Virus record (IMG/VR): IMGVR_UViG_3300037541_000804
Span: 62,001-126,000 of that record
DNA from: a virus
DNA length: 64,000 nucleotides
Direction: 5' to 3' (one strand)
Position 1 is the stretch's first letter; every line of letters starts with the position of its first letter. This document shows positions 1 through 64,000 of the stretch, piece after piece. The notes below the pieces were generated by a model. It did not search any database. It saw nothing but the letters and a program-made list of their open reading frames with translations, and was not told the DNA's origin. The position numbers were made by a program, and so were the translations under genes.

Positions 1-2719
1 TGGTTAAAAAACTCCCCGTCTGTTCTGTTGTAACGAAAGTTCCCGTCGCAGATTGTAGATTAGCAATTAATCCGCTATGATAGCCGCTTATTCCTGTAGC
101 AAAGGTAATAGTGGCATACGAGGATAGATCAACCCCAGTAATAAACCCAGAAGGATTATTAATCGGATAAAATTGCCCAGTTTGAGAGGAAGTTATAAAA
201 ACACCCGTTGTAGAGTTGATACCGTTAATCTGCCCCTGCAAATGGCCGCTAACGCCAGTAACGTATCCAGTTGACGCTAAATTTGAAACATCTGCCGCGA
301 CAAGATAAGACGAGGGATTACTTGATAATGGATAATACCTAGCATCTCCCGCTCCCGTGGTTAAAAACCCACCAGTTTGAGAAGCGGTAACGTAACTTCC
401 AATTGGTTGATAACCAGTCAAAAATCCAGTCGATCCAGACACGGTAATTGTAGAACCAGCGACAGTGACGGAGTTGTTTCCCGCTCCAGCCACGGTAATG
501 GTTCCCGAAAGACCATTAAGGGTTCCAACGCCAGCGCTACTGGCTGAAATCAATGACGCAAGATAACCGCTGACACCAGTGACGTAGCCCGTAGTTGCAT
601 AACTAGAAAGATCAACGCCAGTGATGTAATTCGCTGGGTTAGAAGCTGCATAAAATTGGCCCGTTTGACCAGTCGTAACGAAGTTTCCAGTTTGAGAATT
701 TATTGCAGATACTTGCGTTTGTAAATGCCCAGAAACTCCTGTTACATAAGGAACTGTTGCATAATTAGACAGGTTTACTCCAGTAATGTATCCACTAGGA
801 TTAGAATTGAGTGGGTAAAAAAGATTAGAATACGAGCCAGTATTAGATTGAAGCGCGTATCGAACATCTCCCGCTCCCGTAGTTAGAAATGATCCCGTAT
901 TGGCCGAAAGAGAAAACTGTCCAGTAACAGATTCGATAGCCGAAATTTGAATGTCCAAATAACCACTTATTCCAGTAACGAATGGTATCGTCGCATAGTT
1001 AGATAAATCAACACCCGTGATGAAGCCTCCAGTGCCATTTTGTATTGAAGTAATTTGTCCCTGGAGATGCCCGCTTACGCCAGTGACGTACGATTGAGTT
1101 GCGTACGTTGATAAATCGGCGGAAACCAAAAACCCGCTAGGGTTTCCCGTCAATGGATAAAACGCTCCAGTATATGCCCCAGTGGCAGATTGTAGAGTGT
1201 ATCTGTTGTCGCCCGCACCAGTTGTTAAGAACGCGCCAGTATTAGACGCCAAGGCAAACAATCCTGTGACACCCTCAACACTAGACAGGCGAGTGTTTAA
1301 GATGCCCGTCGCGGATTGTAGGTTAGAAATTAACCCACTGTGATAGCCGCTAACTCCTGTAACAAAAGCTATTGTGGCGTACTGAGATAGATCAACACCA
1401 GTAATATATCCAGAGGGATTATTGATTGGATAAAACTGACCAGTCTGAGAAGATGTTATAAAAACACCCGTCGCGGAATTAATATTATTGATCTGACCCT
1501 GTAAATATCCGCTAACGCCAGTGACATATCCTGTTGACGCTAGGCTTGAAATGTCCGCTGCAACAAGATAAGATAGTGGGTTGCTTGATAGCGGGTAATA
1601 CCTTGAATCGCCCGCTCCTGTGGTTAAAAATCCACCAGTTTGCGAAGTGGTGACATAATTACCAACTGGTTGATAACCTGTCAAAAATCCAGTCGCTCCA
1701 GACACCGTGATGGTAGAGCCAGCGACAGAGACGGTATTGTTGCCCGCTCCTGCGAGGGTTAATGATCCAGATAATCCATTAAGAGTTCTAACACCCGCGC
1801 TACTAGCCGAAATCAACGACGCAAGATAGCCGCTAACGCCAGTCACATAGCCAGTAGTTGCGTAATTAGAAAGATCAACTCCAGTAATGTAATTCGCTGG
1901 ATTAGACGCCGCATAAAACTGACCCGTCTGGCCAGTTGTAATGAAATTACCGCTTTGGGAGTTTATTGCGGAAATTTGCGCTTGCAAATAACCAGAAACT
2001 CCTGTCACATACCCAGTGGAAGCTAAACTCACTATATCGGCAGCAACAAGGTAGCTTGACGGGTTTGAAGACAGGGGATAATATCTTGAATCCGCCGCGC
2101 CAGTAATTAAAAACGAGCCAGTTTCGGATGGTCGAACAACCTGCCCCGTCACATATCTGCCGTCAATTGAGAAAATTACTGAACCGCCATCTCCAGTTCT
2201 GAAAAGCGTAACTTCGCCATTGTTTTCATTAAAATCCCCCGAAACAACATAATAATTGTTATCTACAATCTGGTTCTGCAAGTATCCAGACAAGCCCGTG
2301 ACATAGGGAATCGTCGCGTAATCGGAGAGATTTACGCCAGTAATATATCCGCTAGGATTGGTTCTCGGGTAAAAATCTAAGGAGTAAACGCCCGTTTCTG
2401 TTTTTGCGACATATCCAGTAAGATAACCTGTTTCAGCGGCTCCACCTTCTCCGCTGATTAAAACAGGGACTCCATTAACTGTCGGACGGGAAATAAAATT
2501 CTTTACGCCCGAAATGTTTTGATCACTAGTCAAATCAACAGCATTACCCGCTGTGGTGATTAACCCGCTTACGTCAATCAATTGTTGGTAAGTCGCAAAC
2601 CCTGTAATTGGATCGCTCCCATTAGGTAGATGAGTATTGGCATGAGGATATAATGCTCCACCGATTGTTACGCTCGTACTATTCGGCGGATTAATGGTTA
2701 CAGAAATATCCGTGGGCAT
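1..2719 (-). CDS. repeat-rich tail-fibre-like protein, C-terminus beyond window
   Basis: Open from an ATG at 2717-2719 to the window edge with no stop, so at least 906 residues and partial at its C-terminus. The N-terminal stretch is unique (starts MPTDISVTINPP). The rest is built of short beta-type repeats such as TGYVTGVSGYLQ and NPSGYITGVDLS, rich in Gly, Thr, Ser and Tyr. A longer period of 1263 bp (421 codons) is superimposed: 1-747 matches 1264-2010 throughout. Such Gly/Thr-rich repeats are typical of phage fibres and other host-contact virion proteins. It is the distal visible gene of the head/tail block, with an L-motif 8 bases before the start. No enzymatic or chaperone domain is visible because the end is missing. 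An alternative is a giant adhesin-like virion protein. Confidence 0.75.
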   Translation of the reverse strand, partial: MPTDISVTINPPNSTSVTIGGALYPHANTHLPNGSDPITGFATYQQLIDVSGLITTAGNAVDLTSDQNISGVKNFISRPTVNGVPVLISGEGGAAETGYLTGYVAKTETGVYSLDFYPRTNPSGYITGVNLSDYATIPYVTGLSGYLQNQIVDNNYYVVSGDFNENNGEVTLFRTGDGGSVIFSIDGRYVTGQVVRPSETGSFLITGAADSRYYPLSSNPSSYLVAADIVSLASTGYVTGVSGYLQAQISAINSQSGNFITTGQTGQFYAASNPANYITGVDLSNYATTGYVTGVSGYLASLISASSAGVRTLNGLSGSLTLAGAGNNTVSVAGSTITVSGATGFLTGYQPVGNYVTTSQTGGFLTTGAGDSRYYPLSSNPLSYLVAADISSLASTGYVTGVSGYLQGQINNINSATGVFITSSQTGQFYPINNPSGYITGVDLSQYATIAFVTGVSGYHSGLISNLQSATGILNTRLSSVEGVTGLFALASNTGAFLTTGAGDNRYTLQSATGAYTGAFYPLTGNPSGFLVSADLSTYATQSYVTGVSGHLQGQITSIQNGTGGFITGVDLSNYATIPFVTGISGYLDIQISAIESVTGQFSLSANTGSFLTTGAGDVRYALQSNTGSYSNLFYPLNSNPSGYITGVNLSNYATVPYVTGVSGHLQTQVSAINSQTGNFVTTGQTGQFYAASNPANYITGVDLSSYATTGYVTGVSGYLASLISASSAGVGTLNGLSGTITVAGAGNNSVTVAGSTITVSGSTGFLTGYQPIGSYVTASQTGGFLTTGAGDARYYPLSSNPSSYLVAADVSNLASTGYVTGVSGHLQGQINGINSTTGVFITSSQTGQFYPINNPSGFITGVDLSSYATITFATGISGYHSGLIANLQSATGTFVTTEQTGSFLT

Positions 2720-2727
2720 ATCTAGTA

Positions 2728-2733
2728 ATTACA
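2728..2733 (-). promoter_or_regulatory. L-motif TGTAAT upstream of fibre gene
   Basis: TGTAAT on the minus strand with 8 bases to the ATG at 2719 and no TTGACA-like box upstream. One of about a dozen identical hexamers placed just before late-type genes. Confidence 0.5.
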
Positions 2734-2747
2734 CCCAAAGAGGCTAA

Positions 2748-3092
2748 TCACTCGAAAGAACCGCCCAACACTTCAACAGAACCCTCTAGTATTCTAAGAG
2801 AGAGTCCAGAAAGTGGATAACCGTAAACTTCATGACTATAACTGTCTTTTGTCAAGGAGAGCGTTTGACTGGCTGATAAACTCATGTTGACAATACCAGA
2901 AGTGGCCGAAAGTATTTCTGGCGTAAAACTTGGCCCAAGTTCGCCGTCCCAACCTCGGCGCAAAACTCCAGAAAAAGAGTAACCAGAGATTGGATATTCT
3001 CCCGAAGATGTTGCAAGGTCAAAAGTGTATGAATAGGAAGCTCCACGCTCAATAGCGTATGCTCCAGTGAGATTGTATGTTGCAGCGGCCAT
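2748..3092 (-). CDS. small virion-associated protein, Ig-like/beta type
   Basis: 114 residues with alternating beta-strand pattern: ERGASYSYTFDL near 15-26, a GYSFSGVLRRGW segment near 37-48, then LSASQTLSLTKDSYSHEVY and a closing ILEGSVEVLGGSFE. This layout (rGa.f..t, G.lR, Ls..qT..l..g.Y.yev, leG.v.V) recalls short beta proteins often found beside phage tail and baseplate genes. It lies between the fibre gene and gene 3092-3583, and its ATG overlaps that gene's stop region, suggesting co-translation. Assignment to virion assembly is by resemblance and position, not by a catalytic motif. Confidence 0.6.
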   Translation of the reverse strand: MAAATYNLTGAYAIERGASYSYTFDLATSSGEYPISGYSFSGVLRRGWDGELGPSFTPEILSATSGIVNMSLSASQTLSLTKDSYSHEVYGYPLSGLSLRILEGSVEVLGGSFE

Positions 3093-3583
3093 TAGTCGAA
3101 ACGAGAGTATGTGAAGTATGGATAAGTGCCGCTTTCGAAATTATTCCATCCACCGACCTGAGATGGCGTTGCGGCGTAAAGTTGATAACTATACACCATA
3201 GTGTCAATCTCGGATTTTAAATCCTTAGCTATATCATTAAACTCGCGTGCTACTTCTTTTTTATTCACGAAAGAAATCCTATTATCTCCATCGCTAACAG
3301 AAAGGATGTTATCGCCATTTGAGGACGAGTTTAAAACCCCGCGTAAGGCATTCCTTGAAGAACGTTGGTAATAATTAACCATGTATTGGCGAGCTAAAAT
3401 GTTCGCCGCAGCATTATCAATCGAGGGGTCTTCTCCCGAAAAGTTTGTGTGGATGAGCGTGTTTAATCCGCCGACATTAGCCGACAACCATCCAGAAATT
3501 TGCGAGTGAGTAGTCGCTTCTGTATCAGAGGCGAATTCCGTCGAAAAGATTTGAGAAGCAATCGTGGAATAGATGTTTGGCAT
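3092..3583 (-). CDS. head-tail region protein, function unknown
   Basis: 163 residues, mostly helical, with hydrophilic surface and no membrane segment. It sits between capsid-side genes and tail-side genes, where head-completion or connector proteins are usually encoded. Its length and predicted helices would suit that role, but no motif proves it. The ATG at 3581-3583 is preceded 7 bases upstream by the L-motif, so it is probably the first gene of a late transcript running into 2748-3092. Confidence 0.55.
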   Translation of the reverse strand: MPNIYSTIASQIFSTEFASDTEATTHSQISGWLSANVGGLNTLIHTNFSGEDPSIDNAAANILARQYMVNYYQRSSRNALRGVLNSSSNGDNILSVSDGDNRISFVNKKEVAREFNDIAKDLKSEIDTMVYSYQLYAATPSQVGGWNNFESGTYPYFTYSRFD

Positions 3584-3590
3584 CTATTGG

Positions 3591-3596
3591 ATTACA
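3591..3596 (-). promoter_or_regulatory. L-motif TGTAAT upstream of 3092-3583
   Basis: TGTAAT with 7 bases to the ATG at 3583. No -35 hexamer is visible. Confidence 0.5.
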
Positions 3597-3837
3597 CGGT
3601 TACGCGATAAAATGAAAAAGGCTTTTTGTCAGATAGGCTGCCTACCTTAAACTCGACTGGAGTTTGAGTTCCGTCTTTCTCAAATTTATAATGAGTATGG
3701 ATTGTTTGGCCGCAAAGAGACGTGAACGATGAGCCTCCAATTTGAATAGATGGCTTTTCGAGTTTAGAAGGATCAAATTTCTTAAACTTTCGCCGCTCCT
3801 GCCAATTGGCAAATAATTCTTTAATTTTTGCAAACAT
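3592..3837 (-). CDS. small basic protein in structural block
   Basis: 81 residues starting MFAKIKELFANW. The N-terminal half is a basic amphipathic helix (ERRKFKKF), followed by a beta-rich half ending SFYRVTV. It is encoded between the 182-residue protein and the presumed head-tail gene. No family recognised. A second frame is open across the same bases, but only this frame fits the gene order and spacing. Confidence 0.5.
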   Translation of the reverse strand: MFAKIKELFANWQERRKFKKFDPSKLEKPSIQIGGSSFTSLCGQTIHTHYKFEKDGTQTPVEFKVGSLSDKKPFSFYRVTV

Positions 3838-3848
3838 ACTTTTGGCCG

Positions 3849-4397
3849 TTAAAATTTCATACCCAATGCTTCCATAGCCTTACGCTCTTCTGGATTACTT
3901 GGATTAAGAGGGCGACGGACAAATGGTTTGGGCATTTTATTCATGGCCCCAGCAGCAGCATTGCGCGAAAAGAACGACTCTTCTAGGTGTTTTTTGAGAA
4001 TCGGCGGACTCTCGAACTTGTTTAGCTGTAGTTTTTCGGCCAAAGCTTGCATGCTTGGGTAGGTCATATCGTTGAGCTTGGCTTTAAACGTGTCGAAATC
4101 GGTTGTGCCGAAGACGTTTGTTTGGTTGATGTTTAAGACTCGCTCAAGTTCTTCGCGGCTCACTTCGTCACTAGCAACAGCCACTTCTTGTTCGGGCGGA
4201 AGTTGGCCAGTAGTGATTTCTAGCAATTCTAGAGGGGTAGAAACCTTTTCTGCATTGTCGGCTGGAGGAAGAGATTCATAGCGACCATTCGCCACTTCTA
4301 GAGAAGGCGGGTTAAGTTTCGCAACAGCCTTGGCTAATTCGCCGATAGCTTTAGTTTGTTTTTCAAGTGCGGTGAGGATTGGGTCTTTCTTGGGCAT
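3849..4397 (-). CDS. structural-block protein, unknown
   Basis: 182 residues. The first 35 form a Lys/Ala/Leu helix, a Pro/Glu-rich linker follows, and the C-terminal part is basic and Pro-rich (MPKPFVRRPLNPSNPEERK). Directly follows the capsid-gene terminator. Its start is preceded by a TTAATAT box about 8 bases upstream, so it may be transcribed separately from the capsid gene. The low-complexity linker would suit a virion-associated or assembly protein. No family recognised. Confidence 0.5.
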   Translation of the reverse strand: MPKKDPILTALEKQTKAIGELAKAVAKLNPPSLEVANGRYESLPPADNAEKVSTPLELLEITTGQLPPEQEVAVASDEVSREELERVLNINQTNVFGTTDFDTFKAKLNDMTYPSMQALAEKLQLNKFESPPILKKHLEESFFSRNAAAGAMNKMPKPFVRRPLNPSNPEERKAMEALGMKF

Positions 4398-4423
4398 ATA
4401 AAGATATTAACAGCCAAAAACAA

Positions 4424-4455
4424 GAAACCCCACCCTTTTTCAAGAGCGGGGTTTC
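4424..4455 (-). terminator. rho-independent terminator after capsid gene
   Basis: Minus-strand stem GAAACCCC / GGGGTTTC (8 bp) with a 16-base loop, then TTGTTTTTGG. It lies just past the capsid stop and before the next gene's start, as expected for a high-level capsid transcript. Confidence 0.8.
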
Positions 4456-4477
4456 CACACAACACACACCAAACAAC

Positions 4478-5614
4478 TTAGAGGATCAAGCCAACCAAGC
4501 CACGAACGTCGAGAACGAGACGACCTTCTTCCATACCGCCGTAGTAGCCAATCTTATCTTGGGCGCGATTAAGAACGCCGAATTGGTTGTCGGCTTGAAG
4601 ATCAAGCGTAGAGCCAGTTTCGGAATCTGTCGCGATTAGGCGAAGCAGACACTCTTTAGAACGGTCGATGCCGATCATAATCTGGTCAGATGCGTCGGTA
4701 AACGCCGCACCTTGGCCAGCCGCGAGGTCGGTGTAGGAGGTGGAGCCAGCAGCCGCTTTAAACACGGTATTGAAGCGGCGGGATTCGCCGAATTCGTTAT
4801 ACTCATGAAACGTAATTCCGAGAAACTCGCTCATACCAGCGGACTCAAAGAGTTTTTCACGAATGCTTTCAGGAGCAGCAACGCTGTCAAGAATAGCGGA
4901 AGTGATAGGAGCGGCCTTGGTGTTAATGGCGTTGTAAGCCATGCCACGGAGTTCTTCAAGAGCTTCGGGAGAAGCAAGCATATCGGTGATACGTCCTTGG
5001 GCACCAACGGGAGTACCTTTGATCCAAGAAGTATTGATACGCTTCATGCGAAGGCGAATACCAGACAAATCTTGAGGAAGGAAACGACCTGCGACACCTA
5101 CGCGGAAGACGTGGCTAAGGCCATTAGTGTTGGCATTAGCAAGAGCATTCATTAGAGGGCCAGCGGCAAAGTTATCCTGGAGATACAGGATTTCTTGGCC
5201 GAGACGGCTCATAGCTTTTGCCACAACACCAAGACGGCTTTGGGCCGCATGTTTACGAAGGAAGCTAACGGCTGTTTCCAGCTTATAGGTGTCCACAAAC
5301 ATTTCCTGAGAAGGTGGCTTAACTTCATTCGAGCCAAGACCGCCATCAGCATGCTGGCTCCAAACGGAGAAGTAACCAACGTCGTTCACGTCGCTGAATA
5401 GGTCGAGCGGAATGGTAGGATTAGTGTCCTTCTGATACGTCATAGCCGTATAGAAGTTGCCAATCGTAGGAGCATTCATGATCGCTTCGGCGAGGGGTTT
5501 TCCCATGTATTCGGCAAAGCTAGTTTGCGCCTGCATACGAACAAGCGGATCGCGGGAAGCCATCGCTTGAATAAGCTGGATTTGTTCGGGAGTTTCTTTT
5601 AGAGTAATTTTCAT
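4478..5614 (-). CDS. major capsid protein (probable)
   Basis: 378 residues, soluble, no signal peptide. It lies next to a protease/scaffold gene (6282-7811) and a second small abundant-type virion protein (5644-6264), and is followed by a strong terminator. This is the standard capsid position and size for an HK97-fold shell protein. The N-terminus (MKITLKETPEQIQLIQAMAS) is helical, as in scaffold-like delta regions. A middle part has a long helix (spine-like), and the C-terminal third is beta-rich. Fold assignment is inferred from position and size; there is no diagnostic motif to read by eye. Confidence 0.75.
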   Translation of the reverse strand: MKITLKETPEQIQLIQAMASRDPLVRMQAQTSFAEYMGKPLAEAIMNAPTIGNFYTAMTYQKDTNPTIPLDLFSDVNDVGYFSVWSQHADGGLGSNEVKPPSQEMFVDTYKLETAVSFLRKHAAQSRLGVVAKAMSRLGQEILYLQDNFAAGPLMNALANANTNGLSHVFRVGVAGRFLPQDLSGIRLRMKRINTSWIKGTPVGAQGRITDMLASPEALEELRGMAYNAINTKAAPITSAILDSVAAPESIREKLFESAGMSEFLGITFHEYNEFGESRRFNTVFKAAAGSTSYTDLAAGQGAAFTDASDQIMIGIDRSKECLLRLIATDSETGSTLDLQADNQFGVLNRAQDKIGYYGGMEEGRLVLDVRGLVGLIL

Positions 5615-5643
5615 TGTAAAAAGGTTTTTCTAGGGTTTAGAAA

Positions 5644-6264
5644 TTATTTGCAGTCAAATTTGACCTGAGCGTATTGGCCGCTCCAACCATCTGCGTAGGT
5701 TCCAAGGCTGTTATCGCGGGAGCCAGTGCCAATTACGACGCCAAAGCGTTGAGAATCGGAGGCTGTGCAACCAGTAACCTTGCCAGAAACAGTGGAAGGC
5801 TTGATGCCATTACCAACAGTAAGGGTTCCGTCGATAGCGGAAACGCTAAGGGTAAGGATGCCCTTGGTGAGAACAGGAACATCTTGGCCTTTGACCGCCA
5901 CATTACATTCGAGAGCTTTCTGAGGATAGCGGCTAATGTATTCGCCGTTTTCATCATAAAGAGCGGTTTCCTTGAGAATGAAGCCAAGAGGAATATCGCC
6001 AGAAACGGCGGGCTTAATCTTGCGAGTTACAGATGGGCGCTGATTCCAGCCGACACCATTGTAATTGGTTTTGCCAAGATAGCTATCGCTGGAGAAGCTG
6101 ACAGGATCAAGGTCTAGATTTGCGGACGCGATGGTTGCAAGAACGCCTTCGTCGCCGAAGCCAGCGCCAGAAGTGCTTGTGTTAACATATGCATCTTCGA
6201 GAGCGAAGCCAACGACAATATCGTAGGGATTTTCTTGTTTGAATGGTAGGAGGCGTTTGGCCAT
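5644..6264 (-). CDS. head decoration or minor capsid protein (probable)
   Basis: 206 residues, Gly/Ser/Thr-rich and beta-dominated, with a start (MAKRLLPFKQENPYDIVVGF) and body typical of head decoration or stabilisation proteins. Encoded between protease/scaffold and major capsid, each separated by fewer than 30 bases, so very likely the same late operon. Two Cys residues (near 120 and 167) and a terminal Cys are present. The role is inferred from neighbours. It could alternatively be a head-fibre base protein. Confidence 0.55.
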   Translation of the reverse strand: MAKRLLPFKQENPYDIVVGFALEDAYVNTSTSGAGFGDEGVLATIASANLDLDPVSFSSDSYLGKTNYNGVGWNQRPSVTRKIKPAVSGDIPLGFILKETALYDENGEYISRYPQKALECNVAVKGQDVPVLTKGILTLSVSAIDGTLTVGNGIKPSTVSGKVTGCTASDSQRFGVVIGTGSRDNSLGTYADGWSGQYAQVKFDCK

Positions 6265-6281
6265 ATAGTTTTAGGGGTAGA

Positions 6282-7811
6282 TTAGTTAAAGGAAATTTTA
6301 ATATTGTCAGCGGAGAATGCTTTTGCCCAAGCTTCTTTGAGGTCTTCGGGGTTTTGGCCACCGTTGTTGTTTGGGATTTGTTTTTCGGAAGCTTTGGCTT
6401 CTTCTAGGGCTTTTTCGGCCAATTCTTTGTCGGAGAGCTTCTTGGTAGAGGCTTTGGAGATTTCAGTGAGTTTTTCAGCAACAAGTTTGTCAATTGAGGC
6501 TTTGGCTTCTTTTTCCTTGGCCTCTTTGCCTTTCTTGTTTTTGTCTTTCATCAGTTTGGCCATCTTATCTTTGTAGGAAGTGAAAGCAGCTTCGGACGAA
6601 TCGAGAGTTTTGAGGTCGCTCGCAAGGATTTGCTTGTCGTCAGCGTCAAGATCGAATTCTTCATCAAATTCAGCCATGCGAGCGCTGAAAAGGTCAGCAG
6701 CAGATTTGGCGGAAGCTTCGGCTTCAATTTTGGCGAGCTTGTCTTTTGTTTCGGCCAAATCTTTAACCAGAGCTTCTTGGGAAGCTTTAAATTCGGCGGA
6801 TTCTTTTTCGGCCTTTTCTTGCGAAGCCTTAGCCTCGTTGACTTTTGCCACATAACTTTCGGACGCTTCACGAATTTTGTCAGCCATAGCAGCTTCAAAA
6901 CCTTTCGTGGTGTTGTCTTTAATCATGTGGGCCTTGATTTCTTCGAGGATTTGTTCAAATTTTTCCATATTTTGCGGATGCTTGTTAGGTGTTACACTTG
7001 GTTTTTGGGATTTATCAAAATTATTTTCGGAAGATAAAGAAATTGTTGTTTTTTTCTCGGGTTCGCGGTTTGAATTGTGGGTTATAGCGCCGAGCGGCAT
7101 AATACCTGCTGGTTTTTTGGTCAACGCCACAGCCAGAGGAAGATGTTCTTTGCCGATTAAGCGGTAAATCTTTTCGCCATTATTGGTTTTGCCTTCGCCG
7201 CCGTATGCGGATAGGTATTTCTTTAATTCGCCAACGTATTTTTCGTCTCGAATGATTTCTGCCTCGTAGAAGTTTTTGCTACCAATAGCTAGGCCGAAAA
7301 CTGGAAATCCAATCTCTAGGCTTAGGCTGATACTCTTATATAGGGGGCTGTCTGGATTGGCAGAACTTTCTAGGGACGAAGCTAGTTCACTATCGGCGAT
7401 TTTATAGACTACGCCGCCAACACTGATATTGAACGGCTCTTTTGAAGCCAGCGCATCTTCCGCCGAAATAAGAACATTATCGTTATATGAGCTAAAACTA
7501 GAGGTAACTAAATGCCCAACAACTTTATCACGATTATGATTAGCGTTAACCATTTTGTTCCGCCAAAGCTGAACCGTGCCAATTGCGGCTTCTGGTTCAA
7601 GCATGTCCTCGTTTTTATTGGCGTAACCAGCGGCGCAGGCATTTGCGGCGAAAGCAAGAAGGTCGATGTTCCGATCTAGGTCGATTTCGTAAGAGGGAAT
7701 TAGCGGTCGAAGACCTTCGAGTGAGGCTTTTGAGTAAAACGGGCATTCAAAAAATGACCCGCCGTAAGAAACATTCGACTCAAAAATAGACGTATGGGCA
7801 AAATTCTCCAT
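6282..7811 (-). CDS. prohead protease fused to scaffold
   Basis: 509 residues in two parts. Residues about 1-250 are globular, with a conserved-looking segment NKMVNANHNRDKVVGHLVTS (about 88-107) in which a His precedes the VVGHL strand, resembling herpesvirus-type prohead proteases. Residues about 270-480 form an almost uninterrupted Glu/Lys/Ala coiled coil, as in scaffolding core proteins. Protease-scaffold fusions that process themselves during head assembly are common in phages. The gene is first in the capsid operon and has an L-motif upstream. The catalytic Ser cannot be assigned with certainty by eye. Confidence 0.7.
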   Translation of the reverse strand: MENFAHTSIFESNVSYGGSFFECPFYSKASLEGLRPLIPSYEIDLDRNIDLLAFAANACAAGYANKNEDMLEPEAAIGTVQLWRNKMVNANHNRDKVVGHLVTSSFSSYNDNVLISAEDALASKEPFNISVGGVVYKIADSELASSLESSANPDSPLYKSISLSLEIGFPVFGLAIGSKNFYEAEIIRDEKYVGELKKYLSAYGGEGKTNNGEKIYRLIGKEHLPLAVALTKKPAGIMPLGAITHNSNREPEKKTTISLSSENNFDKSQKPSVTPNKHPQNMEKFEQILEEIKAHMIKDNTTKGFEAAMADKIREASESYVAKVNEAKASQEKAEKESAEFKASQEALVKDLAETKDKLAKIEAEASAKSAADLFSARMAEFDEEFDLDADDKQILASDLKTLDSSEAAFTSYKDKMAKLMKDKNKKGKEAKEKEAKASIDKLVAEKLTEISKASTKKLSDKELAEKALEEAKASEKQIPNNNGGQNPEDLKEAWAKAFSADNIKISFN

Positions 7812-7825
7812 GCTGTATGGAAATT

Positions 7826-7832
7826 ATTACAC
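7826..7832 (-). promoter_or_regulatory. L-motif GTGTAAT for the capsid operon
   Basis: GTGTAAT on the minus strand, 14 bases before the protease/scaffold ATG. It faces a second GTGTAAT on the plus strand 30 bases away, so the gap carries a divergent pair of late-type boxes. Confidence 0.5.
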
Positions 7833-7861
7833 GCAAAGTTTTAGAAATAAGAAATATTCTG

Positions 7862-7868
7862 GTGTAAT
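7862..7868 (+). promoter_or_regulatory. L-motif GTGTAAT driving the 7.9 kb RNA
   Basis: Plus-strand GTGTAAT with no -35 hexamer. There is no ORF downstream before the terminator at 7928-7969, so its product would be a short RNA of about 95 bases. Confidence 0.45.
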
Positions 7869-7874
7869 ACTCGT

Positions 7875-7969
7875 TAGATAGTTGTCCTGTGAGAGGGGGA
7901 GCAATCTTCCTCTCGTTCAACTGGCGAAGGCTACCGTAACCCCTCTCACACGGTAGCCTTTTGCTTTTT
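7875..7969 (+). ncRNA. candidate structured small RNA with pseudoknot
   Basis: Between the plus-strand L-motif and a T-rich end there is no ORF. A terminator-like hairpin (AGGCTACCGT at 7928-7937 with ACGGTAGCCT at 7950-7959) is followed by TTTTGCTTTTT. Its loop contains CCCCTCTCAC (7940-7949), which is perfectly complementary to GTGAGAGGGG at 7889-7898. That same 5' segment can instead pair locally with CCTCTC at 7909-7914. The RNA could therefore switch between a local hairpin and a loop-pairing pseudoknot. The function is unknown: a regulator of late genes, a packaging RNA or an attenuator are all possible. Confidence 0.5.
7928..7969 (+). terminator. terminator hairpin with U-tract
   Basis: 10-bp perfect stem, 12-base loop, then TTTTGCTTTTT on the plus strand. 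It ends the candidate small RNA before the plus-strand primase-like gene. Confidence 0.7.
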
Positions 7970-8207
7970 CTAATCGTTTAGTTTAGCCTCAAACACGATT
8001 TTAGCGGTTATGGCAGGAAGTGAGAATCCTAGCTCCGCCGCTTTACAAAACGGAAGACTCGTTGGAGGCGCAAGTTTGATTACGAGGATAAACAAATTTC
8101 AAAGGTCGCCCTTTCTAAATCCCCATTTCTGCATGGGGAGAGGAGGGGTCTTGGCCGAGACTCTGTAGTTTTGTTTGTTGTTTTCTTTTTGCGCGGCGAA
8201 TTGCTCC
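7970..8207. other. gene-free gap with hairpins
   Basis: No ORF with a credible start. Several short inverted repeats are visible: AGCGG/CCGCT around 8010-8050, CTCGT/ACGAG near 8070-8095, and CCCCAT/ATGGGG near 8119-8136. The last is followed by a purine-rich stretch. This may extend the neighbouring structured RNA region. No canonical tRNA fold could be made. Confidence 0.3.
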
Positions 8208-8236
8208 TTGACAGGTCTGATTTATGGTTGTAGATT
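8208..8236 (+). promoter_or_regulatory. E-promoter for 8243-8944
   Basis: TTGACA at 8208-8213, 17-base spacer, TAGATT at 8231-8236, and only 6 bases to the ATG at 8243. The transcript is predicted to start at the AUG. Confidence 0.7.
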
Positions 8237-8242
8237 AACAAC

Positions 8243-8944
8243 ATGACCCGCGATTGCTACCAAATCATCACAGACGAATCAGCCCTCAAGAATTTTATTG
8301 GGTGGTTGCCCGAACTTGGCCCGAATGAGAAATTTTATTTGGCACTTTTCGCTAGAAAAAAATATAATAACACTGTTCCGTGGATTAAAACAGATAAGGC
8401 TCAATTAAAAAGATTTCTGAGCGACAAACCTAGAATGCTCGATAAAATTAAGCAACTGGAAGTCCCTTTCGGCGCGTATAATTTTGACGGAAATCCAGCG
8501 CCACAAGATTCTCTGGCACTTTACATTACGCCGAATCCTCGCGATATGTGGAAGGCTGTCCCTCGCAGCATCAAGGTATTAGCCACAGTAATTGAATGCT
8601 CTGGCAAAAATTCTAACCCGCATCAGGAAGTAATGTCAGAAATCCACCGAACTTGCGGCCAAAAGGTGTTTATCGACTTTGACGTTGACTCCAAGGACTG
8701 CGAAATCGTTAAACAGGCCGTAAATCTTGTTGATGGCAAGTGCGAATTACTAGAAACTCGCGGCGGATACCATCTTTTGGTTCGCACGAAAGATGCAAAG
8801 GCGGGATTCTCTGAAAAGTTCTGGTATAAAAAACTAGTGGCTTTGGCAGATGTAAGCGCTGATCCAAATAGCGTAATCCCCGTAGTTGGATGCACGCAAG
8901 GAATGTTCACTCCAAAATTTGTTGATCCAAAAGATTTTTCTTGA
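8243..8944 (+). CDS. primase-polymerase (AEP superfamily)-like protein
   Basis: 233 residues. The segment KVFIDFDVDS (141-150) gives the hydrophobic-D-x-D metal-binding motif (D145, D147). RGGYHLLVR (173-181) gives the sxH-type motif (H177), and a third acidic region occurs near 223-231. This order is that of the archaeo-eukaryotic primase/PrimPol core, which makes RNA or DNA primers. The protein is short, with no helicase or zinc domain. The N-terminal 120 residues are of unknown fold. It has its own leaderless E-promoter and is followed by another E-promoter. Likely role: phage DNA replication priming or repair. Confidence 0.65.
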   Translation: MTRDCYQIITDESALKNFIGWLPELGPNEKFYLALFARKKYNNTVPWIKTDKAQLKRFLSDKPRMLDKIKQLEVPFGAYNFDGNPAPQDSLALYITPNPRDMWKAVPRSIKVLATVIECSGKNSNPHQEVMSEIHRTCGQKVFIDFDVDSKDCEIVKQAVNLVDGKCELLETRGGYHLLVRTKDAKAGFSEKFWYKKLVALADVSADPNSVIPVVGCTQGMFTPKFVDPKDFS

Positions 8945-8968
8945 CAGCGGCCCAATCTCCCTTATATT
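8941..8968 (+). promoter_or_regulatory. sigma70-like promoter for 8988-9440
   Basis: TTGACA at 8941-8946, 16-base spacer, TATATT at 8963-8968, then 19 bases to the ATG. The predicted leader is about 12 bases long, unlike the leaderless genes around it, and carries no clear ribosome-binding site. Confidence 0.75.
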
Positions 8969-8987
8969 CCCACTACCCTAAAACACC

Positions 8988-9440
8988 ATGAACATCAGCA
9001 AAGCCCTAAAAGTAAAAAACCGCCTAATCGGCGAAGTCAACCGTCTCCAAGAACTCGTTAAGCGCGAAAACTCACGCCGAAACGACAACACTTCGACAGT
9101 TGATGTGGCAGAAACCGTTTCTCTTCTGGAAACTGCCCGCGAAAAACTCGTTTCTCTAAAGGGAGCGGTCAATGAAGCTTCCGCGCCAATTTCTAAAAAG
9201 TTGGCAGATTTGGCCGAAACAAAATCCCAAATCAACTTCTACAATTCCATCCCTTCAAGGGAGGGTGAAGAGCTTACCCTCATTGGCTCCAACCGAGAAA
9301 AGCTTTCCTATATGTGGACAGCCCATCTTAATCGGGAGAAGCTGGACGCAAAAGTGGTTGAGCTACAAGAGAAAACAAACGCCCTTCAAGACGAAATCGA
9401 CACCTTCAACGCTCAAACGCAGGTAAATTTCGCCGAATAA
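8988..9440 (+). CDS. coiled-coil protein, DIP1984/septicolysin-like
   Basis: 150 residues, two long helical blocks. It starts MNISKALKVKNRLIGEVNRLQELV and has a central LLETAREKLVSLKGAVNEA... segment, then KSQINFYNSI and a second coiled coil. The pattern (alkvKnrL...l...v..en...; l......L..lk.ai..aN; dL.e.Ks.i.fyn.i) resembles the DIP1984/septicolysin-like family of unknown function often carried by phages. Followed by a gene-free stretch and a weak terminator. The function stays unknown. Confidence 0.6.
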   Translation: MNISKALKVKNRLIGEVNRLQELVKRENSRRNDNTSTVDVAETVSLLETAREKLVSLKGAVNEASAPISKKLADLAETKSQINFYNSIPSREGEELTLIGSNREKLSYMWTAHLNREKLDAKVVELQEKTNALQDEIDTFNAQTQVNFAE

Positions 9441-9668
9441 TTTGGCTATAGGAGGGAGAAAGGCCGATATACTTCACTATCGCCTTCGATAAAGCGTGAA
9501 AGTCTTCGGCGATTTGTAAAGACTGACACGGCAAAATTGAAAAGCGTGGTTTGTAAGGTTTAAGACTAAACCCTTAAAAATAAAAACGTGGCTTCGGCAG
9601 AATCACCCCTCTAAATAACCCGCTCGCCTGTTGGAGAAATCCGCAGGCGGGCGCTCCTTTTCAAAAAT
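9441..9668 (+). other. gene-free segment with hairpins and weak terminator
   Basis: Contains inverted repeats AGTCTT/AAGACT (about 9490-9515) and GGTTTA/TAAACC (about 9560-9575). A CGCCTG/CAGGCG stem at 9625-9649 is followed by GGCGCTCCTTTT, which may act as a terminator. No ORF seen. Confidence 0.35.
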
Positions 9669-9836
9669 ATGAAAAAATACACCCTAACCCATAACCGCCA
9701 AACTTCAACCGTTCATGCGAACAGCGCCCTAGAAGCGTTAATTGATTATTCTCTGTTCCTAAAAAAGAACGGCCAAAACAAATTCCAATTAGAAGTAACA
9801 AAAGACGGCCAAAAGTTGGGCATTTGGGTTCGGTAG
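9669..9836 (+). CDS. short hypothetical protein
   Basis: 55 residues from ATG 9669 to TAG. Starts MKKYTLTHNRQT and ends LGIWVR, with beta-strand/helix/beta-strand character (tyTltHnr...v.AnSalEALidy; f.levt.dGqklGiw). The pattern is typical of very small phage proteins. It lies just before the converging portal gene. Function unknown. Confidence 0.55.
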   Translation: MKKYTLTHNRQTSTVHANSALEALIDYSLFLKKNGQNKFQLEVTKDGQKLGIWVR

Positions 9837-9877
9837 CTATGAAATACCACCACATTAAATCCTTAGCAAGGAAACCT

Positions 9878-11905
9878 TCAAACCAACAGGGCGGCCTCGT
9901 AAGCGCTGATTTGGTGCTCTACAGAAGCCTCCAAAATCTCGGGCCTAACACTTAGTCCGCCGATTTTATTAGGGTCTTTCACACATTCAGCGGCCAAATT
10001 CTCCCAATCAGCTTGTTCAGTAGCGCAAACCACAGACTGCATTAAGCGTTCTGCCATCTGGCTTTGGAACTCGTTAAGCGATTCAACTTTATGTTTTTCT
10101 TTTATTTTGGCCGAAATAAAGGACAAGAGATTTTCCGTGGCATAGACGGTTGTTTTAATATCTTCGACGCTGGCGACAGCAGTTTTCGCTCCATTTGGTC
10201 TGCCAGACGGTTTCATGTTTTTCTTGCTGGTAGCCTTGGGTGGCGCTGTTTCCGCCGATTTTTGGTTGTCGATAGAGTATTTCGTATTGGTATCCAGCGG
10301 TGGAGAAACAACAGGCACGGGACTCAACGGCAACCAATGGCCCTTGCGTCGTTCCTTAACATACTCTTCTTGACGAGTCATGAAATCTTCGCCCTCTGGG
10401 TCTGGGAATTGGCCCGTGCGGATAGTTTCCAAGCCAGTCTTAACGTCTAGCAATCCTAGTTCCATCATACGAGTCACCACACGCCACATTTGAGTTGGGT
10501 CTTTGGCATCTGTAACCTTAAACGTCACCTTGGGCGGCGATTGCATGCCTAGATTTTTGGCAATACGATTAATCTCGGGCTGGAGGAAATCGTTTAGGAA
10601 AGTGTTTCGTGCCTCGCGCAATTTCTCAAGAAATACTTGGACTTTTGTTTGCGTGTTGCCATACTTTTCTTCACCAATAATAACGTTTTGTAAACCCTCG
10701 GCAATATCACGATTCAGAGTCTCGTATTTGGCTGGCCCAAGAACTTTTTGCAAGTCAGGGATAATAAATTCAGCTTTTGTGGTCCAATCGCTAACCAACG
10801 TGCGGCCAACGCTCTCGTTTTTAAACAAATTTTGCATCGCCGTTAAATTGGCAGGGTTAATCCCGCCGTCTTCTGGTTTTGCGCCCATTGTAATTAGGAG
10901 AATCATATTTTCCGCCGTTCGGAGAACTGCTTGGTCCATTTTTTTCATCTCTAGTTTGGCGTTAATATCGTCTAGGACACGATAGCCGAATGGAATGGCA
11001 AACGGTTCGTAAGACTGGCGCTTATAAAAGCTAGAAACTAGGCAAGTTGGGTCTAGTTTAATGCGAATGCCGTTACTTTGCCAAGTTTTCTTAGCGAGAG
11101 CATCTTTTGCTTCTTTTGGCAGGCTTTCAGCGATTTTTTTGTCGTCTTCGTTTTGGGGATTCGCTAGTCGCAGAAGGTCATACTTGGAAAGGATAAGCTC
11201 GTATTGGTCATTGCCGAATGTGGTTGAGGCTTTAGCTACAATATTGAATGGATTAAGAAAGATATACTTAAGCGGCACAACATTTTTGCCGCCTAAAGAA
11301 TCTTCGGCCCCATAGACTTGGATTAGCTTGCGATAATCACTTTCATCAAAGGTTCCGTCCACGCGATAAATGAAAACATTACCCGAACGATAATATTCGC
11401 GGAAATATTCGTCGCAAACTTTCCAGATTTTGATTTTTTTCAGCCAAGCGTCGAAGAATTTTTTAGCTTTTTTAGTTCCAGCCTCAAAATAGAGTTCCGT
11501 ATTGGCAAACTCGCTCATTAGGTCAATAGCGTTAGCAAAAACAGCCACATTAGCGTATGCTTTTTGGCAGAGTTCAATAGCGTCACGAACGTCAACACAA
11601 TCGCTTGTGGGTGAATAGGCGTATGGGAGCATTCCCGCCCGAATAGCGGCGAATCTATCGGGAACGCCTACTAAAGCGGCGGAATTAATTCGGCGACCTG
11701 TGCTTGCGCCAGAATCGGGCGAGCTTCGGCCCGCAATAGCAGCTTTGGCCACATTGGTTAGAAGCGTGGAAGACGAAGTGTAGAATGGATCGCCAGCGGT
11801 TTGGGGTTCCCAAGAGGCGACGGCTAAGTTTTGAATTGGGGCGGGTTCTGGTTGGGAGAGTTGGTTCCAGTAGTCGGCTTTGTGCTTGGTGTATTTTCGC
11901 GGCAT
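9878..11905 (-). CDS. portal protein
   Basis: 675 residues, the size of large-phage portals. The central part reads CQKAYANVAVFANAIDLMSEFANTELYFEAG, followed by FFDAWLKKIKIWKVCDEYFREYYRSGNVFIYRVDG, the typical portal wing/stem pattern. A helical region then contains PEDGGINPANLTAMQNLFKN and KYGNTQTKVQVFLEKLREARNTFLNDFLQPEINRIA, the long stem/crown helices. It forms the dodecameric DNA entry ring that docks terminase. It follows terminase in the operon, but a GIY-YIG gene is wedged between them. An L-motif lies 8 bases before its ATG, so it can be transcribed on its own. Confidence 0.85.
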   Translation of the reverse strand: MPRKYTKHKADYWNQLSQPEPAPIQNLAVASWEPQTAGDPFYTSSSTLLTNVAKAAIAGRSSPDSGASTGRRINSAALVGVPDRFAAIRAGMLPYAYSPTSDCVDVRDAIELCQKAYANVAVFANAIDLMSEFANTELYFEAGTKKAKKFFDAWLKKIKIWKVCDEYFREYYRSGNVFIYRVDGTFDESDYRKLIQVYGAEDSLGGKNVVPLKYIFLNPFNIVAKASTTFGNDQYELILSKYDLLRLANPQNEDDKKIAESLPKEAKDALAKKTWQSNGIRIKLDPTCLVSSFYKRQSYEPFAIPFGYRVLDDINAKLEMKKMDQAVLRTAENMILLITMGAKPEDGGINPANLTAMQNLFKNESVGRTLVSDWTTKAEFIIPDLQKVLGPAKYETLNRDIAEGLQNVIIGEEKYGNTQTKVQVFLEKLREARNTFLNDFLQPEINRIAKNLGMQSPPKVTFKVTDAKDPTQMWRVVTRMMELGLLDVKTGLETIRTGQFPDPEGEDFMTRQEEYVKERRKGHWLPLSPVPVVSPPLDTNTKYSIDNQKSAETAPPKATSKKNMKPSGRPNGAKTAVASVEDIKTTVYATENLLSFISAKIKEKHKVESLNEFQSQMAERLMQSVVCATEQADWENLAAECVKDPNKIGGLSVRPEILEASVEHQISAYEAALLV

Positions 11906-11913
11906 ATAAAAAG

Positions 11914-11919
11914 ATTACA
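11914..11919 (-). promoter_or_regulatory. L-motif TGTAAT upstream of portal
   Basis: TGTAAT with 8 bases (CTTTTTAT) to the portal ATG at 11905. No -35 box. Confidence 0.5.
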
Positions 11920-11962
11920 CGCGGGCGCGGAAAGTTGGGAAAGTAACTTTGAAAGTCACAAT

Positions 11963-12712
11963 TTAACTATCGGAATTACATTTTGATGGTTCGACATATT
12001 CCCATTTAAAGCCATTTGAAGATTTTCTTTTCCCAGTTAACGCTCTAGATATGTGTTTCGCTGGAACATTCAAAAATTTAGCGGCCTCGAAAACAGAATT
12101 CCACTCATTAATAATCTCGTTTGTTATTTTATCTAACTGTCTTATTTTTTTTCTCTTAGATAGCATTGTTTTCCCCATATTTCCCAAAGATATATTTCGC
12201 CGATGTTCCTCTTTAAATTTTTTGCCGAAAAACCAATGTTTTGAGCCAGAACGTCCATCGCTTAACTTTTGTTTGGTTTCTTGACTTAAATGCTTGCCAA
12301 ATGTGTGTGACTTTTCTCCTAAATGAGCGATTCTTTGTTTTTCTTTAGTTTCCGCGCTTGCCTTACACCCCGTCCTATCAATTCCATATTCACATATATT
12401 GTATCCATATTTTGGGGTAGTTGCTTGGTAAAACTTAATCCAAAAAGATTCTCGATTAAGCAGGTATTTATTAAAACTTCTATCTTTTGTGGGGTATAGC
12501 TCCATTATTTCGCATTTGAAATTTTCAAAGCCATGTTTTATCATAGCTCTAATGAGGAATCTTTTTTTCACGGAAGATAATTCCCATTTATACAAGGGAA
12601 GCCTCTTTGATAAATTCAATGATTTGCCAATATAAATTTTTCCATTAATTAAATTGGTTATCCTATAAATTCCAGCCAAAGCTGGAATTGGGTTATTGTC
12701 ATTAATTACCAT
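11963..12712 (-). CDS. GIY-YIG homing endonuclease
   Basis: 249 residues. The N-terminal domain shows AGIYRITNLINGKIYIGKS (about 13-31), the GIY...YIG catalytic core, with a downstream Glu/Asn region. NUMOD3-type DNA-binding repeats follow (GEKSHTFGKHLSQETKQKLS and GSKHWFFGKKFKEEHRRNIS). The last 60 residues (VFEAAKFLNVPAKHISRALTGKRKSSNGFKWEYV) match a NUMOD1/helix-turn-helix tail. Such free-standing endonucleases spread by cutting alleles that lack them. Its ATG overlaps the terminase stop (TAATG), so it rides on the packaging operon between terL and portal. Confidence 0.9.
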   Translation of the reverse strand: MVINDNNPIPALAGIYRITNLINGKIYIGKSLNLSKRLPLYKWELSSVKKRFLIRAMIKHGFENFKCEIMELYPTKDRSFNKYLLNRESFWIKFYQATTPKYGYNICEYGIDRTGCKASAETKEKQRIAHLGEKSHTFGKHLSQETKQKLSDGRSGSKHWFFGKKFKEEHRRNISLGNMGKTMLSKRKKIRQLDKITNEIINEWNSVFEAAKFLNVPAKHISRALTGKRKSSNGFKWEYVEPSKCNSDS

Positions 12713-14565
12713 TATACAAAAAATGGAGTAAAAGTTTTTTGAACCTCTTCAACGGGTAGATTCCCCATGTCCCTGAATATCGAAACTCCCCAATTCCCCA
12801 ACATTAGGGCTGTAAAACTGTCTCGGCGAGCTTTATTTGGCCCACGCTGCCGTTTTAAATTCGGCGGAAGATCAAAAGACTGTGTTCCTTGCGCTGTAGA
12901 AGTCACTTCAATAAGAGCACACTGGGTTTTGGTCATTTCAATATTATCTTTCAGGTTTTCCACAAAATCTACAACATTTGGTTTTGTCGTAGCATTATCC
13001 CTAAGAAATTTTAGAGAATCAACTGGCACGGGCAGCTTAATTTGCCGCTCGAATTCCTCATCTGTCGCCGAGCTAGCGAACCAGATTTTTTTGTGGTCAA
13101 TTGCAGACTGTAGTAATTCATTGCCTTGACGAATAAAGTTACTGGACGGTTTTCTCTGTATGCAAATGCGACCTTCGCTAGCGTTATAAAGGTTACGGAT
13201 ATTTTGAATATCTTCGTGGTATTTAGTGGCATCTTCCACGTCAACGTCGATTGTTTTAATTTCCAGCTTGTCAGATTTAAAGATTTCGCTCTCATTTGCG
13301 GCGCTTAAAAACTGAACCCCACCAGCAAAGTCGAAAACAATAAACTTAATATTAAAATTCTTGAGCAAGAAATGGAAGTATTTGATATGATCCTTCATTG
13401 CTGTTCCTGGAAGGGCGTAAGAATGGACAAGGACACCAATACCAGTCTCCTTAAAGTATTTAATTACCTGAAACACAAAGTCATCAGACCCTTCTGATTC
13501 AGACCATGAAATATCGCCACTTAGAATATACTCCGCGTCTTTTTCGCCAATAGCCTCTACGCATTGACCTTCGCCATCCGCATAAGTACATTCCTTCATT
13601 TTGGACATTTTAAAGAATCCAGAGCTATCGTCCGTGAACCGCGATAAAAATTCTCTTCCAAATTGGGCTTCGCTCATTTGTGCCTTAGCGCTTGCGATCA
13701 ACGATTGGTCATAAAGCTCTTCTGGTAAACACTCATATGAGATGTGGAATACTCCGTATTTAGCATTATCTTTTCTCTTATCGTCAAAGATGGCTTTGTC
13801 ATACTCGTCATACATTGTTTTCAGATACTCAAAAGAGTAAGATGCAGAAGATAGCCCAATCATCTTATTACTTCCCCATTGGTAACGGTCTTCTTCCGTC
13901 ATCTTACCTTGAGAAATCAACTCTGTTTCGGCCTCTCTTACCTTTTTTCTATCTGTGACATCAGTGTTTGTGGATAGGAACGGGCGAATAACTTCATTGA
14001 TCAAACGAGGCGAAAGAAGCAAAAGCTCATCAATAACCATCACTTTGAAACGATAACCACGAAGCTTTCCGCCGTCGCCCGTAGGAAGGCACACCAACTG
14101 ACTGCGACCAATTCTGATAACCCATTCGTCATTCTTTAGGGAAATATCTTTATCACCAATGATTTGCTTTAGAAACTTTGCCTTTGGATCAAGTCTTAAA
14201 TCCAAGATTTTCTGCATCAATAGTCGAGCCTGACGGAAAGAGTTAGCGATGATTCCAATTTTAATTCCCTGATTTAATGACGCATAAAGAATAAGAAAAA
14301 TAGCGCAAATAAAGGACTTTCCCGACCCGCGACTACATATAGCGAGAAAGTAATCAACGTTGAACATCGCTTTTACCATCATGCTTTGGAACTCAAGAAG
14401 TTCTACTCCAGTAAGTATCTTAGACAGGAAAGTGAGATTCTCTCGAAAGAACTTTTCAAGCCATAGTTTCGCGTCCTTCTCCTCTAAAAACCCCTCCACT
14501 TTAGCAAGGTCTTCGTTAGTGTACTCTTTCTTCTTAATCGGCTGAACGCCAGCTTGCCATGCCAT
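12712..14565 (-). CDS. terL: terminase large subunit
   Basis: 617 residues. The packaging ATPase has Walker A CSRGSGKS (77-84) and Walker B VMVIDE (175-180), then a coupling-like segment around SSASYSFEY. The nuclease domain begins with SGDISWSE, whose Asp is the first metal ligand, followed by KFIVFDFAGGVQFL and NVVDF. This is the motor that cuts concatemers and pumps DNA through the portal. It overlaps the upstream nuclease gene by ATG/stop fusion, with an AGGAGG in that gene's last codons that could serve as a ribosome-binding site, one of few here. Downstream it is joined to the GIY-YIG gene. Confidence 0.93.
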   Translation of the reverse strand: MAWQAGVQPIKKKEYTNEDLAKVEGFLEEKDAKLWLEKFFRENLTFLSKILTGVELLEFQSMMVKAMFNVDYFLAICSRGSGKSFICAIFLILYASLNQGIKIGIIANSFRQARLLMQKILDLRLDPKAKFLKQIIGDKDISLKNDEWVIRIGRSQLVCLPTGDGGKLRGYRFKVMVIDELLLLSPRLINEVIRPFLSTNTDVTDRKKVREAETELISQGKMTEEDRYQWGSNKMIGLSSASYSFEYLKTMYDEYDKAIFDDKRKDNAKYGVFHISYECLPEELYDQSLIASAKAQMSEAQFGREFLSRFTDDSSGFFKMSKMKECTYADGEGQCVEAIGEKDAEYILSGDISWSESEGSDDFVFQVIKYFKETGIGVLVHSYALPGTAMKDHIKYFHFLLKNFNIKFIVFDFAGGVQFLSAANESEIFKSDKLEIKTIDVDVEDATKYHEDIQNIRNLYNASEGRICIQRKPSSNFIRQGNELLQSAIDHKKIWFASSATDEEFERQIKLPVPVDSLKFLRDNATTKPNVVDFVENLKDNIEMTKTQCALIEVTSTAQGTQSFDLPPNLKRQRGPNKARRDSFTALMLGNWGVSIFRDMGNLPVEEVQKTFTPFFV

Positions 14566-15476
14566 TAGCTTTGTCCTCCTAAAAAGTATTGCATATCGAC
14601 TCCATAAAGTTTATTTCCCAAACATAGTAGCTTAGGAATGATTAGTTGACTATTCTCTCTACTGCCAGAAAACACGAATTGTAAATGGCCGCGAAATTCT
14701 TCGACCAAAGTTCGCATATTGTGGCCAATAAAAGATAGGTTGAATTTGTGATGAGAGGTTCGCTTGAGGTCAAAAACCTTGCCCATTGGGCATTCTATAA
14801 CTACCCATAGGTAACAATCTTGGGTTTTCGCCCGATTAATTTCGCGCCGAAATCTTTCTAAGTTGTCGCCAACTAAGGTTTGACACCAATCCTCAAATGA
14901 TTTACGATCAACAGCGGTATTTGTGTAATCCGCCCCAATAGTAGAGTAATCTCCTACGTCAAGTTTATGGCATTCGCTATTCGCGAATTGCAATTTTTTT
15001 TGCTCTCGCGAATCAATCAGAATCTTCCTCTTGGAAAAGTCGTTAGACCATTCGGTGGGGAGTTTATCTTTGAACGGAGGAATTAAATTGGCCAATTCGC
15101 AGGCTTTTGAGTATGATCCAAACAATCGCTTGTATTCTTTGATCGGCGGAAGGTCGGCGAAAAATAGCTCAACCTCTGACGGCGCGAATGTGAGTTTTTT
15201 ATCTTCGGCCCTCTTCTTTAACATGTCTAAAGCTAAATCCTTAGCTTCGTTTTCTGGAGACACGTTCAGCCATTCCATCATATTCTCGCGCTGGGAGAAG
15301 TGTGTGGAAAAGTATTCATCCTTTTGTTTAAACTGAATAGCCTGCCGCGTCAACAGGTCTTTTCTCGGGAAAAATTCGCAATAATAATCGGCCACGGTCA
15401 TCCCATGCGCTTTAAAGTGCGCGTGAAGGCTTCTTTCGCTTGGAAACGTAGTCCCACATTTTTTACACGGAAACAT
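14565..15476 (-). CDS. ERCC4-type nuclease with C2H2 zinc finger
   Basis: 303 residues. The N-terminus is a C2H2 finger (C4, C7, H20, H24). The C-terminal half carries LIDSREQ (154-160; D155, R157, E158), then VGDYS (174-178) and VDRKSFEDW (189-197). This is the D-x-R-E / GDY / (D/E)RK signature of the XPF/ERCC4 nuclease fold, which cuts branched or flap DNA. It sits immediately upstream of terL and overlaps it, so it may trim replication or recombination branches before packaging, comparable in purpose to T4 endonuclease VII. No helix-hairpin-helix pair is visible. Confidence 0.8.
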   Translation of the reverse strand: MFPCKKCGTTFPSERSLHAHFKAHGMTVADYYCEFFPRKDLLTRQAIQFKQKDEYFSTHFSQRENMMEWLNVSPENEAKDLALDMLKKRAEDKKLTFAPSEVELFFADLPPIKEYKRLFGSYSKACELANLIPPFKDKLPTEWSNDFSKRKILIDSREQKKLQFANSECHKLDVGDYSTIGADYTNTAVDRKSFEDWCQTLVGDNLERFRREINRAKTQDCYLWVVIECPMGKVFDLKRTSHHKFNLSFIGHNMRTLVEEFRGHLQFVFSGSRENSQLIIPKLLCLGNKLYGVDMQYFLGGQS

Positions 15477-16555
15477 TAGAGAACCTCCTCTTTAGCTACC
15501 CCGAAGATTCGGCAAACAAAGTCATCCATGTTTTCCAGCCTGTTAGCTTCCTCAGAAATCGCCGCTCTTTGAAGTTCGGCCAACCTAAGCATATTTTTTC
15601 GTTCCTGCTCTTCTTGGGCAAGTTGAACTATGCTCACAAAACTCGTTTCATCTTTGGCCAAATTCTTCAATCTATCAGACCTGTCACCTTGCAATTTCTT
15701 AATCGTATCCGACACGCGCTTTTGGTTTTGCTGGTACTCCGAGGTTTTAGCTCCGAGCATTTCAGAAAACTTGACGGAAAACTCCGTAGGATCGTCCCCC
15801 ATTTGAGAAAACATTTCATTGAGCGTACTTATGTGGCTCGTCAAAACTTCCCCGTTCACAATATCCTTGCAAACGTTCATATAAAGATTCAACTCGTCCG
15901 CAGTCAAATCAGGCTTGTCCCACGTCAAACGCACAAACTCTTCCACAAACAAGTCTCTATCCTTATGATTTAAATACGAATCACAAATACGAATAAACCT
16001 CATCGACCCCATGTTGCACTTCAACTTTTCAACATAAGCCTTGTACTTGCCCGAAATCTTTTCAGGGTCAAGGTTTACACCAACAGAAGAGTTAATGTAA
16101 TTAACCACACGACTCAATTCTTTCGGCGCATAATATTTTGTGGCTGTAGGAGTTGATTGATCGGGCCGATAATCTGGATTAATCTCTTGCACACAAGCAT
16201 AAACCGCCCGCCATTCACGGCTCAACTTCTTTATTTCGGCCCCAAAAATCTCTTGGGCCATCTGGATAGTCGTCTTATCTTCGGCCATCCATAATTCAAT
16301 CTGGCGCTTGTTTTCGTCTGTGAGCGTAATAACATCCTCGCGCACGGGATTATGCTTTGTCTTGTAACGGAAACCTTTCTCAGCCATAAACTTTCGCACA
16401 GCAATACCTTCAATATCGCGGCCATCTTTTTTGTCGTTGCCAGTGACGAGTTTAGTCAAAAGATTAACATCAGTTACCCCTTTGCCAAAGTTGTCAGTGA
16501 TTAGCTGCTTTTGGTTATCATCTAAGGGGTATTCTTTTTTCTTGGGGGTTGCCAT
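15476..16555 (-). CDS. possible small terminase subunit
   Basis: 359 residues when started at the ATG at 16553-16555. An upstream TTG in the same frame is less likely because it lies inside the preceding small ORF. It is strongly helical and charged, with HTH-like stretches at about 20-75 and 90-125 (TLTDENKRQIELWMAEDKTTIQMAQEIFG) and a coiled coil towards the C-terminus. DNA-binding N-terminus, coiled coil and position just upstream of the nuclease-terL pair suit a terminase small subunit, but no diagnostic motif was found. An alternative is a packaging or transcription accessory factor. Confidence 0.4.
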   Translation of the reverse strand: MATPKKKEYPLDDNQKQLITDNFGKGVTDVNLLTKLVTGNDKKDGRDIEGIAVRKFMAEKGFRYKTKHNPVREDVITLTDENKRQIELWMAEDKTTIQMAQEIFGAEIKKLSREWRAVYACVQEINPDYRPDQSTPTATKYYAPKELSRVVNYINSSVGVNLDPEKISGKYKAYVEKLKCNMGSMRFIRICDSYLNHKDRDLFVEEFVRLTWDKPDLTADELNLYMNVCKDIVNGEVLTSHISTLNEMFSQMGDDPTEFSVKFSEMLGAKTSEYQQNQKRVSDTIKKLQGDRSDRLKNLAKDETSFVSIVQLAQEEQERKNMLRLAELQRAAISEEANRLENMDDFVCRIFGVAKEEVL

Positions 16556-16556
16556 G

Positions 16557-16703
16557 TTATTTTTCAATCCATAAGAGAATTGGCTCTTTAGTATTAGGGC
16601 AAATTGCCCAATGTGTATATTTGGGAGGCGGCGTTTTAAATTCTAAAAATTCTACCGTATGATCCAACTGACACCTAGCGCAGCACTTAATTGTAATATT
16701 CAT
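16557..16703 (-). CDS. 48-residue zinc-knuckle protein
   Basis: Starts with an ATG that overlaps the stop of the sigma-like gene (ATGA). It reads MNITIKCCARCQLDHTVEF and later has HWAICP. CxxC followed by a more distant H/C set suggests a single zinc site. It ends two bases before the next ATG. The tight overlap on both sides supports translation. Function unknown. Confidence 0.55.
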   Translation of the reverse strand: MNITIKCCARCQLDHTVEFLEFKTPPPKYTHWAICPNTKEPILLWIEK

Positions 16704-17377
16704 GGCCAATACTCGGCTATATCACTTTCCGCGATGATTCGTTTCGCTTCTTTGGACAAACTATCCCTATGAGCGGCCAAAATCTTCTTTTGCCCGCCCT
16801 TGTTTCTGCCGCGAAGTCTCAAAACCAGAGCGGCCTCGTCTTCTGGAATGTTGCCGATAAATAAAATCTTAAACGCCTCAAACCGCTTAGGCATCATGTG
16901 TTTTTCCAACTCAACCAAGACGCGGCGCATTGTTTCCTCGAAATTAATTGAGTCGTCTATTTTATTGTTCACCTCTTGTGAATGATGTTCTAGCTCAAGA
17001 GGCATTTTAGCATGGTAGCCATACTTCTTTGTCTTGCTCCACTTTTCGTAGAGGGGGCATTCCTCGCATTGGAGATTGCTAGGAGTTTCGGCGCAACCCT
17101 CTTCTCCAACTGCTGACTTACATTGCACGCATGGGCGAGCGTGACTCGTGTAAAGGTTGCGGAATTGGTTGTAAATCTGATTGCTGGCAATGCGTTGAAC
17201 CCATGGAGCTAGTTTGCGCGTTTGATCCCAGAGATGCCACTTTTTAGCAATGTGGGCGCGAATAATTTGGGCTATATCCTCCCAATCAATCCAACGAAGA
17301 ATACCCAGAGTCCACTTTCGGCGGCGCTTGTTTAGTTCTTTTTCAATCTGATCTGAGCAATCTTCGTAGGTTAGCAT
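16700..17377 (-). CDS. sigma-70-like transcription factor with zinc insert
   Basis: 225 residues. WIDWEDIAQIIRAHIAKKWH followed by LAPWVQRIASNQIYNQFRN (about 29-76) matches sigma region 2: a D.eDi.Q helix, then a W-x-x-RIA-x-N helix that binds core polymerase and the -10 element. A Cys cluster (CVQCKSAVGEEGC...CEECPLYEKW, about 83-111) looks like an inserted zinc knuckle. The C-terminal part (about 160-215, with EDEAALVLRLRGRNKGGQKKI) is a shortened helix-turn-helix like region 4. It could direct host polymerase to the -35-less TGTAAT motif seen before late genes, as T4 gp55 does for its own late promoters. The target motif is inference. Confidence 0.65.
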   Translation of the reverse strand: MLTYEDCSDQIEKELNKRRRKWTLGILRWIDWEDIAQIIRAHIAKKWHLWDQTRKLAPWVQRIASNQIYNQFRNLYTSHARPCVQCKSAVGEEGCAETPSNLQCEECPLYEKWSKTKKYGYHAKMPLELEHHSQEVNNKIDDSINFEETMRRVLVELEKHMMPKRFEAFKILFIGNIPEDEAALVLRLRGRNKGGQKKILAAHRDSLSKEAKRIIAESDIAEYWP

Positions 17378-17682
17378 TATAGTTTGCGGGGTTTGAATCT
17401 TTTGGCGACTGTCCCGCCGTTTTCAGAGAAAGAGAACGAGTTGAGTGTTTGAACGTATTTTTCGTCGTCGTCGGCTCCAGAAATACTAACTTGAAGACCG
17501 TCTAGTTCTGGAACGACAAATACATTGGAGCCATCTTCACTGTCGTCATCAAGTTGATGAGCAACCTTTGAGGCTTTGGTGGTTGTGGTTAGCGTGTTTA
17601 ACGATTGGCCGCAACTTGTGCAAAAGTTAGAAGTTGCAGTGGGAGCTTTCGTCCCACAGGAAGGGCAGTATTTTGGCGTCAT
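17377..17682 (-). CDS. zinc-ribbon protein
   Basis: 101 residues. It begins with CPSCG...CTSCG (about 6-24), a clear double-CxxC zinc ribbon, followed by a Ser/Thr-rich linker, an acidic patch (DDDSEDGS) and a basic end (KRFKPRKL). Its stop overlaps the start of the sigma-like gene, so the two are co-translated and may act together in transcription. A TGTAAT lies 18 bases upstream of its ATG, with a TAATAT box nearer (5 bases). Confidence 0.6.
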   Translation of the reverse strand: MTPKYCPSCGTKAPTATSNFCTSCGQSLNTLTTTTKASKVAHQLDDDSEDGSNVFVVPELDGLQVSISGADDDEKYVQTLNSFSFSENGGTVAKRFKPRKL

Positions 17683-17723
17683 GTTTAATATTAACGGCCA
17701 ATTACACTAATTAGTGGTAATTA

Positions 17724-18413
17724 TTAGAGCGCCGTGACTTGGCCGATATAGCTGGTAGTCTCGCCCTTTTCATTCTGAACAATCGACACGCTAATATGCA
17801 AGCCAATCTTTTCACCATGAGCGTTGGTGAAATTAACGGTATCTTCGAATTCACAACCGTCATTAAATGCGCTAGACCATACTTTGGTATATCTAGCCAA
17901 TTCGTCAGTCTTGATAAAGCGCTTCCACGAAAATCCTAATAATTCATTGGCCCCACAATCTAAGAATCGGGCGTAGGTTCTGTTGACCCAAGTGTTTTTG
18001 CCATGAGAATCGCAAAAGAAGTAGCCGCTTTTTGAATCATTAAGTAAGGCTGATTGGCGACTATCGCTAGCCATTTGGCGCTCTTCAATGCGTTTGATAG
18101 CGTCAAAAATAGAAGACCCGCCGTTTTTGGTAAGCTTGTCTCTGACAAAATTGGTTAAGTCCATGACAGACTTCTTTACGTCGTCTATTTCCTTTCGGCC
18201 CAAATCTATTCCAGCTTTGTTTTCGGCCATTTCAAGTTCTAGCTTTCGCGCTAATTTAATCCAGCGCCAGAAACACGCGAAAGGCTTGGCTAAGACGGTT
18301 AAACATTGCCAAACAAAACCAACCAACTCCCTATATTTAAGAGCGAGCATGAAAATCGCCGTGCCAGAAGCGATTACTTGGGCAATGTGGGAGATTAGTT
18401 CCTGTTGATCCAT
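17724..18413 (-). CDS. membrane-anchored PAS-domain protein
   Basis: 229 residues. Residues about 10-50 are hydrophobic (IAQVIASGTAIFMLAL...FVWQCLTVLAKPFACFW), one or two membrane segments. Residues 55-115 form a coiled coil. Residues about 118-229 are a PAS fold: LLNDSKSGYFFCDSHGKNTWVNRTYARFLDCGANELLGFSW...F...DEL..YT, then FEDTVNFTNAHGEKIGLHISVSIV and YIGQVTAL. PAS domains bind ligands or partners and normally feed kinases or cyclases, but no output domain follows. It starts 8 bases after an L-motif, so it is expressed with virion genes. It may be a sensor, or a receptor-mimic that joins host PAS complexes. Confidence 0.7.
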   Translation of the reverse strand: MDQQELISHIAQVIASGTAIFMLALKYRELVGFVWQCLTVLAKPFACFWRWIKLARKLELEMAENKAGIDLGRKEIDDVKKSVMDLTNFVRDKLTKNGGSSIFDAIKRIEERQMASDSRQSALLNDSKSGYFFCDSHGKNTWVNRTYARFLDCGANELLGFSWKRFIKTDELARYTKVWSSAFNDGCEFEDTVNFTNAHGEKIGLHISVSIVQNEKGETTSYIGQVTAL

Positions 18414-18421
18414 GCAAAAGG

Positions 18422-18427
18422 ATTACA
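18422..18427 (-). promoter_or_regulatory. L-motif TGTAAT upstream of PAS gene
   Basis: TGTAAT with 8 bases to the ATG at 18413. No -35 box. Confidence 0.5.
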
Positions 18428-18468
18428 GGCAAATAGGGAAAAATTCTAGACGATTATGGAAATTATAA

Positions 18469-19707
18469 CTATTTTCGCGGAATGGATTCGATCTTGTCTG
18501 CGAAATGTTTTTTATATTGATCTTCTTGGAATTTGATGTAGGCTTTATTGGCTCCAGCCCCTTTTTCTCTATTTAAGTTAAATTGCTCCATGTCCTCATT
18601 GGAACCAAACTTTTTGATCTGAAATTTGACATTTCCTTTAGTCATATCTATTAATTTATATCTAACAATCGCTGCTGGCAAAAATCCAAGATAAATAAGA
18701 GGTTTGATTTTTTGATCATAAAATTCTTGCGGCGACATTCCATATTTTTGATATGCAGTACTACTTGTTAGAGATATTCTTTTTCTTCTTTCCCCACAAC
18801 CATCAGAAAGCCATGATTGCGTACTTGCCACACGACCCCTTTCCGAAAGTTCCGCCCTCTTTGTTGGATCATTTTTGATAAGCTCCGCTCTCGCTCGGGC
18901 CTTTTCTCTGATTTTTTGCTTAGTCTCTTCGGTTTGAATTTTTCCAAACATTCCATTGTTTTCTCCCGACATATTTAACTCTCCGCTTTCATACTTCGCC
19001 TTCATTTTCAACGCTCTAATCTCAACAGCTTTTTGATACTTTTCTGGGTTTTCAATTCTATTTCTTTTGGCCGTGTCTTTCTGTTTTTGAATCCTTTCCA
19101 ATGAACGACTTCTTCCCCGCAAAGATAACTTTGGAATTCCCTTTTGAGACGCGCTCATTTTAGCTTTCGTTTCGTCGGAGTGCTTTTCCCCCTTCATACA
19201 TTTCATTGACGAATCTTTATATTCTTGAGTCATGATCCTAGACCAGCCAAGACTTTCAAATTCGGCAATTTCATCGACCTTGCTTTCGTGCAACATTACC
19301 CTTTTCTCCTTACTGTATAGCCTCACATAGGTTTTAAAATTTGGCTTTATCAAGGAATAAAGTCTCGCGTTCATATAACGACCTTCTTGGTGTGGGTTTT
19401 TCGCCCTAAGCTGTCTGAAAGCAAATATCATTTTCTGCTTTAAAAGAGAATCAAACATTTTTGTCGCACAAAGATGGACGATAAAATGTTCTTTGGCCGT
19501 TAAAAATACCAAGTTTTCCTTATCTTTTTCGCCTCCCAAGCCAAAGCTTTCTGGGAGAATATGATGAGATTCAACATACCCGAAAATCTCCTTTAAAACC
19601 TTTCGATCTTGTGGCCGTTTCAAGGCGTTCTCAATTATGCGAGAATAGTACTTTGTGTACTTGTTTTGGTTAGCTATAGAGATTACTTTTTCTAGATATA
19701 TATTCAT
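18469..19707 (-). CDS. HNH homing endonuclease with NUMOD3 repeats
   Basis: 412 residues. HHILPESFGLGGEKDKENLV...EHFIVHLCATK (about 48-84) is an HNH-type beta-beta-alpha metal nuclease core. NUMOD3 repeats follow (MKCMKGEKHSDETKAKMSASQKG; MSGENNGMFGKIQTEETKQKIREKARAR). This nuclease-first architecture is typical of intron-free mobile endonucleases. It is AT-rich compared with neighbouring virion genes and sits alone between the PAS gene and phoH, so it is most likely a selfish insertion. Confidence 0.85.
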   Translation of the reverse strand: MNIYLEKVISIANQNKYTKYYSRIIENALKRPQDRKVLKEIFGYVESHHILPESFGLGGEKDKENLVFLTAKEHFIVHLCATKMFDSLLKQKMIFAFRQLRAKNPHQEGRYMNARLYSLIKPNFKTYVRLYSKEKRVMLHESKVDEIAEFESLGWSRIMTQEYKDSSMKCMKGEKHSDETKAKMSASQKGIPKLSLRGRSRSLERIQKQKDTAKRNRIENPEKYQKAVEIRALKMKAKYESGELNMSGENNGMFGKIQTEETKQKIREKARARAELIKNDPTKRAELSERGRVASTQSWLSDGCGERRKRISLTSSTAYQKYGMSPQEFYDQKIKPLIYLGFLPAAIVRYKLIDMTKGNVKFQIKKFGSNEDMEQFNLNREKGAGANKAYIKFQEDQYKKHFADKIESIPRK

Positions 19708-19767
19708 GGCAATATATATTAACCCCGAATACTACGTTAATAGATATTACTACAGATATAACCAGAA

Positions 19768-20511
19768 TTATTCAATCATTTTCAGCTTCTCTAGGATAAA
19801 GCGAACAAATCCAGACCTAAGAATGTCCTCTTTTCGCCTCAACTCAAAGCAGTGAATACCATTATCTCTAGACTCTTGATCATTAAATTCTTCGAAAATT
19901 TCCCTAAATCCAGACTCTCCTTTTGGCAAGTAGTTTTGATGTTTGCTGTCTCCAATAAAGAAAATCCTTGTAAATTCGGCGCATCTTGTCAAGAGCATTA
20001 AAAAATCTGTGCGGGAAATGTTTGCACTCTCATCAACGATGATAGCTTTGCACGCCCAATTTTTGCCTTGGACAAATCCTACGCTCGTAGAGTCAATTCT
20101 ATTTTCTGCCTTAAGCAATTCAATTTCAGATGGCGGCAAAAGCTCTTCTAGCTTATCATAGACTAGGCAAGTGTAGGGACTAAGTTTTTCTGCCAATTCG
20201 CCTTTCAAAAATCCGACTTTGCCAGATTTCGAGCTTTCTACGGGGTTTCTGACGTAGATAATTTGGTCAATTTTCTTCTGATTAAGAAGCTTTAGCGCAG
20301 CCAAAACACAGGTATAAGTCTTAGCCGTTCCGTATAGTCCGTCAATAAACACGCATCTCGTATCCTTGTCCATGGCGGTTTTCAGAATATCAACCTGCCT
20401 TTCCGTCATATCATCCCTTTCCCTAATATGAAGCTCTTGAGAGAGTTTTTCGCGTTGAAATACCTTCGGGGATTTATCTATGCCTTTTTTAACAGCGAGT
20501 TTTTTGCTCAT
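19768..20511 (-). CDS. phoH: PhoH-like ATPase
   Basis: 247 residues. Walker A is GLYGTAKT (about 59-66, with Ala where Gly is usual). The Walker-B-like IIVDESANIS is followed by the PhoH signature around FIGDSKHQNYLPKGESGFREIFEEF. PhoH-like proteins are RNA-associated ATPases very common in marine and freshwater phages. It is flanked by the HNH gene and a virion gene, with an L-motif 16 bases upstream of its ATG. Confidence 0.85.
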   Translation of the reverse strand: MSKKLAVKKGIDKSPKVFQREKLSQELHIRERDDMTERQVDILKTAMDKDTRCVFIDGLYGTAKTYTCVLAALKLLNQKKIDQIIYVRNPVESSKSGKVGFLKGELAEKLSPYTCLVYDKLEELLPPSEIELLKAENRIDSTSVGFVQGKNWACKAIIVDESANISRTDFLMLLTRCAEFTRIFFIGDSKHQNYLPKGESGFREIFEEFNDQESRDNGIHCFELRRKEDILRSGFVRFILEKLKMIE

Positions 20512-20527
20512 GTTGGATATGTATTAT

Positions 20528-20533
20528 ATTACA
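20528..20533 (-). promoter_or_regulatory. L-motif TGTAAT upstream of phoH
   Basis: TGTAAT with 16 bases to the ATG, so a leader of roughly ten bases rather than a leaderless start. Confidence 0.45.
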
Positions 20534-20551
20534 GCCGCAAACCCAAAACCA

Positions 20552-21424
20552 CTAGAAAACATTTTCCACCAAATTGATTTGGCCGACTATTCCATCTGGC
20601 GAAACATCTAAATTCTGCGAAACAACTCTGCCCGTTGTGCAAATATTAAACAAACCATTATTCGATACCGTTCCCGTAACAAAAGTCGAAAAAGGATGAA
20701 ACGCTAAATTCAAAATTGCATTTCCACCACTAAAGTTAATAAATTCAGAAACATTTTCGCCGTTAATAGAAACCTGTTTCTCCACGCTCTCCAGAATAAC
20801 GGTTGATGGGTAAATGTCGCCTAGATTATAAATGGGCGAATGTCGAATGTTGTAAGAAATACTAATCCTCTCTTTTGAATCGGGCAAATTAACTCCAGAC
20901 CCAGAAACTCCCATTGCCAGCGCATGAATGCTTTCTAAATAAGCGCCCGAACCATTGTTTGTTAGGACATGCGAAATACTTTGGCCCGTAAAAGATTGGC
21001 CTGTTATTTCGGACAAATCGTAAACGTCAAAATCAGCAGACACTTTGACTGGCGATTGTGGAGAAATATCCAAGCCCAAATTCGACAAATAGCACTTCCG
21101 CAAGTTAAGATTTCCAAACTTTATCCTGTGTCCAAACTCAAAATCAGAGAGTAGGCCAGTAATTAGAGCCATTTGATTGTTCGTCTCGGCGGAGGAATTT
21201 GAGCCAATCAGCGGCAAAAACGTGGCCGAAAACTTCCCAACCTGAAATCCAGCCACATTATAATCGTCAAAAATTCTAGACTCACCAAAAACTTTGTTCG
21301 CTTCAAGGCTAGAATCGACGGAAAAGCTCGCATCTGTGGCCAAAAAGAACTGTCCAGTCGTCGGCGCAGTATTTTGCTCCAAAAAATTGGCAAAAATTGC
21401 AGAATTCTTATAAGAAACGAACAT
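20552..21424 (-). CDS. virion structural protein, tail tube-like (tentative)
   Basis: 290 residues, all-beta in appearance, with repeated Gly/Ser/Asn turns, no Cys cluster, no signal and no membrane segment. Paired strands such as FQVGKFSATFLPLIGSNSS and VKVSADFDVYDLSEITGQS suit a tail tube or other assembly protein. It is the first gene of the minus late block, transcribed away from the plus-strand HD gene. A minus-strand TGTAAT (21456-21461) lies about 30 bases upstream and overlaps the -10 of the divergent promoter. Function by general character only. Confidence 0.45.
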   Translation of the reverse strand: MFVSYKNSAIFANFLEQNTAPTTGQFFLATDASFSVDSSLEANKVFGESRIFDDYNVAGFQVGKFSATFLPLIGSNSSAETNNQMALITGLLSDFEFGHRIKFGNLNLRKCYLSNLGLDISPQSPVKVSADFDVYDLSEITGQSFTGQSISHVLTNNGSGAYLESIHALAMGVSGSGVNLPDSKERISISYNIRHSPIYNLGDIYPSTVILESVEKQVSINGENVSEFINFSGGNAILNLAFHPFSTFVTGTVSNNGLFNICTTGRVVSQNLDVSPDGIVGQINLVENVF

Positions 21425-21429
21425 TTTTA

Positions 21430-21458
21430 TTGACAGGAACCTTAATCCTCACTATATT
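21430..21458 (+). promoter_or_regulatory. E-promoter for 21466-22065, overlapping a minus L-motif
   Basis: TTGACA at 21430-21435, 17-base spacer, TATATT at 21453-21458, 7 bases to the ATG at 21466. The bases 21456-21461 read TGTAAT on the minus strand, so early plus and late minus polymerases would compete for the same DNA. Confidence 0.75.
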
Positions 21459-21465
21459 ACACTCC

Positions 21466-22065
21466 ATGAGAGAAAACCTACGCCCATACACCAATCAATT
21501 ATCCAACCCAGCTTTATACGCGGCTTGCTTAAAATTAGACGATTACCCCAACTTTTGGACACATCCAGGTTCCGTTTTTTCCCACCATGGATATGTTGGC
21601 GGGTTGTGGATTCACACAAAAGAAGTTGTCGATTTTGCCCTACACCAAGCACAACAGTTTCCCGCCGTTAACAAAGACGTTTTGATTGCCGCCGCACTTT
21701 GGCATGACTTGGCGAAAGTTTGGGATTATAAACTCGCCCTATATTACGCCCATCAATACAATGAACTTCCAAAACACTACGTTTTAAAGGAAGAAAGCTT
21801 CCAAACTTGGAAAAAGGTTTACATCGCCGACTCCGATTACAAAAATCAAATCCACCACATCACAGGCTCAACCGCTGAATTCACCCATCACGCACTAAAT
21901 TGTGGAGTTGATAGAAAAATTATTAACCAAATAACCCACTGCATAATTTCGCACCATGGAAGGAAAGATTGGGGCAGCATCAAAGAGCCACAAACTTTAG
22001 AATCTTTGATTCTTCATCATGCCGACAATTTGAGCGCAAAATTCGGCCCGCGAAAGGATAAATAA
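21466..22065 (+). CDS. HD-domain phosphohydrolase / YhaM-like nuclease
   Basis: 199 residues when started at the ATG placed 7 bases after the -10 box; a longer frame from 21397 runs through the promoter and is rejected. SHHGYVGGLWIHTKEVVDFA supplies the first His, LIAAALWHDLAKVWDY the HD pair, and ITHCIISHHGRKDWGS...ILHHADNLSAKF the later His/Asp ligands. The SHHG...G....P.t.Ea..lH.aDnL end is characteristic of the YhaM 3'-5' exoribonuclease HD domain. It lacks an N-terminal OB domain. It starts the plus-strand early operon. Confidence 0.8.
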   Translation: MRENLRPYTNQLSNPALYAACLKLDDYPNFWTHPGSVFSHHGYVGGLWIHTKEVVDFALHQAQQFPAVNKDVLIAAALWHDLAKVWDYKLALYYAHQYNELPKHYVLKEESFQTWKKVYIADSDYKNQIHHITGSTAEFTHHALNCGVDRKIINQITHCIISHHGRKDWGSIKEPQTLESLILHHADNLSAKFGPRKDK

Positions 22066-22066
22066 T

Positions 22067-22720
22067 ATGTCAAAGAAAAGCAATTTAAAATACTCAATCA
22101 AAGAATTACAAAAGGCGCTATCCATTTTTGGAGACTCATATAAAACGGAGGTAGAATTCTTTCTGGAGTTTCTGGAGACAAATCCTTTGAAGAAGCGGTC
22201 TTTGATCCCAAGCGGCGGGAACGACTGTATTATGACGCCGCCAGAATTGGCAGAACAAATTGTCGGTCATTTTTCCAGGCTTGTTAACGAAACTCATTTG
22301 AATTTTCTTGAGCCATGTCGCGGAGAAGGGGCGTTTTATAATGCGATGCTAAGAGTAGTTTCGAGCAAAGCCCATAAAGATGCCGAATTTGATTGGTGTG
22401 AGCTATCAGAAGGTAAAGATTTTCTTGATCTTAAATTTAATCTATTTAAATACGATTTTATTTTTACAAATCCGCCATTCTCTAAGCTTCGCGCTTTCTT
22501 AAAAAAGAGTATGGAATTGGCCGACAATATTGTTTTTCTTTGCCCCGTAAATCACATTCTGGGGTTAAAGGCTCGTAAAAGAGATGTAAAAGAAGCTGGA
22601 TTTTTTGTTAGAGAAGTCTGTAGAGTCGAAAAACCCATTGAATGGCCAAGTTCTGGATTTGAGTATGCGGCAATTTATTTATCAAGACAGGCGGGCGATT
22701 GTAAATTCTCCGAACTTTGA
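22067..22720 (+). CDS. class I SAM-dependent DNA methyltransferase (adenine type)
   Basis: 217 residues. MTPPELAEQIVGHFS begins the methyltransferase fold. LNFLEPCRGEGAFYNAM (about 84-100) is the AdoMet-binding motif I in its E-P-C/S-x-G-x-G form. FIFTNPPFSKLRAFL is motif IV (NPPF), diagnostic of N6-adenine or amino-methyl transfer. The start is 2 bases after the HD gene stop. No target-recognition domain or endonuclease partner is next to it, so protection against host restriction is the likeliest role. Confidence 0.8.
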   Translation: MSKKSNLKYSIKELQKALSIFGDSYKTEVEFFLEFLETNPLKKRSLIPSGGNDCIMTPPELAEQIVGHFSRLVNETHLNFLEPCRGEGAFYNAMLRVVSSKAHKDAEFDWCELSEGKDFLDLKFNLFKYDFIFTNPPFSKLRAFLKKSMELADNIVFLCPVNHILGLKARKRDVKEAGFFVREVCRVEKPIEWPSSGFEYAAIYLSRQAGDCKFSEL

Positions 22721-22740
22721 ACCCTCACCCCTCCGCCGCT

Positions 22741-22857
22741 TTGAAAATTCCTAAATCTTGGAAACTCGCCAGAAAATACCTCAAACAGTTCGGCCTCACA
22801 AGGGGCGAACAGAATCTACTTTTGGCCGTGCTGAAAATCAAAGATCAAATTAAGTGA
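22741..22857 (+). CDS. 38-residue basic protein
   Basis: Begins at TTG 22741 and its stop (TGA) overlaps the GTG start of the deaminase gene. It is a Lys/Leu-rich helix pair (MKIPKSWKLARKYLKQFGL...LLLAVLKIKDQIK). Supported only by frame, overlap and helical periodicity. The start codon is unusual. Confidence 0.4.
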   Translation: MKIPKSWKLARKYLKQFGLTRGEQNLLLAVLKIKDQIK

Positions 22858-23255
22858 ACAAGAAGTTGTCTCGCGCTATTGAAATAGCCAAATGTTTAAA
22901 GCCATTTAAGCAGAACGGACAGCAGTTTCACGTTTCAATCGCTTACGCCAAGAATAAGATTGTGTCTATTGGCTATAATTCCTACACCCACGAGAATCTA
23001 GATCACCGTTTCGGCAAATACAAACCCACAAGAGCGGGTTCTAATTATCGCGCCTGTAGGCATTCGGAAACAGAAATGCTCCGACGCTTGAAAGGATCAA
23101 CAAAAGATTTGACAATCTGCAATGTTCGGATTGATAATAATGGCGAACCAGCAATAGCCAGCCCATGCAGAAATTGTCTCAAAATTCTTGACTCTTTAGG
23201 CTATCGGCGTATATTGTTCTCCATAGACAGCTATTCATACGGAACAATAGAATGA
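22854..23255 (+). CDS. cytidine/deoxycytidylate deaminase-fold protein
   Basis: 133 residues starting at GTG 22854 (overlapping the previous stop). ACRHSETEML (about 67-76) is the H-x-E zinc/proton-shuttle motif and SPCRNCLKIL (about 101-110) the PCxxC motif of the deaminase fold. A strand follows with RRILFSIDS. It could supply dUMP for phage DNA synthesis, or edit nucleic acid. The extended middle part (HENLDHRFGKYKPTRAGSNYR) is not typical of plain dCMP deaminase. ATGA overlap with the next gene. Confidence 0.75.
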   Translation: MNKKLSRAIEIAKCLKPFKQNGQQFHVSIAYAKNKIVSIGYNSYTHENLDHRFGKYKPTRAGSNYRACRHSETEMLRRLKGSTKDLTICNVRIDNNGEPAIASPCRNCLKILDSLGYRRILFSIDSYSYGTIE

Positions 23256-23536
23256 ACCGCCCAATCAAAGACCTAATCCAAACCCGCCAAAAACTCCTCC
23301 CCGAATGGTCGGCGGAAACAATTAGTTTTGTGGACGAACTCTACTCCCGCCTAGAATGGGCCGAAACAGAAGTTGAAGTGTTCAACCTGCGCCTAAAAGG
23401 AGAATGGACGGCTGGCTCGAAACTCTATACTAAAAAAGAACTTGACAACGAGACAACGAAGGCTTACAATCGGGGATACAAAGATGGAGAAGAAAACTTC
23501 TACGGCGAAAACCGTGACGGCCATTTTATACGATGA
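23252..23536 (+). CDS. hypothetical protein
   Basis: 94 residues, helical N-terminal two thirds (QTRQKLLPEWSAETISFVDELYSRLEWAETEVEVFNLRL) and a short Gly/Tyr/Arg-rich end (AYNRGYKDGEENFYGENRDG). The N-Y/F-G-Y.dGe pattern is common in small phage proteins of unknown role. ATGA overlaps on both sides. Confidence 0.65.
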   Translation: MNRPIKDLIQTRQKLLPEWSAETISFVDELYSRLEWAETEVEVFNLRLKGEWTAGSKLYTKKELDNETTKAYNRGYKDGEENFYGENRDGHFIR

Positions 23537-23709
23537 CTAAAAATGCAAACACATCAAAAGCCACTTTATGGGACGAAGACGATACCTGTCCTCAATGTGG
23601 GGATTGTATTGGGCCTATATGGTGGCTGGAATGCTGTGGTTTAGTAATGTGTGACGATTGCAGGGATAAGCATGATGTAAAATATCATTTCAATTTAACC
23701 CAAGAATGA
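23533..23709 (+). CDS. 58-residue zinc-binding protein
   Basis: CPQCGDC...ECCGLVMCDDCRDKH gives two Cys pairs and a His, a small treble-clef or cross-brace zinc module. Starts at an ATG overlapping the upstream TGA and ends overlapping the next ATG, strong evidence for translation. Function unknown. Confidence 0.6.
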   Translation: MTKNANTSKATLWDEDDTCPQCGDCIGPIWWLECCGLVMCDDCRDKHDVKYHFNLTQE

Positions 23710-23915
23710 AAGACTCTGACTTAATTATTAACTTTTACCCTCCGCGAAATAAAGGTGGCCAATATGTAGGAATTTCCTACGGCATCCAAGTTATTCACAA
23801 TCCCACAGGCTTGCAGGCAATTGTTAACACCGAACGCTCCCAACCCAAGAATAGAAACGTCGCCAAATCCATGATCGAGTGGGGATTAAACGAAATAGGA
23901 TGGAAAGATGACTAA
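23706..23915 (+). CDS. hypothetical protein
   Basis: 69 residues, alpha/beta. It contains GGQYVGISYGIQVIHNPTGLQAIVNTERSQ, a three-strand pattern, and then a helix (NVAKSMIEWGLNEIGW). The early part resembles the small RF-1/PrfA-type fold (helix after strands), but no GGQ-loop context supports a release factor. Overlaps both neighbours by a few bases. Confidence 0.55.
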   Translation: MKDSDLIINFYPPRNKGGQYVGISYGIQVIHNPTGLQAIVNTERSQPKNRNVAKSMIEWGLNEIGWKDD

Positions 23916-24147
23916 AACATATAACCAATTCAAAACCCTTGGCCATCTCGTTAAAAAGGGCGAAAAAAGCATTGGCAAAAACGAAAACGGCCAATCTGTG
24001 TTTCGACTCGACCAAACTCTTCCTATTTGTGAACCAGAAGAATTGGCCGATATTAAAGTTAAGATGGCCCAATACGCTACCCACGCAGTTTTCGATAGCG
24101 CAATCAGAAACGAAGCATATGTAATTTGCTGCGAAAACCAAGAATAA
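23908..24147 (+). CDS. hypothetical protein
   Basis: 79 residues. It begins MTKTYNQFKTLGHLVKKGEKSIGKNENG and so resembles ArdC-like N-terminal fragments (the ..W...G..VkkGek.i.. pattern of antirestriction or ssDNA-binding domains), but it is short and the resemblance is weak. Overlaps the previous gene by 8 bases. Confidence 0.5.
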   Translation: MTKTYNQFKTLGHLVKKGEKSIGKNENGQSVFRLDQTLPICEPEELADIKVKMAQYATHAVFDSAIRNEAYVICCENQE

Positions 24148-24150
24148 TTT

Positions 24151-24381
24151 ATGACCCAAGAACAACTAATCACCAATCAACAACTAAAAATCCACCAACT
24201 TGAGGCCGATAATAAAGACCTAATTAATTGTATCCAACGACTTCGCTCGGATATGATTTGTATCGGCGGGCCGCTAAATGATAACGTTCTAGAATATTCC
24301 CCCAAGCAATTGATGGTCTTTCAAAGGATGGATCGCCACATCGAAGAAGTAAGAGATTTCCTATATAAAGAACAAGAATAA
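24151..24381 (+). CDS. small coiled-coil protein
   Basis: 76 residues. Residues 1-35 form a heptad-rich helix (QLKIHQLEADNKDLINCIQRLRSD), then a short loop and a second helix. Typical of small phage accessory proteins. Four bases downstream of the previous stop. Confidence 0.55.
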   Translation: MTQEQLITNQQLKIHQLEADNKDLINCIQRLRSDMICIGGPLNDNVLEYSPKQLMVFQRMDRHIEEVRDFLYKEQE

Positions 24382-24415
24382 TTTAACCAAAAAAAAAACC
24401 AAACCACAAAACACC

Positions 24416-24913
24416 ATGCCTAATTTTGACATTACCCCGAACACTATTGCCGAAACAATCACCAAATTGATTACCTCCAATCACCCCGAACTCGTAGAAG
24501 CAAACGCTACTGTTGACACGATTTTCGCCTTTGACAACAACGGCGGATTCCCCGTGAAAACAAACGGCTACCCTTCTTCGGCCAACATTAAAATCAGCAA
24601 TCTAAAAAGTCGCGTAAAAGGCGCGGCGGATGCTGAAATCTGTATTGATCGTGAGGCATTTAACGCTATGAGCACTCCACAACAGGAAGCGTTGTTGGAT
24701 CGAGAGCTTCACAAACTGGTTGCAAAGCGAGACAAAGAAGGGGCCATTAAAACCGACGATGCCGAACGGCCAATTCTCAAGCTAAAGAAGTTCGACTATA
24801 TGCTTGGCTGGTTTAAGGAAATTGCAGTCCGACATGGCAGCGACTCTCCAGAAGTCTATCAGGCGAGTATTTTGTGGCAAAAAGATGGGCGGACTTTCTT
24901 TCCCAAAATCTAA
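24416..24913 (+). CDS. putative phage metallopeptidase-like protein, degenerate
   Basis: 165 residues. EICIDREAFNAMSTPQQEALLDRELHKLV (about 80-108) follows the pattern of phage metallopeptidase-like proteins, where a beta strand precedes s..q...ll.HElcH. Here the first His is replaced by Asp (DRELH), so a full HExxH zinc site is absent. Either a different metal site or an inactive homologue. The stop overlaps the next start (TAATG). Confidence 0.45.
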   Translation: MPNFDITPNTIAETITKLITSNHPELVEANATVDTIFAFDNNGGFPVKTNGYPSSANIKISNLKSRVKGAADAEICIDREAFNAMSTPQQEALLDRELHKLVAKRDKEGAIKTDDAERPILKLKKFDYMLGWFKEIAVRHGSDSPEVYQASILWQKDGRTFFPKI

Positions 24914-25155
24914 TGTCTAACGGAGAACTCCAAGAAAAGGTTGACCTGTTAGAAGACGTTTTCCGCCGAATTGCCTTGAGCTTAGGAGTCGGCGGATACA
25001 ATTCTACAACCGTTGATCCAATCTCATTCTACGACAAAATCAGTTGGGGCATTGACGAGTTTGCCAAAAGTTACCACCAACTGCAAGTCGATTTGGCCGA
25101 GAAAAAGTTCAAAGAACAATGCGCCGCAATAACAGCTAACGCCCTAGAGGATTAA
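24913..25155 (+). CDS. hypothetical helical protein
   Basis: 80 residues from the ATG that overlaps the previous stop; an upstream ATG in the same frame lies well inside the previous gene. Helical with Glu/Leu heptads (LQEKVDLLEDVFRRIALSLG; VDLAEKKFKEQCAAITANALED). No family recognised. Confidence 0.55.
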   Translation: MSNGELQEKVDLLEDVFRRIALSLGVGGYNSTTVDPISFYDKISWGIDEFAKSYHQLQVDLAEKKFKEQCAAITANALED

Positions 25156-25157
25156 TT

Positions 25158-25418
25158 ATGATCGGCTCATACGCACAACTCAACACCAACGTTTGGCCGT
25201 TCTTGGCTGGAACCCAATTCAAGATCGAAAGCGAAGATGATGGCATGTATTCACTCTGCGATTTCTTTCGCGGCCCAACAAGTGACGGACAAATCGTGAC
25301 TTGCGAATGGAAAGAATGCAATTACATTGACAAGAAAGACTACAAAGGCATAACCAAGAACGACACATTGGAACCCTATTACGAAGAAAAACCAGACTGG
25401 GAGCGCGACCATCCATAA
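25158..25418 (+). CDS. hypothetical acidic protein
   Basis: 86 residues, beta-rich and acidic, with aromatic clusters (NVWPFLAGTQFKIESEDDGMYSLCDFF). Two bases after the preceding stop. No motif seen. Confidence 0.55.
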   Translation: MIGSYAQLNTNVWPFLAGTQFKIESEDDGMYSLCDFFRGPTSDGQIVTCEWKECNYIDKKDYKGITKNDTLEPYYEEKPDWERDHP

Positions 25419-25419
25419 T

Positions 25420-25587
25420 ATGAAAGTCCCAACTCACGAATTCTGGATTTCTTCGTCCTCATCTACTGGAAGGGGCAAATTCAAAAAATTTGTCCTGCTT
25501 GAAGATTACAATAAATTGCTAAAACAACGCGCCCAAAACAAAGAATGCTCGCCAATTAGATTGTTGGTGCCTCTGGAGTTCCGATAA
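25420..25587 (+). CDS. 55-residue hypothetical protein
   Basis: ATG at 25420 to TAA at 25585-25587, one base after the previous stop; its stop overlaps the next ATG. Starts MKVPTHEFWISSS, with a Lys-rich second half. Confidence 0.5.
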   Translation: MKVPTHEFWISSSSSTGRGKFKKFVLLEDYNKLLKQRAQNKECSPIRLLVPLEFR

Positions 25588-25739
25588 TGTTTAACTATTT
25601 TAAAAAACGCGCCCAAAAGAAAAGACAAAAACTCGGCGGAAGATGGGAAAACATTAAATATCTATTCCATAGCCGAATACATCCCTACCATCCTTTGGGC
25701 GCTCAAGATTGTCCTTTTCCCACAAGGGTCTTAAATTAG
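25587..25739 (+). pseudogene. 5' part of a small gene apparently split by an HNH insertion
   Basis: Starts by TAATG overlap with the previous gene: MFNYFKKRAQKKRQKLGG. From about 25654 the frame runs antisense through the 3' end of the minus-strand HNH gene and stops at 25739, so the last 30 codons are unlikely to be native. A small Cys-containing frame resumes at 26441-26548 and feeds into the next gene by ATGA overlap, as expected if one gene of about 60 codons was interrupted. Confidence 0.45.
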
Positions 25740-26442
25740 TATAATGAAAGCATCTCTTTTGATCGTCCTCCCTAGTTAGGTCAAAAGTGTTGCATGGACG
25801 GATATGATCAATATGCCATTTATCAATGCCTTTCCCTCTATTTTCCCAACTCATCCCATCCACAAATTGATCTTCTAAATATTTTATTAAAAACTCAATT
25901 GAACACCCAACAAGCTCCATAGATTTTTTCATTTTTTGAGATTTTGCCAACCTTATTACATTGGCTATTCTACACGCTAGAATAGCACGAATCTTTCCCT
26001 GTTCTTTGTTTCTTTTTTGACGAGCGCTAATCTCTTCTGAGAACAAGTGGGAAGATTTGCTTCTATAAAAGTGTTCCATTTTTACAGAGCTTTCTCTGCC
26101 TTTTAAGCAAAATGGCCTACCAGCAATAGTCGCAATTATTTGCCGCCTCGCTTTTAGTCTATAAACCAATCTTGCCTCTTCATTGTCATAAGGTTTTCCA
26201 AGATAAATAAAAATTGTTAAATTGTTAAGACAATCAAATTCCTCCTTAGATTTCAAATCAACCAAAGTGAAAATAAGAGCGTCCTTATTTTTTGTTAAAC
26301 AAAATCTATTACCCACAACTTTCTGATTCCCAATTTTCAAATGTCCAAAATTTGAATGATCACCACCAAACTTCCTCGCTAATTCTCTAATTGATTCTGT
26401 GGTGGGTCTTTTAGTTATTACGTCGTAGATTTCTTCGTTCAT
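25654..26442 (-). CDS. HNH homing endonuclease
   Basis: 262 residues. The C-terminal module reads FLIKYLEDQFVDGMSWEN...WHIDHIRPCNTFDL...HYTNLRPLWEKDN, a complete HNH core (H-I-D-H, then N and a final NLRPLW helix). Residues 1-150 form an unrelated N-terminal DNA-binding part. It is on the minus strand inside a plus-strand operon, is AT-rich, and has its own L-motif 11 bases upstream of the ATG. The same C-terminal module occurs as a fragment at 50477-50668. Confidence 0.88.
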   Translation of the reverse strand: MNEEIYDVITKRPTTESIRELARKFGGDHSNFGHLKIGNQKVVGNRFCLTKNKDALIFTLVDLKSKEEFDCLNNLTIFIYLGKPYDNEEARLVYRLKARRQIIATIAGRPFCLKGRESSVKMEHFYRSKSSHLFSEEISARQKRNKEQGKIRAILACRIANVIRLAKSQKMKKSMELVGCSIEFLIKYLEDQFVDGMSWENRGKGIDKWHIDHIRPCNTFDLTREDDQKRCFHYTNLRPLWEKDNLERPKDGRDVFGYGIDI

Positions 26443-26548
26443 GTATATACCATATTACACATTTCAATGGAATAGCGAAACCAGAGGCCGACCCTGTATT
26501 CTATGCAGAGGAACACCAGTTGTTGAAATTTATAATCCAAAGCTATGA
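26441..26548 (+). pseudogene. 3' part of the split small gene (CILCRG)
   Basis: 35 codons, MYIPYYTFQWNSETRGRP then CILCRGTPVVEIYNPKL. The ATG overlaps the divergent HNH start, so it may be fortuitous, with the sequence from about 26450 being the displaced 3' end of gene 25587. The CxxCRG turn looks like half a zinc site. Its TGA overlaps the next ATG (ATGA), which supports former co-translation. Confidence 0.4.
26454..26459 (-). promoter_or_regulatory. L-motif TGTAAT upstream of HNH gene
   Basis: TGTAAT with 11 bases to the HNH ATG at 26442. The endonuclease carries the same late-type signal as virion genes. Confidence 0.45.
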
Positions 26549-26700
26549 CTAACCCGCTAAAACCATCAAATATAAAGTGCGACTGCGGCGAACTCCCCAA
26601 AGACCATTTCCAAGGAGTCGGCCAATGTCTAAAAAACGGTTGCACATGGTATCATCCTAATGTAAAGTATATCAGCAGAAAGAAAAACGGCCCGAAATAA
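26545..26700 (+). CDS. 51-residue zinc-binding protein
   Basis: ATG overlaps the upstream TGA. CDCGELPKDHF...GQCLKNGCTWYH provides Cys/His ligands for one zinc. The C-terminus is basic. Two bases before the next ATG. Confidence 0.55.
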   Translation: MTNPLKPSNIKCDCGELPKDHFQGVGQCLKNGCTWYHPNVKYISRKKNGPK

Positions 26701-26702
26701 TT

Positions 26703-26948
26703 ATGACTTTCTCCTATTTAACAGCACTTATACTGTTCACTACATATGTAGTGATTGATATGCTCTACGCTTACTATGTGGTTTGCGTTACCAAAAAACT
26801 TGCATGTCGGGCGGCTTGTTGCTCGATGGTGATTTATTCGTTGTTGGCGTATGGAGTGGTTAGTTATTCACAAAATATTTGGTATCTTATTCCTCTCGCC
26901 AGCGGGGCGTGGTTGGGAACATTTCTAACTGTAAAATTTGTAAAATAA
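26703..26948 (+). CDS. small integral membrane protein
   Basis: 81 residues with three hydrophobic segments (about 4-28, 36-53 and 58-77). Four Cys lie in or near the membrane (VVCV; ACRAACC). Few charges except KK and a K at each end. It could be an inner-membrane effector or superinfection-exclusion factor. No family recognised. Confidence 0.6.
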   Translation: MTFSYLTALILFTTYVVIDMLYAYYVVCVTKKLACRAACCSMVIYSLLAYGVVSYSQNIWYLIPLASGAWLGTFLTVKFVK

Positions 26949-26949
26949 A

Positions 26950-27387
26950 GTGCCAACCTGCCAAAACATTAACCGCTATCGCGCCGAAGTTTGGCACGAA
27001 AACCTTTCGCCCGAAAATAATGCTTGGATTTCTATCGGCGAACCAGAAATCCCCGATTCCATTATCTGTAACAGGATTTTGGACAATTTGCCGTATTTGA
27101 AATTGTGGTTTTGGGACGTAACAGAAACCGTTCAAGATGAGTTCGGCGATTCTTACTTTCCGCCGAATGAAAAAGACGCGGTTCAAATCGTTCGCTTTAT
27201 TCTCCAGAATCGCGGCAAAAACTTTATCGTCAATTGCAAAGCTGGAATTTCCAGAAGCGGCGCAATCTGCAAGTTTTTAGAAGAAACCCTTGACTACGAC
27301 TGGATTAGTGGTAAAGATAGGGCGCGGCCCAACTCTTTGTTGCTAGAACTTCTAAAACAGGAGTTTGTTTGCTTTTCGGGCCAATAG
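26950..27387 (+). CDS. dual-specificity/tyrosine phosphatase-like protein
   Basis: 145 residues from a GTG start one base after the previous stop. FIVNCKAGISRSGAICKFL (about 92-110) is the CX5R P-loop of cysteine phosphatases (C96, R102) with the usual Ser/Gly after Arg. An Asp-containing loop earlier (FWDVTE, about 54-59) could supply the general acid. The fold also occurs in RNA 5'-phosphatases, so the substrate (protein, RNA or phosphoinositide) is open. Rare in phages. Confidence 0.7.
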   Translation: MPTCQNINRYRAEVWHENLSPENNAWISIGEPEIPDSIICNRILDNLPYLKLWFWDVTETVQDEFGDSYFPPNEKDAVQIVRFILQNRGKNFIVNCKAGISRSGAICKFLEETLDYDWISGKDRARPNSLLLELLKQEFVCFSGQ

Positions 27388-27426
27388 TTCAAGCAATCTT
27401 TGATTTACGCCGCCAAAACCAAACAT

Positions 27427-27594
27427 ATGACCAAACACCTAATTCCCTCCATCCAGAAATCTTTGGGGCCAATTTTTGAATACTTTTTGGCCGAATTAGA
27501 AAAACAAGACGGCAAAAGGTTGGATATACGGTTGACTGTTAAAGAAAATGATGTTAAACTAGAGTATGGAGTATCGCCTGTAGATCATGACTAA
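27427..27594 (+). CDS. 55-residue hypothetical protein
   Basis: Starts at ATG 27427 (an earlier TTG in frame is less likely). Helix (IPSIQKSLGPIFEYFLAELEKQ) followed by two strands (RLDIRLTVKENDVKLEYGV). ATGA-type overlap with the next gene. Confidence 0.5.
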   Translation: MTKHLIPSIQKSLGPIFEYFLAELEKQDGKRLDIRLTVKENDVKLEYGVSPVDHD

Positions 27595-27973
27595 CAACCC
27601 AACATACATTTCTGGCCAACAGGCGTGGGATAAGCTTATTTCGCTCGACTATACAGGAGAAAACTCGTATCACAATTTTTTTCGTGATTGGGATATTTTT
27701 TATCGTCCACATTGGGCGTCTCTTGGAGATGGCAAAGGCAAAACCAAGGAGGAGCCTATTCAAGTCTCATTTAACTGGATAATCCATAGGCAATACAACG
27801 CTCACGGTTATCAAGCGGTAGAAAATCCGCCGTATTATGAACTGTGTGTAAGTATGCCCCCAGATTCGAGAAATAAGCATTTTCCAACGTATCGCGCTCC
27901 ACGATTTTTTTGGAATAACAAAAGAGGCTTAAGTGAGATTTTTCTAGCGCCAAAAATTGATTTTCAAATCTAA
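27587..27973 (+). CDS. hypothetical protein, aromatic-rich
   Basis: 128 residues with many Trp, Tyr, Phe and His; Cys at one position only. Contains NFFRDWDIFYRPHWASLGDG and QVSFNWIIHRQYNAHGY. Overlaps the preceding gene by 8 bases. No family recognised. Confidence 0.6.
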   Translation: MTNNPTYISGQQAWDKLISLDYTGENSYHNFFRDWDIFYRPHWASLGDGKGKTKEEPIQVSFNWIIHRQYNAHGYQAVENPPYYELCVSMPPDSRNKHFPTYRAPRFFWNNKRGLSEIFLAPKIDFQI

Positions 27974-27985
27974 TTTCTTATCAGA

Positions 27986-28237
27986 ATGACCAAAGACCAA
28001 CTAAACTTCCGCCGCACGATTCTGGCCCATCAAGCCATTATTGATGCGTCCAGATACGCTATTGACGAGGTGGCGATGGCTGTTATTGATGATTTTCACT
28101 TTTTGGATTACAAGGTATCAACCTTCTGGACTTGCGAAGATTCGCCGATTGGAGTTTGCGTATGGGTTTTAAACCAAGGAATTTTTGATATAAATTGTCG
28201 GTGTAGGTATTGCGGCAATCCCGTGGAGAGAAAATGA
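27986..28237 (+). CDS. hypothetical protein with C-terminal Cys pair
   Basis: 83 residues. Helix, then strands, ending CRCRYCGNPVER, a zinc-knuckle-like C-x-C-x2-C. Its TGA overlaps the next ATG. Confidence 0.6.
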   Translation: MTKDQLNFRRTILAHQAIIDASRYAIDEVAMAVIDDFHFLDYKVSTFWTCEDSPIGVCVWVLNQGIFDINCRCRYCGNPVERK

Positions 28238-28431
28238 TTATGACCAACCTAATCAAACGCTCCCTAACGACAGCCCTTAAACTCCCTTTCTCTATCGCGT
28301 GGGACTGCGTTAGTCTTGGTAATATGGGTGAGGGCAGTTCCACGTCTAAGGTTTTAGCCGAACACAAGAGAGAAAAGCAAGTGGACGAGATTCTAGAACT
28401 TTTAAAGAGAATTGGCGATTCTCAAATTTGA
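28234..28431 (+). CDS. 65-residue hypothetical protein
   Basis: Starts at the ATG overlapping the upstream TGA (a TTG eight codons earlier is disfavoured). N-terminal amphipathic/hydrophobic stretch (TALKLPFSIAWDCVSLG), then a charged helix (VDEILELLKRIGDSQI). The start resembles small phage proteins where an alternative hydrophobic helix sits at the membrane. The stop lies inside the perfect palindrome at 28418-28435. Confidence 0.5.
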   Translation: MIMTNLIKRSLTTALKLPFSIAWDCVSLGNMGEGSSTSKVLAEHKREKQVDEILELLKRIGDSQI

Positions 28432-28435
28432 GAAT
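28418..28435. repeat. palindrome ATTCTCAAATTTGAGAAT (site 1)
   Basis: Perfect 18-base palindrome at the end of gene 28234-28431 and 12 bases before the next ATG. Core TTCTCA-N4-TGAGAA recurs seven times between 28.4 and 38.7 kb. Confidence 0.65.
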
Positions 28436-28447
28436 ACTTTTGGCCGT

Positions 28448-28687
28448 ATGAAAGGCTCTTATGAATTTATTTCCGCCGATTGTTGGCGGCATATTCAAGA
28501 ATGCGTTGATTCTGATTGCGAATGGTGCGAATGGTTGGTAGAAAACGGGTTTACAACATCTTGTGAGGCTTGTGGCCACGTTGGAGATAATGAATCAGAT
28601 GGTTGGGATTCTATTATAGATGAGAATGGTGGGGTGACAGTTTTATGCCCCGAATGTAAAGAAAAGATTTTGGCCGATTGTTCTTGA
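28448..28687 (+). CDS. zinc-binding hypothetical protein
   Basis: 79 residues from ATG 28448. CEWCEW, then CEACGHVGD and CPECKEKI form CxxC pairs; the last two give a zinc ribbon. An upstream TTG start would cross the palindrome and is not used. Confidence 0.6.
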   Translation: MKGSYEFISADCWRHIQECVDSDCEWCEWLVENGFTTSCEACGHVGDNESDGWDSIIDENGGVTVLCPECKEKILADCS

Positions 28688-28712
28688 CTCTTTTATTTCC
28701 CTGTCTTAATAT
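28684..28712 (+). promoter_or_regulatory. E-promoter for 28718-29086
   Basis: TTGACT at 28684-28689, 17-base spacer, TAATAT at 28707-28712, 5 bases to the ATG. Shows that the leaderless arrangement is not confined to minus-strand genes. Confidence 0.75.
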
Positions 28713-28717
28713 ACCAC

Positions 28718-29086
28718 ATGTTCACAGACGACTTTATCCACGGCGAATGTAATGGCCGCAATATGTATGATTATGATTACGAAGAGGATGAATATGGTTT
28801 TGGCCCGCCTCCGAAGGTTAATCTTATCGGCAAAATTAAAGCCAAAACAGCTAAAGCAGCGCTCTTTGAATTGGCCGCTGTTGACCCATATACAGAATAT
28901 CCAGAAGATTTTGAAATCGGTGGGGAACAGTGGTTGCCGTTATCACAAATCGAAACGTCATCATTGCAGTCACCATACAATTTAGAGTCTGTCCCAGAAG
29001 AGCTAAAAGATTTCGTAAAAATCATTGCCCCGCTTTGGCTTGCGAATAAGTTTAAGAGTCGTTTTAAGGGAAAGATTGTTTTTTAA
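28718..29086 (+). CDS. hypothetical acidic protein
   Basis: 122 residues, very acidic N-terminus with Tyr/Asp runs (YDYDYEEDEYGFG), basic C-terminus (ANKFKSRFKGKIVF). Last plus-strand gene before the change of composition and strand. No family recognised. Confidence 0.6.
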   Translation: MFTDDFIHGECNGRNMYDYDYEEDEYGFGPPPKVNLIGKIKAKTAKAALFELAAVDPYTEYPEDFEIGGEQWLPLSQIETSSLQSPYNLESVPEELKDFVKIIAPLWLANKFKSRFKGKIVF

Positions 29087-29415
29087 TTTCGGCCCGCCTT
29101 GTAGAAAAGCTCCCAGAAAATTAGTCGTCCGACATTTTTTGCGAATTTATTAGGAGGAGATAAAAAGAGCGGCCCAAAGTTTTAGACAATGGGTGGCGGG
29201 TATGGGGGGGGGAGGCTATAGAGATGTGCTTATTATATGGGGAAGAGATGAAGATTTATATAGAGGAGTAGAGACTATACTGTAGATGCAAAGACGCTAA
29301 AGATTGGAGAATGGTTTGGTTTTTAAAATGTCAGATATAAATGGCCACTACCCCCCCAGGCGTTCTCCCTAAGAAAGCCCCCTAAAAGTTTGGCTTAATG
29401 GGTATCCCTACCCAC

Positions 29416-29435
29416 CCCTAGGTCACTTGCCTAGT
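29416..29435 (+). repeat. CCTAGGT-N6-CCTAGT repeat, copy 1
   Basis: CCCTAGGT, CACTTG, CCTAGT. The same spacing recurs at 29556, 29647 and 31927. Confidence 0.5.
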
Positions 29436-29555
29436 CCATCCTCCTACTCCATTCACCTAAGCACACCCTGTCGCGATCAGGGTCAAGCCTAGTCATTATC
29501 CTTACACCGTTTCATCGTTTTGTATAGGGTTAACGTTCAAGGTGCCAAATCTCCT

Positions 29556-29575
29556 CCCTAGGTAACACACCTACG
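29556..29575 (+). repeat. CCTAGGT-N6-CCTA repeat, copy 2
   Basis: CCCTAGGT, AACACA, CCTACG. It lies in the loop side of the GGTGCC/GGCACC hairpin. Confidence 0.5.
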
Positions 29576-29646
29576 CCTTGCTATCGGCATAGTGTGTGGC
29601 ACCTACTAAAGAGACTAAGCGCACCATAGGGAGGGTATCTATCCCT

Positions 29647-29665
29647 CATAGGTGCGTTGCCTAGT
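29647..29665 (+). repeat. CCTAGGT-N6-CCTAGT repeat, copy 3 (degenerate left half)
   Basis: CATAGGT, GCGTTG, CCTAGT. Overlaps the second hairpin and the 3' end of ORF 29661-29762. Confidence 0.45.
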
Positions 29666-29762
29666 AGTAAGGGGCGCTGATGTCAGGCCCATCGTCTTCC
29701 TTCTCATGCTTTTCCCTAAGGTAAGCAAGCCATTTCTCTAGTGTTTCTTCTTCATCTTCCAT
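29661..29762 (-). CDS. 33-residue acidic peptide
   Basis: MEDEEETLEKWLAYLREKHE then an acidic tail ending in Tyr-Tyr. Codons are open from ATG to TAG, with an amphipathic helix. The CCCCTA/TAGGGG pseudoknot-like structure lies in its leader. Small and supported only by frame and helix, so tentative. Confidence 0.35.
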   Translation of the reverse strand: MEDEEETLEKWLAYLREKHEKEDDGPDISAPYY

Positions 29763-29770
29763 AGTGATAA

Positions 29771-29817
29771 CCCCTAGGTGATTAAACCCCTTGCGCCTAG
29801 GGGAGCGGCGCAAGGGG
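29771..29817. promoter_or_regulatory. hairpin with loop-pairing segment
   Basis: Perfect 11-bp stem CCCCTTGCGCC (29787-29797) / GGCGCAAGGGG (29807-29817). The loop TAGGGGAGC contains TAGGGG, complementary to CCCCTA at 29771-29776. It lies between ORFs 29828-29890 and 29661-29762 on the minus strand, so it could act as attenuator, terminator or leader element. Its design resembles the 7.9 kb RNA. Confidence 0.5.
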
Positions 29818-29827
29818 GCGGTGGCGC

Positions 29828-29890
29828 TTACTTGCTGGCAGTGACAGCACCAAGAATTAAACCAATTAGAATCAAGATGATGATTTCCAT
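29828..29890 (-). CDS. 20-residue hydrophobic peptide
   Basis: One membrane-spanning stretch of Ile/Leu/Gly between an N-terminal Glu and a C-terminal Lys. Its ATG follows the stop of 29903-30265 by 12 bases. Resembles other micro-membrane ORFs here (36672-36734, 55818-55901, 56106-56189). Confidence 0.4.
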   Translation of the reverse strand: MEIIILILIGLILGAVTASK

Positions 29891-29902
29891 GGGTTAATGC
29901 GT

Positions 29903-30265
29903 TTACTCGTCAGCGTATCCGCATGCATATGCCTCGCCGTATGCCTTACGAATGCCTCGCTGACTAGGCATCAAAAGCGAGTGCTCGCGCATAGAATCCA
30001 TACGCTTAGAACGTGCGAATTCGCACAAGTCGATTTCTTCGTCCGCGCCTTCTTCGTCCTCATCATACGCCACGTTGTACGGGGCGCCATAGAGCGACAG
30101 CCTAGCATCATGCTCGCGAACCTTACTCATGCAGGGCATTGGAAAGCGAGGGCGCGAGACTGGCGTACCGAGTGATTCGGGCGCGAGGATAACAGGTGAG
30201 AAACGACCCGAGCAAAGGTCAAGGCGTTCAGCTTGCGATAAGTTACTGGCTAATGAGTTAATCAT
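29903..30265 (-). CDS. hypothetical protein
   Basis: 120 residues. Basic/Pro-rich first half (RPRFPMPCMSKVREHDARLSLYG), a strongly acidic centre (DEDEEGADEEIDLCEF) and an Ala/Tyr/Gly end. An opposite-strand frame also lies here but lacks promoter support. A sigma70-type promoter at 30451-30478 would give a structured leader of about 180 bases, unlike the leaderless genes around. Confidence 0.5.
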   Translation of the reverse strand: MINSLASNLSQAERLDLCSGRFSPVILAPESLGTPVSRPRFPMPCMSKVREHDARLSLYGAPYNVAYDEDEEGADEEIDLCEFARSKRMDSMREHSLLMPSQRGIRKAYGEAYACGYADE

Positions 30266-30450
30266 ATGTTTTGTTTGTTTAGTGTTTAATGTCTGCGCAC
30301 TAGCTTAGGTGCAATGCGCAGACTAGAACACTAGCTCTAGTCACCTATCCAAGGGCGGGGCCGTCGCGAGTCATTCGGCCTTTACGCTAGCAGGGGCCGC
30401 TTATGCTGGCGTGGCGCTCTATGCGCTCCGCGCTCCCTACTGACACGCCT
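30266..30450 (-). promoter_or_regulatory. long structured leader of 29903-30265
   Basis: Contains a 9-bp stem GTCTGCGCA/TGCGCAGAC (30291-30323) and several GC-rich inverted repeats. Between this leader and the DUF932 terminator there is no ORF. A candidate regulatory leader. Confidence 0.4.
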
Positions 30451-30478
30451 ATAATATAGGTAAATAATCCCTTGTCAA
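30451..30478 (-). promoter_or_regulatory. sigma70-like promoter with long leader
   Basis: TTGACA (30473-30478), 16-base spacer, TATTAT (30451-30456) on the minus strand. Confidence 0.6.
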
Positions 30479-30508
30479 CTCCCGAACAGGAAAAGAATAA
30501 AAAAAACA

Positions 30509-30537
30509 ATTGTAAAAAGATTGTAAGGAAATTGTAA
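30509..30537 (+). repeat. three ATTGTAA direct repeats at 11-bp period
   Basis: ATTGTAA at 30509, 30520 and 30531, one helical turn apart, within AT-rich DNA between a promoter and a terminator. Iteron-like; could bind an initiator or regulator. Confidence 0.5.
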
Positions 30538-30604
30538 GACTCAAAAGATGCAATCTTGGCATGCTTTGTGAAGCAAAGTAACCCTTGTACCTGGTACGCA
30601 AAAA

Positions 30605-30626
30605 GGGCGCGGATTGCTCCGCGCCC
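30605..30626 (-). terminator. terminator of the DUF932 gene
   Basis: GGGCGCGG/CCGCGCCC stem (8 bp, 6-base loop) followed on the minus strand by TTTTTGCG, just past the stop of 30638-31711. Confidence 0.8.
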
Positions 30627-30637
30627 CTCGTTAGCTG

Positions 30638-31711
30638 CTAGGCTCTAGCCAGCAAAGGCAAAACCTTGCTTTGCATGCTGGCTCCCATCTTGCGCCAGCT
30701 TTCCCGCGTACCTTCGTCAAGCAAGCCAGACACAAAACGCGTTTTGTGCTCCGCCGCTCCTGCAAACTCCGCTTTGTACATGCGTTCGGCGGAATCGCTC
30801 TTTTTGCCCGTGCCCTCGCCGCTTGTCCAATATTCCGTTGCGCCGTTTGCCAGATCATAGAGCGAGCGGCCAGAATTGCCCCGCCCGCGATAAGCTAAGC
30901 GCGTGATTTCTTCCGCCGCATTTTGCGAGCGCGTAGCAAGCTCGTCCGTCTTATCCTGCATGCTGGCAAAATAGCCAAGGGGGATTTGCTTCATGGCTTG
31001 CGTGTCGGAATCAATCCTCGCCAGCTCTTCCATGCAACGCACAAATTCGCCACGTCCTGCCATGATGGCTTGAACCATTTCCGCCACATGGGCAATTTTC
31101 AGACTGGCGTTTTGCGTATGATAAACGGAAAAACCAACTTCACCTTGCGCCTCCAATGACCAACGCAACGTATTCATGCAGACAATCCGAATCATCGAAT
31201 CGTAACAGCGCAAGCCAAGCGTGCCATCGTGCGAAGTAACAAAATTCAAAGACGTTTTAATTGTCTCGTCATTAAAACGAGTTTTTACGCGCAAATCTTC
31301 CCCGATTGACACGCTAGCGAAACACTTTTTCCCGCCCTCAAGCGTTCCTGCGCATGTGACCGTTGCGCCGTTGTCTAAAACATCCGCCAGCGAATCGCGA
31401 AGCAAGGCAAACAATTCGGCGTTTTCGATGGGCCGATAACTGTTTTTTGGAATGTGAAGCGGCACAATCTCGTTGGCGGTGCCGACAAGATCAGGACGGC
31501 AGGCGCGATAATCAGCGGCCAAAACCTTATGATTCGGCATAACGTACGTTTTCTCGTCAACGGTGAAGCTGGCATTTCCTTCAATGATTCGAGGGGATAA
31601 ATAAATAAATTCGTTTTCCCCGATTGAAGGAACAACGGTGGCGAGTTTATGCCATTCGCTCCCTTGGGTGGAAAAGATGGCGTCGATAGGCTTGATGATT
31701 CCGTGTGACAT
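30638..31711 (-). CDS. DUF932 family protein
   Basis: 357 residues. It begins with a WHKLATVV-type segment and has the core YDSMIRIVCMNTLRWSLEAQ then VYHTQNASLKIAHVAEMVQAI (about 173-225), the conserved centre of DUF932/phage-plasmid proteins. That family is common on phages and plasmids, with unknown biochemical role and possibly DNA-associated. Codon use is richer in GC (CGC, GCG, AAG) than the flanking AT-rich genes, and it sits in the repeat-rich island, hinting at separate acquisition. Followed by its own terminator. Confidence 0.8.
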   Translation of the reverse strand: MSHGIIKPIDAIFSTQGSEWHKLATVVPSIGENEFIYLSPRIIEGNASFTVDEKTYVMPNHKVLAADYRACRPDLVGTANEIVPLHIPKNSYRPIENAELFALLRDSLADVLDNGATVTCAGTLEGGKKCFASVSIGEDLRVKTRFNDETIKTSLNFVTSHDGTLGLRCYDSMIRIVCMNTLRWSLEAQGEVGFSVYHTQNASLKIAHVAEMVQAIMAGRGEFVRCMEELARIDSDTQAMKQIPLGYFASMQDKTDELATRSQNAAEEITRLAYRGRGNSGRSLYDLANGATEYWTSGEGTGKKSDSAERMYKAEFAGAAEHKTRFVSGLLDEGTRESWRKMGASMQSKVLPLLARA

Positions 31712-31926
31712 ATAGTTAGAGCGTTAGAGTTTGGATTATCTGCGAGGAGAAATTGTCTCCCGTCACTCTTAATATGGAATAGATTTTTCCACCGTGCAAC
31801 AACCAATTCATCTTTTTCGGCGTTATAATTTCCAGAACGGGCCATTCTAGCTTTTATAAGCGGCAGGATCATAATCTGATTCAATTTTTCGCCCCTAATA
31901 CTGTTCAACCGAACATCATCATTCAA

Positions 31927-31945
31927 CCTAGGTTGCGTCCCTAGT
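31927..31945 (+). repeat. CCTAGGT-N6-CCTAGT repeat, copy 4
   Basis: CCTAGGT, TGCGTC, CCTAGT. It lies upstream of the DUF932 gene, 2.5 kb from copy 1 in the same orientation. Confidence 0.5.
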
Positions 31946-32010
31946 CTCTATAGGTGAACGGCGTAAAACGCTCTCGTAGGAAATTCTCCCTCGTTATCTC
32001 CCGTAGGGAG

Positions 32011-32028
32011 ATGCCCTACGGCGAGTAT
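32011..32028 (+). repeat. 18-bp inverted repeat, left arm
   Basis: ATGCCCTACGGCGAGTAT, exactly the reverse complement of 33534-33551. The pair encloses gene 32236-32871 and a micro-ORF. Confidence 0.6.
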
Positions 32029-32067
32029 ATTTGCAGGCTGTACTATTTGACCGAAAACAAAAACAAT

Positions 32068-32085
32068 TTTCTCAAAAATGAGAAT
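32068..32085. repeat. palindrome TTCTCA-N4-TGAGAA (site 2)
   Basis: TTTCTCAAAAATGAGAAT, core intact, one outer mismatch. Confidence 0.55.
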
Positions 32086-32171
32086 CCGCGCTAAAAAATC
32101 GAATCGTTTAAATTTGTTCTGAGCGTCAGGATAGCGGCCTCAAAATCGGGCGCTTTAAAACGAAAGGAAAC

Positions 32172-32227
32172 AGCCCTATCGGCTTATTTGCCAACTTAGG
32201 CAAATATCTTATTTGACCGTTAGGGCT
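32172..32227 (-). terminator. compound terminator after 32236-32871
   Basis: Outer stem AGCCCTA/TAGGGCT with an adjoining CGG/CCG, enclosing an inner ATTTGCC/GGCAAAT hairpin. On the minus strand it is followed by GTTTCCTTTCGTTTT. Confidence 0.6.
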
Positions 32228-32235
32228 TTCTCAAC

Positions 32236-32871
32236 TCATGCCAGCGGCCTCATCAAATCTTCCAATGGGTTAAATCGGGCGGGATTTGCATAGCAGCCAG
32301 TGTTTTGCTCAACGGGCTTATTTGCGGCAATCCACTTTTCAAAGGTGGTTGTTGAGTGTCCTTTAGCGACACTCTCGCCAAACTCGCGCATGATTTTATT
32401 TCTAGCGTCTAACTCATTTTCAGCCAAAACAGCGATTGAACAGCCATATTCATTATTATAGAATTTATAACCGTCCATCCAACGGGTGAGGGAAACATCT
32501 GGAATTGTTTTTTCCGTGACGAATTGACTCAAGCGAGAATCATATTCCACTCGCTCGATTCTCAATTCTGAGAATTTGGCGAGAATGTTTTCTGGCGACT
32601 CTTCAAACATGTTATCTGGAATGATTTTTTTCAGCAGTTTCAAAGCATTTGAAACATGATCCACGCAATTTCCACGCGCTTCAATTGTGGTACGCATGCC
32701 GTACCAGCCCTTATTAGTGTGGTCGGACTGGAAACGCATAACAATCAATTCATCCATGGAGGTTGAATTGAATTCGCCACGCTTCAAAATTTGAAGATTG
32801 AGATGCTTAAAACCATTTGAGGTTTCGCTTGAGACTCTGAAACCGAACTTTGGGCAGGTGATTTTGTTCAT
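32236..32871 (-). CDS. hypothetical protein
   Basis: 211 residues, mixed alpha/beta. The N-terminal strands read FGFRVSSETSNGFKHLNLQILKRGEF, followed by a helical middle with an acidic stretch. Promoter TTGCAT, 18 bases, TATTAA, 4 bases before ATG. Palindrome site 3 (32558-32575) lies inside the gene. Lies between the DUF932 gene and a gene-poor stretch. No family recognised. Confidence 0.6.
   Translation of the reverse strand: MNKITCPKFGFRVSSETSNGFKHLNLQILKRGEFNSTSMDELIVMRFQSDHTNKGWYGMRTTIEARGNCVDHVSNALKLLKKIIPDNMFEESPENILAKFSELRIERVEYDSRLSQFVTEKTIPDVSLTRWMDGYKFYNNEYGCSIAVLAENELDARNKIMREFGESVAKGHSTTTFEKWIAANKPVEQNTGCYANPARFNPLEDLMRPLA
32558..32575. repeat. palindrome TTCTCA-N4-TGAGAA (site 3)
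   Basis: ATTCTCAATTCTGAGAAT, within the coding region of 32236-32871. Confidence 0.55.
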
Positions 32872-33185
32872 GCTTTTAATATGCCACGTTGGAAACTATA
32901 TGCAAGTTAATTCTGCTCTTTTTCTTTGCGCCAAAATATAAAGAAATAAACCTTGCTCCGACTCCTTTTCTCGATTATCTTAAAACACGGGAGCGTGAAG
33001 GGAGCGCCAGTCCGACAAGTCTAAGGGAACGCGCCCAAAAATAATTATAAAAACCATAATCCCTTAAAATTTTACCCTTGCGAGAATTTCCTAAGATATT
33101 CGCGGCCCCTTATGTTTCGGGCGTCTTAGGGATTGTCGGTGGTTTGTTTTGTAAGATAGCGCGGGACTTCCGCGTTGTCAAACTT
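32872..33185. other. gene-free region
   Basis: No ORF with promoter or overlap support. Several short GC-rich clusters and a CTAAG-rich stretch are visible; nothing definite. Confidence 0.3.
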
Positions 33186-33275
33186 TTATTTAGGACTTTT
33201 CATCCAAGTGCTCCCATTTTCATGCAGGGTATATCCTAGATTAATCATAAAGTCGGCGAATTGTTTTTCATTCAT
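33186..33275 (-). CDS. 29-residue peptide
   Basis: MNEKQFADFMINLGYTLHEN then GSTWMKSPK. An E-promoter (TTGATT, 17 bases, TAAAAT, 6 bases to ATG) precedes it, which supports a real leaderless gene despite its size. Confidence 0.5.
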   Translation of the reverse strand: MNEKQFADFMINLGYTLHENGSTWMKSPK

Positions 33276-33351
33276 GGGTTTATTTTACCACAGGGAAAGA
33301 AGGGAATCAAGTATTATTTGTTATTTCGGCCAAAATTAAAAAGCATTTTGT

Positions 33352-33369
33352 TTTCTCACTTTTGAGAAT
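33352..33369. repeat. palindrome TTCTCA-N4-TGAGAA (site 4)
   Basis: TTTCTCACTTTTGAGAAT, core intact. Confidence 0.55.
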
Positions 33370-33533
33370 GCAGTAAAAACGGGGTCTTAGGGTGTTTTCC
33401 GATAGGATAACCCCTAACAAAAAGGCCCGCCCTCCTTTTGAGAGAGCGAGCTAAAACTTTTCACCCTTATTTGATGCCGAAGGGTTTCTAGGGAGAGGTA
33501 GAAGATGCACCTAGAGGTTTTCTGGTTATGGAA

Positions 33534-33551
33534 ATACTCGCCGTAGGGCAT
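33534..33551 (-). repeat. 18-bp inverted repeat, right arm
   Basis: Exact reverse complement of 32011-32028. Confidence 0.6.
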
Positions 33552-33581
33552 AGGGGAAACCCCTATAACCCCTAGGCATTA

Positions 33582-33782
33582 TCAATCTTTGCTTTCTTCG
33601 TCCTCATCTTCTTCTTCTTCTTCAAGCCATCCGATACGTTGCGCCATATCGGCCACATCGCTTTCGCTCATGTATGCAAGGCACTCGCGCACGATTGCGG
33701 CGGGATCAAGAACGCCTTCGTCCATCATTTCGAGGACTTTGCAGGTTGCTTGGCGAACGTTTGGGTGAGTTGAGAATCTCAT
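33582..33782 (-). CDS. small acidic protein
   Basis: 66 residues ending in a Glu/Asp run. Two helices (RQATCKVLEMMDEG; DPAAIVRECLAYMSESDVADMAQRIGW). Promoter TTGCGC, 16 bases, TACACT, 9 bases before ATG. Possibly a DNA-mimic or regulator; unproven. Confidence 0.6.
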   Translation of the reverse strand: MRFSTHPNVRQATCKVLEMMDEGVLDPAAIVRECLAYMSESDVADMAQRIGWLEEEEEDEDEESKD

Positions 33783-33820
33783 AGTAAGGGAAGTGTAAGG
33801 GTTATTTGAGCGGGCGCAAG

Positions 33821-33988
33821 TTAATTTTTGCAGTTTTCTTCATGAATTCGCCGTCCTTCTGAAACGATAGTCATGGCGGCGGAAAAGGAGATTTCTTTAC
33901 GCTCGGCGAATTTTTCGACTGTCAAATAATCATTGACGTATTCGAGGTAGAGGTCAGAGAGAATGGAGCGGAGTGATTTGTTTTGCAT
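33821..33988 (-). CDS. 55-residue helical protein
   Basis: MQNKSLRSILSDLYLEYVND, then a helix-turn-helix-like stretch YLTVEKFAERKEISFSAAMT. Promoter TTGCAC, 18 bases, TATTAC, 4 bases before ATG. This is the pattern of common small phage proteins in which lt...fA...gis...A is followed by ...G. Function unknown. Confidence 0.6.
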   Translation of the reverse strand: MQNKSLRSILSDLYLEYVNDYLTVEKFAERKEISFSAAMTIVSEGRRIHEENCKN

Positions 33989-34030
33989 GAGAGTAATATG
34001 CAGGTTATTTGAAGGAGTGCAAGGTTTTTT

Positions 34031-34264
34031 TTAAACATTATGCACAATATATTCATGGCACGCGGCCAAACATTCACGCGGGGAACCTCCTACGAGCATG
34101 CGCTGGCAGCAATGGCGAGCGAGCTGCTCAATTGTGGCAAGGTCAATTGCAGAGTAATTGCATCTCCCCCCTACCATAAAGCGCATAATGTGGCCTTTTT
34201 CGGCCAATTTAGCGTTTAAGATTTCAACGTCAGCAATGAGGTTGTTGTGAGTGTATCGTTTCAT
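34031..34264 (-). CDS. hypothetical protein
   Basis: 77 residues with a strand-helix pattern, a Gly-Gly-Arg-Cys-Asn turn (MVGGRCNYSAIDLA) and a helix containing a Cys pair (ARHCCQRMLVGGSPRECLAACHEYI). A strong E-promoter precedes it. Recurrent in phages as a small DUF; no function can be given. Confidence 0.65.
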   Translation of the reverse strand: MKRYTHNNLIADVEILNAKLAEKGHIMRFMVGGRCNYSAIDLATIEQLARHCCQRMLVGGSPRECLAACHEYIVHNV

Positions 34265-34271
34265 GGAGAGT

Positions 34272-34299
34272 ATTATATAAGGATAACAGAGAGAATCAA
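34272..34299 (-). promoter_or_regulatory. E-promoter for 34031-34264
   Basis: TTGATT, 16-base spacer, TATAAT (34272-34277), 7 bases to the ATG. Confidence 0.75.
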
Positions 34300-34455
34300 G
34301 AGGTATTTGTAGATTAGGGCAGGAAAAGAAAGTTAGGCTAGGCTAAGATTGTTATTTGCGAGAAAGAAAAGCCAAGGATAATACTTTACCAACTAGTCAA
34401 CTATTCTCTTCTCTAAAAACAAACCTTTTCTCTTTTTCTCCCCTAGTATTCTTCC

Positions 34456-34761
34456 TTACTGTTTTTCCATTAGGAACTCGTTTATTTTCTTTACTAGGTC
34501 ATCATTGTCTTTTCCATCTTCATAAGCGGCGCAATTTCCCAAACGGCGCTTTGCTTTAACAAGCAAGTCAAGCATTTTTCTTTGATCTAATGGGCGTTCC
34601 ACGTTTTGTTCCACGTTGGCAGCATGAATGCTCGAAAGGGTTATTTCATCGCGGAAACACTCTCTAAATCCTTCGCGAATTCCAGTTTCAATTTCAGAAA
34701 GCGAAGCTGGTTTTTGTCCGCAATTTGTTTCGACTTCAGTAACGAAAACTTGTTTGTTCAT
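34456..34761 (-). CDS. hypothetical protein
   Basis: 101 residues, helical, with an amphipathic centre and charged end. TTGACG with a weak TAGCTT -10, 5 bases from ATG. A gene-free pyrimidine-rich stretch of 190 bases separates it from 34031-34264. Confidence 0.55.
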   Translation of the reverse strand: MNKQVFVTEVETNCGQKPASLSEIETGIREGFRECFRDEITLSSIHAANVEQNVERPLDQRKMLDLLVKAKRRLGNCAAYEDGKDNDDLVKKINEFLMEKQ

Positions 34762-34869
34762 GGTCTAAGCTAATCTAAGATTCCCCACCCGTCAAGCCAT
34801 AAAAAAGAAAAAAGACTAAACAAGGGCGGCCAAAAATATCCAAACAAAGGATTTAACACGTCGGGGAGT

Positions 34870-35124
34870 TCAATCGTAAACAAATCTTGTCCTAGTTATT
34901 TCAGTATGCCCGCAATGGGCGCATTTGCAATAATAAATCTCTTCGCACCAACCTTGATAATCGACAAATTCTGTTTTATTTTGGAAGATTTGATTACCAT
35001 ATTTATCTCTTGAATACCAATTTGGGTTTTTAGTCCAAGAGTGGCTTCCTTTACGGCAATTAATTTCTCTTCGATTTTTTAAGAAAAGACAGAATTTATT
35101 TTGGAGGTTTTTGAAAATGCTCAT
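34870..35124 (-). CDS. zinc-finger hypothetical protein
   Basis: 84 residues, basic. KGSHSW early and CKCAHCGHTEITR near the C-terminus, a CxCxxCGH knuckle. This form is seen in many phage DUFs. Follows 35128-35298 with an ATG three bases past that stop. Confidence 0.6.
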   Translation of the reverse strand: MSIFKNLQNKFCLFLKNRREINCRKGSHSWTKNPNWYSRDKYGNQIFQNKTEFVDYQGWCEEIYYCKCAHCGHTEITRTRFVYD

Positions 35125-35127
35125 AAT

Positions 35128-35298
35128 TCAGTTATCCATTTCTTCCCATTCTTTTTCAATCGCCCAATGAGAGGAAAAACTTCGTAAATAAAAACCATAA
35201 TCGTCTCCTAGAGGAATATTTCTATCGCTCATGTATTTTAAGCACTCTTCTTTTGTGCCGCGAAAGACGATTTCCTGTTTCAGATGCGTTGTAATCAT
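35128..35298 (-). CDS. 56-residue hypothetical protein
   Basis: Start set at the ATG 35296-35298, which lies 6 bases after TATAGT of a perfect E-promoter (TTGACA, 17 bases); an upstream TTG would lie in the promoter. Contains QEIVFRGTKEECLKYMSDR, a beta-hairpin then helix as in many small phage proteins. Confidence 0.65.
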   Translation of the reverse strand: MITTHLKQEIVFRGTKEECLKYMSDRNIPLGDDYGFYLRSFSSHWAIEKEWEEMDN

Positions 35299-35356
35299 GG
35301 GGAGACTATAATCCCTCAATTATTCCTTGTCAAGCGGCCAAATCACAAAAGACAAT

Positions 35357-35515
35357 TCACGGCTCAATAATAATGCTTTGGATTTCTTTTGGGATTGAAC
35401 GATAACCATTCTCGGTTTCGAGAATCAAAAGAACATCTTCATCCATCGCCTCCAAAACTTCGGAAAAAGTGATTTGTTCGATTTTGGCGTTTGGATAAGT
35501 GATTGTTGCTTTCAT
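35357..35515 (-). CDS. 52-residue hypothetical protein
   Basis: MKATITYPNAKIEQITFSEV then LEAMDEDVLLILETENGYRS. Beta-helix-beta pattern. Palindrome site 5 (ATTCTCGGTTTCGAGAAT)lies in its coding region. Confidence 0.6.
   Translation of the reverse strand: MKATITYPNAKIEQITFSEVLEAMDEDVLLILETENGYRSIPKEIQSIIIEP
35408..35425. repeat. palindrome variant TTCTCG-N4-CGAGAA (site 5)
   Basis: ATTCTCGGTTTCGAGAAT. The compensating change at both arms (A to G, T to C) keeps the dyad. Confidence 0.55.
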
Positions 35516-35521
35516 AAGCGA

Positions 35522-35550
35522 ATAATAACCCCTACTTCATACCTTGTCAA
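35522..35550 (-). promoter_or_regulatory. E-promoter for 35357-35515
   Basis: TTGACA (35545-35550), 17-base spacer, TATTAT (35522-35527), 6 bases to ATG. Confidence 0.75.
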
Positions 35551-35559
35551 GCGGCCAAA

Positions 35560-35793
35560 TCACTTACTTGGAAATCCTTTTAATTCGATTTTCATTCTTT
35601 CGGCCATTAGTCGCACGCCAGAAAGCAATTCAGAACGGCTCCTGTCGAGGGAAACGTGGTACATTCCAACCTGATATTGCTCGCGTTTAGGTTCAAAACT
35701 GAAAACCTCTTCTGGATTCCAAATACCATAAGTGGTTTCCTTTACGACGATTCCGTTAGTAAGGGCGAATTGAATGATTTGGTCTTTGGTCAT
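35560..35793 (-). CDS. hypothetical protein
   Basis: 77 residues. MTKDQIIQFALTNGIVVKET at the start resembles the N-terminus of 45513-45716 (MTKDQLQAYCL), a helix-turn start common in phage DUFs. E-promoter TTGACA, 17 bases, TAATAT, 6 bases. Confidence 0.6.
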   Translation of the reverse strand: MTKDQIIQFALTNGIVVKETTYGIWNPEEVFSFEPKREQYQVGMYHVSLDRSRSELLSGVRLMAERMKIELKGFPSK

Positions 35794-35824
35794 GGCAAGA
35801 TATTACTTCAATATTTTAAACTTG

Positions 35825-36118
35825 TCAAGCCGCCGTCAAATCTTTTTCGCGTTCAACGGAAACATTTCCATTCGGCCATTTTACCTCATAGCGGCCAAAT
35901 CCATTCTCCATATAAAAACCATAAACTTCACCAACTCCAATCCCCTGATTAAAACGAGAATATGGAGACGGCTTAACTTTCGCACCCATTGCAAAAATCT
36001 GTTTTTCTTTTCCTGCGGGCGTGGCGGGGATTTTGAGGTTTTTGTAGTAGCCAAAAAATTGGCGGTTTTCTTCGATTTGTTGAAGGACAGAAAGAGCGGC
36101 GAGTTTGTTTGGGTTCAT
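35825..36118 (-). CDS. hypothetical protein
   Basis: 97 residues: helical N-terminus (KLAALSVLQQIEENRQFFGYYKNL), then a basic loop and beta strands (VGEVYGFYMENGFGRYEVKWPNGNVSVER) with a Gly/Tyr pattern. E-promoter TTGCGT, 17 bases, TATATT, 6 bases. Confidence 0.6.
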   Translation of the reverse strand: MNPNKLAALSVLQQIEENRQFFGYYKNLKIPATPAGKEKQIFAMGAKVKPSPYSRFNQGIGVGEVYGFYMENGFGRYEVKWPNGNVSVEREKDLTAA

Positions 36119-36174
36119 GCGGAGAATATATCAGCTAATTATTCCCCACGCAAGCTAAAAAGATGAGTTTGTGT

Positions 36175-36594
36175 CTAAACTTCTTTCGGCCAAACAATTT
36201 TTTGTCCCCATGTTCTACCGTCGTTATCTTCTAGCAGTTCGGGCGGAGTCAGTTCTACGACTCTAAAACGATTCAATTTATTCTTTTCGGCGTATTTAAG
36301 AGCGGCCTTTTCACTAGGAAAGCGTTTTGCCTTCTTAGTGTTCATGATTGACCGTGTTCTTCCATCCGTAGAAATGTATTCCCATAGTTCCCCGCTAGAA
36401 TCGGCGTAAATGTAAACCTCAATTTCAAAACACACGGGGCGCGGCAATTTCTTAACCTCATCATCTGGCTTGAAGTCTGCCGTTATAATCACGTCTCCGC
36501 TCCTTGCGGTGATAGAAATCCTTGGGATTTCATCAAACAAACCAGTTAATTTACCAATCCTTTCAACCTTAGCGTACTGCCAGTTTTCCGCCAT
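36175..36594 (-). CDS. hypothetical protein
   Basis: 139 residues, beta-rich first half (ISITARSGDVIITADFKPDDE) and a helical segment KAKRFPSEKAALKYAEKNKLN. The latter pattern is typical of a short SPOR-like or DUF1653-type alpha/beta fold, but no family can be fixed. No clear E-promoter. Confidence 0.6.
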   Translation of the reverse strand: MAENWQYAKVERIGKLTGLFDEIPRISITARSGDVIITADFKPDDEVKKLPRPVCFEIEVYIYADSSGELWEYISTDGRTRSIMNTKKAKRFPSEKAALKYAEKNKLNRFRVVELTPPELLEDNDGRTWGQKIVWPKEV

Positions 36595-36671
36595 ATCATA
36601 ACCAAAATCTAAAAGAATTTAATCTTTTGGGAGGATGTGTTTTGCTTTCATTTGTTTTTTAGGGTTAAGCC

Positions 36672-36734
36672 CTATTTCTTTAACTCAATCCATGCCCCTA
36701 TCAGCACGCAAACCAGCAAGAACAGCCCAAACAT
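36672..36734 (-). CDS. 20-residue membrane peptide
   Basis: One hydrophobic span rich in Leu/Val/Phe followed by Trp-Ile-Glu-Leu-Lys-Lys. Its ATG overlaps the stop of 36734-37018 (TAATG), which strongly suggests coupled translation. Confidence 0.5.
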   Translation of the reverse strand: MFGLFLLVCVLIGAWIELKK

Positions 36735-37018
36735 TAAGCAACCTCCTTGGTTTTGTATTTGACGGCTCCCACGGATACGAAGGAAATCCCTTTCATGGCG
36801 GCAAATTCCTTAATATCGGCCAAGCTCCCGATATACTGTCCAAACTGATACTTGTCGCCCTTGAATCCAAGTTTCTTGAGCTTGGGAGGAAGTTCCGCAA
36901 CCTGCCCCCTGTCTTTCTTACTTGCGAAGTTCCACAGCCGCTTTTGATGCTTAAAGCGTGGAGATTGCCAGATTGAGGATGGTTTGATTTCGCTGCGGGG
37001 TTCAATTTCTTGTTTCAT
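36734..37018 (-). CDS. hypothetical basic protein
   Basis: 94 residues, Lys/Arg-rich. A compact second half (LGFKGDKYQFGQYIGSLADIKEFAAMKGISFVSVGAVKYK) contains strand-helix alternation. E-promoter TTGCAA, 17 bases, TATATT, 6 bases. Confidence 0.6.
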   Translation of the reverse strand: MKQEIEPRSEIKPSSIWQSPRFKHQKRLWNFASKKDRGQVAELPPKLKKLGFKGDKYQFGQYIGSLADIKEFAAMKGISFVSVGAVKYKTKEVA

Positions 37019-37042
37019 GGGTAGAATATAGCGTTTAAAAAT

Positions 37043-37264
37043 TTACTTTGCAAGCTCAAATCCAATTACTTGCACAAATTTATCGCCATTGCTGGCATAA
37101 ATAAATCCGTCGCAATCAAAATCATCTCCCGTGTCGGGATTAATCGGCACGCCCGAATAATCAAGATTTGCCAAAGAAATAAATGTTTCGTTAATTTCCG
37201 CGCCCTCTTCGGTTTCTTGGAAATAGCGCAGGAATGTCGAATCGGTGATGGGTGACGTTTTCAT
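37043..37264 (-). CDS. hypothetical acidic protein
   Basis: 73 residues with an Asp-rich stretch (NPDTGDDFDCDGFIYASNGDKFVQVIGF). The C-terminal YASNGD.f.qV.g pattern suggests a small beta fold. Strong E-promoter. Confidence 0.6.
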   Translation of the reverse strand: MKTSPITDSTFLRYFQETEEGAEINETFISLANLDYSGVPINPDTGDDFDCDGFIYASNGDKFVQVIGFELAK

Positions 37265-37270
37265 AGGATT

Positions 37271-37298
37271 ATATTAGCAATTAACAACTACTTGTCAA
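37271..37298 (-). promoter_or_regulatory. E-promoter for 37043-37264
   Basis: TTGACA (37293-37298), 16-base spacer, TAATAT (37271-37276), 6 bases to ATG; a TATAAT is also present three bases nearer. Confidence 0.75.
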
Positions 37299-37452
37299 GT
37301 CCACAAGCGGCCAAAAATCGGCCCTTGTCAAAGTTCCCGTTGTCATTCATGTTTATAACAACGATTGCGGCGGCTTTTGCTTCTGCTATTTGCCCAGCCT
37401 CAACATAGAGTTTGATGAAACGGGCGGCGAGGATAAAATGCTTTTTGCTCAT
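37288..37452 (-). CDS. 54-residue hypothetical protein
   Basis: MSKKHFILAARFIKLYVEAG, then an Ala-rich helix and DNGNFDKGRFLAACGL. The F...A..i...........f......DN.nFD..RFl.AcG pattern is common in small phage proteins of unknown role. TAGACA with TATAGT 5 bases before ATG. Confidence 0.65.
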   Translation of the reverse strand: MSKKHFILAARFIKLYVEAGQIAEAKAAAIVVINMNDNGNFDKGRFLAACGLDK

Positions 37453-37482
37453 AAAAGACTATATACTGGTTTAAACCCTTGT

Positions 37483-37890
37483 CTAGCGGATTTCCATCAA
37501 ATCATTAATGCTTTCCACCGTGTCGAAAATTTTCTTCAACTTGGCACTTTGTTTCTGACAAGCATTAAAGGTTTTCTCCGCCTTGCGCGAATCGGCATCA
37601 TATCCAAATTCGCTGCAAAATTCCTCAAAAGAATCGGGACAATTAAATTCGCTTGAACAGCAGGCAAGAACCGAATATTCGTCCAATTCAGTTTTCCCCG
37701 CGTTGAAATTGTTTACCGAATCAAAGAAATCAAACGACACACGGCGATTCTCATTTTTGAGAGTCACGATAAAATGATTAACTTTTCTGTCAGGACTCCA
37801 TGGCGGAGACTTCTTATTGACCAGTTTGGCGGAAAACTTGATTCCGTGTTTAGCAAGGAAATCGGCGGCTTGTTGTTGGTAGTCGTTCAT
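37483..37890 (-). CDS. hypothetical protein
   Basis: 135 residues. AADFLAKHGIKFSAKLVNKKSPPWSPDRKVNHFIVTLKNENRRVSFDFFDSVN then a CCSSEFNCPDSFEEFCSEFGYDADSRKAEKTFNACQ segment. This F......G........ytLs..gr..sf.F..S; ...dt..FaceyGyD.ds.kA...y matches a widespread phage DUF of unknown function. E-promoter TTGACA, 16 bases, TAACTT, 6 bases. Palindrome site 6 lies within it. Confidence 0.7.
   Translation of the reverse strand: MNDYQQQAADFLAKHGIKFSAKLVNKKSPPWSPDRKVNHFIVTLKNENRRVSFDFFDSVNNFNAGKTELDEYSVLACCSSEFNCPDSFEEFCSEFGYDADSRKAEKTFNACQKQSAKLKKIFDTVESINDLMEIR
37747..37764. repeat. palindrome TTCTCA-N4-TGAGAG (site 6)
   Basis: ATTCTCATTTTTGAGAGT, one mismatch in the right arm. Confidence 0.5.
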
Positions 37891-37926
37891 GGGGTGAAGT
37901 TAGGTTAGATTTGGCCGTTGTCAAAA

Positions 37927-38112
37927 TTATTCGGTAATTTCTCGAATATCCTCGGTTCCATTATTGTTTCGGAAGTCTTCATCAATCCAATCTTGGATGA
38001 ATTCCAGAAAGCCCTCTTGTGTTGGCTCTTCCCCGATTTCTTCGCAACATTCCAGATAGGCGGCTGGATTGTACTCCATTGTGCGGGTGACTCGTATGTT
38101 GTTTAGCTTCAT
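37927..38112 (-). CDS. hypothetical acidic protein
   Basis: 61 residues with the helix EEPTQEGFLEFIQDWIDEDF, a small DUF pattern. E-promoter TTGACT, 15 bases, TATATA. Confidence 0.6.
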   Translation of the reverse strand: MKLNNIRVTRTMEYNPAAYLECCEEIGEEPTQEGFLEFIQDWIDEDFRNNNGTEDIREITE

Positions 38113-38143
38113 AGGGCGAGTATATAACAGGTTAATGGTTGAG

Positions 38144-38311
38144 TCAAGGAATTTCTACAAGGCACTCGTAACTATTTTGTGGAGATTGTTTTTCATATTG
38201 TTTTTCCAATTGAGAACAATATCTTTCGGCCCTTTCAACAGAATCGAAACTGGATTCTTCCCTACGATGAAATTCAACGCCGTTTCGTTTGAAAATAAAA
38301 ATCAATTTCAT
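38144..38311 (-). CDS. 55-residue hypothetical protein
   Basis: Start set at the ATG lying 6 bases after TATAAT of an E-promoter (TTGACT); the longer frame would start in the promoter. Beta-beta-helix: KLIFIFKRNGVEFHRREESSFDSVERAERYC. Confidence 0.6.
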   Translation of the reverse strand: MKLIFIFKRNGVEFHRREESSFDSVERAERYCSQLEKQYEKQSPQNSYECLVEIP

Positions 38312-38344
38312 AGGTTTATTATACCAATTATTTCGGCCAGTCAA

Positions 38345-38515
38345 CTAAAAACGAAAATGCCCCTTGTCTTTCTGTTTCGCAAACCAGCTTCCCTTTTTAT
38401 ATTGTTCGTTTTCGGTTATTTTTTCGCGCTTAAATTCGTCAAAATTTTCTACGTCGTGCCATTCGGTTATTTCGCCGTTTGGGGATTTGTATGTAATTTG
38501 ATACTTTGTTTGCAT
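38345..38515 (-). CDS. 56-residue basic protein
   Basis: MQTKYQITYKSPNGEITEWH at the start, Lys/Glu-rich end. No motif. Starts near the stop of 38532-38762 (17-base gap). Confidence 0.5.
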   Translation of the reverse strand: MQTKYQITYKSPNGEITEWHDVENFDEFKREKITENEQYKKGSWFAKQKDKGHFRF

Positions 38516-38531
38516 AAACAACAATAAACGA

Positions 38532-38762
38532 TTATTCTTTGTGGCGCAAATGCTTTTTATAAATTACGCCTGATTCTTTTCGGGCCGTTTCAATCATTCT
38601 TCTTGCTTTCATAGAAAAGCAAATGTCACCGCACTTGTCGCAAATTTCATGCGGCACATTCTCAATTATGAGAATTTGACCGTTTCCACCCGTTGTTTCG
38701 TATGGGCGTAAAATTGTTTCATAAAAACCGTTAGCACATTCAAAGCATGGAATGTTTATCAT
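38532..38762 (-). CDS. YgiT-type zinc-finger protein
   Basis: 76 residues. CFECANG near 6-12 and CDKCGDICFSMKARRMIE near 41-58, separated by strands with VPHEI. This is the YgiT/MqsA N-terminal zinc-finger arrangement (C..C...............v....C..CGe..f). MqsA-like antitoxins continue with an HTH, absent here. Could be a stand-alone transcription or RNA-binding regulator. Palindrome site 7 falls inside. Textbook E-promoter. Confidence 0.7.
   Translation of the reverse strand: MINIPCFECANGFYETILRPYETTGGNGQILIIENVPHEICDKCGDICFSMKARRMIETARKESGVIYKKHLRHKE
38658..38675. repeat. palindrome TTCTCA-N4-TGAGAA (site 7)
   Basis: ATTCTCAATTATGAGAAT, inside the YgiT-type gene. Confidence 0.55.
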
Positions 38763-38768
38763 GGCTAA

Positions 38769-38797
38769 ATTATAATGCAGAATTATTCTGCCGTCAA
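38769..38797 (-). promoter_or_regulatory. E-promoter for 38532-38762
   Basis: TTGACG (38792-38797), 17-base spacer, perfect TATAAT (38769-38774), 6 bases to ATG. The clearest example of the leaderless layout. Confidence 0.8.
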
Positions 38798-39010
38798 TAG
38801 AAACTTCTCTTTATGCCCATCATTCAACACCATGCTCCAAAATTGTCTCTCGAAACGATATTCTCCGCTAATTAAATTAACCAGTTTATCCACAATCCAA
38901 TAATCAACAAACCAAACAACTTCCCCATGCTGGTTGTGATTTTCCCAACAATTCTGGAAAATATATGCCACATATTTAGAGCGGCGAAAGGTTTTTCGTT
39001 TAGCAATCAT
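38783..39010 (-). CDS. hypothetical protein
   Basis: 75 residues, with aromatic strand FQNCWENHNQHGEVVWFVDYWIVDK. Begins inside the last codons of 39000-39239 (11-base overlap). Confidence 0.55.
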   Translation of the reverse strand: MIAKRKTFRRSKYVAYIFQNCWENHNQHGEVVWFVDYWIVDKLVNLISGEYRFERQFWSMVLNDGHKEKFLLTAE

Positions 39011-39239
39011 ATTTTCTGTCTATGAATCCCCAACCACGGCAGATTTCGCATTCAAATTCAGGATCACCATATCTTGCTCCCGTTTCCGTATTTCTCACGC
39101 CATCGCCAGCGCAAATCGGGCAGCGGCGCTTAAACGGCCAGCCGCTTAGAATCCAAAATTTCCATGATTGGAAATCCCATTGCAAACAATAGTATTTATA
39201 GTAAAGAATGTCCCATTTGTCGATTAGTTTTTGCAACAT
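39000..39239 (-). CDS. DnaJ-type zinc-knuckle protein
   Basis: 79 residues. CPICAGDGVRNTETG...FECEICRGWGFIDR gives two CxxCxGxG knuckles, half of the DnaJ cysteine-rich domain. The N-terminus is a Trp-rich helix. Likely one zinc. Function unknown. Confidence 0.65.
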   Translation of the reverse strand: MLQKLIDKWDILYYKYYCLQWDFQSWKFWILSGWPFKRRCPICAGDGVRNTETGARYGDPEFECEICRGWGFIDRKYDC

Positions 39240-39242
39240 AAA

Positions 39243-39461
39243 TCAAAACGGATAATGAGCCATCATTGCGCAAACAAAGTCGCCCAACTTCCACCGTTTA
39301 GAAACGCGGTCAAGCAAATTCATTCCAGGGGCAAATCTCCCGTATTTGTGCAACTCCATGATTTGTTTTGTTGCGATGGAGAGAGCAATCTGGCGCAAGT
39401 GCGGCCATTTGTGAGCGTTTAAAGCGAAGGCAATTTTGGCGGAAGTGGATAGATCGTTCAT
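39243..39461 (-). CDS. hypothetical helical protein
   Basis: 72 residues, mostly helical (IAFALNAHKWPHLRQIALSIATKQIMELHKYG; LLDRVSKRWKLGDFVCAMMAHYPF). ATGA-type overlap with 39458-39892. Confidence 0.55.
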   Translation of the reverse strand: MNDLSTSAKIAFALNAHKWPHLRQIALSIATKQIMELHKYGRFAPGMNLLDRVSKRWKLGDFVCAMMAHYPF

Positions 39462-39892
39462 GGATTCAATCTTACCACTTCACCGCTGTCTTGCAAGATG
39501 AAAAGTGGATATTTTTGCTTTATTTTCTCTTCTGGAATATCCGTTCCCTCAAGATCAAGAAAGCGCAAATTATTTTTCGCGCCAAGCATTTTCATGGCCT
39601 TATGTACTGCGGGATACCACTTTTTCTTAGGAGAATCTAGCCTTAATTGAATAAAGAAAAACTCCATGTTTTGCCTCTCATCGCTAGGAATAACACAATA
39701 AGTTACAAAACTGTTATCGTAATCGGGATTTTTTACCCTGATTTCTTTAACCCATTGTCCATTCTTGCGGAAATAACGCCCGCTACAATAAAAAGTGCAA
39801 GTTTTGCCGCAAAACTTCTCGCAGTTTTGATCTAAACGATTTGAAAGTTTTTTGCTGCAAGGTTTTTCTCGGAAAATGTATTTTTCGTTCAT
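39458..39892 (-). CDS. hypothetical Cys-containing protein
   Basis: 144 residues. CEKFCGKTCTFYCSG near 24-38 forms a zinc-like Cys cluster; the rest is alpha/beta. Promoter TTGACG, 18 bases, TATTAA, 4 bases. Confidence 0.6.
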   Translation of the reverse strand: MNEKYIFREKPCSKKLSNRLDQNCEKFCGKTCTFYCSGRYFRKNGQWVKEIRVKNPDYDNSFVTYCVIPSDERQNMEFFFIQLRLDSPKKKWYPAVHKAMKMLGAKNNLRFLDLEGTDIPEEKIKQKYPLFILQDSGEVVRLNP

Positions 39893-39896
39893 GGCT

Positions 39897-40034
39897 TTAA
39901 TATGCGACTAAATCACTCCCCGTCAACCTTTTTATTTCGGCGATAGGCTTTTTTGCTAACCATGCGAAAAGATGGCGGCGGCAAGAGTTTGCGTGTTTTC
40001 TTGGCTTTGAGTTTGATTGAGAAGAGAATCATAC
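39897..40034 (-). CDS. 45-residue basic protein
   Basis: Arg/Lys/Ser-rich (MILFSQSNSKPRKHAN; then CRRHLFAWLAKKPIAEIKRL). Supported by a strong E-promoter directly before its ATG. Confidence 0.5.
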
Positions 40035-40039
40035 GAGAT

Positions 40040-40068
40040 ATTACTCGTAATATAATGTCTTGTCAATC
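40040..40068 (-). promoter_or_regulatory. E-promoter for 39897-40034
   Basis: TTGACA (40063-40068), 17-base spacer, TAATAT (40040-40045), 5 bases to ATG. Confidence 0.75.
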
Positions 40069-40088
40069 GCTTTTAAAGACATTCGCCG

Positions 40089-40502
40089 CTAAAACGAATA
40101 ATTGTCCCACTTTTCCCGCTCTGTTTCAGCTTCCGCAAGTCTGGCCTTCAATTCCGAAATAGTTTCTTGGCAGGGTTCGTCGTTACTTTCTTCGCCTGAT
40201 ATTTCTTCTTCGATAGCTTCAATTTGAGAATCAATCTCAGAAACCAAATCGTCCTTCACGCTATCACATTCGTCACCGTCGTAATATTCGTTGTTTATTT
40301 CGACAAAATCTTCTTCACTAATCCAATCGGCTAACCCGCAACGGTATGCCGTAGGATCAAGCTCTTTTAGGGCATTACTTGTATTGAAACTCATTCCCGC
40401 AATAGTACAACCAGGATAAATATCATCAAGCATGTCGCTGTAACGACTGTCAACGTCAATGGCTTCTAGTTCGGCGACAATCAGGGATTCGAGTTTGTTC
40501 AT
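40089..40502 (-). CDS. hypothetical very acidic protein
   Basis: 137 residues with pI clearly low; a long Glu/Asp-rich stretch (about 80-115) followed by coiled coil. Could be a DNA mimic, but only charge supports this. E-promoter TTGACT, 17 bases, TAAAAT, 5 bases. Confidence 0.6.
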   Translation of the reverse strand: MNKLESLIVAELEAIDVDSRYSDMLDDIYPGCTIAGMSFNTSNALKELDPTAYRCGLADWISEEDFVEINNEYYDGDECDSVKDDLVSEIDSQIEAIEEEISGEESNDEPCQETISELKARLAEAETEREKWDNYSF

Positions 40503-40532
40503 GTATTATTTTAAGCTAAAATTAAGCAATAG

Positions 40533-40916
40533 TCAAATCCTTTCGGCCAATTTCAATTCCAGCCAAGCAGGATTTTTATTCTCACTGTCAAGGCGTAATT
40601 GCTCATTCATCCAATTTTGCATTTCTTCGTGAAAATAACGCTCTCTTTCCTGTTCATATTCACGTCGAAATTCAATCTCGCTTTCATATTCGATGGCAGA
40701 AACGCTAAGGCAAGACTGGTTATATTTTTGAAAAACTTTTTCAGCCTCTTCTCTTGAATCAAACCAATGGGCGGTTCTTTTCCATCCTTGAGGGGTTAGA
40801 TAACGGGAGAATTTCATGCCTCGAAATTCTTCAAAGTAAGAGACGTACCACTTGTTTAGAACGTCTGCGCCGTATGTTACCGCGCTAGTTGCTTGATTAA
40901 ATGATGGAATAATCAT
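40533..40916 (-). CDS. hypothetical protein
   Basis: 127 residues. Aromatic N-terminal half (WYVSYFEEFRGMKFSRYLTPQGWKRTAHWF) and Glu/Arg-rich helix (YEQERERYFHEEMQNWMNEQ). E-promoter TTGACT, 17 bases, GATAAT, 5 bases. Confidence 0.6.
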   Translation of the reverse strand: MIIPSFNQATSAVTYGADVLNKWYVSYFEEFRGMKFSRYLTPQGWKRTAHWFDSREEAEKVFQKYNQSCLSVSAIEYESEIEFRREYEQERERYFHEEMQNWMNEQLRLDSENKNPAWLELKLAERI

Positions 40917-40952
40917 GGGTTATTATCAGCCAATGTTTTCGTCGAGTCAAGG

Positions 40953-41609
40953 TCAATTTACCAATTTAGCGGCCAATTCTCGAATTGCGGCCCAAAGAAC
41001 GGGCGAGTTATGTTTGCTTCCACTAATGGAATAGCCAGTTTGGCCGATTTTAGAAACGTTAGCGCGGCCAAAGCCCAAGGTTTTAATGGGCAGTTTAACA
41101 CTTCGCTCCTTGCAGGCACGCTCAAAATCGGGCCATTCAATCATTTCGCCGTTCTTAAAAACTAATACAGAGTATTTGTGCGCTTGTTCGGTTCTTTCAA
41201 ATCGTTCTTGTTTTTGTTTTTGGATTTCGGCGTCACGAATGGCATTTTCGGTTTTAGCTTTTTCGCGAGCTTCGGCGGCTTTTTGTTCGTAAACTTCTGG
41301 AAAGTCAATCGCGGCTTCCCATTCTGCCATTTTAGCGTCACAAGTGGCATTGACGCTCTCCATCAAAGCGGGGATATTATCAATAAATGTAACATGAAAA
41401 GGGCAAAAACAATTCCTAACTTTGACAAAAAGCTGGCGTTTGTCATCTTCGATGTGCTCGAAAACGATTTTGTTTTTGTCAGTCTTGAAGTAATACTTTC
41501 GGCCAATTGGCCCAAGGTAAACGGGATGTTTACCCTCGTATGGAGTCAATTCAACGTTTGCTTCGGCGAAAACGATTTTGGCGGGGAAAAAGAATGCAAA
41601 TTTGTTCAT
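40953..41609 (-). CDS. hypothetical protein
   Basis: 218 residues in three parts: beta-rich about 1-75, a long charged helix about 90-145 (KAAEAREKAKTENAIRDAEIQ), then a C-terminal alpha/beta piece with Gly turns. Strong E-promoter (TTGACA, 16 bases, TATATT, 6 bases). No family recognised. Confidence 0.6.
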   Translation of the reverse strand: MNKFAFFFPAKIVFAEANVELTPYEGKHPVYLGPIGRKYYFKTDKNKIVFEHIEDDKRQLFVKVRNCFCPFHVTFIDNIPALMESVNATCDAKMAEWEAAIDFPEVYEQKAAEAREKAKTENAIRDAEIQKQKQERFERTEQAHKYSVLVFKNGEMIEWPDFERACKERSVKLPIKTLGFGRANVSKIGQTGYSISGSKHNSPVLWAAIRELAAKLVN

Positions 41610-41639
41610 GGGTGAAATATACTGGTTAATCTGCGACTG

Positions 41640-41849
41640 TCAAATCCATTCTAGCCGATACCTGAAACAGTTAAAGTTAATCCATTTATTTCGGCGCGTT
41701 GGTTTACTGGACAAGTCCCAACGATAAACGCATTTTTTATTTTGCGCCAAATTGTCTGAATAAATAACTACATCAAATCGTTTAACGTTTGGGGCGTATT
41801 TTAGAAGAATTTCATCCGTGGATGGTTCTTTGCGGGCGTATAGTGTCAT
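41640..41849 (-). CDS. hypothetical basic protein
   Basis: 69 residues; strands with Arg/Lys and aromatic residues. E-promoter TTGACG, 17 bases, TATATT, 5 bases. Confidence 0.6.
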   Translation of the reverse strand: MTLYARKEPSTDEILLKYAPNVKRFDVVIYSDNLAQNKKCVYRWDLSSKPTRRNKWINFNCFRYRLEWI

Positions 41850-41879
41850 GCGGGAATATAGCGTTTAAATCACCAAACG

Positions 41880-42284
41880 TCAAACCAATTCTTGCCATTC
41901 TTCTTCGGCGCAATTGTTATAAACGTAATAGATTTTGCCAAGATGTTTTAATCTTGCAAGAATGCCCTTAATAATTTCGTCGCTTTTGCCCCAACATCCA
42001 AGGCTAAATATGATTTTCTGCCCATCATGAATGTCTTTCATGTCACAGTCGCAGTCAAACCACACATAAAGCATTCTCTTTTCGTCTCCATCCAAAAAAT
42101 GCACGCGAAAACCTTTTGCATGAGGAACGCAAATTTCAAATTCGGCGCGAACACTTGCAATTTTCTTTAGGCGTTTTAGATCGTGATTGGAGTATCGCGT
42201 TCCGAGAAAATCATAAATGATTTGCGCGATTTCAAAAACGTCTTTTTTATCTGTGGCGACAAATCCTTGTGTTGAGCTTCCCAT
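41880..42284 (-). CDS. hypothetical protein
   Basis: 134 residues, alpha/beta. The start GSSTQGFVATDKKDVFEIAQIIYDFL resembles an N-terminal strand-helix of immunity-type or DUF proteins. Contains FDCDCDMKD, an acidic Cys pair. E-promoter TTGACG, 16 bases, TATACT, 6 bases. Confidence 0.6.
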   Translation of the reverse strand: MGSSTQGFVATDKKDVFEIAQIIYDFLGTRYSNHDLKRLKKIASVRAEFEICVPHAKGFRVHFLDGDEKRMLYVWFDCDCDMKDIHDGQKIIFSLGCWGKSDEIIKGILARLKHLGKIYYVYNNCAEEEWQELV

Positions 42285-42319
42285 GTCGAGAGTATAGTTT
42301 ATTACTTGCCCGCGTCAAC

Positions 42320-42652
42320 TTAATACTGGCTAAATCCCCAATTTTTGGCCAGTTCTTCCAAATTGATTGTGTGTTTGTCTTTATAGACGATGAAAAAGCG
42401 ATTAAGTTCTTCTTTTGAGGAAAAATCCTTGTAATAGGCGCTATCGTCTCGCCATCCAACGTGTGCCCTGAACCAACTAGGTTCTTCGCTTGGCTCCAAG
42501 TATTCGAGAAAACTAATTGACAATTCCGAATCGCAAGAGCTGTTAAATTCAAACTCTTGAGTCTTTTCTTCGGACGGCCAAACTCGTTCGCCCCAAATTC
42601 CAACGCGCTTGCGAAATGAGAAGCTAGAATATTTTGGTTGTTTCTTTTTCAT
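42320..42652 (-). CDS. hypothetical protein
   Basis: 110 residues; strands with Trp (WGERVWPSEEKTQEFEF), acidic middle. Follows 42656-42859 with a short gap (stop, 3 bases, ATG). Confidence 0.55.
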   Translation of the reverse strand: MKKKQPKYSSFSFRKRVGIWGERVWPSEEKTQEFEFNSSCDSELSISFLEYLEPSEEPSWFRAHVGWRDDSAYYKDFSSKEELNRFFIVYKDKHTINLEELAKNWGFSQY

Positions 42653-42655
42653 AAG

Positions 42656-42859
42656 CTAAAACAACATCAAGCATTTGCCGCTCTCGTCAACATAATAGCC
42701 GCCGAAAATATTGTCAGATTTCATCCAACGCAAACCACGATCTTTGCAAAAATCATGGCATTCGTCAACCGTTCCTTCAAAAATCACGGGCAAATCAAAA
42801 TACGTCTTGCCGCCGTCTAGTTGAGTGTGTGAATGGAAATCGCGGACTGTTGTTTTCAT
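42656..42859 (-). CDS. hypothetical protein
   Basis: 67 residues: YFDLPVIFEGTVDECHDFCKDRGLRW, then a Gly-rich strand pair. This layout (..v.fkGT.eEc..f....) is shared with 35128-35298, suggesting two members of one small fold. E-promoter TTGACG, 16 bases, TATAAT, 7 bases. Confidence 0.65.
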   Translation of the reverse strand: MKTTVRDFHSHTQLDGGKTYFDLPVIFEGTVDECHDFCKDRGLRWMKSDNIFGGYYVDESGKCLMLF

Positions 42860-42890
42860 GTGTTAAATTATACCCGTTAAATGGGCCGCG

Positions 42891-43184
42891 TCAATAGTTT
42901 TTGACTAATTCGGCGCGTTTTCTACCCCAAAATTCACGACGCTGATTGCAGCCGTGGAAGTTTCGGCATTTGTCAACTGGAATCTGGTATTTTCCTTCGT
43001 TTTTGCGCGAAAAGTAAATTATCTCCAAGTCAAAAACGTTTCTATGCTTGTTGTGAACACTATACCAACGTCGCGAAATTTTAGTGATTGAGAATGATTT
43101 GGCGTTTTTGCACCATGATTTTATCCTGTAAAGGGCATGTTCTCTGCTAGAGTGCCCTCCTAAACGTAACGAATGAGTCTCCAT
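42891..43184 (-). CDS. hypothetical basic protein
   Basis: 97 residues, Arg/Lys/His-rich. ATG overlaps the upstream stop (TAATG). No motif beyond scattered Cys. Confidence 0.55.
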   Translation of the reverse strand: METHSLRLGGHSSREHALYRIKSWCKNAKSFSITKISRRWYSVHNKHRNVFDLEIIYFSRKNEGKYQIPVDKCRNFHGCNQRREFWGRKRAELVKNY

Positions 43185-43384
43185 TATAAAACCAGTTGTC
43201 TTTCTTCTTCGGCGAAATCTGATTTGATTGTTAGGGTTCCTTCTAGGAGAATTTGCTTATAGCCGCCCGATTTATCGCAATCTATATAGCTGCCTTTTAG
43301 GTCAACCCAATGACTAGACCAAAAAAGTTTGCCATCCAAGTTTCTAAAAACAAGGTGGCCATCTTCATAAGAGAGTTTTTTCAT
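43184..43384 (-). CDS. 66-residue hypothetical protein
   Basis: Start at the ATG overlapping the TGA of 43381-43596; a longer frame would begin inside that gene. All-beta: FRNLDGKLFWSSHWVDLKGS...ILLEGTLTIKSDF. Confidence 0.6.
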   Translation of the reverse strand: MKKLSYEDGHLVFRNLDGKLFWSSHWVDLKGSYIDCDKSGGYKQILLEGTLTIKSDFAEEERQLVL

Positions 43385-43596
43385 GATAAAATATTGGGCC
43401 AATCGCTTAATTTTTCTGTTGGGACATTAACCATTGAAGCGTACAGGGCGGGAACGGCTTTTTGGGCTTGTTGCATTTTCTCAAGAGCAGTTATTTCTCC
43501 AATTTTGAGTCTCCACAAGCGTAAAGACGCAGCAATCAGGGTTTTCCAAAAGACAAACGTGCGTTCGTCTAGGTTGAATGATTGGGCGGTTGTCAT
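43381..43596 (-). CDS. hypothetical helical protein
   Basis: 71 residues, mainly helical with Trp/Leu (FVFWKTLIAASLRLWRLKIGEITALEKMQQAQKAVPALYASM). In a four-gene run starting at 43904. Confidence 0.55.
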   Translation of the reverse strand: MTTAQSFNLDERTFVFWKTLIAASLRLWRLKIGEITALEKMQQAQKAVPALYASMVNVPTEKLSDWPNILS

Positions 43597-43607
43597 TTGT
43601 TAGTAAA

Positions 43608-43904
43608 TTATCCCAAACAAGTCATTTGAATTGTGCATCCACCCATCCAAACGCGCCCATTTTCAACTTTTTCCTCCGAATAAACGAGGGTAAAATCTTT
43701 AGGTGAAACGGTCTCAAAAATGTTAGAGTATTGGCGGATAATATCAGCCTTCAAAAGGTCAAGCATTTCTTCGGAGTTTTCGCCGATGAACGCCTTGATA
43801 TTGTAGCACAAATCAATTGGTTTGTCAAAACGCCAAACAACAGCAAGTGTGTGTTTGTAGTCGTTTTTGTTGAAGCGTAATTCGACTGGAAAAATGATTC
43901 TCAT
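43608..43904 (-). CDS. hypothetical protein
   Basis: 98 residues, alpha/beta, starts MRIIFPVELRFNKNDYKHTL. First gene of the 43.9-42.9 kb run, behind a strong E-promoter. Confidence 0.6.
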   Translation of the reverse strand: MRIIFPVELRFNKNDYKHTLAVVWRFDKPIDLCYNIKAFIGENSEEMLDLLKADIIRQYSNIFETVSPKDFTLVYSEEKVENGRVWMGGCTIQMTCLG

Positions 43905-43910
43905 GGTTAG

Positions 43911-43938
43911 ATTATATAAGCAATTGGCCGCTAGTCAA
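43911..43938 (-). promoter_or_regulatory. E-promoter for 43608-43904
   Basis: TTGACT (43933-43938), 16-base spacer, TATAAT (43911-43916), 6 bases to ATG. Confidence 0.75.
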
Positions 43939-44327
43939 GCCCTACCCATAAACTTCTCAATCGAATCGCCAACTGAAACGCCCCACATTGGCACAAGCTC
44001 ATCCGTTCCAACAAAACAGGGCTTTGTGTTCAAAATTGAAAGCCAATAGCCCTTTGCTAGAATATCAACGCCGTTGTCTTTTTCGATTCTATTTGCCGCT
44101 TCTTCGCTGGTTACTTGGATGCTAACGCAACTTTCACATCCGCCGTTTGGATTATCGGTTAAAGGAATAGTGATTACATTATTGTGAATGGCGTTTAGCA
44201 TGTGCATTCCCATCCCGCCGTATTCATCTGGATTAGCGGCCAAATCAGCGGCCCGAATGGTTTTTTCGTCTTTGCGGAGATAGTAGCGTGTTCGTTTCAT
44301 GAGAATATAGTCGGTTGTTTTTGTCAT
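43935..44327 (-). CDS. hypothetical protein
   Basis: 130 residues from the ATG overlapping the previous stop (TAATG). Contains DNPNGGCESCVSIQVTSEEAANRIEKDNG, a Cys pair in a turn before a helix. Alternative start 10 codons later. Confidence 0.55.
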   Translation of the reverse strand: MTKTTDYILMKRTRYYLRKDEKTIRAADLAANPDEYGGMGMHMLNAIHNNVITIPLTDNPNGGCESCVSIQVTSEEAANRIEKDNGVDILAKGYWLSILNTKPCFVGTDELVPMWGVSVGDSIEKFMGRA

Positions 44328-44548
44328 TAGGCAAACCACTTTTCGGCAATTTTGTCCTTTATTTTTTGGCGCTCATTTTCGGCGGCCCAATGTTTTACCT
44401 CTTGAATAATCTCATAAAATGTGGGCAAATGGTAAAAATTAAATCCGCCGTATTCGCAATAGTCAAGGACTTGTTGGCCGTTTTTCTTTTTGTAATAGAT
44501 TTTAAAGCCTAGGTCTAGGAGTTGTTGTTCAGTGAATGGTTTGTTCAT
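44327..44548 (-). CDS. hypothetical protein
   Basis: 73 residues. MNKPFTEQQLLDLGFKIYYK, then helix FYEIIQEVKHWAAENERQKIKDKIAEKWF. Start follows 44552-44722 by 3 bases. Confidence 0.55.
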   Translation of the reverse strand: MNKPFTEQQLLDLGFKIYYKKKNGQQVLDYCEYGGFNFYHLPTFYEIIQEVKHWAAENERQKIKDKIAEKWFA

Positions 44549-44551
44549 GGT

Positions 44552-44722
44552 TTATTCAATTTCAATTTCGGCGTGAAATCCTACAATTTCTTGTTCATTG
44601 TATGAGCCAGCGTATTCTTCTTTGATTCTTACGCTGGAATCTTTAACCTTAAATTGGGTTTTCGCCGAAACATATTCGGCGATGGCTTGGTGGATTTCGT
44701 TTTGTTTTAGGACGATTTGCAT
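44552..44722 (-). CDS. 56-residue hypothetical protein
   Basis: MQIVLKQNEIHQAIAEYVSA then beta hairpin (VRIKEEYAGSYNEQEIVGFHAEIEIE). The strand-helix-strand design resembles a very common phage DUF. Three bases between its ATG region and the stop of 44726-44887. Confidence 0.55.
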   Translation of the reverse strand: MQIVLKQNEIHQAIAEYVSAKTQFKVKDSSVRIKEEYAGSYNEQEIVGFHAEIEIE

Positions 44723-44725
44723 AGT

Positions 44726-44887
44726 TTAGTTCCCCACTCTTGAGCAGTTAATGAATCGGCAATCTGGATGCAGAAACTCAAACTTATCCCTCACATCGTT
44801 TTCATAAGTCCCGCGCATTTCAAAGTAATCGCGCTGACCGAATTTGTCAATAAAATTAACCTTGAAAAGGTAAGTTGTCTGGTTCAT
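44726..44887 (-). CDS. 53-residue hypothetical protein
   Basis: MNQTTYLFKVNFIDKFGQRD, followed by KFEFLHPDCRFINCSRV. Tight gaps on both sides in a polycistronic run. Confidence 0.55.
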   Translation of the reverse strand: MNQTTYLFKVNFIDKFGQRDYFEMRGTYENDVRDKFEFLHPDCRFINCSRVGN

Positions 44888-44888
44888 A

Positions 44889-45056
44889 TTAGACACTTGG
44901 AATCATTCGCTGGACATTTTGCCTTAGTTCTTTCGCTTTTTCGTAAAGAAAAAACAAATCAAGCCTATCTGCATCATCTTCGGAAGCTGATTTTAGAAGA
45001 TTTTCTATCCCGTCAAGAATGTTTTCGCAGTCGTAGAGGTTGTTTAGAGTAATCAT
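44889..45056 (-). CDS. 55-residue helical protein
   Basis: MITLNNLYDCENILDGIENL then an acidic helix. ATG overlaps the stop of 45053-45481 (ATGA). Confidence 0.55.
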   Translation of the reverse strand: MITLNNLYDCENILDGIENLLKSASEDDADRLDLFFLYEKAKELRQNVQRMIPSV

Positions 45057-45481
45057 TCCCTATAGTAATACGTTTCGCCGTCATAGTCAACCGATGAGTA
45101 GTCCATCATTAAAGAATTTGCCGCCGCTTCCCAATCAATGTGACAAGCGGGCCAGCCTCCGTCTCGATCAATTGCGCCGATTCTTTCGGCGTAATTTTGG
45201 GCGTATTCCTCAAAATCCTGTTCGCGAATTAATTCCACTCCATGAAACCACTCGCGCCCGAATTGTTCGCGCAAATCAAGCAGGTTCTTCAATTCTTCGT
45301 AATCGCTGAAATCCCATTCATAGCCAAGTTCTTCATCTGTAAGATTTTCGCCGCTTGGGATTTGAAGTTTTTCTTTAATTTCGGCGATTTGCTCAACAGT
45401 CAAGCACTCTTTCCACTCGTTAAAAGAGGTTTGGAGTTCTTCTAGGCGCTCGTTTAAGTTTCTGGAGTCGAGGGTTTTCAT
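45053..45481 (-). CDS. ArdA-like hypothetical protein (tentative)
   Basis: 142 residues, very acidic (Glu/Asp near 30 percent in parts). The end reads WHGVELIREQDFEEYAQNYAERIG, then WPACHIDWEAAANSLMMDYSSVDYDGETYYYRE. The combination of i....d....yA.......... followed by yiDWe.aA..l..DY.....dG..Yy is the C-terminal signature of ArdA-type antirestriction proteins, which mimic DNA and block type I restriction enzymes. The N-terminal ArdA domain is short or missing. E-promoter TTGACT upstream. Confidence 0.65.
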   Translation of the reverse strand: MKTLDSRNLNERLEELQTSFNEWKECLTVEQIAEIKEKLQIPSGENLTDEELGYEWDFSDYEELKNLLDLREQFGREWFHGVELIREQDFEEYAQNYAERIGAIDRDGGWPACHIDWEAAANSLMMDYSSVDYDGETYYYRE

Positions 45482-45512
45482 GCCTTTATTATTGGCTATT
45501 TTGGGTCGAAAG

Positions 45513-45716
45513 TCAAGGGTTATTGCAGCTTTCCCAATACTTTTGTAAGTGATTTTGGGCCGTGTTCATGGCATCGTCAATCAGTTCGCCTTCGGAAAGC
45601 GCCCTGTCTGAAAATCCTTTAAAAACTGTTCTCTTTTTATTCGCTGGCGTGTTTGCGTAGGCAATCCACCAGTTAGCTTGAGCAAGGCAATATGCTTGTA
45701 ATTGATCTTTTGTCAT
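45513..45716 (-). CDS. hypothetical helical protein
   Basis: 67 residues. MTKDQLQAYCLAQANWWIAY and a second helix ending CNNP. E-promoter TTGACT, 17 bases, CATAAT, 5 bases. Confidence 0.6.
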   Translation of the reverse strand: MTKDQLQAYCLAQANWWIAYANTPANKKRTVFKGFSDRALSEGELIDDAMNTAQNHLQKYWESCNNP

Positions 45717-45746
45717 AAGAAATTATGGTTTAAAAACCCCAACAAG

Positions 45747-45908
45747 TCAAGTCCAAAAACTCTTTTCACAATCGGAGCATTGGTGCTCTGCAACAACGCA
45801 TTTATTTTCCCTGTCGCACGGGTCAAGAGATTGAGCCTCCCAGAAAACCATGTAAGTTGTCAAGGTTTTTGAGCCGCAAAAGGGGCAGAAAATGATTAGC
45901 TCGTTCAT
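45747..45908 (-). CDS. 53-residue zinc-ribbon protein
   Basis: CPFCGSKTL near the start and CSDCEKSFW near the end; an acidic loop with two more Cys lies between. A compact zinc ribbon. Three bases from 45911-46330. Confidence 0.6.
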   Translation of the reverse strand: MNELIIFCPFCGSKTLTTYMVFWEAQSLDPCDRENKCVVAEHQCSDCEKSFWT

Positions 45909-45910
45909 GG

Positions 45911-46330
45911 CTAGGAAAGTAAAATTTGCAAACTTTTGGCGTATTTTAGGATTTGTTTGTCTGTAGGAGAGTCGGCCAAGTTGGCTAGATTGTCGGCGAT
46001 TTTGACGCGGATAGCAAGTTGATTGCCACTGTTTTTAATCGTGCGAATATTATCCTCGTAGCTGATTCGTTTGTCGAGAGTGAGGAGTAGAATGGCGCTA
46101 ATAACTCGCCCATTAATACCAGCAAGCTCCAAAGAAACAATGGACGCCCCAGATTCGACGCTATCATGAAGGTATGCCGTTGCAATCAGTTCATCATCAA
46201 ACCCAAAACGATCACCTGCAACTCTTGCTACGTCAATAACATGATTAAAATATGGCGCGGTTCCATCTCTTCTAAATTCATTTTTGTGAATTTCTTTTGC
46301 CAACTCGTAAGCAATGTCTTGTTGTCTCAT
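45911..46330 (-). CDS. MESH1/SpoT-like HD hydrolase
   Basis: 139 residues from the second ATG; the first lies inside the promoter. H near 13, then RRDGTAPYFNHVIDVA (about 20-35), LIATAYLHDSVE (about 50-61, the HD pair), LDKRISYEDNI and VKIADNLANL. These are the HD motifs of (p)ppGpp hydrolases of the MESH1/SpoT family, including the conserved R-x-G...Y..H start. Only the hydrolase domain is present. It may remove host alarmones and keep growth up during infection. E-promoter TTGACA, 17 bases, GATTAT, 6 bases. Confidence 0.75.
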   Translation of the reverse strand: MRQQDIAYELAKEIHKNEFRRDGTAPYFNHVIDVARVAGDRFGFDDELIATAYLHDSVESGASIVSLELAGINGRVISAILLLTLDKRISYEDNIRTIKNSGNQLAIRVKIADNLANLADSPTDKQILKYAKSLQILLS

Positions 46331-46348
46331 ATTTTTATAATCAACCAT

Positions 46349-46531
46349 TCACGGCAACTTGTCAAGTGGCGGATAAAAAACCTCAAAGATTTCGCCGTCG
46401 TTTGTGTATCGTCCATTCACTTTCCAGAATGGCTCAACGTTCAGAATTTGCTGCTTCTTTGGGGCGAAAATTTCTGGCAATGCGCCAAGAAAAACTCCGC
46501 CGAGAATTGCTAGAACAAAGAGTCCTTTCAT
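46349..46531 (-). CDS. small secreted or membrane-anchored protein
   Basis: 60 residues: MKGLFVLAILGGVFLGALPE is a signal peptide or membrane anchor, followed by about 38 soluble residues with aromatic and Pro content. Located beside the muramidase. Could be a lysis accessory such as a spanin-like piece, though it lacks a lipobox or coiled coil. E-promoter TTGACT, 16 bases, TATATT, 6 bases. Confidence 0.6.
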   Translation of the reverse strand: MKGLFVLAILGGVFLGALPEIFAPKKQQILNVEPFWKVNGRYTNDGEIFEVFYPPLDKLP

Positions 46532-46548
46532 GGGTTTAATATAGGGGT

Positions 46549-47178
46549 TTATTCCCGCGAGTCAACCAAGTAGATTGTTTTTCCCCAAAGTTTCTCCATC
46601 TTGTCGAGTACACCGCCAAGCCAGTACTTGTTCAGGCTTTTAGGATCATTCTTTGCGCCAACAGGGCAGTAAATCCTTTGAACGCCCACAATCGTAGGGT
46701 TTTTGCTGTAAAGTCGGCCAGCTAGTAATTTTGCCGAAAACTCAATACACTCGTCAACACTTTCAAACGTGTGATACTTTCCTTTAAGAAAGATGCCGAA
46801 CACATTGTTTTTCTCTCGCGCAAACAAAGATTTGCCGTTTGCCGATTCGTGCATAGCAATTGCGACCAAAAATATCGGACAAATGTTATTTTTTCGTGCT
46901 TCGGCCAAAAACTTCTCCCCTTTGCCCGCTAAAACTCCGCCCAAAAATTGATCCAGTCGCCCGCTTGCGATGATTGAGTGGTTGTGAATATTATAATCCT
47001 TAGACAAGGAAACCGTTTTTACAGGCTTAGCTTTCGGAACGAAGATTCTTTTAGCGTTTAGCGCCATCTCTCGGAAGGCGTCAAGCAGTTTAACGCTTTT
47101 TCGAGCTTTTGTTTCGGCGTATCCGTGATGAATTGATAGGCCGACAATGGCTAGAATGATTAGGCTAATGGTTTTCAT
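46549..47178 (-). CDS. secreted glucosaminidase/muramidase (lysin)
   Basis: 209 residues. An N-terminal signal peptide (MKTISLIILAIVGLSIHHGYA) is followed by a basic linker, then a FlgJ/LytG-type glucosaminidase domain: LDQFLGGVLAGKGEKFLAEA, ICPIFLVAIAMHESANGKSLFAREKNNVFGIF (catalytic Glu in HESANG), YHTFESVDECIEFSAKLL, and a C-terminal Y.....DP..LN..W. It cleaves peptidoglycan glycan strands. The signal sequence would let it leave the cytoplasm without a holin. It sits in the small-gene region rather than beside the holin-like gene at 58 kb. Confidence 0.82.
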   Translation of the reverse strand: MKTISLIILAIVGLSIHHGYAETKARKSVKLLDAFREMALNAKRIFVPKAKPVKTVSLSKDYNIHNHSIIASGRLDQFLGGVLAGKGEKFLAEARKNNICPIFLVAIAMHESANGKSLFAREKNNVFGIFLKGKYHTFESVDECIEFSAKLLAGRLYSKNPTIVGVQRIYCPVGAKNDPKSLNKYWLGGVLDKMEKLWGKTIYLVDSRE

Positions 47179-47181
47179 GGG

Positions 47182-47304
47182 TTATTCGATTTCTCCAAAC
47201 AAGAGACCAAAGGCTTTCCAGCCGTATTTTTCAAACACTGGAATTGCTGGCATAGCAATAATTCCGACAATAAACAGTTCGTAAATGTGGTCGAGGATTT
47301 TCAT
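47182..47304 (-). CDS. 40-residue membrane-associated peptide
   Basis: MKILDHIYELFIVGIIAMPA and a Pro/aromatic second half. One amphipathic-hydrophobic helix. Stop is 3 bases before the lysin ATG, so the two are co-translated. A lysis accessory is plausible. Confidence 0.5.
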   Translation of the reverse strand: MKILDHIYELFIVGIIAMPAIPVFEKYGWKAFGLLFGEIE

Positions 47305-47324
47305 GTTATTTTGTGTGTTTAAAC

Positions 47325-47510
47325 TTAACCGACAACCTGCCACCCTGCAATCATTTTTTCGGTTTCTTTAATAGCGGCGAAGTCTGGCGTTAGTTTGCTT
47401 TTAAGCGGCACGATTCGTTCAATGGCAATCCATTTTTCGCCGTGAAGGGTTGTCAAGTCGGAGGCGTATTTTTTAGCGGCCTTTTTGGTTGTCGGGTAGT
47501 GGTAAAGCAT
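47325..47510 (-). CDS. hypothetical basic protein
   Basis: 61 residues. Helix KAAKKYASDLTTLHGEKWIAIERIVPL, a strand-helix pattern. E-promoter TTGACG, 15 bases, TATATA, 7 bases. Confidence 0.6.
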   Translation of the reverse strand: MLYHYPTTKKAAKKYASDLTTLHGEKWIAIERIVPLKSKLTPDFAAIKETEKMIAGWQVVG

Positions 47511-47540
47511 GGGTGAGTATATATCAGTTATTTTCGCCCG

Positions 47541-47891
47541 TCAAACAAATTCTTCCCACTCTTTTTCTTTCATCGCGGCATACTGTTCGGCGGAAAGCGC
47601 GAAAACGCTGATTAGCGCGTCTGGTTCGGCTTGCACGATGAAATCGCCGACTGACAAGGGAGAAATGCAAGAAACAGCTTCGCCGTCAACCATGAACGAG
47701 CAAAAGAACCCGCTTTCTTGTTTCTTTTTTGTTTTTAGGGTGCTCAATTGTTTGTCGATTTCGACGATCAACTGGCCCTTTTCTTTTCTGGGGATTTCAG
47801 AATCGGCCAACAAATCATTTTTGGCCGCGATTAGTCCAACGCGGGACATTTTTTGGATTTCTTGGACAAAGGTTAAGAGATTGTGGGGCAT
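47541..47891 (-). CDS. hypothetical protein
   Basis: 116 residues. Start set at the ATG 6 bases after TATATT of an E-promoter (TTGACG, 16 bases); five further in-frame codons upstream lie in the promoter. Helical first half with Lys/Glu, then beta and a final Glu-rich helix. Confidence 0.6.
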   Translation of the reverse strand: MPHNLLTFVQEIQKMSRVGLIAAKNDLLADSEIPRKEKGQLIVEIDKQLSTLKTKKKQESGFFCSFMVDGEAVSCISPLSVGDFIVQAEPDALISVFALSAEQYAAMKEKEWEEFV

Positions 47892-47911
47892 GGTTTTAAT
47901 ATACAAAATAA

Positions 47912-48391
47912 TTACCGCACGTCAACCACATTCTCCAACTTCACCATGACAAAAGGTGATTGATTTTTGTCTTCCAACTCAAGCCTAGTTTTCTTTGGAG
48001 ACAATTCGCTAGACAAAACCATGTTTTCAATCGTTTCTTCGGAGACTTGTTTTCCGTCCATGAAGAAAATGCTTTTTGGTTTGTTGCCAGAAATATTTAC
48101 GCCCAAAGATGTATTTCCGTTAAAGCCTTCATAGAGTTTTAGGCCGTCTTGATAAAAACACCGTTTAACACCATTGGGAAGATGGGGAACTTCACGCTCT
48201 TCTGACTGGATGCCAGCCTTTACATTGGCCGTATTCGCATATTCAACGCCGAACAATCCTTGGATTTGAGACTGTTTCTCAATATGAGCGGTAAATCCCT
48301 TTTTGAGCTTAACAGGTCGGCGTGTGGTTAGGCTAAAAATTGAGCCTTTGGGGCGGTTTGCTAGGCGGCGGGTAATTTCGGTGATTTTCAT
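47912..48391 (-). CDS. hypothetical protein
   Basis: 159 residues, basic N-terminus (RRLANRPKGSIFSLTTRRPVKLKKG) and beta/alpha remainder. It begins with the short motif ITEITRRLANRPKGSIF, reminiscent of phage ssDNA- or RNA-interacting DUFs; this is no more than an impression. One base after 48393-48521. Confidence 0.55.
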   Translation of the reverse strand: MKITEITRRLANRPKGSIFSLTTRRPVKLKKGFTAHIEKQSQIQGLFGVEYANTANVKAGIQSEEREVPHLPNGVKRCFYQDGLKLYEGFNGNTSLGVNISGNKPKSIFFMDGKQVSEETIENMVLSSELSPKKTRLELEDKNQSPFVMVKLENVVDVR

Positions 48392-48392
48392 T

Positions 48393-48521
48393 TTATTTAA
48401 GTCTTTTAGGTAATTCTACGCCATATTTCAACCAGTGCCAAATCATTGTTTGGGCCGTGCCTTGTTCATGTTGCCAGCCGAGATTTAACTCAGGATGATT
48501 TTTCGTTTGGCGCTTTTTCAT
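48393..48521 (-). CDS. 42-residue hypothetical protein
   Basis: MKKRQTKNHPELNLGWQHEQ then GTAQTMIWHWLKYGVELPKR. Overlaps the end of 48490-48936 by 32 bases in another frame and abuts the next gene, typical of coupled phage ORFs. Confidence 0.45.
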   Translation of the reverse strand: MKKRQTKNHPELNLGWQHEQGTAQTMIWHWLKYGVELPKRLK

Positions 48522-48936
48522 CAATCAATAAAGCGTTAAACTCCTTCTCTGTCAACGGGTTTGAGTCAATATATTCGCCGTCTTTGGGTGATTCCAAGGT
48601 GTAGAGAATTTCAATCAGTTCTTTGGATTTTTCTTCCTGAACGGCGAGGGCAATTTCTTTCTTTAAGTTACTGGTTTTCAACGCGATAGCGCCAGCGACG
48701 ACTTGAAAGAGCGGCGATTTCTCGCGGGGTTTAAGGGAATCTCGCAATTCTTTATTGTCGGCCAAAAGAGGCAAAACTGGCATTTTTACTTGGCGCAAGA
48801 ACATTCTTGTTTTATCATCGCGGCCCAAACAAAAGAATTCATTAGTTTGTCGGCGCTTCTTCTGTTCGGTCAAGTAATAGAATGCGTTGTTGACTTGATC
48901 TACTGTAGCGAATTGAGTGTATTTGTCTTTAATCAT
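48490..48936 (-). CDS. hypothetical protein
   Basis: 148 residues, charged, alpha/beta with a FNALLIDEKAP end. TQFATVDQVNNAFYYLTEQKKRR is an N-terminal helix pair. ATGA overlap with 48933-49166. Confidence 0.55.
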   Translation of the reverse strand: MIKDKYTQFATVDQVNNAFYYLTEQKKRRQTNEFFCLGRDDKTRMFLRQVKMPVLPLLADNKELRDSLKPREKSPLFQVVAGAIALKTSNLKKEIALAVQEEKSKELIEILYTLESPKDGEYIDSNPLTEKEFNALLIDEKAPNEKSS

Positions 48937-49166
48937 GGTTTCAATTTACGTTTATTATTCCAGTTGTCAAGATGTTTTTGACACATATCAATCCAACCTA
49001 TCAACGCCTCGTCTTTGGTTAGAATCGCCCGCTTCTTTACCTCAAACAAGAATTCGGCGTATTCTTTCGGGCGCGAAGAGTAATAGCGATTGATTTGCCA
49101 ATAGTCGAACCCCCTTACAAGGCCCAAGTGTTTAATACAGCGAAAGAGGTTTTTTAGGGATTGCAT
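48933..49166 (-). CDS. hypothetical basic protein
   Basis: 77 residues, Arg/Lys/Tyr-rich helix bundle. Next to the left end of the first tnpB element. TAAAAT precedes the ATG, but the place expected for a -35 box is element DNA, so the insertion may have removed it. Confidence 0.55.
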   Translation of the reverse strand: MQSLKNLFRCIKHLGLVRGFDYWQINRYYSSRPKEYAEFLFEVKKRAILTKDEALIGWIDMCQKHLDNWNNKRKLKP

Positions 49167-49257
49167 GATTTTATTAGTAAATTGACGAAAAGAAAACCCC
49201 TTCGTTTACGGAGGGGATGAATTTTCGCATTGTTTTAGGAAATTTTGTAAAAGTTAG

Positions 49258-49263
49258 TGTAAT
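49258..49263 (+). promoter_or_regulatory. L-motif TGTAAT of element 1
   Basis: TTAGTGTAATATA context, 9 bases to the tnpB ATG. The same context precedes tnpB of element 2. Confidence 0.5.
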
Positions 49264-49272
49264 ATAATTTGA

Positions 49273-50433
49273 ATGACGCATCGCGGCTACAAATATCGCA
49301 TATATCCAACAGCTTGTCAAGAGGGAATCTTGCGCAAAACGATTGGATCGTGTAGATTTGTGTACAATTGGGCGCTGGCACAGCGGCGAGAGGCGTGGGT
49401 GACGAGTAAAAAAAGCGTTTCTTACAGCGCAACGTCCAAAGGTTTGACCGAACTCAAGGAGTCGCCCGAGAAAGTTTGGCTTAACGACGTTTCAAGCGTT
49501 TGCTTACAACAAAGTTTGCGAAATCTTGATTTGGCGTTTAACAACTTTTTTCGCAAAAAATCCGCATATCCATCTTTCAAGAGTCGAAAAAATGGTGGCA
49601 GTGCGCGATTTATGGATAACGCTTTCCAAATTAAAGGAGATGGCTTGTTTCTTGCAAAAATTAAAACGCCAATCGTGATTAAGTGGTCGCGTCAGCTTTC
49701 CAGCGCTCCTAATTCATGCACAATTTCCCAAAACGCTGCGGGTCAGTGGTTTGCATCGTTCTTGTGCGAGGAAGAAATACCTCACTTGCCGCCAACGAAT
49801 AACAAGGTTGGCATTGACGTTGGAATTGAAAACTTTGCCACACTTTCAGACGGGCGAAAATTTCAATCTCCGAAAGCGATTCGTAAGTTGCGCAAAAAGT
49901 TAGCATGCTTGCAAAAGCGTCACTCGCGCAAGCAAAAAGGCTCTAAAAACCGTGAACGCGCTCGCAAAAAGGTTGCCCGCGTTCACCAGCACATCGCAGA
50001 TGTGCGTAAAGATTTTCTCCACAAACTGTCAACTCAACTCGTTCGCGAAAACCAAGCGATTGCAATTGAGGATTTGGCGGTGTCAAACATGGTTAAGAAC
50101 CGCAAACTTTCTCGCTGTATCAGCGAGCAAGGCTGGCGCGACTTTCGCACTATGCTTGAATACAAGTGCGAATGGTATGGGCGAGAACTACTTGTCGTTG
50201 ACAGGTTTTTTCCCTCATCCAAGACCTGTTCTTGTTGTGGAGCGAAAGCAGAGTTAACATTGAAAGATCGTGTTTGGAGTTGCGCCTGTGGCGCAACGCA
50301 TGATCGCGACGTGAACGCCGCGAAAAACATTTTGGCCGCTGGACAAGCGGTTGCAGCCTGTGGAGCTGACGGAAGACCAACGAAGAACTACGTTCTTCGC
50401 GGCAGTCGGCAACGAAGCAGGAAACCTTCTTAG
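49273..50433 (+). CDS. tnpB: TnpB RNA-guided nuclease, element 1
   Basis: 386 residues. N-terminal helix-turn-helix (MTHRGYKYRIYPTACQEGILR), wedge region, then RuvC: VGIDVGIENFATL (first Asp), IAIEDLAVSNMVKN (Glu) and HDRDVNAAKNIL (last Asp). The zinc module is CSCCG...CACG, with C-x-C in the second knuckle where the second copy has C-x2-C. All three catalytic acids remain, so the protein should be active. TnpB cuts DNA guided by an omega RNA made from its own right end. Confidence 0.9.
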   Translation: MTHRGYKYRIYPTACQEGILRKTIGSCRFVYNWALAQRREAWVTSKKSVSYSATSKGLTELKESPEKVWLNDVSSVCLQQSLRNLDLAFNNFFRKKSAYPSFKSRKNGGSARFMDNAFQIKGDGLFLAKIKTPIVIKWSRQLSSAPNSCTISQNAAGQWFASFLCEEEIPHLPPTNNKVGIDVGIENFATLSDGRKFQSPKAIRKLRKKLACLQKRHSRKQKGSKNRERARKKVARVHQHIADVRKDFLHKLSTQLVRENQAIAIEDLAVSNMVKNRKLSRCISEQGWRDFRTMLEYKCEWYGRELLVVDRFFPSSKTCSCCGAKAELTLKDRVWSCACGATHDRDVNAAKNILAAGQAVAACGADGRPTKNYVLRGSRQRSRKPS

Positions 50434-50496
50434 CAACGAGAAGAATCCCCGTCGTTCACGGCGGGGAGTATGTCAATTAGAAAAACAATTCAAACA
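50330..50496 (+). ncRNA. predicted omega RNA of element 1 with guide into HNH sequence
   Basis: By analogy with IS605 TnpB systems, the RNA scaffold overlaps the 3' end of tnpB and ends in the right-end hairpin. The guide is whatever follows TGTCAA. Here it would be TTAGAAAAACAATTCAAACA, part of the HNH coding sequence. The 5' boundary is a guess. Confidence 0.45.
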
Positions 50497-50668
50497 AGGA
50501 ATGACATGGGAAAATCATGGTGTTCATGGGTGGCATATTGACCACATAATCCCACTGTCCTCTGCCAAGGACGATATTGAACTGTTGAAAAAACTTTGCC
50601 ATTATACTAATCTTCAACCTCTTTGGGCCGAAGAAAACAGGATTAAATCTAACAAGATAACAGCTTAA
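50477..50668 (+). pseudogene. C-terminal fragment of an HNH endonuclease gene
   Basis: Reads LEKQFKQGMTWENHGVHGWH, IDHIIPLSSAKDDIELLK and HYTNLQPLWAEENRIK: the H-I-D-H and NLqPLW halves of an HNH core, the same module as the end of 25654-26442. The N-terminal half is missing; the bases left of the element encode nothing of it. Its stop overlaps the end of the converging RuvB-like gene by 20 bases. Confidence 0.75.
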
Positions 50669-51584
50669 CCACTTCTCGCCCTTTCGATGATAGCTCTCGC
50701 TTCCCATTAAGGCGCAAAAATCCCTTCTTTAATAGGTGATGCTCATGATCTTGACGCAAGGCTGTAGCTGGAACGCTCATGCATGCTGAAATTTCTGTCA
50801 GGGTCATTGGCCCGCGTTCGTAAAGCAATTTTAGTATCCCAAGCTCCAAATTATCGAGTCCGTGAACTTTAATATCTGCAATATTTGAGAGATTCGCAAA
50901 GTCCGCCGAATCAAAAGAATTTCTTTTCTTAATCGCACAAAAGTTAGCCACCTTGCGAGCCATTTGTCCAGCATCGCGAGGATTTGGCCTGATACTATCA
51001 ACAATTTCCTCCAAAATATTATCCTCGAATTCGATTTCTGGCACGTTTAATTGAATAATTTGCATTAGTTCGCTCTTTGAATACGGTGCAAGAGAAACAA
51101 CCTCCATTCGGCTCTTCAACGGTTTGCCAAGTTTATTAGAATCCGTAGTGGCAAAATTCATCGACAATTTGCAAAAATCAAACTCATAATCTGTCCCGTC
51201 GTGATTAACGCGGCGAATATGGCTCTTTTCAGTGTTAAGCAGGGTCAAAAACCACGTTTGGACGGCGCGAGGAAGCTCGTGTGACTCGTCTAGCAAAAGA
51301 CAAACGTTCTCCCTATCAACAATATGAGGCATATATACATTGTCGATAAACCACTGAACGCTTTTAACGTTTGCAGAGTTAATTTCGATATATTTGCCCG
51401 TTGTTCCAGACTTAGTAATCTCTTTTGCAAACTCTCGAATGAACCTTGTTTTCCCAAACCCAAAAGCCCCCGTGAACAAAAGATGTGGCAATGGCCGTCC
51501 TGCTTCGCGGGTTTCTAGGTGAAACGATAGCAAAGACTTGATTTTATCCTGTCCCGTTAGATTAGCGAATAGTGTTTTAGTCAT
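50649..51584 (-). CDS. ruvB: RuvB-like branch-migration ATPase
   Basis: 311 residues. Short N-terminal part (LTGQDKIKSLLSFHLETREAGRPLPHLLFTGAFGFGKTRFI) with Walker A GAFGFGKT, Walker B VCLLLDESHEL, sensor-1 FATTDS, and the arginine-finger/sensor-2 region GKPLKSRMEVVSLAPYS. An AAA+ lid with PNPRDAGQMARKVANFCAIK follows, then a winged helix starting HGLDNLELGILKLLYERGPMTLTEISACMSVP, exactly the RuvB order. RuvB drives Holliday junction migration with RuvA. No ruvA was seen here, so host RuvA or another phage factor may serve. Strong E-promoter. Confidence 0.8.
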   Translation of the reverse strand: MTKTLFANLTGQDKIKSLLSFHLETREAGRPLPHLLFTGAFGFGKTRFIREFAKEITKSGTTGKYIEINSANVKSVQWFIDNVYMPHIVDRENVCLLLDESHELPRAVQTWFLTLLNTEKSHIRRVNHDGTDYEFDFCKLSMNFATTDSNKLGKPLKSRMEVVSLAPYSKSELMQIIQLNVPEIEFEDNILEEIVDSIRPNPRDAGQMARKVANFCAIKKRNSFDSADFANLSNIADIKVHGLDNLELGILKLLYERGPMTLTEISACMSVPATALRQDHEHHLLKKGFLRLNGKRELSSKGREVVKLLSC

Positions 51585-51590
51585 GTGAGT

Positions 51591-51618
51591 ATATTAGATG
51601 ATTAATTTTCACTGTCAA
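51591..51618 (-). promoter_or_regulatory. E-promoter for the ruvB-like gene
   Basis: TTGACA (51613-51618), 16-base spacer, TAATAT (51591-51596), 6 bases to ATG. Confidence 0.75.
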
Positions 51619-51859
51619 GAATTACTGCGGAAAACAGTGTTTCGCCATCCCTTTCGGCGGATTCCTTACGACTGATTTCATTACAGGCCACAAGCGCTTT
51701 GTAATTTTCGCTTTCTGAGAAGTCTTGAAGAAGGATTTTTGAAATTGCTTCAAACAGTTCTTCCTTTTGTTTCGGGGAGACTGGTTGAGAAGCATAATGA
51801 TTCCAGCAAGCAGAGACCATGTTAGAGCATTCTTTGAGCACTTGTTGTTTTGTTATCAT
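51602..51859 (-). CDS. hypothetical helical protein
   Basis: 85 residues, helical, Cys early (KECSNMVSACWNHYA). E-promoter TTGACA, 17 bases, TAATAT, 9 bases. Confidence 0.6.
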   Translation of the reverse strand: MITKQQVLKECSNMVSACWNHYASQPVSPKQKEELFEAISKILLQDFSESENYKALVACNEISRKESAERDGETLFSAVILDSEN

Positions 51860-51893
51860 AGCGTGAGTATATTAAGTGGTTAATCGGGCCGTG

Positions 51894-52100
51894 TCAACTG
51901 AATTGGAAAGCTTCAACGACAATTTCTGGCTCTTTTTCAACTTTCGACGGAATTACTTGAAACGTTTGGGCGAAGTTTTTTGCTGCCCGTTTTTGAAGAT
52001 CAACTCGCGAAGCCTTGAATTCTTCGTCATCAGTGAATCCGAGTGCGCGGAGTTGGTTGATTGTCATAGTGACAAAGCTGGTTGAGCCGTGGGTTCTCAT
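51894..52100 (-). CDS. hypothetical protein
   Basis: 68 residues. VTMTINQLRALGFTDDEEFKASRVDLQKRAAKNFA is a helical region, then PEIVVEAFQF. Promoter not evident. Confidence 0.5.
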   Translation of the reverse strand: MRTHGSTSFVTMTINQLRALGFTDDEEFKASRVDLQKRAAKNFAQTFQVIPSKVEKEPEIVVEAFQFS

Positions 52101-52104
52101 GTGG

Positions 52105-52224
52105 TTATTTGTTGAAAAAGTCTAGGTCAGTAAGGAGCTTTAGTCCAGCGAATTCTTGGGTTGGAACTTTTTTATCCCAATATTTCATGCGAGTTTCAAA
52201 AGAGGCGTGTTGGCAATCGTTCAT
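52105..52224 (-). CDS. 39-residue hypothetical protein
   Basis: MNDCQHASFETRMKYWDKKV then a Leu/Asp helix. TTGACT lies upstream but with an unusual 21-base distance to TATTAT. Four bases from 51894-52100. Confidence 0.45.
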   Translation of the reverse strand: MNDCQHASFETRMKYWDKKVPTQEFAGLKLLTDLDFFNK

Positions 52225-52250
52225 GATAATACTCTCCATTATTTTTGCCA

Positions 52251-52652
52251 TTAGTCAAACCCATTCCCAAACACTTCATCGTAATCGTAATTAAAATGCT
52301 CACAATAATCAAACACTGTGTCCTTTTGGCGGCGGGTTACATCGTCGCCCCTAAATGTGGATTTCCTACAATCGCCAAGCCATGATAGGTTTTTAACGCA
52401 CATCCAGCCTTGTGACAGAAGCCAGCTTTCCCATGATTGGTCAAAGCCGCTCTTTGAATATCGGCCCTTTTTACGAGAATTTTCATTCGCGCCGCATTTA
52501 AAAACCGCCAAATAGGTTGCAGCAATCTCATGTTTTGCGCCGCTAAATCCGTAAAAGTCGCCGTTTGGCGCAATCCACGCATTATATTCAAAATTAGCGT
52601 CTGGAATCTCTTGTGGGATTTTGTCTTGGAAGATTATGTTGATCTTTTTCAT
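52251..52652 (-). CDS. hypothetical protein
   Basis: 133 residues from the ATG after TATATT (TGGACA, 16 bases, TATATT, 6 bases); 26 upstream in-frame codons overlap the promoter. NAWIAPNGDFYGFSGAKHEIAA and SWESWLLSQGWMCVKNLSW.. are the two halves of a pattern (W..p.G.f......H...A; ..sWe.wL...GWi.v) seen in many phage DUFs. Function unknown. Confidence 0.65.
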   Translation of the reverse strand: MKKINIIFQDKIPQEIPDANFEYNAWIAPNGDFYGFSGAKHEIAATYLAVFKCGANENSRKKGRYSKSGFDQSWESWLLSQGWMCVKNLSWLGDCRKSTFRGDDVTRRQKDTVFDYCEHFNYDYDEVFGNGFD

Positions 52653-52669
52653 CCAGCCAATATACCCAT

Positions 52670-53113
52670 TTACTTCCCCTTGTCCAGTCTTTTGTATCCC
52701 CAAGTTTTGCGGCGATTTGCTTCGTGCCACTCAATAGGTTCTCCGTGTAGGCAATTATCGTAATAAGCATCAAAGATTACGCCGTTCTTAATTACTTGCA
52801 AGTGTTCGGTGGTAAACACCAAATATGTGCCGCGTTTGAATTTATCAACTGATTTTAAAATCGGGCGATTCTTTAGCCAAACGGTTTTTCTCTTTCGGCC
52901 AAAGTTTTTGGTCAGAGAGAGGGCTTCATCCCACGTCATATATTTGCGCCAAGCGTAGATTTTCTTTTTCGGCCAATTCTTTGACTTGCGCAATTTTCCA
53001 AGTCGCCATTGGACTTTGTAAACTGGTTCTCCCGTGATTAGGGAAACAGCCACCGTTCCACAAGAGAAATCACACTCGGGAAAGTCGGCCCGATTAAAGG
53101 TTTTCAACTTCAT
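52670..53113 (-). CDS. papain-like cysteine peptidase-fold protein (probable)
   Basis: 147 residues. FSCGTVAVSLITG (about 16-28) puts a Cys at the start of a helix as in C39/NlpC peptidases. RGTYLVFTTEHLQVIKNGVIFDAYYDN (about 93-119) supplies a strand with a His (EHLQV) and a following Asp/Asn, giving a plausible Cys-His-Asn/Asp triad. Small proteins of this shape occur in phages and may hydrolyse peptides or amides. Activity is inferred from the motif order. Last minus gene before the tRNA-like sequence. Confidence 0.55.
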   Translation of the reverse strand: MKLKTFNRADFPECDFSCGTVAVSLITGEPVYKVQWRLGKLRKSKNWPKKKIYAWRKYMTWDEALSLTKNFGRKRKTVWLKNRPILKSVDKFKRGTYLVFTTEHLQVIKNGVIFDAYYDNCLHGEPIEWHEANRRKTWGYKRLDKGK

Positions 53114-53158
53114 CTCTTATTTTGGCCGAAAATAACGAACAAATCAAGAAAAAAAGAT

Positions 53159-53256
53159 TGAACGCGACAAGATTTGAACTTGTTCTCTCCATTTGCGTGC
53201 CTACTCCAGAATTAACTGTCTCGGACTTGAGTATGCTACCATTACATTACGCGCTC
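53159..53256 (-). tRNA. tRNA-like gene with abnormal anticodon arm
   Basis: 98 bases. 5' GAGCGCG pairs with CGCGTTC (one G-U) as a 7-bp acceptor stem. ATGT/GCAT with loop AATGGTA is a good D-arm. ACAAG-TTCAAAT-CTTGT is a perfect T-arm. Between D-arm and T-arm lie about 48 bases, too many for a class I and awkward for a class II tRNA. TACTC/GAGTA can form the anticodon stem, but with a 22-base loop. It may be a decayed, intron-bearing or mimic tRNA. No CCA is encoded. The isotype cannot be assigned. Confidence 0.5.
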
Positions 53257-53410
53257 AAATTGGAAATGAGAATTGCCACTTTCGATACTACGAAAAGTCC
53301 CTAATCCTCCCTTGCGGGTAGTGGCCCGTTTTGCATTAGGCTCTCATTGTTTAGAAATTATTGCCTGTCTCTCCAAGCTGTCACCGATGGCCTTTACCAA
53401 ACCACGCGCA
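53257..53410. other. gene-free stretch with nested hairpins
   Basis: CCTAAT/ATTAGG encloses CGGG/CCCG (about 53300-53343), and ACTTTCG can pair with CGAAA-GT just before (about 53277-53300). It lies between the tRNA-like gene and element 2 and may be part of a longer structured RNA. Confidence 0.35.
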
Positions 53411-53495
53411 AAGAAAGCCCCTTCCTTTAGGTAGGGGATGAATTTGCGGTCAAACAAAATAATTAAAAAGTTTTTGGGTGTTTTTTAACAATTAG

Positions 53496-53501
53496 TGTAA
53501 T
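53496..53501 (+). promoter_or_regulatory. L-motif TGTAAT of element 2
   Basis: TTAGTGTAATATA, 9 bases to the TTG start of tnpB. Confidence 0.5.
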
Positions 53502-53510
53502 ATATGGTGA

Positions 53511-54701
53511 TTGCACCACCGCGCTTACAAATTCCGAATTTATCCAACGACAGCGCAAGAACAAATCTTGCGGCAGACGATTGGGTGTACGCGGTTCATC
53601 TATAATTGGGCGCTGGCCCAAAGAAGGGAGGCATGGGTGCAAGATAAGAAAAACATGACCTATGCAAAGTCTTGCAAAGCGTTGACGGAGTTAAAAGACT
53701 CGCCAGAGCGCGAGTGGCTTAACGATGTGTCAAGCGTTTGCTTGCAACAAAGCCTCAATAACTTGGACGTTGCATTCGGCAATTTCTTTAAGAAGCGGGC
53801 GGCATATCCCAGCTTTAAGTCTCGCAAAAACGGTGGTTCTGCGCGGTTTATGGGCAACGCCTTTCGGCTGAAAGGCGAAAGCCTCTTCCTCGCGAAGATT
53901 AAAACGCCAATTAAAGTTCAATGGTCGCGCCCGCTTTCCAGCGTTCCGAACTCCATTACCGTTTCTCAAAACGCCAGCGGTCAATGGTTTGCGTCGTTCC
54001 TTTGTGAGGAGGAAATTGAAAAGCTTCCGCCTTCCAACGGTCGAATCGGTATCGACGTTGGTATTGAAAATTTTGCCACACTCTCGGATGGGTGCAAATT
54101 TCAATCTCCAAAAGCAATTCGTAAACTGCGCAAGAAAATGGCACGCCTGCAAAAGAGTCATTCGCGTAAGCAAAAAGGCTCCAAAAACCGTGAACGCACT
54201 CGCAAAAAAGTCGCCCGCCTTCACCAGCATATTTCAGATGTGCGCAAAGATTTTCTCCACAAACTGTCAACTCAACTCGTTCGCGAAAACCAAGCGATAG
54301 CGTTAGAAGACTTGTCTGTATCAAACATGGTTAAGAACCGCAAACTTTCTCGCTGTATCAGCGAGCAAGGCTGGCGAGACTTTCGCACCATGCTTGAATA
54401 CAAATGCGAATGGTATGGGCGCGAGCTACTAATAGTAGATCGTTGGTTTCCAAGCAGCAAAACCTGCTCATGTTGTGGAGCGAAGGCTAGCTTTGGCCTA
54501 GAAACAAGGCAATGGACGTGTGGCGGCTGCGGCGCTAGCCATGACCGAGACGTTAACGCCGCAAAAAACATTTTGGCCGCTGGACAAGCGGTGTCAGACT
54601 GTGGAGTGGACGGAAGACCAACGAAGAACTATGTTCTTCGGGGCAGGACACTACGAAGCAGTAAATCAAAGGCGCGAGCCAAGGAATCCCCGTCTCTTTA
54701 G
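53511..54701 (+). CDS. tnpB: TnpB RNA-guided nuclease, element 2
   Basis: 396 residues, beginning at TTG (MHHRAYKFRIYPTTAQEQIL); the ATG and GTG just upstream are out of frame. RuvC residues are complete: IGIDVGIENFATL, IALEDLSVSNMVKN and HDRDVNAAKNIL. Zinc module CSCCG...CGGCG (C-x2-C). Same domain order as copy 1, with a central stretch nearly identical at DNA level and more divergent ends. Confidence 0.9.
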   Translation: MHHRAYKFRIYPTTAQEQILRQTIGCTRFIYNWALAQRREAWVQDKKNMTYAKSCKALTELKDSPEREWLNDVSSVCLQQSLNNLDVAFGNFFKKRAAYPSFKSRKNGGSARFMGNAFRLKGESLFLAKIKTPIKVQWSRPLSSVPNSITVSQNASGQWFASFLCEEEIEKLPPSNGRIGIDVGIENFATLSDGCKFQSPKAIRKLRKKMARLQKSHSRKQKGSKNRERTRKKVARLHQHISDVRKDFLHKLSTQLVRENQAIALEDLSVSNMVKNRKLSRCISEQGWRDFRTMLEYKCEWYGRELLIVDRWFPSSKTCSCCGAKASFGLETRQWTCGGCGASHDRDVNAAKNILAAGQAVSDCGVDGRPTKNYVLRGRTLRSSKSKARAKESPSL

Positions 54702-54738
54702 GGCGGGGAGGATGTCAACTGTCTAATAAAACTTTAGC
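54570..54738 (+). ncRNA. predicted omega RNA of element 2
   Basis: Scaffold over the tnpB 3' end and right hairpin; guide after TGTCAA would be CTGTCTAATAAAACTTTAGC, which runs into the left arm of the inverted repeat at 54729. The 5' boundary is a guess. Confidence 0.4.
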
Positions 54739-54861
54739 ACGCTAAATTCGTTCCGTCAATCCCCAAGACACAATATCGAGGGGCGAAACCATTAACCGTT
54801 GGTTCCAGCAATCAACCCATTTGTAGGGTGCCTATCGCGTTTAGGCACGGTGCTAAAGTTT
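54729..54861. ncRNA. candidate structured RNA closed by a 12-bp stem
   Basis: AAACTTTAGCAC (54729-54740) pairs perfectly with GTGCTAAAGTTT (54850-54861). Inside are four further helices: CCCC/GGGG (54761-54764/54780-54783), AACC/GGTT (54794-54797/54801-54804), ACCC/GGGT (54815-54818/54826-54829) and GTGCCTA/TAGGCAC (54828-54834/54842-54848); the last two overlap by two bases. No ORF crosses it. The strand is undecided: it follows the stop of 54868-55122 on the minus strand and element 2 on the plus strand. Confidence 0.5.
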
Positions 54862-54867
54862 AAGAAA

Positions 54868-55122
54868 TTAGGAATGCAGCTTGTGGTTCGTATAAGCGGC
54901 TTTGAACTTGGGATAGCTCTTGTATTTGGTCAAGTCTTTTTCAACCATTACGCGGTGAATGCTGTTGATAGAGCAACCTCGCTTGCGCATAGCGCTAACG
55001 GTTTCCGCCTCGTCAGAAGCCATAATCGCCCTTGGTCTTCCGAGGTTCTTAATGCGGCCATTCGCAAGAATTTTTGCGCGAGCTACTAGCTGATCTACGA
55101 TTTGTTTGTTTTTGTTGTTCAT
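54868..55122 (-). CDS. HTH-like hypothetical protein
   Basis: 84 residues, basic. RPRAIMASDEAETVSAMRKRGCSINSIHRVMVEKD (about 30-64) has the resolvase-type helix-turn-helix pattern (a...l...G.Si..I.....), so it may bind DNA. No catalytic domain. Confidence 0.65.
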   Translation of the reverse strand: MNNKNKQIVDQLVARAKILANGRIKNLGRPRAIMASDEAETVSAMRKRGCSINSIHRVMVEKDLTKYKSYPKFKAAYTNHKLHS

Positions 55123-55188
55123 TTTAGTTTAGGTTTATTTTGTTTTTTCAGAAGGGGTTTTAGGGAGTTTGGCCGAAAGGCTTAACCC

Positions 55189-55407
55189 CTAAGCGTTAGC
55201 GATAATAGACTGTAGTTCAAAAACCACGGATTGCAAGTCGTTTTTAATTCGGCGCAGGGCGTCTGGTTGTTTTTCGTGTTTGGCGATTGAACCACCGATA
55301 AGATAATACATGTTTTGCACCACGTCAACTGCTTCCGTGGAATAGTCGAGAATTTCTTGTCGCGGGTTATTTGTTAGGCTGGGGGCGATGCGGTCGATGA
55401 GTTTCAT
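55189..55407 (-). CDS. hypothetical helical protein
   Basis: 72 residues; helices separated by a Gly-Gly (VVQNMYYLIGGSIAKHEKQPDALRRIKNDLQSVV). Possibly a small oligomeric regulator. No E-promoter seen; probably follows 55411-55596. Confidence 0.55.
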   Translation of the reverse strand: MKLIDRIAPSLTNNPRQEILDYSTEAVDVVQNMYYLIGGSIAKHEKQPDALRRIKNDLQSVVFELQSIIANA

Positions 55408-55410
55408 AGT

Positions 55411-55596
55411 TTAGTCAATTCTAAGGAAGTCTTCGCCTTCCGTCAAGTTATTTGTGTCTATTTTTGGGTCAGTTTCATCAATTTCGTCGCCAGCGTCAAA
55501 ATGTTCGGTTTCCCAATAAGGATTCCAGCAACAACCGTCGCCGCAAAAGTCGCCGTTGTCAACGTAGAGTTCGCAAGAGTGTAGGAGGGAAATCAT
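55411..55596 (-). CDS. hypothetical acidic protein
   Basis: 61 residues, Asp/Glu-rich, with CELYVDNGDFCGDGCCWN, a Cys cluster in a turn-rich stretch. Three bases between its stop and 55407. Confidence 0.55.
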   Translation of the reverse strand: MISLLHSCELYVDNGDFCGDGCCWNPYWETEHFDAGDEIDETDPKIDTNNLTEGEDFLRID

Positions 55597-55613
55597 GTGT
55601 TTTGTTTTTAAAA

Positions 55614-55814
55614 TTATGCGCTGCCGTAGCGGAAACTTTTCCAGCCATCTCCGTAATTAGAAAATCCAAGTTCTTCTAATTTGGCCGTGTCTTCTTCTGA
55701 AATTTCAGCATCGTCATAACCGCAAATCCACAATTCGTCATGCTCGCAATGAGTTTGGTATGGTTCGTCACCATATTTAAGGAAAATGGTTAGTGCTTCG
55801 ATTAGGTTTTTCAT
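55614..55814 (-). CDS. hypothetical acidic protein
   Basis: 66 residues; helix EALTIFLKYGDEPYQTHCEHDELWICG followed by EEDTAKLEELGFSNYGDGWKSFRYGSA. The ....dt.kLeelGf......w.SF.ygSa ending is a recurrent phage small-protein signature. Function unknown. Confidence 0.65.
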   Translation of the reverse strand: MKNLIEALTIFLKYGDEPYQTHCEHDELWICGYDDAEISEEDTAKLEELGFSNYGDGWKSFRYGSA

Positions 55815-55817
55815 GGG

Positions 55818-55901
55818 TTATTTCTTGAGAACCAGTAGAACTGGCAGTGCGACGAAACAAATCGCCGCAATCCAGATTAAGATTTTGAAGATTGTTTGCA
55901 T
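55818..55901 (-). CDS. 27-residue membrane peptide
   Basis: One hydrophobic helix (Ile/Ala/Val/Leu) between MQTIFK and a Lys-Lys end. Three bases before the ATG of 55614-55814. Confidence 0.5.
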   Translation of the reverse strand: MQTIFKILIWIAAICFVALPVLLVLKK

Positions 55902-55902
55902 A

Positions 55903-56109
55903 TTAGTTGAGAACAATAATCGACTTATCTGGCGGAGTCAAGCCGAAATTCTTTTGCGGCGGGGTTTTATTTGGCCGACCATTCGCCGCTAGCTGAAATA
56001 GAGCAACAGCAACAACACCAGCCATAAATATAGACAAAATCAACCAAACAATTGGCCCAAAAATAATCCATCCAAGGAATTTGGCCGTTTTTAAAAGCAT
56101 AATTTTCAT
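55903..56109 (-). CDS. small membrane protein
   Basis: 68 residues from the ATG that overlaps the stop of 56106-56189 (ATGA). Hydrophobic span FLGWIIFGPIVWLILSIFMAGVVAVALF, then a polar tail with Pro. Type I or II single-span protein of unknown function. Confidence 0.55.
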   Translation of the reverse strand: MKIMLLKTAKFLGWIIFGPIVWLILSIFMAGVVAVALFQLAANGRPNKTPPQKNFGLTPPDKSIIVLN

Positions 56110-56189
56110 GAAAATAAAGACGCAAAAATGAAAACAAGAACAGCCGACAAACCCAATACACAAACGAAATTCTCTGGGGTAAAGGTCAT
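56106..56189 (-). CDS. 27-residue membrane peptide
   Basis: MTFTPENFVCVLGLSAVLVF and an aromatic end: one membrane helix. ATGA overlaps at both ends, supporting translation within the chain 56245-55818. Confidence 0.5.
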   Translation of the reverse strand: MTFTPENFVCVLGLSAVLVFIFASLFS

Positions 56190-56245
56190 TGTTTTTCGAT
56201 TAGTTTTTTGGCCTCGTTGACACAATCTAACAAAAAATCATTCAT
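56186..56245 (-). CDS. 19-residue peptide
   Basis: Charged helix (starts MNDFLLDCVNE). A purine-rich GAGAAGGAA lies just upstream, a possible ribosome-binding site. The ATGA junction with 56106-56189 is its best support. Confidence 0.3.
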   Translation of the reverse strand: MNDFLLDCVNEAKKLIEKQ

Positions 56246-56264
56246 TTCCTTCTCGTCTCCCGTG

Positions 56265-56324
56265 TTAGCGTTTTTTGTTAATGAGCGGGAATAGAGCGTT
56301 TTTGATTTGTTGTAGGGTGAACAT
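56265..56324 (-). CDS. 19-residue peptide
   Basis: MFTLQQIKNALFPLINKKR, an amphipathic helix. Lies directly after 56331-56573. Tentative. Confidence 0.3.
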   Translation of the reverse strand: MFTLQQIKNALFPLINKKR

Positions 56325-56330
56325 GTGTTG

Positions 56331-56573
56331 TTAGTCTTCGTTGTCAAAATATTCGGTGTATTGTTTACCATTGTCAAATAGATAATTCAACAAGGCTTCT
56401 CTATCTTCCGAAACGGCGATAATTGAGACGGCCAAGGATTCATCCTTTGTGCGAATGTCTTGAAGAATGCAGTATTTATTTTTGCCGCTACCATCATCGT
56501 ATTTTTCGATATGGCAGTAGTCAGGATGTACTGCTGGGCGAAAGGAGATTTGAGGATATTTTTCTTCTTTCAT
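56331..56573 (-). CDS. hypothetical protein
   Basis: 80 residues, beta-rich centre (YCILQDIRTKDESLAVSIIAVSEDREALLNYLF), acidic end. Begins 2 bases after the stop of 56575-56733. Confidence 0.55.
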   Translation of the reverse strand: MKEEKYPQISFRPAVHPDYCHIEKYDDGSGKNKYCILQDIRTKDESLAVSIIAVSEDREALLNYLFDNGKQYTEYFDNED

Positions 56574-56574
56574 G

Positions 56575-56733
56575 CTAATATCGGGCGCGGCAATCTACAT
56601 TTAGGCAAATTCCTTGGCCGTGACGGGTAAAGTTTAGCGTTGTTCCGCATTTTCGGCAGAAACCGCAGAATTTGCAGATTTTGCAGATTTTGCCGAGGTA
56701 GTAGAGAAAGCGGAGATGTAGTTTGCGAATCAT
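56575..56733 (-). CDS. 52-residue Cys-rich protein
   Basis: CKICKFCGFCRKCGTT in the middle and GICLNVDCRARY at the end: closely spaced CxxC pairs as in zinc ribbons or small metal carriers. ATGA overlap with 56730-57176. Confidence 0.6.
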   Translation of the reverse strand: MIRKLHLRFLYYLGKICKICKFCGFCRKCGTTLNFTRHGQGICLNVDCRARY

Positions 56734-57176
56734 AGCGATAGTGTAGTATGCCAGTAACTCTCAAAGCTGTCAACCAATTCCCAACAATAATCTTTCTTGC
56801 AATCGTTGTTGTAGAGGTATGAGCCGTCTGGAAGAACGAACGATAATAGTCCGTCTCCATTCCAATAATAAAGCATTTTTATTGAGCGATTGTTGCTGAT
56901 TTGAAACTCTTTACAGTTGAAGATTTCGGCGCAGGTGAAGAAATTTTCGCAAGTTTCATCGCATTTTAGGAATGTATTTGGTTCGTTTTCGCAATCCCAT
57001 TCTGGCACAGGCTGTTTTGGTAGCTCAATAACATTTTCGCGCAGTTCAAAGGTTGAATAGCAGCCTAATGTGTAATCTGGCCCAATTCTATCCTGTTTAA
57101 AAAACAAGTGGCGCAAGTGTTCGCCAACGAGGTTGGGGTTGTCTTGGGCGTTGACAGAGAGATTTAGAGAGAACAT
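56730..57176 (-). CDS. hypothetical protein
   Basis: 148 residues, beta-rich, with several Cys (CDETCENFFTCAEIFNCKEF). E-promoter TTGACG, 17 bases, TAGTTT, 5 bases. No family recognised. Confidence 0.55.
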   Translation of the reverse strand: MFSLNLSVNAQDNPNLVGEHLRHLFFKQDRIGPDYTLGCYSTFELRENVIELPKQPVPEWDCENEPNTFLKCDETCENFFTCAEIFNCKEFQISNNRSIKMLYYWNGDGLLSFVLPDGSYLYNNDCKKDYCWELVDSFESYWHTTLSL

Positions 57177-57253
57177 CTTCCAAACTACACTTTTTTGTTT
57201 GGGCCGTCAAATGTTTTTGTTAAATTTTTGCGGCAGGAGGTTGGGTTTTTGAA

Positions 57254-57259
57254 TGTAAT
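57254..57259 (+). promoter_or_regulatory. L-motif TGTAAT of the metallopeptidase gene
   Basis: TGTAAT with 7 bases (ATGGGGT) to the ATG at 57267. No -35 box. Confidence 0.5.
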
Positions 57260-57266
57260 ATGGGGT

Positions 57267-57896
57267 ATGAAAGCTTCTTCTCGCGCAAGGAAAATCCTTA
57301 AATCTTTCCCGCAGGATGTTCAAAAATACTTTCTAAAAATAGACAAAAAGCTCCAAAAACAGGGCTACACTTTTTTTCTTGGCGGCGGAAAGTCTCTTTA
57401 TAATAGCGGGAAATGCTCTGGTTACTTTTGTCCCACAAGTAGGGTTTTGGCCGTTTCTATTGGAGGCTTATTAGAAGACTCTATTTCAACGCTGACGCAC
57501 GAATACTGTCACTATTTGCAATATAAAAATAAATCATCAATTTGGCACAGTTGTAAAATCTATAGCGGTCATCAAAGGTTCTTAAATTATCTTAGTGGTT
57601 CTAAAATTTATAAGGCTAGAGAATGCACTATCGCTGCGCTCCTTCTTGAATTAGATTGCGAAAAAAGGGCCATTCGCGCTCTAAAAAGATGGCCAAAATA
57701 TATAGATATTAATTTAGCAAAAAAAAGCGCAACTGCTTATATTTTGTCCCATTGGTGGATGTTGGAAAACAGAAAATGGCCAACCACTAGTATCTATAGC
57801 AAAAAAATTCTTTGTCACTGCCCAAACAAATTCCTAAAGTCTTATCTTAATGTCCCAGAAAAAATAGCCATTGCTTTCAAACGTCACTTAAGATAA
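57267..57896 (+). CDS. zinc metallopeptidase-like protein (HEYCH)
   Basis: 209 residues from the ATG just after the L-motif; a longer frame starts 24 codons earlier, across the motif. ISTLTHEYCHYLQYKNKSS (about 78-96) is an HExxH zinc site with the helix expected for gluzincin/SprT-like peptidases. An acidic region (ECTIAALLLELDCEKRAI) downstream could provide the third ligand. The only long plus-strand gene in this part and expressed with a late-type signal, so a virion or lysis-stage role is possible. It is AT-rich and may be a recent arrival. Confidence 0.7.
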   Translation: MKASSRARKILKSFPQDVQKYFLKIDKKLQKQGYTFFLGGGKSLYNSGKCSGYFCPTSRVLAVSIGGLLEDSISTLTHEYCHYLQYKNKSSIWHSCKIYSGHQRFLNYLSGSKIYKARECTIAALLLELDCEKRAIRALKRWPKYIDINLAKKSATAYILSHWWMLENRKWPTTSIYSKKILCHCPNKFLKSYLNVPEKIAIAFKRHLR

Positions 57897-57980
57897 GTAT
57901 GCTATAAAAGCAAACCAATTTTGTCAAATTCGCACAAAAGGATTCCGCCCAATTTAAAAGAGGCATTTGATCGTTGGTGT

Positions 57981-58013
57981 AAATAAAAAACCCTCGCCTT
58001 TTGAGCGAGGGTT
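57981..58013 (-). terminator. terminator after the holin-like gene
   Basis: AACCCTCGC/GCGAGGGTT stem (9 bp, 7-base loop) followed on the minus strand by TTTTATTT. Confidence 0.8.
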
Positions 58014-58032
58014 GATTAGTTCTTTTAATGAA

Positions 58033-58212
58033 TTATTTCTTTTTGAAATTCAGGGCCAAGTAATTGACCACTTTTGCTACTTTCGCAACCCAACTATTGT
58101 CCTTGTCTGAGGGAGTGAGATTTGCGACTAGGGATGCCACGGTGACAATTCCAGTCACAATGGCAATAAGGGCTTCTGCGTTGTCGGTAATGAATTTAAT
58201 GGAATCTTGCAT
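58033..58212 (-). CDS. holin-like small membrane protein
   Basis: 59 residues. Residues about 13-32 form one hydrophobic helix (ALIAIVTGIVTVASLVANLT), followed by TPSDKDNSWVAKV and a second amphipathic helix ending in LNFKKK. This NLTP..KD..wv.K....v..lALN..K layout is common in small phage membrane proteins found near lysis genes. The leader carries GGGGAG, a possible ribosome-binding site, and an L-motif lies 23 bases upstream. It has its own terminator, so it is a single-gene late unit. Confidence 0.6.
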   Translation of the reverse strand: MQDSIKFITDNAEALIAIVTGIVTVASLVANLTPSDKDNSWVAKVAKVVNYLALNFKKK

Positions 58213-58235
58213 AGGGTGAAATCTTTCTCCCCTAG

Positions 58236-58241
58236 ATTACA
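58236..58241 (-). promoter_or_regulatory. L-motif TGTAAT of the holin-like gene
   Basis: TGTAAT with 23 bases to the ATG; unlike the leaderless cases this leaves room for the purine-rich GGGGAGAAAG. Confidence 0.5.
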
Positions 58242-58242
58242 C

Positions 58243-58380
58243 TTAAAACTGCAAAATTCTCTCCAACAATCTTTGTTGCCTGCGTTTAAGGCAGTTAGAG
58301 TAGCGTGTTTTTTTCGGCCCATACCAATACCAGTAACAGAACGACAAAAACGAATAAAAAAAGTACTTAATAATCACCAT
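58243..58380 (-). CDS. 45-residue basic protein with hydrophobic start
   Basis: MVIIKYFFYSFLSFCYWYWY is aromatic/hydrophobic, then an Arg/Lys-rich helix. Its ATG overlaps the stop of 58374-58583. Membrane-associated peptide, function unknown. Confidence 0.5.
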   Translation of the reverse strand: MVIIKYFFYSFLSFCYWYWYGPKKTRYSNCLKRRQQRLLERILQF

Positions 58381-58583
58381 TTTTCTTTTGGGCAGGGTTT
58401 GTTGCTGAAAATCTTTGCTTTCAACATGCATTTGCAAACGGAACAATGGGCAACTGGCGTGTCAGCTTTAAATTCGCACGAGTTGCAAATTGCCAAGCGA
58501 GCTTCGCCCTTTTTAAATTGTTCGGCGGAGGGAGAAAAGGCCGTTCCCCATGATTTTAAAATGTCAAGAATGTTAATCGGCAT
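58374..58583 (-). CDS. DUF6171-like zinc protein
   Basis: 69 residues. An R-containing helix precedes CNSCEFK, then HCSVCKCMLKAKIFSNKPCPKEKW. The C..C...........C.vCkC.l..K......CP..kW pattern is that of a widespread phage zinc protein. Overlaps both neighbours. Confidence 0.7.
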   Translation of the reverse strand: MPINILDILKSWGTAFSPSAEQFKKGEARLAICNSCEFKADTPVAHCSVCKCMLKAKIFSNKPCPKEKW

Positions 58584-58977
58584 ATTCTATTCCGTATATA
58601 TTACCCGTAATTGTGTGATGTGAGCAATTTCTCATCGACAAATCAATATGTTCCTCCGTCAAGTCTTTAAGGATGAATTCCCCATCGCGCCAAACTACTT
58701 GATACTCAGTCTCAAAAACAACCATTTCTAGTATATCGCCCAAATAGATTTTCCGACCCGCCGAATCAAAATAACCGCTCCAAGGTTCCACGACAAAGTT
58801 TCTGGAATCATGCTCCACGACAAAATCGCCTTCATCTTCGTATGGTGCTTGTCTTACGATTTCTATAATTCCGCCAGTCGGCAAGAGGGCAAACTCGCTC
58901 GTAGTCCGTTGATTGGACGGCCAGAACGGGGAATTGGTGTAGAGGTTGGCCTTCTTGGAAAACAGTCGAAAATTCAT
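58573..58977 (-). CDS. YopX-like protein
   Basis: 134 residues. WSGYFDSAGRKIYLGDILEMVVFETEYQVVWRDGEFIL (about 68-105) and HHTITGNIYGIEYAD at the end match the YopX pattern (tGl.DknGk.iyeGDIv......y.v.wddg.f; ..viGNIyenpe). YopX proteins are common in phages; function unknown. A 12-codon ORF (ending in an ATGA overlap with this ATG) precedes it and may couple its translation. Confidence 0.78.
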   Translation of the reverse strand: MNFRLFSKKANLYTNSPFWPSNQRTTSEFALLPTGGIIEIVRQAPYEDEGDFVVEHDSRNFVVEPWSGYFDSAGRKIYLGDILEMVVFETEYQVVWRDGEFILKDLTEEHIDLSMRNCSHHTITGNIYGIEYAD

Positions 58978-59012
58978 GGTTTTTTAATTTGCTCTTTAGT
59001 GAGTTGTTTCAT

Positions 59013-59216
59013 TTAATTATCAAGCAAATACTTGATTCGTTCAGGAAGAAGTTTAACTCTGCTTGGAACTTCATGCAGGTAATCTTTTAGAACTTCTCGC
59101 ACTTGCTTTAGAGTCTTGAGTTCTGATTCAATTACGGTGACGATAAACGCTTCATGATCAAAATCTTTCGGCGGAAAAGCGGGGAGAAGATAGGAAAATC
59201 TTTCAGAAAGGTTCAT
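59013..59216 (-). CDS. hypothetical helical protein
   Basis: 67 residues: AFIVTVIESELKTLKQVREVLKDYLHEVPSRVKLLPERIKYLLDN, two helices around a Pro turn. Follows the coiled-coil gene by 13 bases. Confidence 0.55.
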   Translation of the reverse strand: MNLSERFSYLLPAFPPKDFDHEAFIVTVIESELKTLKQVREVLKDYLHEVPSRVKLLPERIKYLLDN

Positions 59217-59229
59217 GTTAGAATTTAGC

Positions 59230-59823
59230 CTATTTTTCGATAATTACAAGCTTTTTCTCTAATTCTTCAATATTCCATGTCAAGGCTCGATTTTCAACAC
59301 TTAGTTTCGCCACTTCTTCTTTTAATTCAGCGATTATTTCGTCCGCTTCGGAAAGTAATTGAACCTTGTCTTCGTATTCTTCCTGTAGCTTAGAAATGTT
59401 TTTAGCGTCATTCGCGACTAGGTTAATTTCGGCAATTAGGCCAAAATGCCTGACAGCTTCTTCTATTTCGTCCCAAAGAGTTTTTGTCGTTTCTGGATCG
59501 TCGCCGAAATTGTCGGTCCACTTTTCGAGTTCTTCTTCTACGTCTGATTTGGCGTCTTTAAGGTCTTGGATTTCGGATTCGAGGTTTTTAATTGAATCTT
59601 TAAGGCCGCTCACCTTATCCTCTTGGGCTTTTTGCTCTCCCTCACAATCAACCAAAATCTTAATCGCCGCTGTTCGGCCTATTATTCTATAGGCTTTAAT
59701 AATCGGGAACTCTTGGCCGTCTGGATATTCCGCTAAAACTGGAATAGGGCAACCATTGATGCCGAAAAGACACCGTTCAATTTCTTCGTTCTTAATATAG
59801 GCTGAAATAGATTCTGGATTCAT
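59230..59823 (-). CDS. coiled-coil protein
   Basis: 197 residues. Residues 1-60 are globular with two Cys; residues about 65-195 form two long acidic heptad blocks (LKDSIKNLESEIQDLKDAKSDVEEELEKW; EIIAELKEEVAKLSVENRALTWNIEELEKKL). Probably dimeric. The ATG overlaps the stop of 59820-59984 (ATGA). Confidence 0.65.
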   Translation of the reverse strand: MNPESISAYIKNEEIERCLFGINGCPIPVLAEYPDGQEFPIIKAYRIIGRTAAIKILVDCEGEQKAQEDKVSGLKDSIKNLESEIQDLKDAKSDVEEELEKWTDNFGDDPETTKTLWDEIEEAVRHFGLIAEINLVANDAKNISKLQEEYEDKVQLLSEADEIIAELKEEVAKLSVENRALTWNIEELEKKLVIIEK

Positions 59824-59984
59824 TGTTTTTGCTGAATTAATAGTTGGACTTTTCTCAAGGCTACTTCTGCGTCCAAAAGAGGGGCTTTCAGTCGTGCGGG
59901 CAATGTAGAGTCTTTTTGCGCGAAGTCAAGTTTTGGAATGATAAAATCAAAAATAACAGCAAGGTATTCTTCTGGATCAGTCAT
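59820..59984 (-). CDS. 54-residue hypothetical protein
   Basis: MTDPEEYLAVIFDFIIPKLD then a helix with Leu/Arg/Gln. Overlaps genes on both sides by a few bases. Confidence 0.55.
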   Translation of the reverse strand: MTDPEEYLAVIFDFIIPKLDFAQKDSTLPARLKAPLLDAEVALRKVQLLIQQKQ

Positions 59985-60210
59985 TTAGTTGTTCCTCCCA
60001 TTTTTTGAAAAGATGGTCAGCATATTCTGTTAAAAAATTTGTTATATCTACAATGTTTGTTCCATCGTCCCACGCTACGGCTGTAATCTCATAGCGTTCT
60101 GGAATTGGCGGATCGCCCAAACTATATTTATATTCGCCCGTGGCTTTCTCCGCTTGATGAATTTCTACTTCAAAAATTAGTCTAGGGTCTGTTAATGAAG
60201 AAATTTGCAT
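59977..60210 (-). CDS. hypothetical protein
   Basis: 77 residues from the ATG one base after the stop of 60212-60601; a longer in-frame extension overlaps that gene. LIFEVEIHQAEKATGEYKYSL... then EITAVAWDDGTNIVDITNFL, a beta sandwich-like pattern, and a terminal helix. Confidence 0.55.
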   Translation of the reverse strand: MQISSLTDPRLIFEVEIHQAEKATGEYKYSLGDPPIPERYEITAVAWDDGTNIVDITNFLTEYADHLFKKWEEQLND

Positions 60211-60211
60211 A

Positions 60212-60601
60212 TTACTTTTTGCCAATTTTGTGGTAATATTTTTCAAAATCCTCTGGAGTTTCCATGCAAATAAATCCCCCTGCAATTGAATCAGCTTCAC
60301 CACTTTCGCCCATCTTCTTCGACAAGTCAACCTCGGGAAGGTAGGCGTTAACAATTACATCCTCGTCTAAACCTCCCATTCGATAGTAGCAAAGTTTTTC
60401 TTTAGCGTTGTCGGGTTGAACGTATCTATCCAAAGACCATAGATAAACCACCTTTTCTTCACCGTTTTTCCACTCGTCGCCTTCTCTGTCTGGCGAAGAT
60501 AGCAACTCGAAAATTACATTATGGGCAGCTTCATTTGGGCCACGGTAAATAAACTTTGGGCGCTTGTTTTTAGGAGCGGGTTGGTTGGGAGAATCAGTCA
60601 T
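60212..60601 (-). CDS. hypothetical protein
   Basis: 129 residues. Basic start (NKRPKFIYRGPNEAAHNVIFELLSS), aromatic middle and an acidic end. ATGA-type overlap with 60598-60933. Confidence 0.55.
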   Translation of the reverse strand: MTDSPNQPAPKNKRPKFIYRGPNEAAHNVIFELLSSPDREGDEWKNGEEKVVYLWSLDRYVQPDNAKEKLCYYRMGGLDEDVIVNAYLPEVDLSKKMGESGEADSIAGGFICMETPEDFEKYYHKIGKK

Positions 60602-60933
60602 GCGTTAATATCGTAGAGCTTTTTCAACTTGTCAAGGGCCACAAAAACACCAATTTTTTTACAGAAGGCGTCTCCCACATAACAATCGGCCCGAATAACG
60701 ATCTTTTCTTCTCCCTTTTGAAGTTCCAATTCTGTTGCTCCCCCACGTTCTGACACCATTTCGTATCCAAAGCCGCCGCGTTTAATATTTTCGCGAATAG
60801 CTCTGTCGGAAATGAGCGGTTCAAGTTTGTCTTTCCACTTCTTGCGGCGCATGTGTTTAACTGAAACTTTGTAACCCTGCGATTTGAGATTTTGCAAGGC
60901 GGCGGTGTTTGGGGCGGGTTTGGTGTTTTTCAT
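60598..60933 (-). CDS. hypothetical basic protein
   Basis: 111 residues from the ATG directly after 60936-61133; the longer frame overlaps that gene. KVSVKHMRRKKWKDKLEPL, then GFGYEMVSERGGATELELQKGEEKIVIRADCYVGDAFCKKIGVFVALDKL. The hkR.......ls..a..R......GG.Te.eL......v...a.C...D.FnrK.GvkiAl.rL pattern is a common phage DUF (unknown function). Confidence 0.7.
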   Translation of the reverse strand: MKNTKPAPNTAALQNLKSQGYKVSVKHMRRKKWKDKLEPLISDRAIRENIKRGGFGYEMVSERGGATELELQKGEEKIVIRADCYVGDAFCKKIGVFVALDKLKKLYDINA

Positions 60934-60935
60934 AA

Positions 60936-61133
60936 TTATTTTTTGAACTTTACGAGTTTGACGAAGGTTGCAGCGGCTACTAGAATGGCTACGGGAACGG
61001 CTACCCACCACGGGGAGATAAGGGATGCCAGCCAAAATGTGACTACAAACGGTACAACGGCCAAAAGCACTAAAAATAGACAAAAAATAGCACACCCAAA
61101 ATTGTTATTGGGGAGTAGGATTGGGTTAGGCAT
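60936..61133 (-). CDS. small two-span membrane protein
   Basis: 65 residues with hydrophobic spans about 13-35 and 41-58, basic C-terminus (VKLVKFKK). Strong E-promoter. Function unknown. Confidence 0.6.
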   Translation of the reverse strand: MPNPILLPNNNFGCAIFCLFLVLLAVVPFVVTFWLASLISPWWVAVPVAILVAAATFVKLVKFKK

Positions 61134-61139
61134 GGGTTA

Positions 61140-61168
61140 ATTATAGCTTGTTATTTCAACGAGTTCAA
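61140..61168 (-). promoter_or_regulatory. E-promoter for 60936-61133
   Basis: TTGAAC (61163-61168), 17-base spacer, TATAAT (61140-61145), 6 bases to ATG. Confidence 0.7.
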
Positions 61169-61659
61169 CTGTTTTTTGTACTTTTCTTGGCCGCTTCAAC
61201 TAACATTTCTCTGATAGCCTGCCATTCGCTGTTTCGGTAGGCGCTCTCGACATACACGAAAGCTCCAGAAAGATTATGAGAATTATTAAGAATATAGTTC
61301 TCCGCATTTTGGCGAATGAAAAACGCCTGCTCAAATTTGTCGATAAACTTAATATACCGCTTCTCCCAATCGTCGGGGTCAAAGTCTTCGCCCGAATATG
61401 GGTCTTTGGGCAATTCTGGAATGACTTGTTCGCCGTTACTGTCAATGCTGATTGACCGATAATCGGTTGCCTCGTTGTATTTTTCCTCTAGTTCCTCAAA
61501 CTCCGAATAGTCTAATTCATCTTCGCCGTTTACATAAATGATTTTGTCGGAGTCGAAATCGCTGTCAACGCAGATTTCTTGTTTGCTGTACACACAGTAA
61601 ATCGGAGATTCGGTCGCCAAACCGTTTTGCGTGAGAATATTTTGGAGGTTGTTAATCAT
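61165..61659 (-). CDS. hypothetical acidic protein
   Basis: 164 residues from the ATG one base past the stop of 61661-61846. Very acidic first 90 residues, with FDSDKIIYVNGEDELDYSEFEELEEKYNEATDYRSISIDS. DNA-mimic character is possible but unproven. Confidence 0.6.
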   Translation of the reverse strand: MINNLQNILTQNGLATESPIYCVYSKQEICVDSDFDSDKIIYVNGEDELDYSEFEELEEKYNEATDYRSISIDSNGEQVIPELPKDPYSGEDFDPDDWEKRYIKFIDKFEQAFFIRQNAENYILNNSHNLSGAFVYVESAYRNSEWQAIREMLVEAAKKSTKNS

Positions 61660-61660
61660 G

Positions 61661-61846
61661 TTAAAAATTCTTTCCAAGCAAAAACGCCAAATTCAATACC
61701 GCAGCAACTCCCATTATCGCACTCCCGACAAAGAACATCATCAAAGGAACGACTTTACCTTTATCGGGATCATCTCCCGCCGAATAACCAATCCATCCAA
61801 AAGATAAGATAGTAAAAAACAACAAAAAATAATGAGCCTCATTCAT
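61661..61846 (-). CDS. small two-span membrane protein
   Basis: 61 residues: spans about 5-22 and 34-56 linked by a polar loop (SAGDDPDKGKV). Resembles 60936-61133 in layout. TTGACG with CACATT 5 bases before ATG. Confidence 0.55.
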   Translation of the reverse strand: MNEAHYFLLFFTILSFGWIGYSAGDDPDKGKVVPLMMFFVGSAIMGVAAVLNLAFLLGKNF

Positions 61847-61859
61847 GGGTTAATGTGTA

Positions 61860-62480
61860 TTAGAATTCCGACCCGTCAATCTTTTTTCGTGGTTTGTAAA
61901 CGCGAACGTGAAAGAGTCTAAAATCCCCATTGTCATCCATGAATTTATTGATTACTTCCATCTTGTCGCCGCGAGGTAAATCTGGCATTGCGTCGTTAAT
62001 AATTTGCCAAAGTTTTGGGTAACTTTTATTCTCGATTAAATGACGAATCGTGTCTTGACACTCTTCTGGAACTAAGAAATCCTTGTATTTCATTTCCTCC
62101 AAACCTTCAATCTTTGGCGGAGGTTCGCCGCTTGGATTCAAATCCGCACCGTCAAATTCTCTACCACTGCCAAAATATCCGCCGTTTTTCTTTAGCGCAA
62201 GATATTGTTCAATTTGTTTTTGGATTTCGTAGGCGATTTGGGGTTCTTTGCCGATGCTTGAGTTGCAAATTCCTGGCCCGCCGTTTGGTGGATAGTCTGG
62301 GAAGAACGCTTGCTGAATTGGCCGACAAAGTTCCTCCATTTTATCCCAGTCTAAGTCATGGTATTGTTTGGGGAAGATTTGTTCAAGAGCGGTTTTGGGC
62401 TGGTTAATACGGAAGCGTTGAAAGGCTTCTAGCGCGGCCAAAATTACTTGAATTTGTGGTTCGGAAAGGGTTATTTTCAT
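61860..62480 (-). CDS. hypothetical protein
   Basis: 206 residues, helical N-terminus (IQVILAALEAFQRFRINQPKTALEQI), Pro/Gly-rich middle and a mixed C-terminal part. The first 60 residues look like a phage DUF that reads L....l..a....f.R...gq...i. E-promoter TTGACA, 17 bases, TAATAT, 9 bases. Confidence 0.6.
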   Translation of the reverse strand: MKITLSEPQIQVILAALEAFQRFRINQPKTALEQIFPKQYHDLDWDKMEELCRPIQQAFFPDYPPNGGPGICNSSIGKEPQIAYEIQKQIEQYLALKKNGGYFGSGREFDGADLNPSGEPPPKIEGLEEMKYKDFLVPEECQDTIRHLIENKSYPKLWQIINDAMPDLPRGDKMEVINKFMDDNGDFRLFHVRVYKPRKKIDGSEF

Positions 62481-62492
62481 GTGTTTTATATA

Positions 62493-62729
62493 TTAAACTA
62501 AGTTCCCCGATTTGTCAACGGGCCATTCTGGATGTTTTTCGTCGTTGAATGGGCGACTAAGTTCTCCGCATTTTGGGCAACTTTCATCGCTAGGACTTTG
62601 GCAATCGCGAGATTTTTCCTTCCAATAGTTTTCGCAATCTTCACAATGAAAGAACCTATAGCCTGCAACGGGTTTTCGCGGCTTCCAATGAGTTTCGGCG
62701 AGTTGTTGGATGGCGTCATTCAAGTTCAT
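62493..62729 (-). CDS. zinc-ribbon hypothetical protein
   Basis: 78 residues: FFHCEDCENYWKEKSRDCQSPSDESCPKCGELSRPF, a C2-C2 zinc ribbon of the kind shared by small phage proteins. Other frames are open here but this one has the Cys pattern and the gene overlap with 62726-62977. Confidence 0.65.
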   Translation of the reverse strand: MNLNDAIQQLAETHWKPRKPVAGYRFFHCEDCENYWKEKSRDCQSPSDESCPKCGELSRPFNDEKHPEWPVDKSGNLV

Positions 62730-62977
62730 GCGTAAAAATCTATTCTCGCTTCCATGTGTAATTGGGCGTTTTTATCTAACTTTTTAAACTCTTTGCAAAT
62801 CAAGTAAAGATGTTTCGCGGCGTTCATTCCGCTCGTTTCGGCGCGAAAACAAAATGATTGCCCGTTTTCCTGCTTGTCAAAAACAATGTCTTCGCCGCCC
62901 CAAATTAAATCAACAAGTTTTCTTATAGAAACTCGTTTGGAATTGTGGGTTCCTTTGATGTGTGTCCATTCGCTCAT
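62726..62977 (-). CDS. hypothetical protein
   Basis: 83 residues, beta-rich start and helical second half (AAKHLYLICKEFKKLDKNAQLHMEARIDFYA). ATGA overlap with 62493-62729. Confidence 0.55.
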   Translation of the reverse strand: MSEWTHIKGTHNSKRVSIRKLVDLIWGGEDIVFDKQENGQSFCFRAETSGMNAAKHLYLICKEFKKLDKNAQLHMEARIDFYA

Positions 62978-62982
62978 AGGTT

Positions 62983-63153
62983 TTAAATTTGCGCTGTGAG
63001 AACTTCTTCATACGAGAATACGGGCACAAACAAGACCCACCAAGTTGTTTTCTTGATTTTTGCGTTGTAGGTTTTAGCGTGAGAGATGCCTTCGCGGCCA
63101 TCTTCTCGAACGTTACAAGAGCGGAGGAAGATTTGAGTGGTTTTTTCGATCAT
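62983..63153 (-). CDS. 56-residue hypothetical protein
   Basis: MIEKTTQIFLRSCNVREDGR and KIKKTTWWVLFVPVFSYEEV. ATG to TAA fits the space between its neighbours. Confidence 0.55.
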   Translation of the reverse strand: MIEKTTQIFLRSCNVREDGREGISHAKTYNAKIKKTTWWVLFVPVFSYEEVLTAQI

Positions 63154-63164
63154 ATTTTGTCTTT

Positions 63165-63611
63165 TTAAATTTTAAGAGAGGAAATTATTGCCACGCACTT
63201 GTTTTTGCCCTTGTTGATGAAACTGTGCGGTTTTTGGTCATTCAAAATAAAAATATCAAATTTATTTAAATTTCCTTGATCTATTTTATCGGCCTCATTC
63301 ATGAACTGAATTTCACCGCTTCCATAAATCATAATGATAACGCAATCATATTTTGACCGAAAGCCTAACGAATCTACATGCATTCCAATACTTCCAAATC
63401 TAAATAAACGGCAATCCAAAACCTCCCTACCTATCTTTCGCGCCGAAAGAAATTCTTTGAAAAATTCCTCATGGTTGAATCCGCTGATTTCAAAAGAGTC
63501 AACTTTTTGGTCGCCATTTTCTTTATATTTAGGGAATTTTAGCGCTGAGAGTTGTTTTTTCTCGGATTCCGTTAATTTCATATCGTATGGGTGCATGCGT
63601 CCATTCTCCAT
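63165..63611 (-). CDS. 2OG-Fe(II)/cupin-like protein (tentative)
   Basis: 148 residues. GMHVDSLGFRSKYDCVIIMIYGSGEIQFM (about 76-104) has H-x-D at the start of a double-stranded beta helix, and FDIFILNDQKPHSFINKG (about 118-135) supplies a distal His. H-x-D...H is the iron site of 2-oxoglutarate oxygenases; a cupin would use a different pattern. The protein is short and the R that binds 2-oxoglutarate is not obvious, so the enzyme class is open. Confidence 0.5.
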   Translation of the reverse strand: MENGRMHPYDMKLTESEKKQLSALKFPKYKENGDQKVDSFEISGFNHEEFFKEFLSARKIGREVLDCRLFRFGSIGMHVDSLGFRSKYDCVIIMIYGSGEIQFMNEADKIDQGNLNKFDIFILNDQKPHSFINKGKNKCVAIISSLKI

Positions 63612-63613
63612 AG

Positions 63614-63880
63614 TTAAATATCGTATGGTGTAGTGTCAAAATTTACTTGCCATTCAACATTTTCATCATAAAAGTCAAACGAACAAACGACATTGCTGTG
63701 TCCAGCAAACTCTTTTCTATAAAAGACGGCAATATCTGGTTGGTTATCAAGAACATCCCACAATATATAAGGAAACTTCTTTAATTCCTCATTCAAATTC
63801 AAATCGGAAAGGGATGATTGGAGCATTCCTGCATATTTGTTTGTAATGTATTTGGCGGTTTTTTGCGCTCTTTTAATCAT
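63614..63880 (-). CDS. hypothetical protein
   Basis: 88 residues. Basic helical start (KRAQKTAKYITNKYAGMLQ), beta-rich end with SFDFYDENVEWQVNF. TTGACA upstream with CATATC about 5 bases before ATG. Two bases before 63611. Confidence 0.55.
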   Translation of the reverse strand: MIKRAQKTAKYITNKYAGMLQSSLSDLNLNEELKKFPYILWDVLDNQPDIAVFYRKEFAGHSNVVCSFDFYDENVEWQVNFDTTPYDI

Positions 63881-63917
63881 GGTTTGATATGTTCGCTATT
63901 TACAAGGATTTGTCAAC

Positions 63918-64000
63918 TTATTTTGCGGCCAATTCTCTAATTTTGAAGATGGCGTGACATTTTCCCTTTAACTCGGTTTCAAATAATACTTCCCGCCCAT
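63918..64000 (-). CDS. partial hypothetical protein, N-terminus beyond window
   Basis: Open frame entering from the right edge and ending at TAA 63918-63920: ...GREVLFETELKGKCHAIFK then RELAAK. Too short to classify. Confidence 0.45.
   Translation of the reverse strand, partial: GREVLFETELKGKCHAIFKIRELAAK

What the first reader, a model, noticed from the sequence alone, without database searches (positions are those of the whole stretch)
49190..50668. TnpB element whose predicted guide targets an HNH endonuclease gene
The right end of element 1 is followed directly by the coding sequence of an HNH core, so the omega RNA guide would match uninterrupted HNH alleles. One selfish nuclease would thus home into, or police, another. 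The N-terminal half of that HNH gene is absent on the left side, so a deletion or rearrangement followed. A full HNH gene of the same type exists at 25654-26442, but its matching stretch differs in sequence, so it should escape.
Basis: partly seen in the sequence, partly recalled or inferred. Interest (0 to 1): 0.75.

Follow-up and report, generated by a model that had tools for sequence, protein, structure and literature searches.

The report
TnpB element stranded beside HNH-gene remnant
In an uncultured virus of microbes, a small RNA-guided selfish element once jumped into another selfish nuclease gene whose front half was later lost, so its guide RNA still spells that gene; this is normal TnpB biology with mismatched flanks, not a new kind of system.

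Summary
Window 49175-50476 is a complete solo-tnpB IS200/IS605-type element in a 165-kb virus record. Its right end is TGTCAA (50471-50476). HNH-endonuclease homology (63 codons, the C-terminal half) begins exactly at the next base, so by the known TnpB rule the guide, TTAGAAAAACAATTCAAACA, lies in an HNH gene. TTTAT is supported as TAM because excising a sister element at TTTAT|...|TGTCAA restores an FkbM gene, and HNH genes of this family often carry TTTAT at this very codon (KIY|LEKQF).

No exact target plus TAM was found in IMG/VR. Two HNH alleles have TTTAT with 2-3 mismatches outside the first 10 bases. An HNH allele with a perfect 20-mer (two contigs) lacks the TAM. The phage's own HNH copy (7 mismatches, ATAT) should escape.

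The HNH N-terminal half is missing from the record, and the left flank is upstream of an unrelated gene. The element therefore has chimeric flanks, most likely from recombination between element copies or a deletion ending at TTTAT. Targeting HNH genes follows from where the element once inserted; homing or 'policing' is not shown.

The parts
49170..49174 (+). TTTAT motif flanking the left end (inferred TAM / insertion target)
   Evidence: TTTAT or a one-base variant lies upstream of the left-end hairpin in every element of the family that has a recognisable left end: el1, L096 and L102 TTTAT, el2 TTTAC, el3 CTTAT; excision at TTTAT in L102 restores an FkbM ORF
49175..50476 (+). complete solo-tnpB IS200/IS605-type element (el1), 1302 bp
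   Evidence: boundaries from comparison of five elements
49197..49216 (+). left-end subterminal hairpin CCCCTTCGTTTACGGAGGGG
   Evidence: present with sequence changes in the other four elements
49273..50433 (+). TnpB ORF, 386 aa, RuvC D/E/D motifs intact
   Evidence: Pfam PF01385, PF07282, PF12323; aligned to 8bf8/8h1j ISDra2 TnpB, E about 4e-81
50447..50466 (+). right-end hairpin CCCCGTCGTTCACGGCGGGG (3' part of the presumed omega RNA scaffold)
   Evidence: right-end alignment of five elements; identical 35-nt solo copy elsewhere in the genome
50471..50476 (+). TGTCAA, right-end cleavage motif and element boundary
   Evidence: invariant in five elements; HNH homology begins at the next base
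50477..50496 (+). predicted omega RNA guide TTAGAAAAACAATTCAAACA, in HNH codons LEKQFK
   Evidence: position rule of ISDra2 TnpB (PMC8612924); HNH alignment
50477..50668 (+). C-terminal half of an HNH endonuclease gene (63 codons plus stop)
   Evidence: HMM of 73 homologs, E=1.5e-37; up to 82% identity to viral HNH proteins
48933..49166 (-). 77-aa gene of the left flank; el1 starts 8 bp upstream of its start codon
   Evidence: homolog in L005/L006 with conserved neighbourhood
50649..51584 (-). RuvB/clamp-loader-like ATPase of the right flank, tail-to-tail with the HNH fragment
   Evidence: PF05496, phrog_5846 clamp loader, 82% identical in L005/L006
25654..26442 (-). full-length HNH gene predicted to escape el1's guide
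   Evidence: 7 of 20 mismatches, ATAT instead of TTTAT
53398..54718 (+). second TnpB element (el2), TTTAC|...|TGTCAA, 74% identical to el1

Best explanation
el1 (49175-50476) is a solo-tnpB IS200/IS605-type element. It, or the right half of it, was inserted into an HNH (homing-type) endonuclease gene at an in-gene TTTAT, most likely between codons Y and L of ..KIY|LEKQF... [boundaries shown; the TTTAT in the lost HNH half is inferred]. The TnpB-bound omega RNA made from its right end would carry 16-20 bases of the HNH gene as guide and, with a TTTAT TAM, would cut intact HNH alleles [inferred from ISDra2 and other TnpBs]. Later the HNH N-terminal half and anything beside it was lost, so the left end now abuts the upstream region of a 77-aa gene at another TTTAT [shown: chimeric flanks; event inferred]. 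My preferred route is recombination between two directly repeated copies of the element (about 45%). Next is a deletion between two TTTAT motifs, by transposase action or microhomology (about 30%). The HNH-directed guide is a record of the old insertion site, not evidence of a dedicated anti-HNH function.
For: HNH homology starts exactly at the base after TGTCAA. TGTCAA is invariant. Excising L102's element at TTTAT|...|TGTCAA rejoins an ORF, and the FkbM domain PF05050 then spans the join, matching residues 24-130 with the join at residue 99. TTTAT is the reported left-end motif of solo tnpB elements in Sulfolobus (PMC10640517). In HNH homologs the base before TTAGAA is often preceded by TTTAT because of the K-I-Y codons (L028, L048; L278). 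Relatives L005/L006 have neither TnpB nor HNH between the two flank genes, but have a small gene and an SprT-like gene there; the SprT-like gene gives no hit in the whole 165-kb record, consistent with a deletion at this place. The elements are mosaics: several triplets reject a single history by MaxChi, e.g. el1 against L096 and L102, P=0.0005, so element-to-element recombination does happen in this family.
Against: No intact precursor (HNH gene at this locus, or HNH gene with the element and both halves) was found. The SprT-like gene may simply be an acquisition of the L005/L006 lineage. MaxChi P values are from 30 overlapping tests and show that recombination occurred, not that it made this junction. 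TAM and cleavage are inferred from sequence only.
Confidence: 0.72

Rival explanations
1. The element moved from an HNH locus with part of the HNH gene as a passenger: one-ended or imprecise transposition used a surrogate right end beyond the HNH fragment and inserted at TTTAT upstream of the 77-aa gene.
For: The left end looks like a normal TTTAT insertion with a clean boundary, and the HNH fragment is short and ends close to the ATPase gene.
Against: The passenger would have to end at a TCAA-like site; instead the fragment ends at its natural stop codon, overlapping the ATPase 3' end by about 20 bp, as a resident convergent gene would. No Y1 transposase is in the record.
Confidence: 0.15
2. 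TnpB as a weapon: el1 is kept because its guide cuts HNH homing endonuclease genes of co-infecting phages, protecting this phage or its own diverged HNH gene.
For: TnpB ORF and right end are intact; the guide lies in a conserved HNH motif, so many HNH alleles match within a few bases; the phage's own HNH gene would be spared. Nuclease-based competition between co-infecting phages is documented for an intron endonuclease (PMC11620839, abstract).
Against: Insertion alone explains the guide. No exact target with TAM was found. No independent TnpB-HNH junction was found. The other two elements do not have HNH guides.
Confidence: 0.08
3. The junction is a chance rearrangement or assembly chimera, and the HNH fragment has nothing to do with the insertion site.
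For: The record is metagenomic and unfinished; no second copy of the junction is available.
Against: Homology begins at the exact base after the transposon terminus, unlikely for a random breakpoint; an assembly break between element copies would more probably fall inside the 1.3-kb repeat.
Confidence: 0.05

Closest known systems
ISDra2 TnpB-reRNA (IS200/IS605; PMC8612924)
   Same: TnpB homolog (E about 4e-81) with intact RuvC motifs; right end followed by the guide; motif at the left end expected to act as TAM
   Different: TAM inferred as TTTAT rather than TTGAT; no tnpA in the element or in the record; flanks come from two different loci
Solo-tnpB elements of Sulfolobus islandicus with 5'-TTTAT left motif (PMC10640517)
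   Same: solo tnpB, TTTAT at the left end, conserved right end with variable 3' flank
   Different: different host range and only distant sequence; activity untested here
IS200/IS605 TnpB gene drive on plasmids (PMC11870625)
   Same: guide records the insertion site and so targets element-free copies
   Different: here the element-free site is an HNH gene and one flank has been lost, so copying back would lack one homology arm
Phage free-standing HNH endonucleases (homing-type)
   Same: 63-codon fragment with the full HNH core, up to 82% identical to viral HNH proteins
   Different: N-terminal half absent; a remnant, not a functional gene by annotation

Membership tests
IS200/IS605 solo-tnpB (IS1341-like) element | TnpB ORF with OrfB_IS605 and zinc-ribbon/TNB domains | tested here: met
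IS200/IS605 solo-tnpB (IS1341-like) element | no tnpA in the element; mobilised in trans | tested here: met
   no Y1_Tnp match in the 165-kb record; 10 of 14 control genomes did ring; mobilisation itself not testable
IS200/IS605 solo-tnpB (IS1341-like) element | subterminal hairpins at both ends, insertion 3' of a short T-rich motif without target duplication | tested here: met
   hairpins aligned in five elements; excision at TTTAT|...|TGTCAA restores FkbM in L102
RNA-guided TnpB nuclease | RuvC catalytic residues D/E/D | tested here: met
   alignment to 8bf8/8h1j: GIDVGIENFA, IAIEDL, HDRDVNAA
RNA-guided TnpB nuclease | omega RNA from the right end with guide from the 3' flank, and TAM-dependent cleavage | not testable with these tools
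   sequence conservation of the right end only; no RNA or cleavage data
HNH homing endonuclease gene interrupted by TnpB | HNH sequence starts exactly at the element's right terminus | tested here: met
HNH homing endonuclease gene interrupted by TnpB | the other half of the same gene ends exactly at the left terminus | tested here: not met
   no HNH in the left flank or elsewhere in the record except 25654-26442
TnpB directed against HNH genes (dedicated anti-HNH system) | recurrent, independent TnpB-HNH junctions or HNH guides | tested here: not met
   none in 160 TnpB loci, 89 loci of the HNH and guide searches, or a collection scan of TGTCAA followed by LExxQF codons
TnpB directed against HNH genes (dedicated anti-HNH system) | target HNH alleles with TAM exist | tested here: inconclusive
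   near-matches with TTTAT (L278 two mismatches, L267 three), none exact

The most novel reading that the evidence does not exclude
The rearrangement left an immobile TnpB whose fixed guide against a conserved HNH motif is now kept by selection as an RNA-guided weapon against homing endonucleases of co-infecting phages, while the phage's own HNH gene has diverged to escape.
Probability: 0.06. Interest if true: 0.75.

Novelty: new member of a known kind. Interest (0 to 1): 0.35.

Why it matters
It is a clear natural example of one selfish nuclease (TnpB) landing in another (HNH) inside a phage, and it shows that TnpB elements can lose the match between their two flanks through rearrangement. 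Such stranded elements keep a guide that no longer serves to restore the element at its own site. That is the raw material from which a domesticated guide-dependent function could arise, and the cutting of HNH alleles can be tested directly.

Tried and rejected
Reading TGAC/TTGAC at the left end as the TAM (it is shared by el1, L096 and L102 but absent in el2 and el3) was replaced by TTTAT after the L102 excision test. The empty site of el2 in L005 could not be aligned (intergenic sequence too diverged). A scan for other TnpB right ends joined to HNH codons gave 16 hits, none a TnpB end. More distant ATPase relatives were sought to find an HNH-bearing precursor locus; only the same two contigs came back. 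Seven of the nine exact 20-mer matches are unrelated genes (a phage large-subunit-like protein and a deformylase-like protein) without TAM. An AGTGTAATA motif upstream of the TnpB genes was considered as a phage promoter, but there are only 3 copies in the window. The Rfam scan found nothing in the window.

Full report
What is there. The window is bases 62001-126000 of a 165,329-base virus record. The record holds three full TnpB elements: el1 (window 49175-50476), el2 (window 53398-54718) and el3 (record 53263-54572), 70-74% identical to each other. It also holds one solo right-end hairpin (record 130385-130419, minus strand) identical to el1's over 35 bases. el1's ORF, 49273-50433, is a TnpB by Pfam, and its RuvC motifs line up with those of the ISDra2 TnpB structures. 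The record has no Y1 transposase, so these are solo-tnpB elements.

Boundaries. The right end AGTATGTCAA is shared by el1, el3 and L102, and TGTCAA is invariant in all five distinct elements compared. The left end lies about 20 bases upstream of a conserved hairpin and follows TTTAT (el1, L096, L102), TTTAC (el2) or CTTAT (el3). An independent test fixes both ends: cutting L102's element out at TTTAT|...|TGTCAA rejoins an uninterrupted ORF, and the FkbM methyltransferase domain (PF05050, E=4.6e-6, above its curated cut-off) then runs across the join. In the literature, solo tnpB elements of Sulfolobus islandicus also have TTTAT at the left end, and the seed of a relative covers target positions 1-10 (PMC10640517). 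TTTAT as TAM of el1 is therefore a supported inference, not a measurement.

The HNH junction. The 192 bases after TGTCAA encode 63 residues, LEKQFKQGMTWENHGVHGWHIDHII...NKITA, the C-terminal half of a widespread phage HNH family. A model from 73 homologs matches at E=1.5e-37 starting at its midpoint. In 80 homologs the residue before the Leu is His or Tyr, so homology stops exactly at the transposon terminus. A random breakpoint would rarely do that; insertion of the element into the HNH gene explains it. Several homologs have the codons K-I-Y before the Leu, which spell TTTAT directly in front of TTAGAA (L028, L048; L278), so an HNH allele with the right TAM at the right place is natural.

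Who would be cut. Under the ISDra2 rule (guide = about 16-20 bases of the right flank, TAM = left motif; PMC8612924) the guide is TTAGAAAAACAATTCAAACA. In 2.9 million viral contigs the exact 20-mer occurs in 9 stretches. Two contigs carry an HNH gene preceded by AACAT (no TAM); seven are unrelated genes without TAM. A degenerate search for TTAY plus the LEKQFK codons found HNH alleles with the full TTTAT and mismatches at 12 and 19 (L278) or 12, 18 and 20 (L267), and alleles with ATTAT and mismatches only at 18 and 19 (L270, L275, L279). Some alleles are thus plausible targets, none exact. The phage's own HNH gene (25654-26442) has 7 mismatches, two of them in the first 10 bases, and ATAT in place of the TAM, so it should escape.

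The left flank. The element begins 8 bases upstream of the start codon of a 77-aa gene on the other strand. No HNH N-terminal half is there or anywhere else in the record. In the two nearest relatives (L005/L006, ATPase 82% identical), the ATPase gene and the 77-aa gene are separated by a small gene and an SprT-like gene, with no HNH and no TnpB. The SprT-like gene gives no hit in the 165-kb record. el1 therefore has flanks from two places. Three routes are possible: recombination between one copy in the 77-aa upstream region and another in the HNH gene, removing what lay between; a deletion from the upstream TTTAT to the TTTAT at the element's left end; or transfer of the element with an HNH passenger. 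Mosaic patterns among the elements (MaxChi, several triplets at P of 0.0005 or below in 2000 permutations, 30 triplets tested) show that copies do recombine, which favours the first route without proving it. The HNH fragment ends at its natural stop codon and overlaps the ATPase 3' end, as a resident convergent gene would, which speaks against the passenger route.

What it means. TnpB guides always point to the place of insertion, so 'TnpB aimed at an HNH gene' needs no special function. No other TnpB-HNH junction was found in 160 TnpB loci, 89 HNH and guide-match loci, or a collection scan, so there is no recurrent strategy. With only one HNH arm left, el1 cannot simply be copied back into HNH alleles by two-sided repair. 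If the TnpB is active, it would only cut alleles near the target. That cutting could harm a co-infecting phage, and nuclease-based competition between phages is known for an intron endonuclease (PMC11620839, abstract), but nothing here shows selection for it. I file it as a new member of a known kind with an instructive rearrangement.

Noticed in passing
L004:1493-1535 (record G000 about 130385-130427, minus strand), outside the window: A solo TnpB right-end hairpin, 35 bases identical to el1's, preceded by TTTTTAT and 8 more bases and ending in TGTCAA: a 43-bp internal-deletion remnant with both terminal motifs, 66 bases upstream of the start of a conserved phage gene (MKLLGVTNGKK...).
   Followed up: partly
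L003:2806-2823 and L003:2943-2976 (record G000 about 54573-54743): el3's right flank encodes LTQAQK (TTAACACAGGCTCAAAAG) about 150 bases before a resident gene starting MAISY|LTQAQK; the six shared codons differ only synonymously, again a gene fragment beside a TnpB right end with a diverged intact copy nearby.
   Followed up: partly
L259 and L261 (records G001/G002): Relatives carry an ORF that looks GIY-YIG-like (by eye, not searched) between a duplicated 5' piece and the full copy of the same conserved gene (MKLLG...) that has the solo hairpin upstream in G000; the locus seems a repeated target of mobile nucleases.
   Followed up: no
L102:2898-4206, also L100 and L101: A TnpB element interrupts an FkbM methyltransferase gene; joining the flanks at TTTAT and TGTCAA restores the frame and the domain, which makes it a good reference for the element ends.
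   Followed up: yes
el1, el2, el3, L096, L102: The elements are mosaics: identity to el1 swings between 54% and 96% per 100 bases with different best partners, suggesting gene conversion among phage TnpB copies.
   Followed up: partly
L097, L098, L099 (record of L005 among them): Close TnpB relatives (80%) whose right ends keep TGTCAA but have a diverged hairpin and whose left-end hairpin is not recognisable.
   Followed up: no
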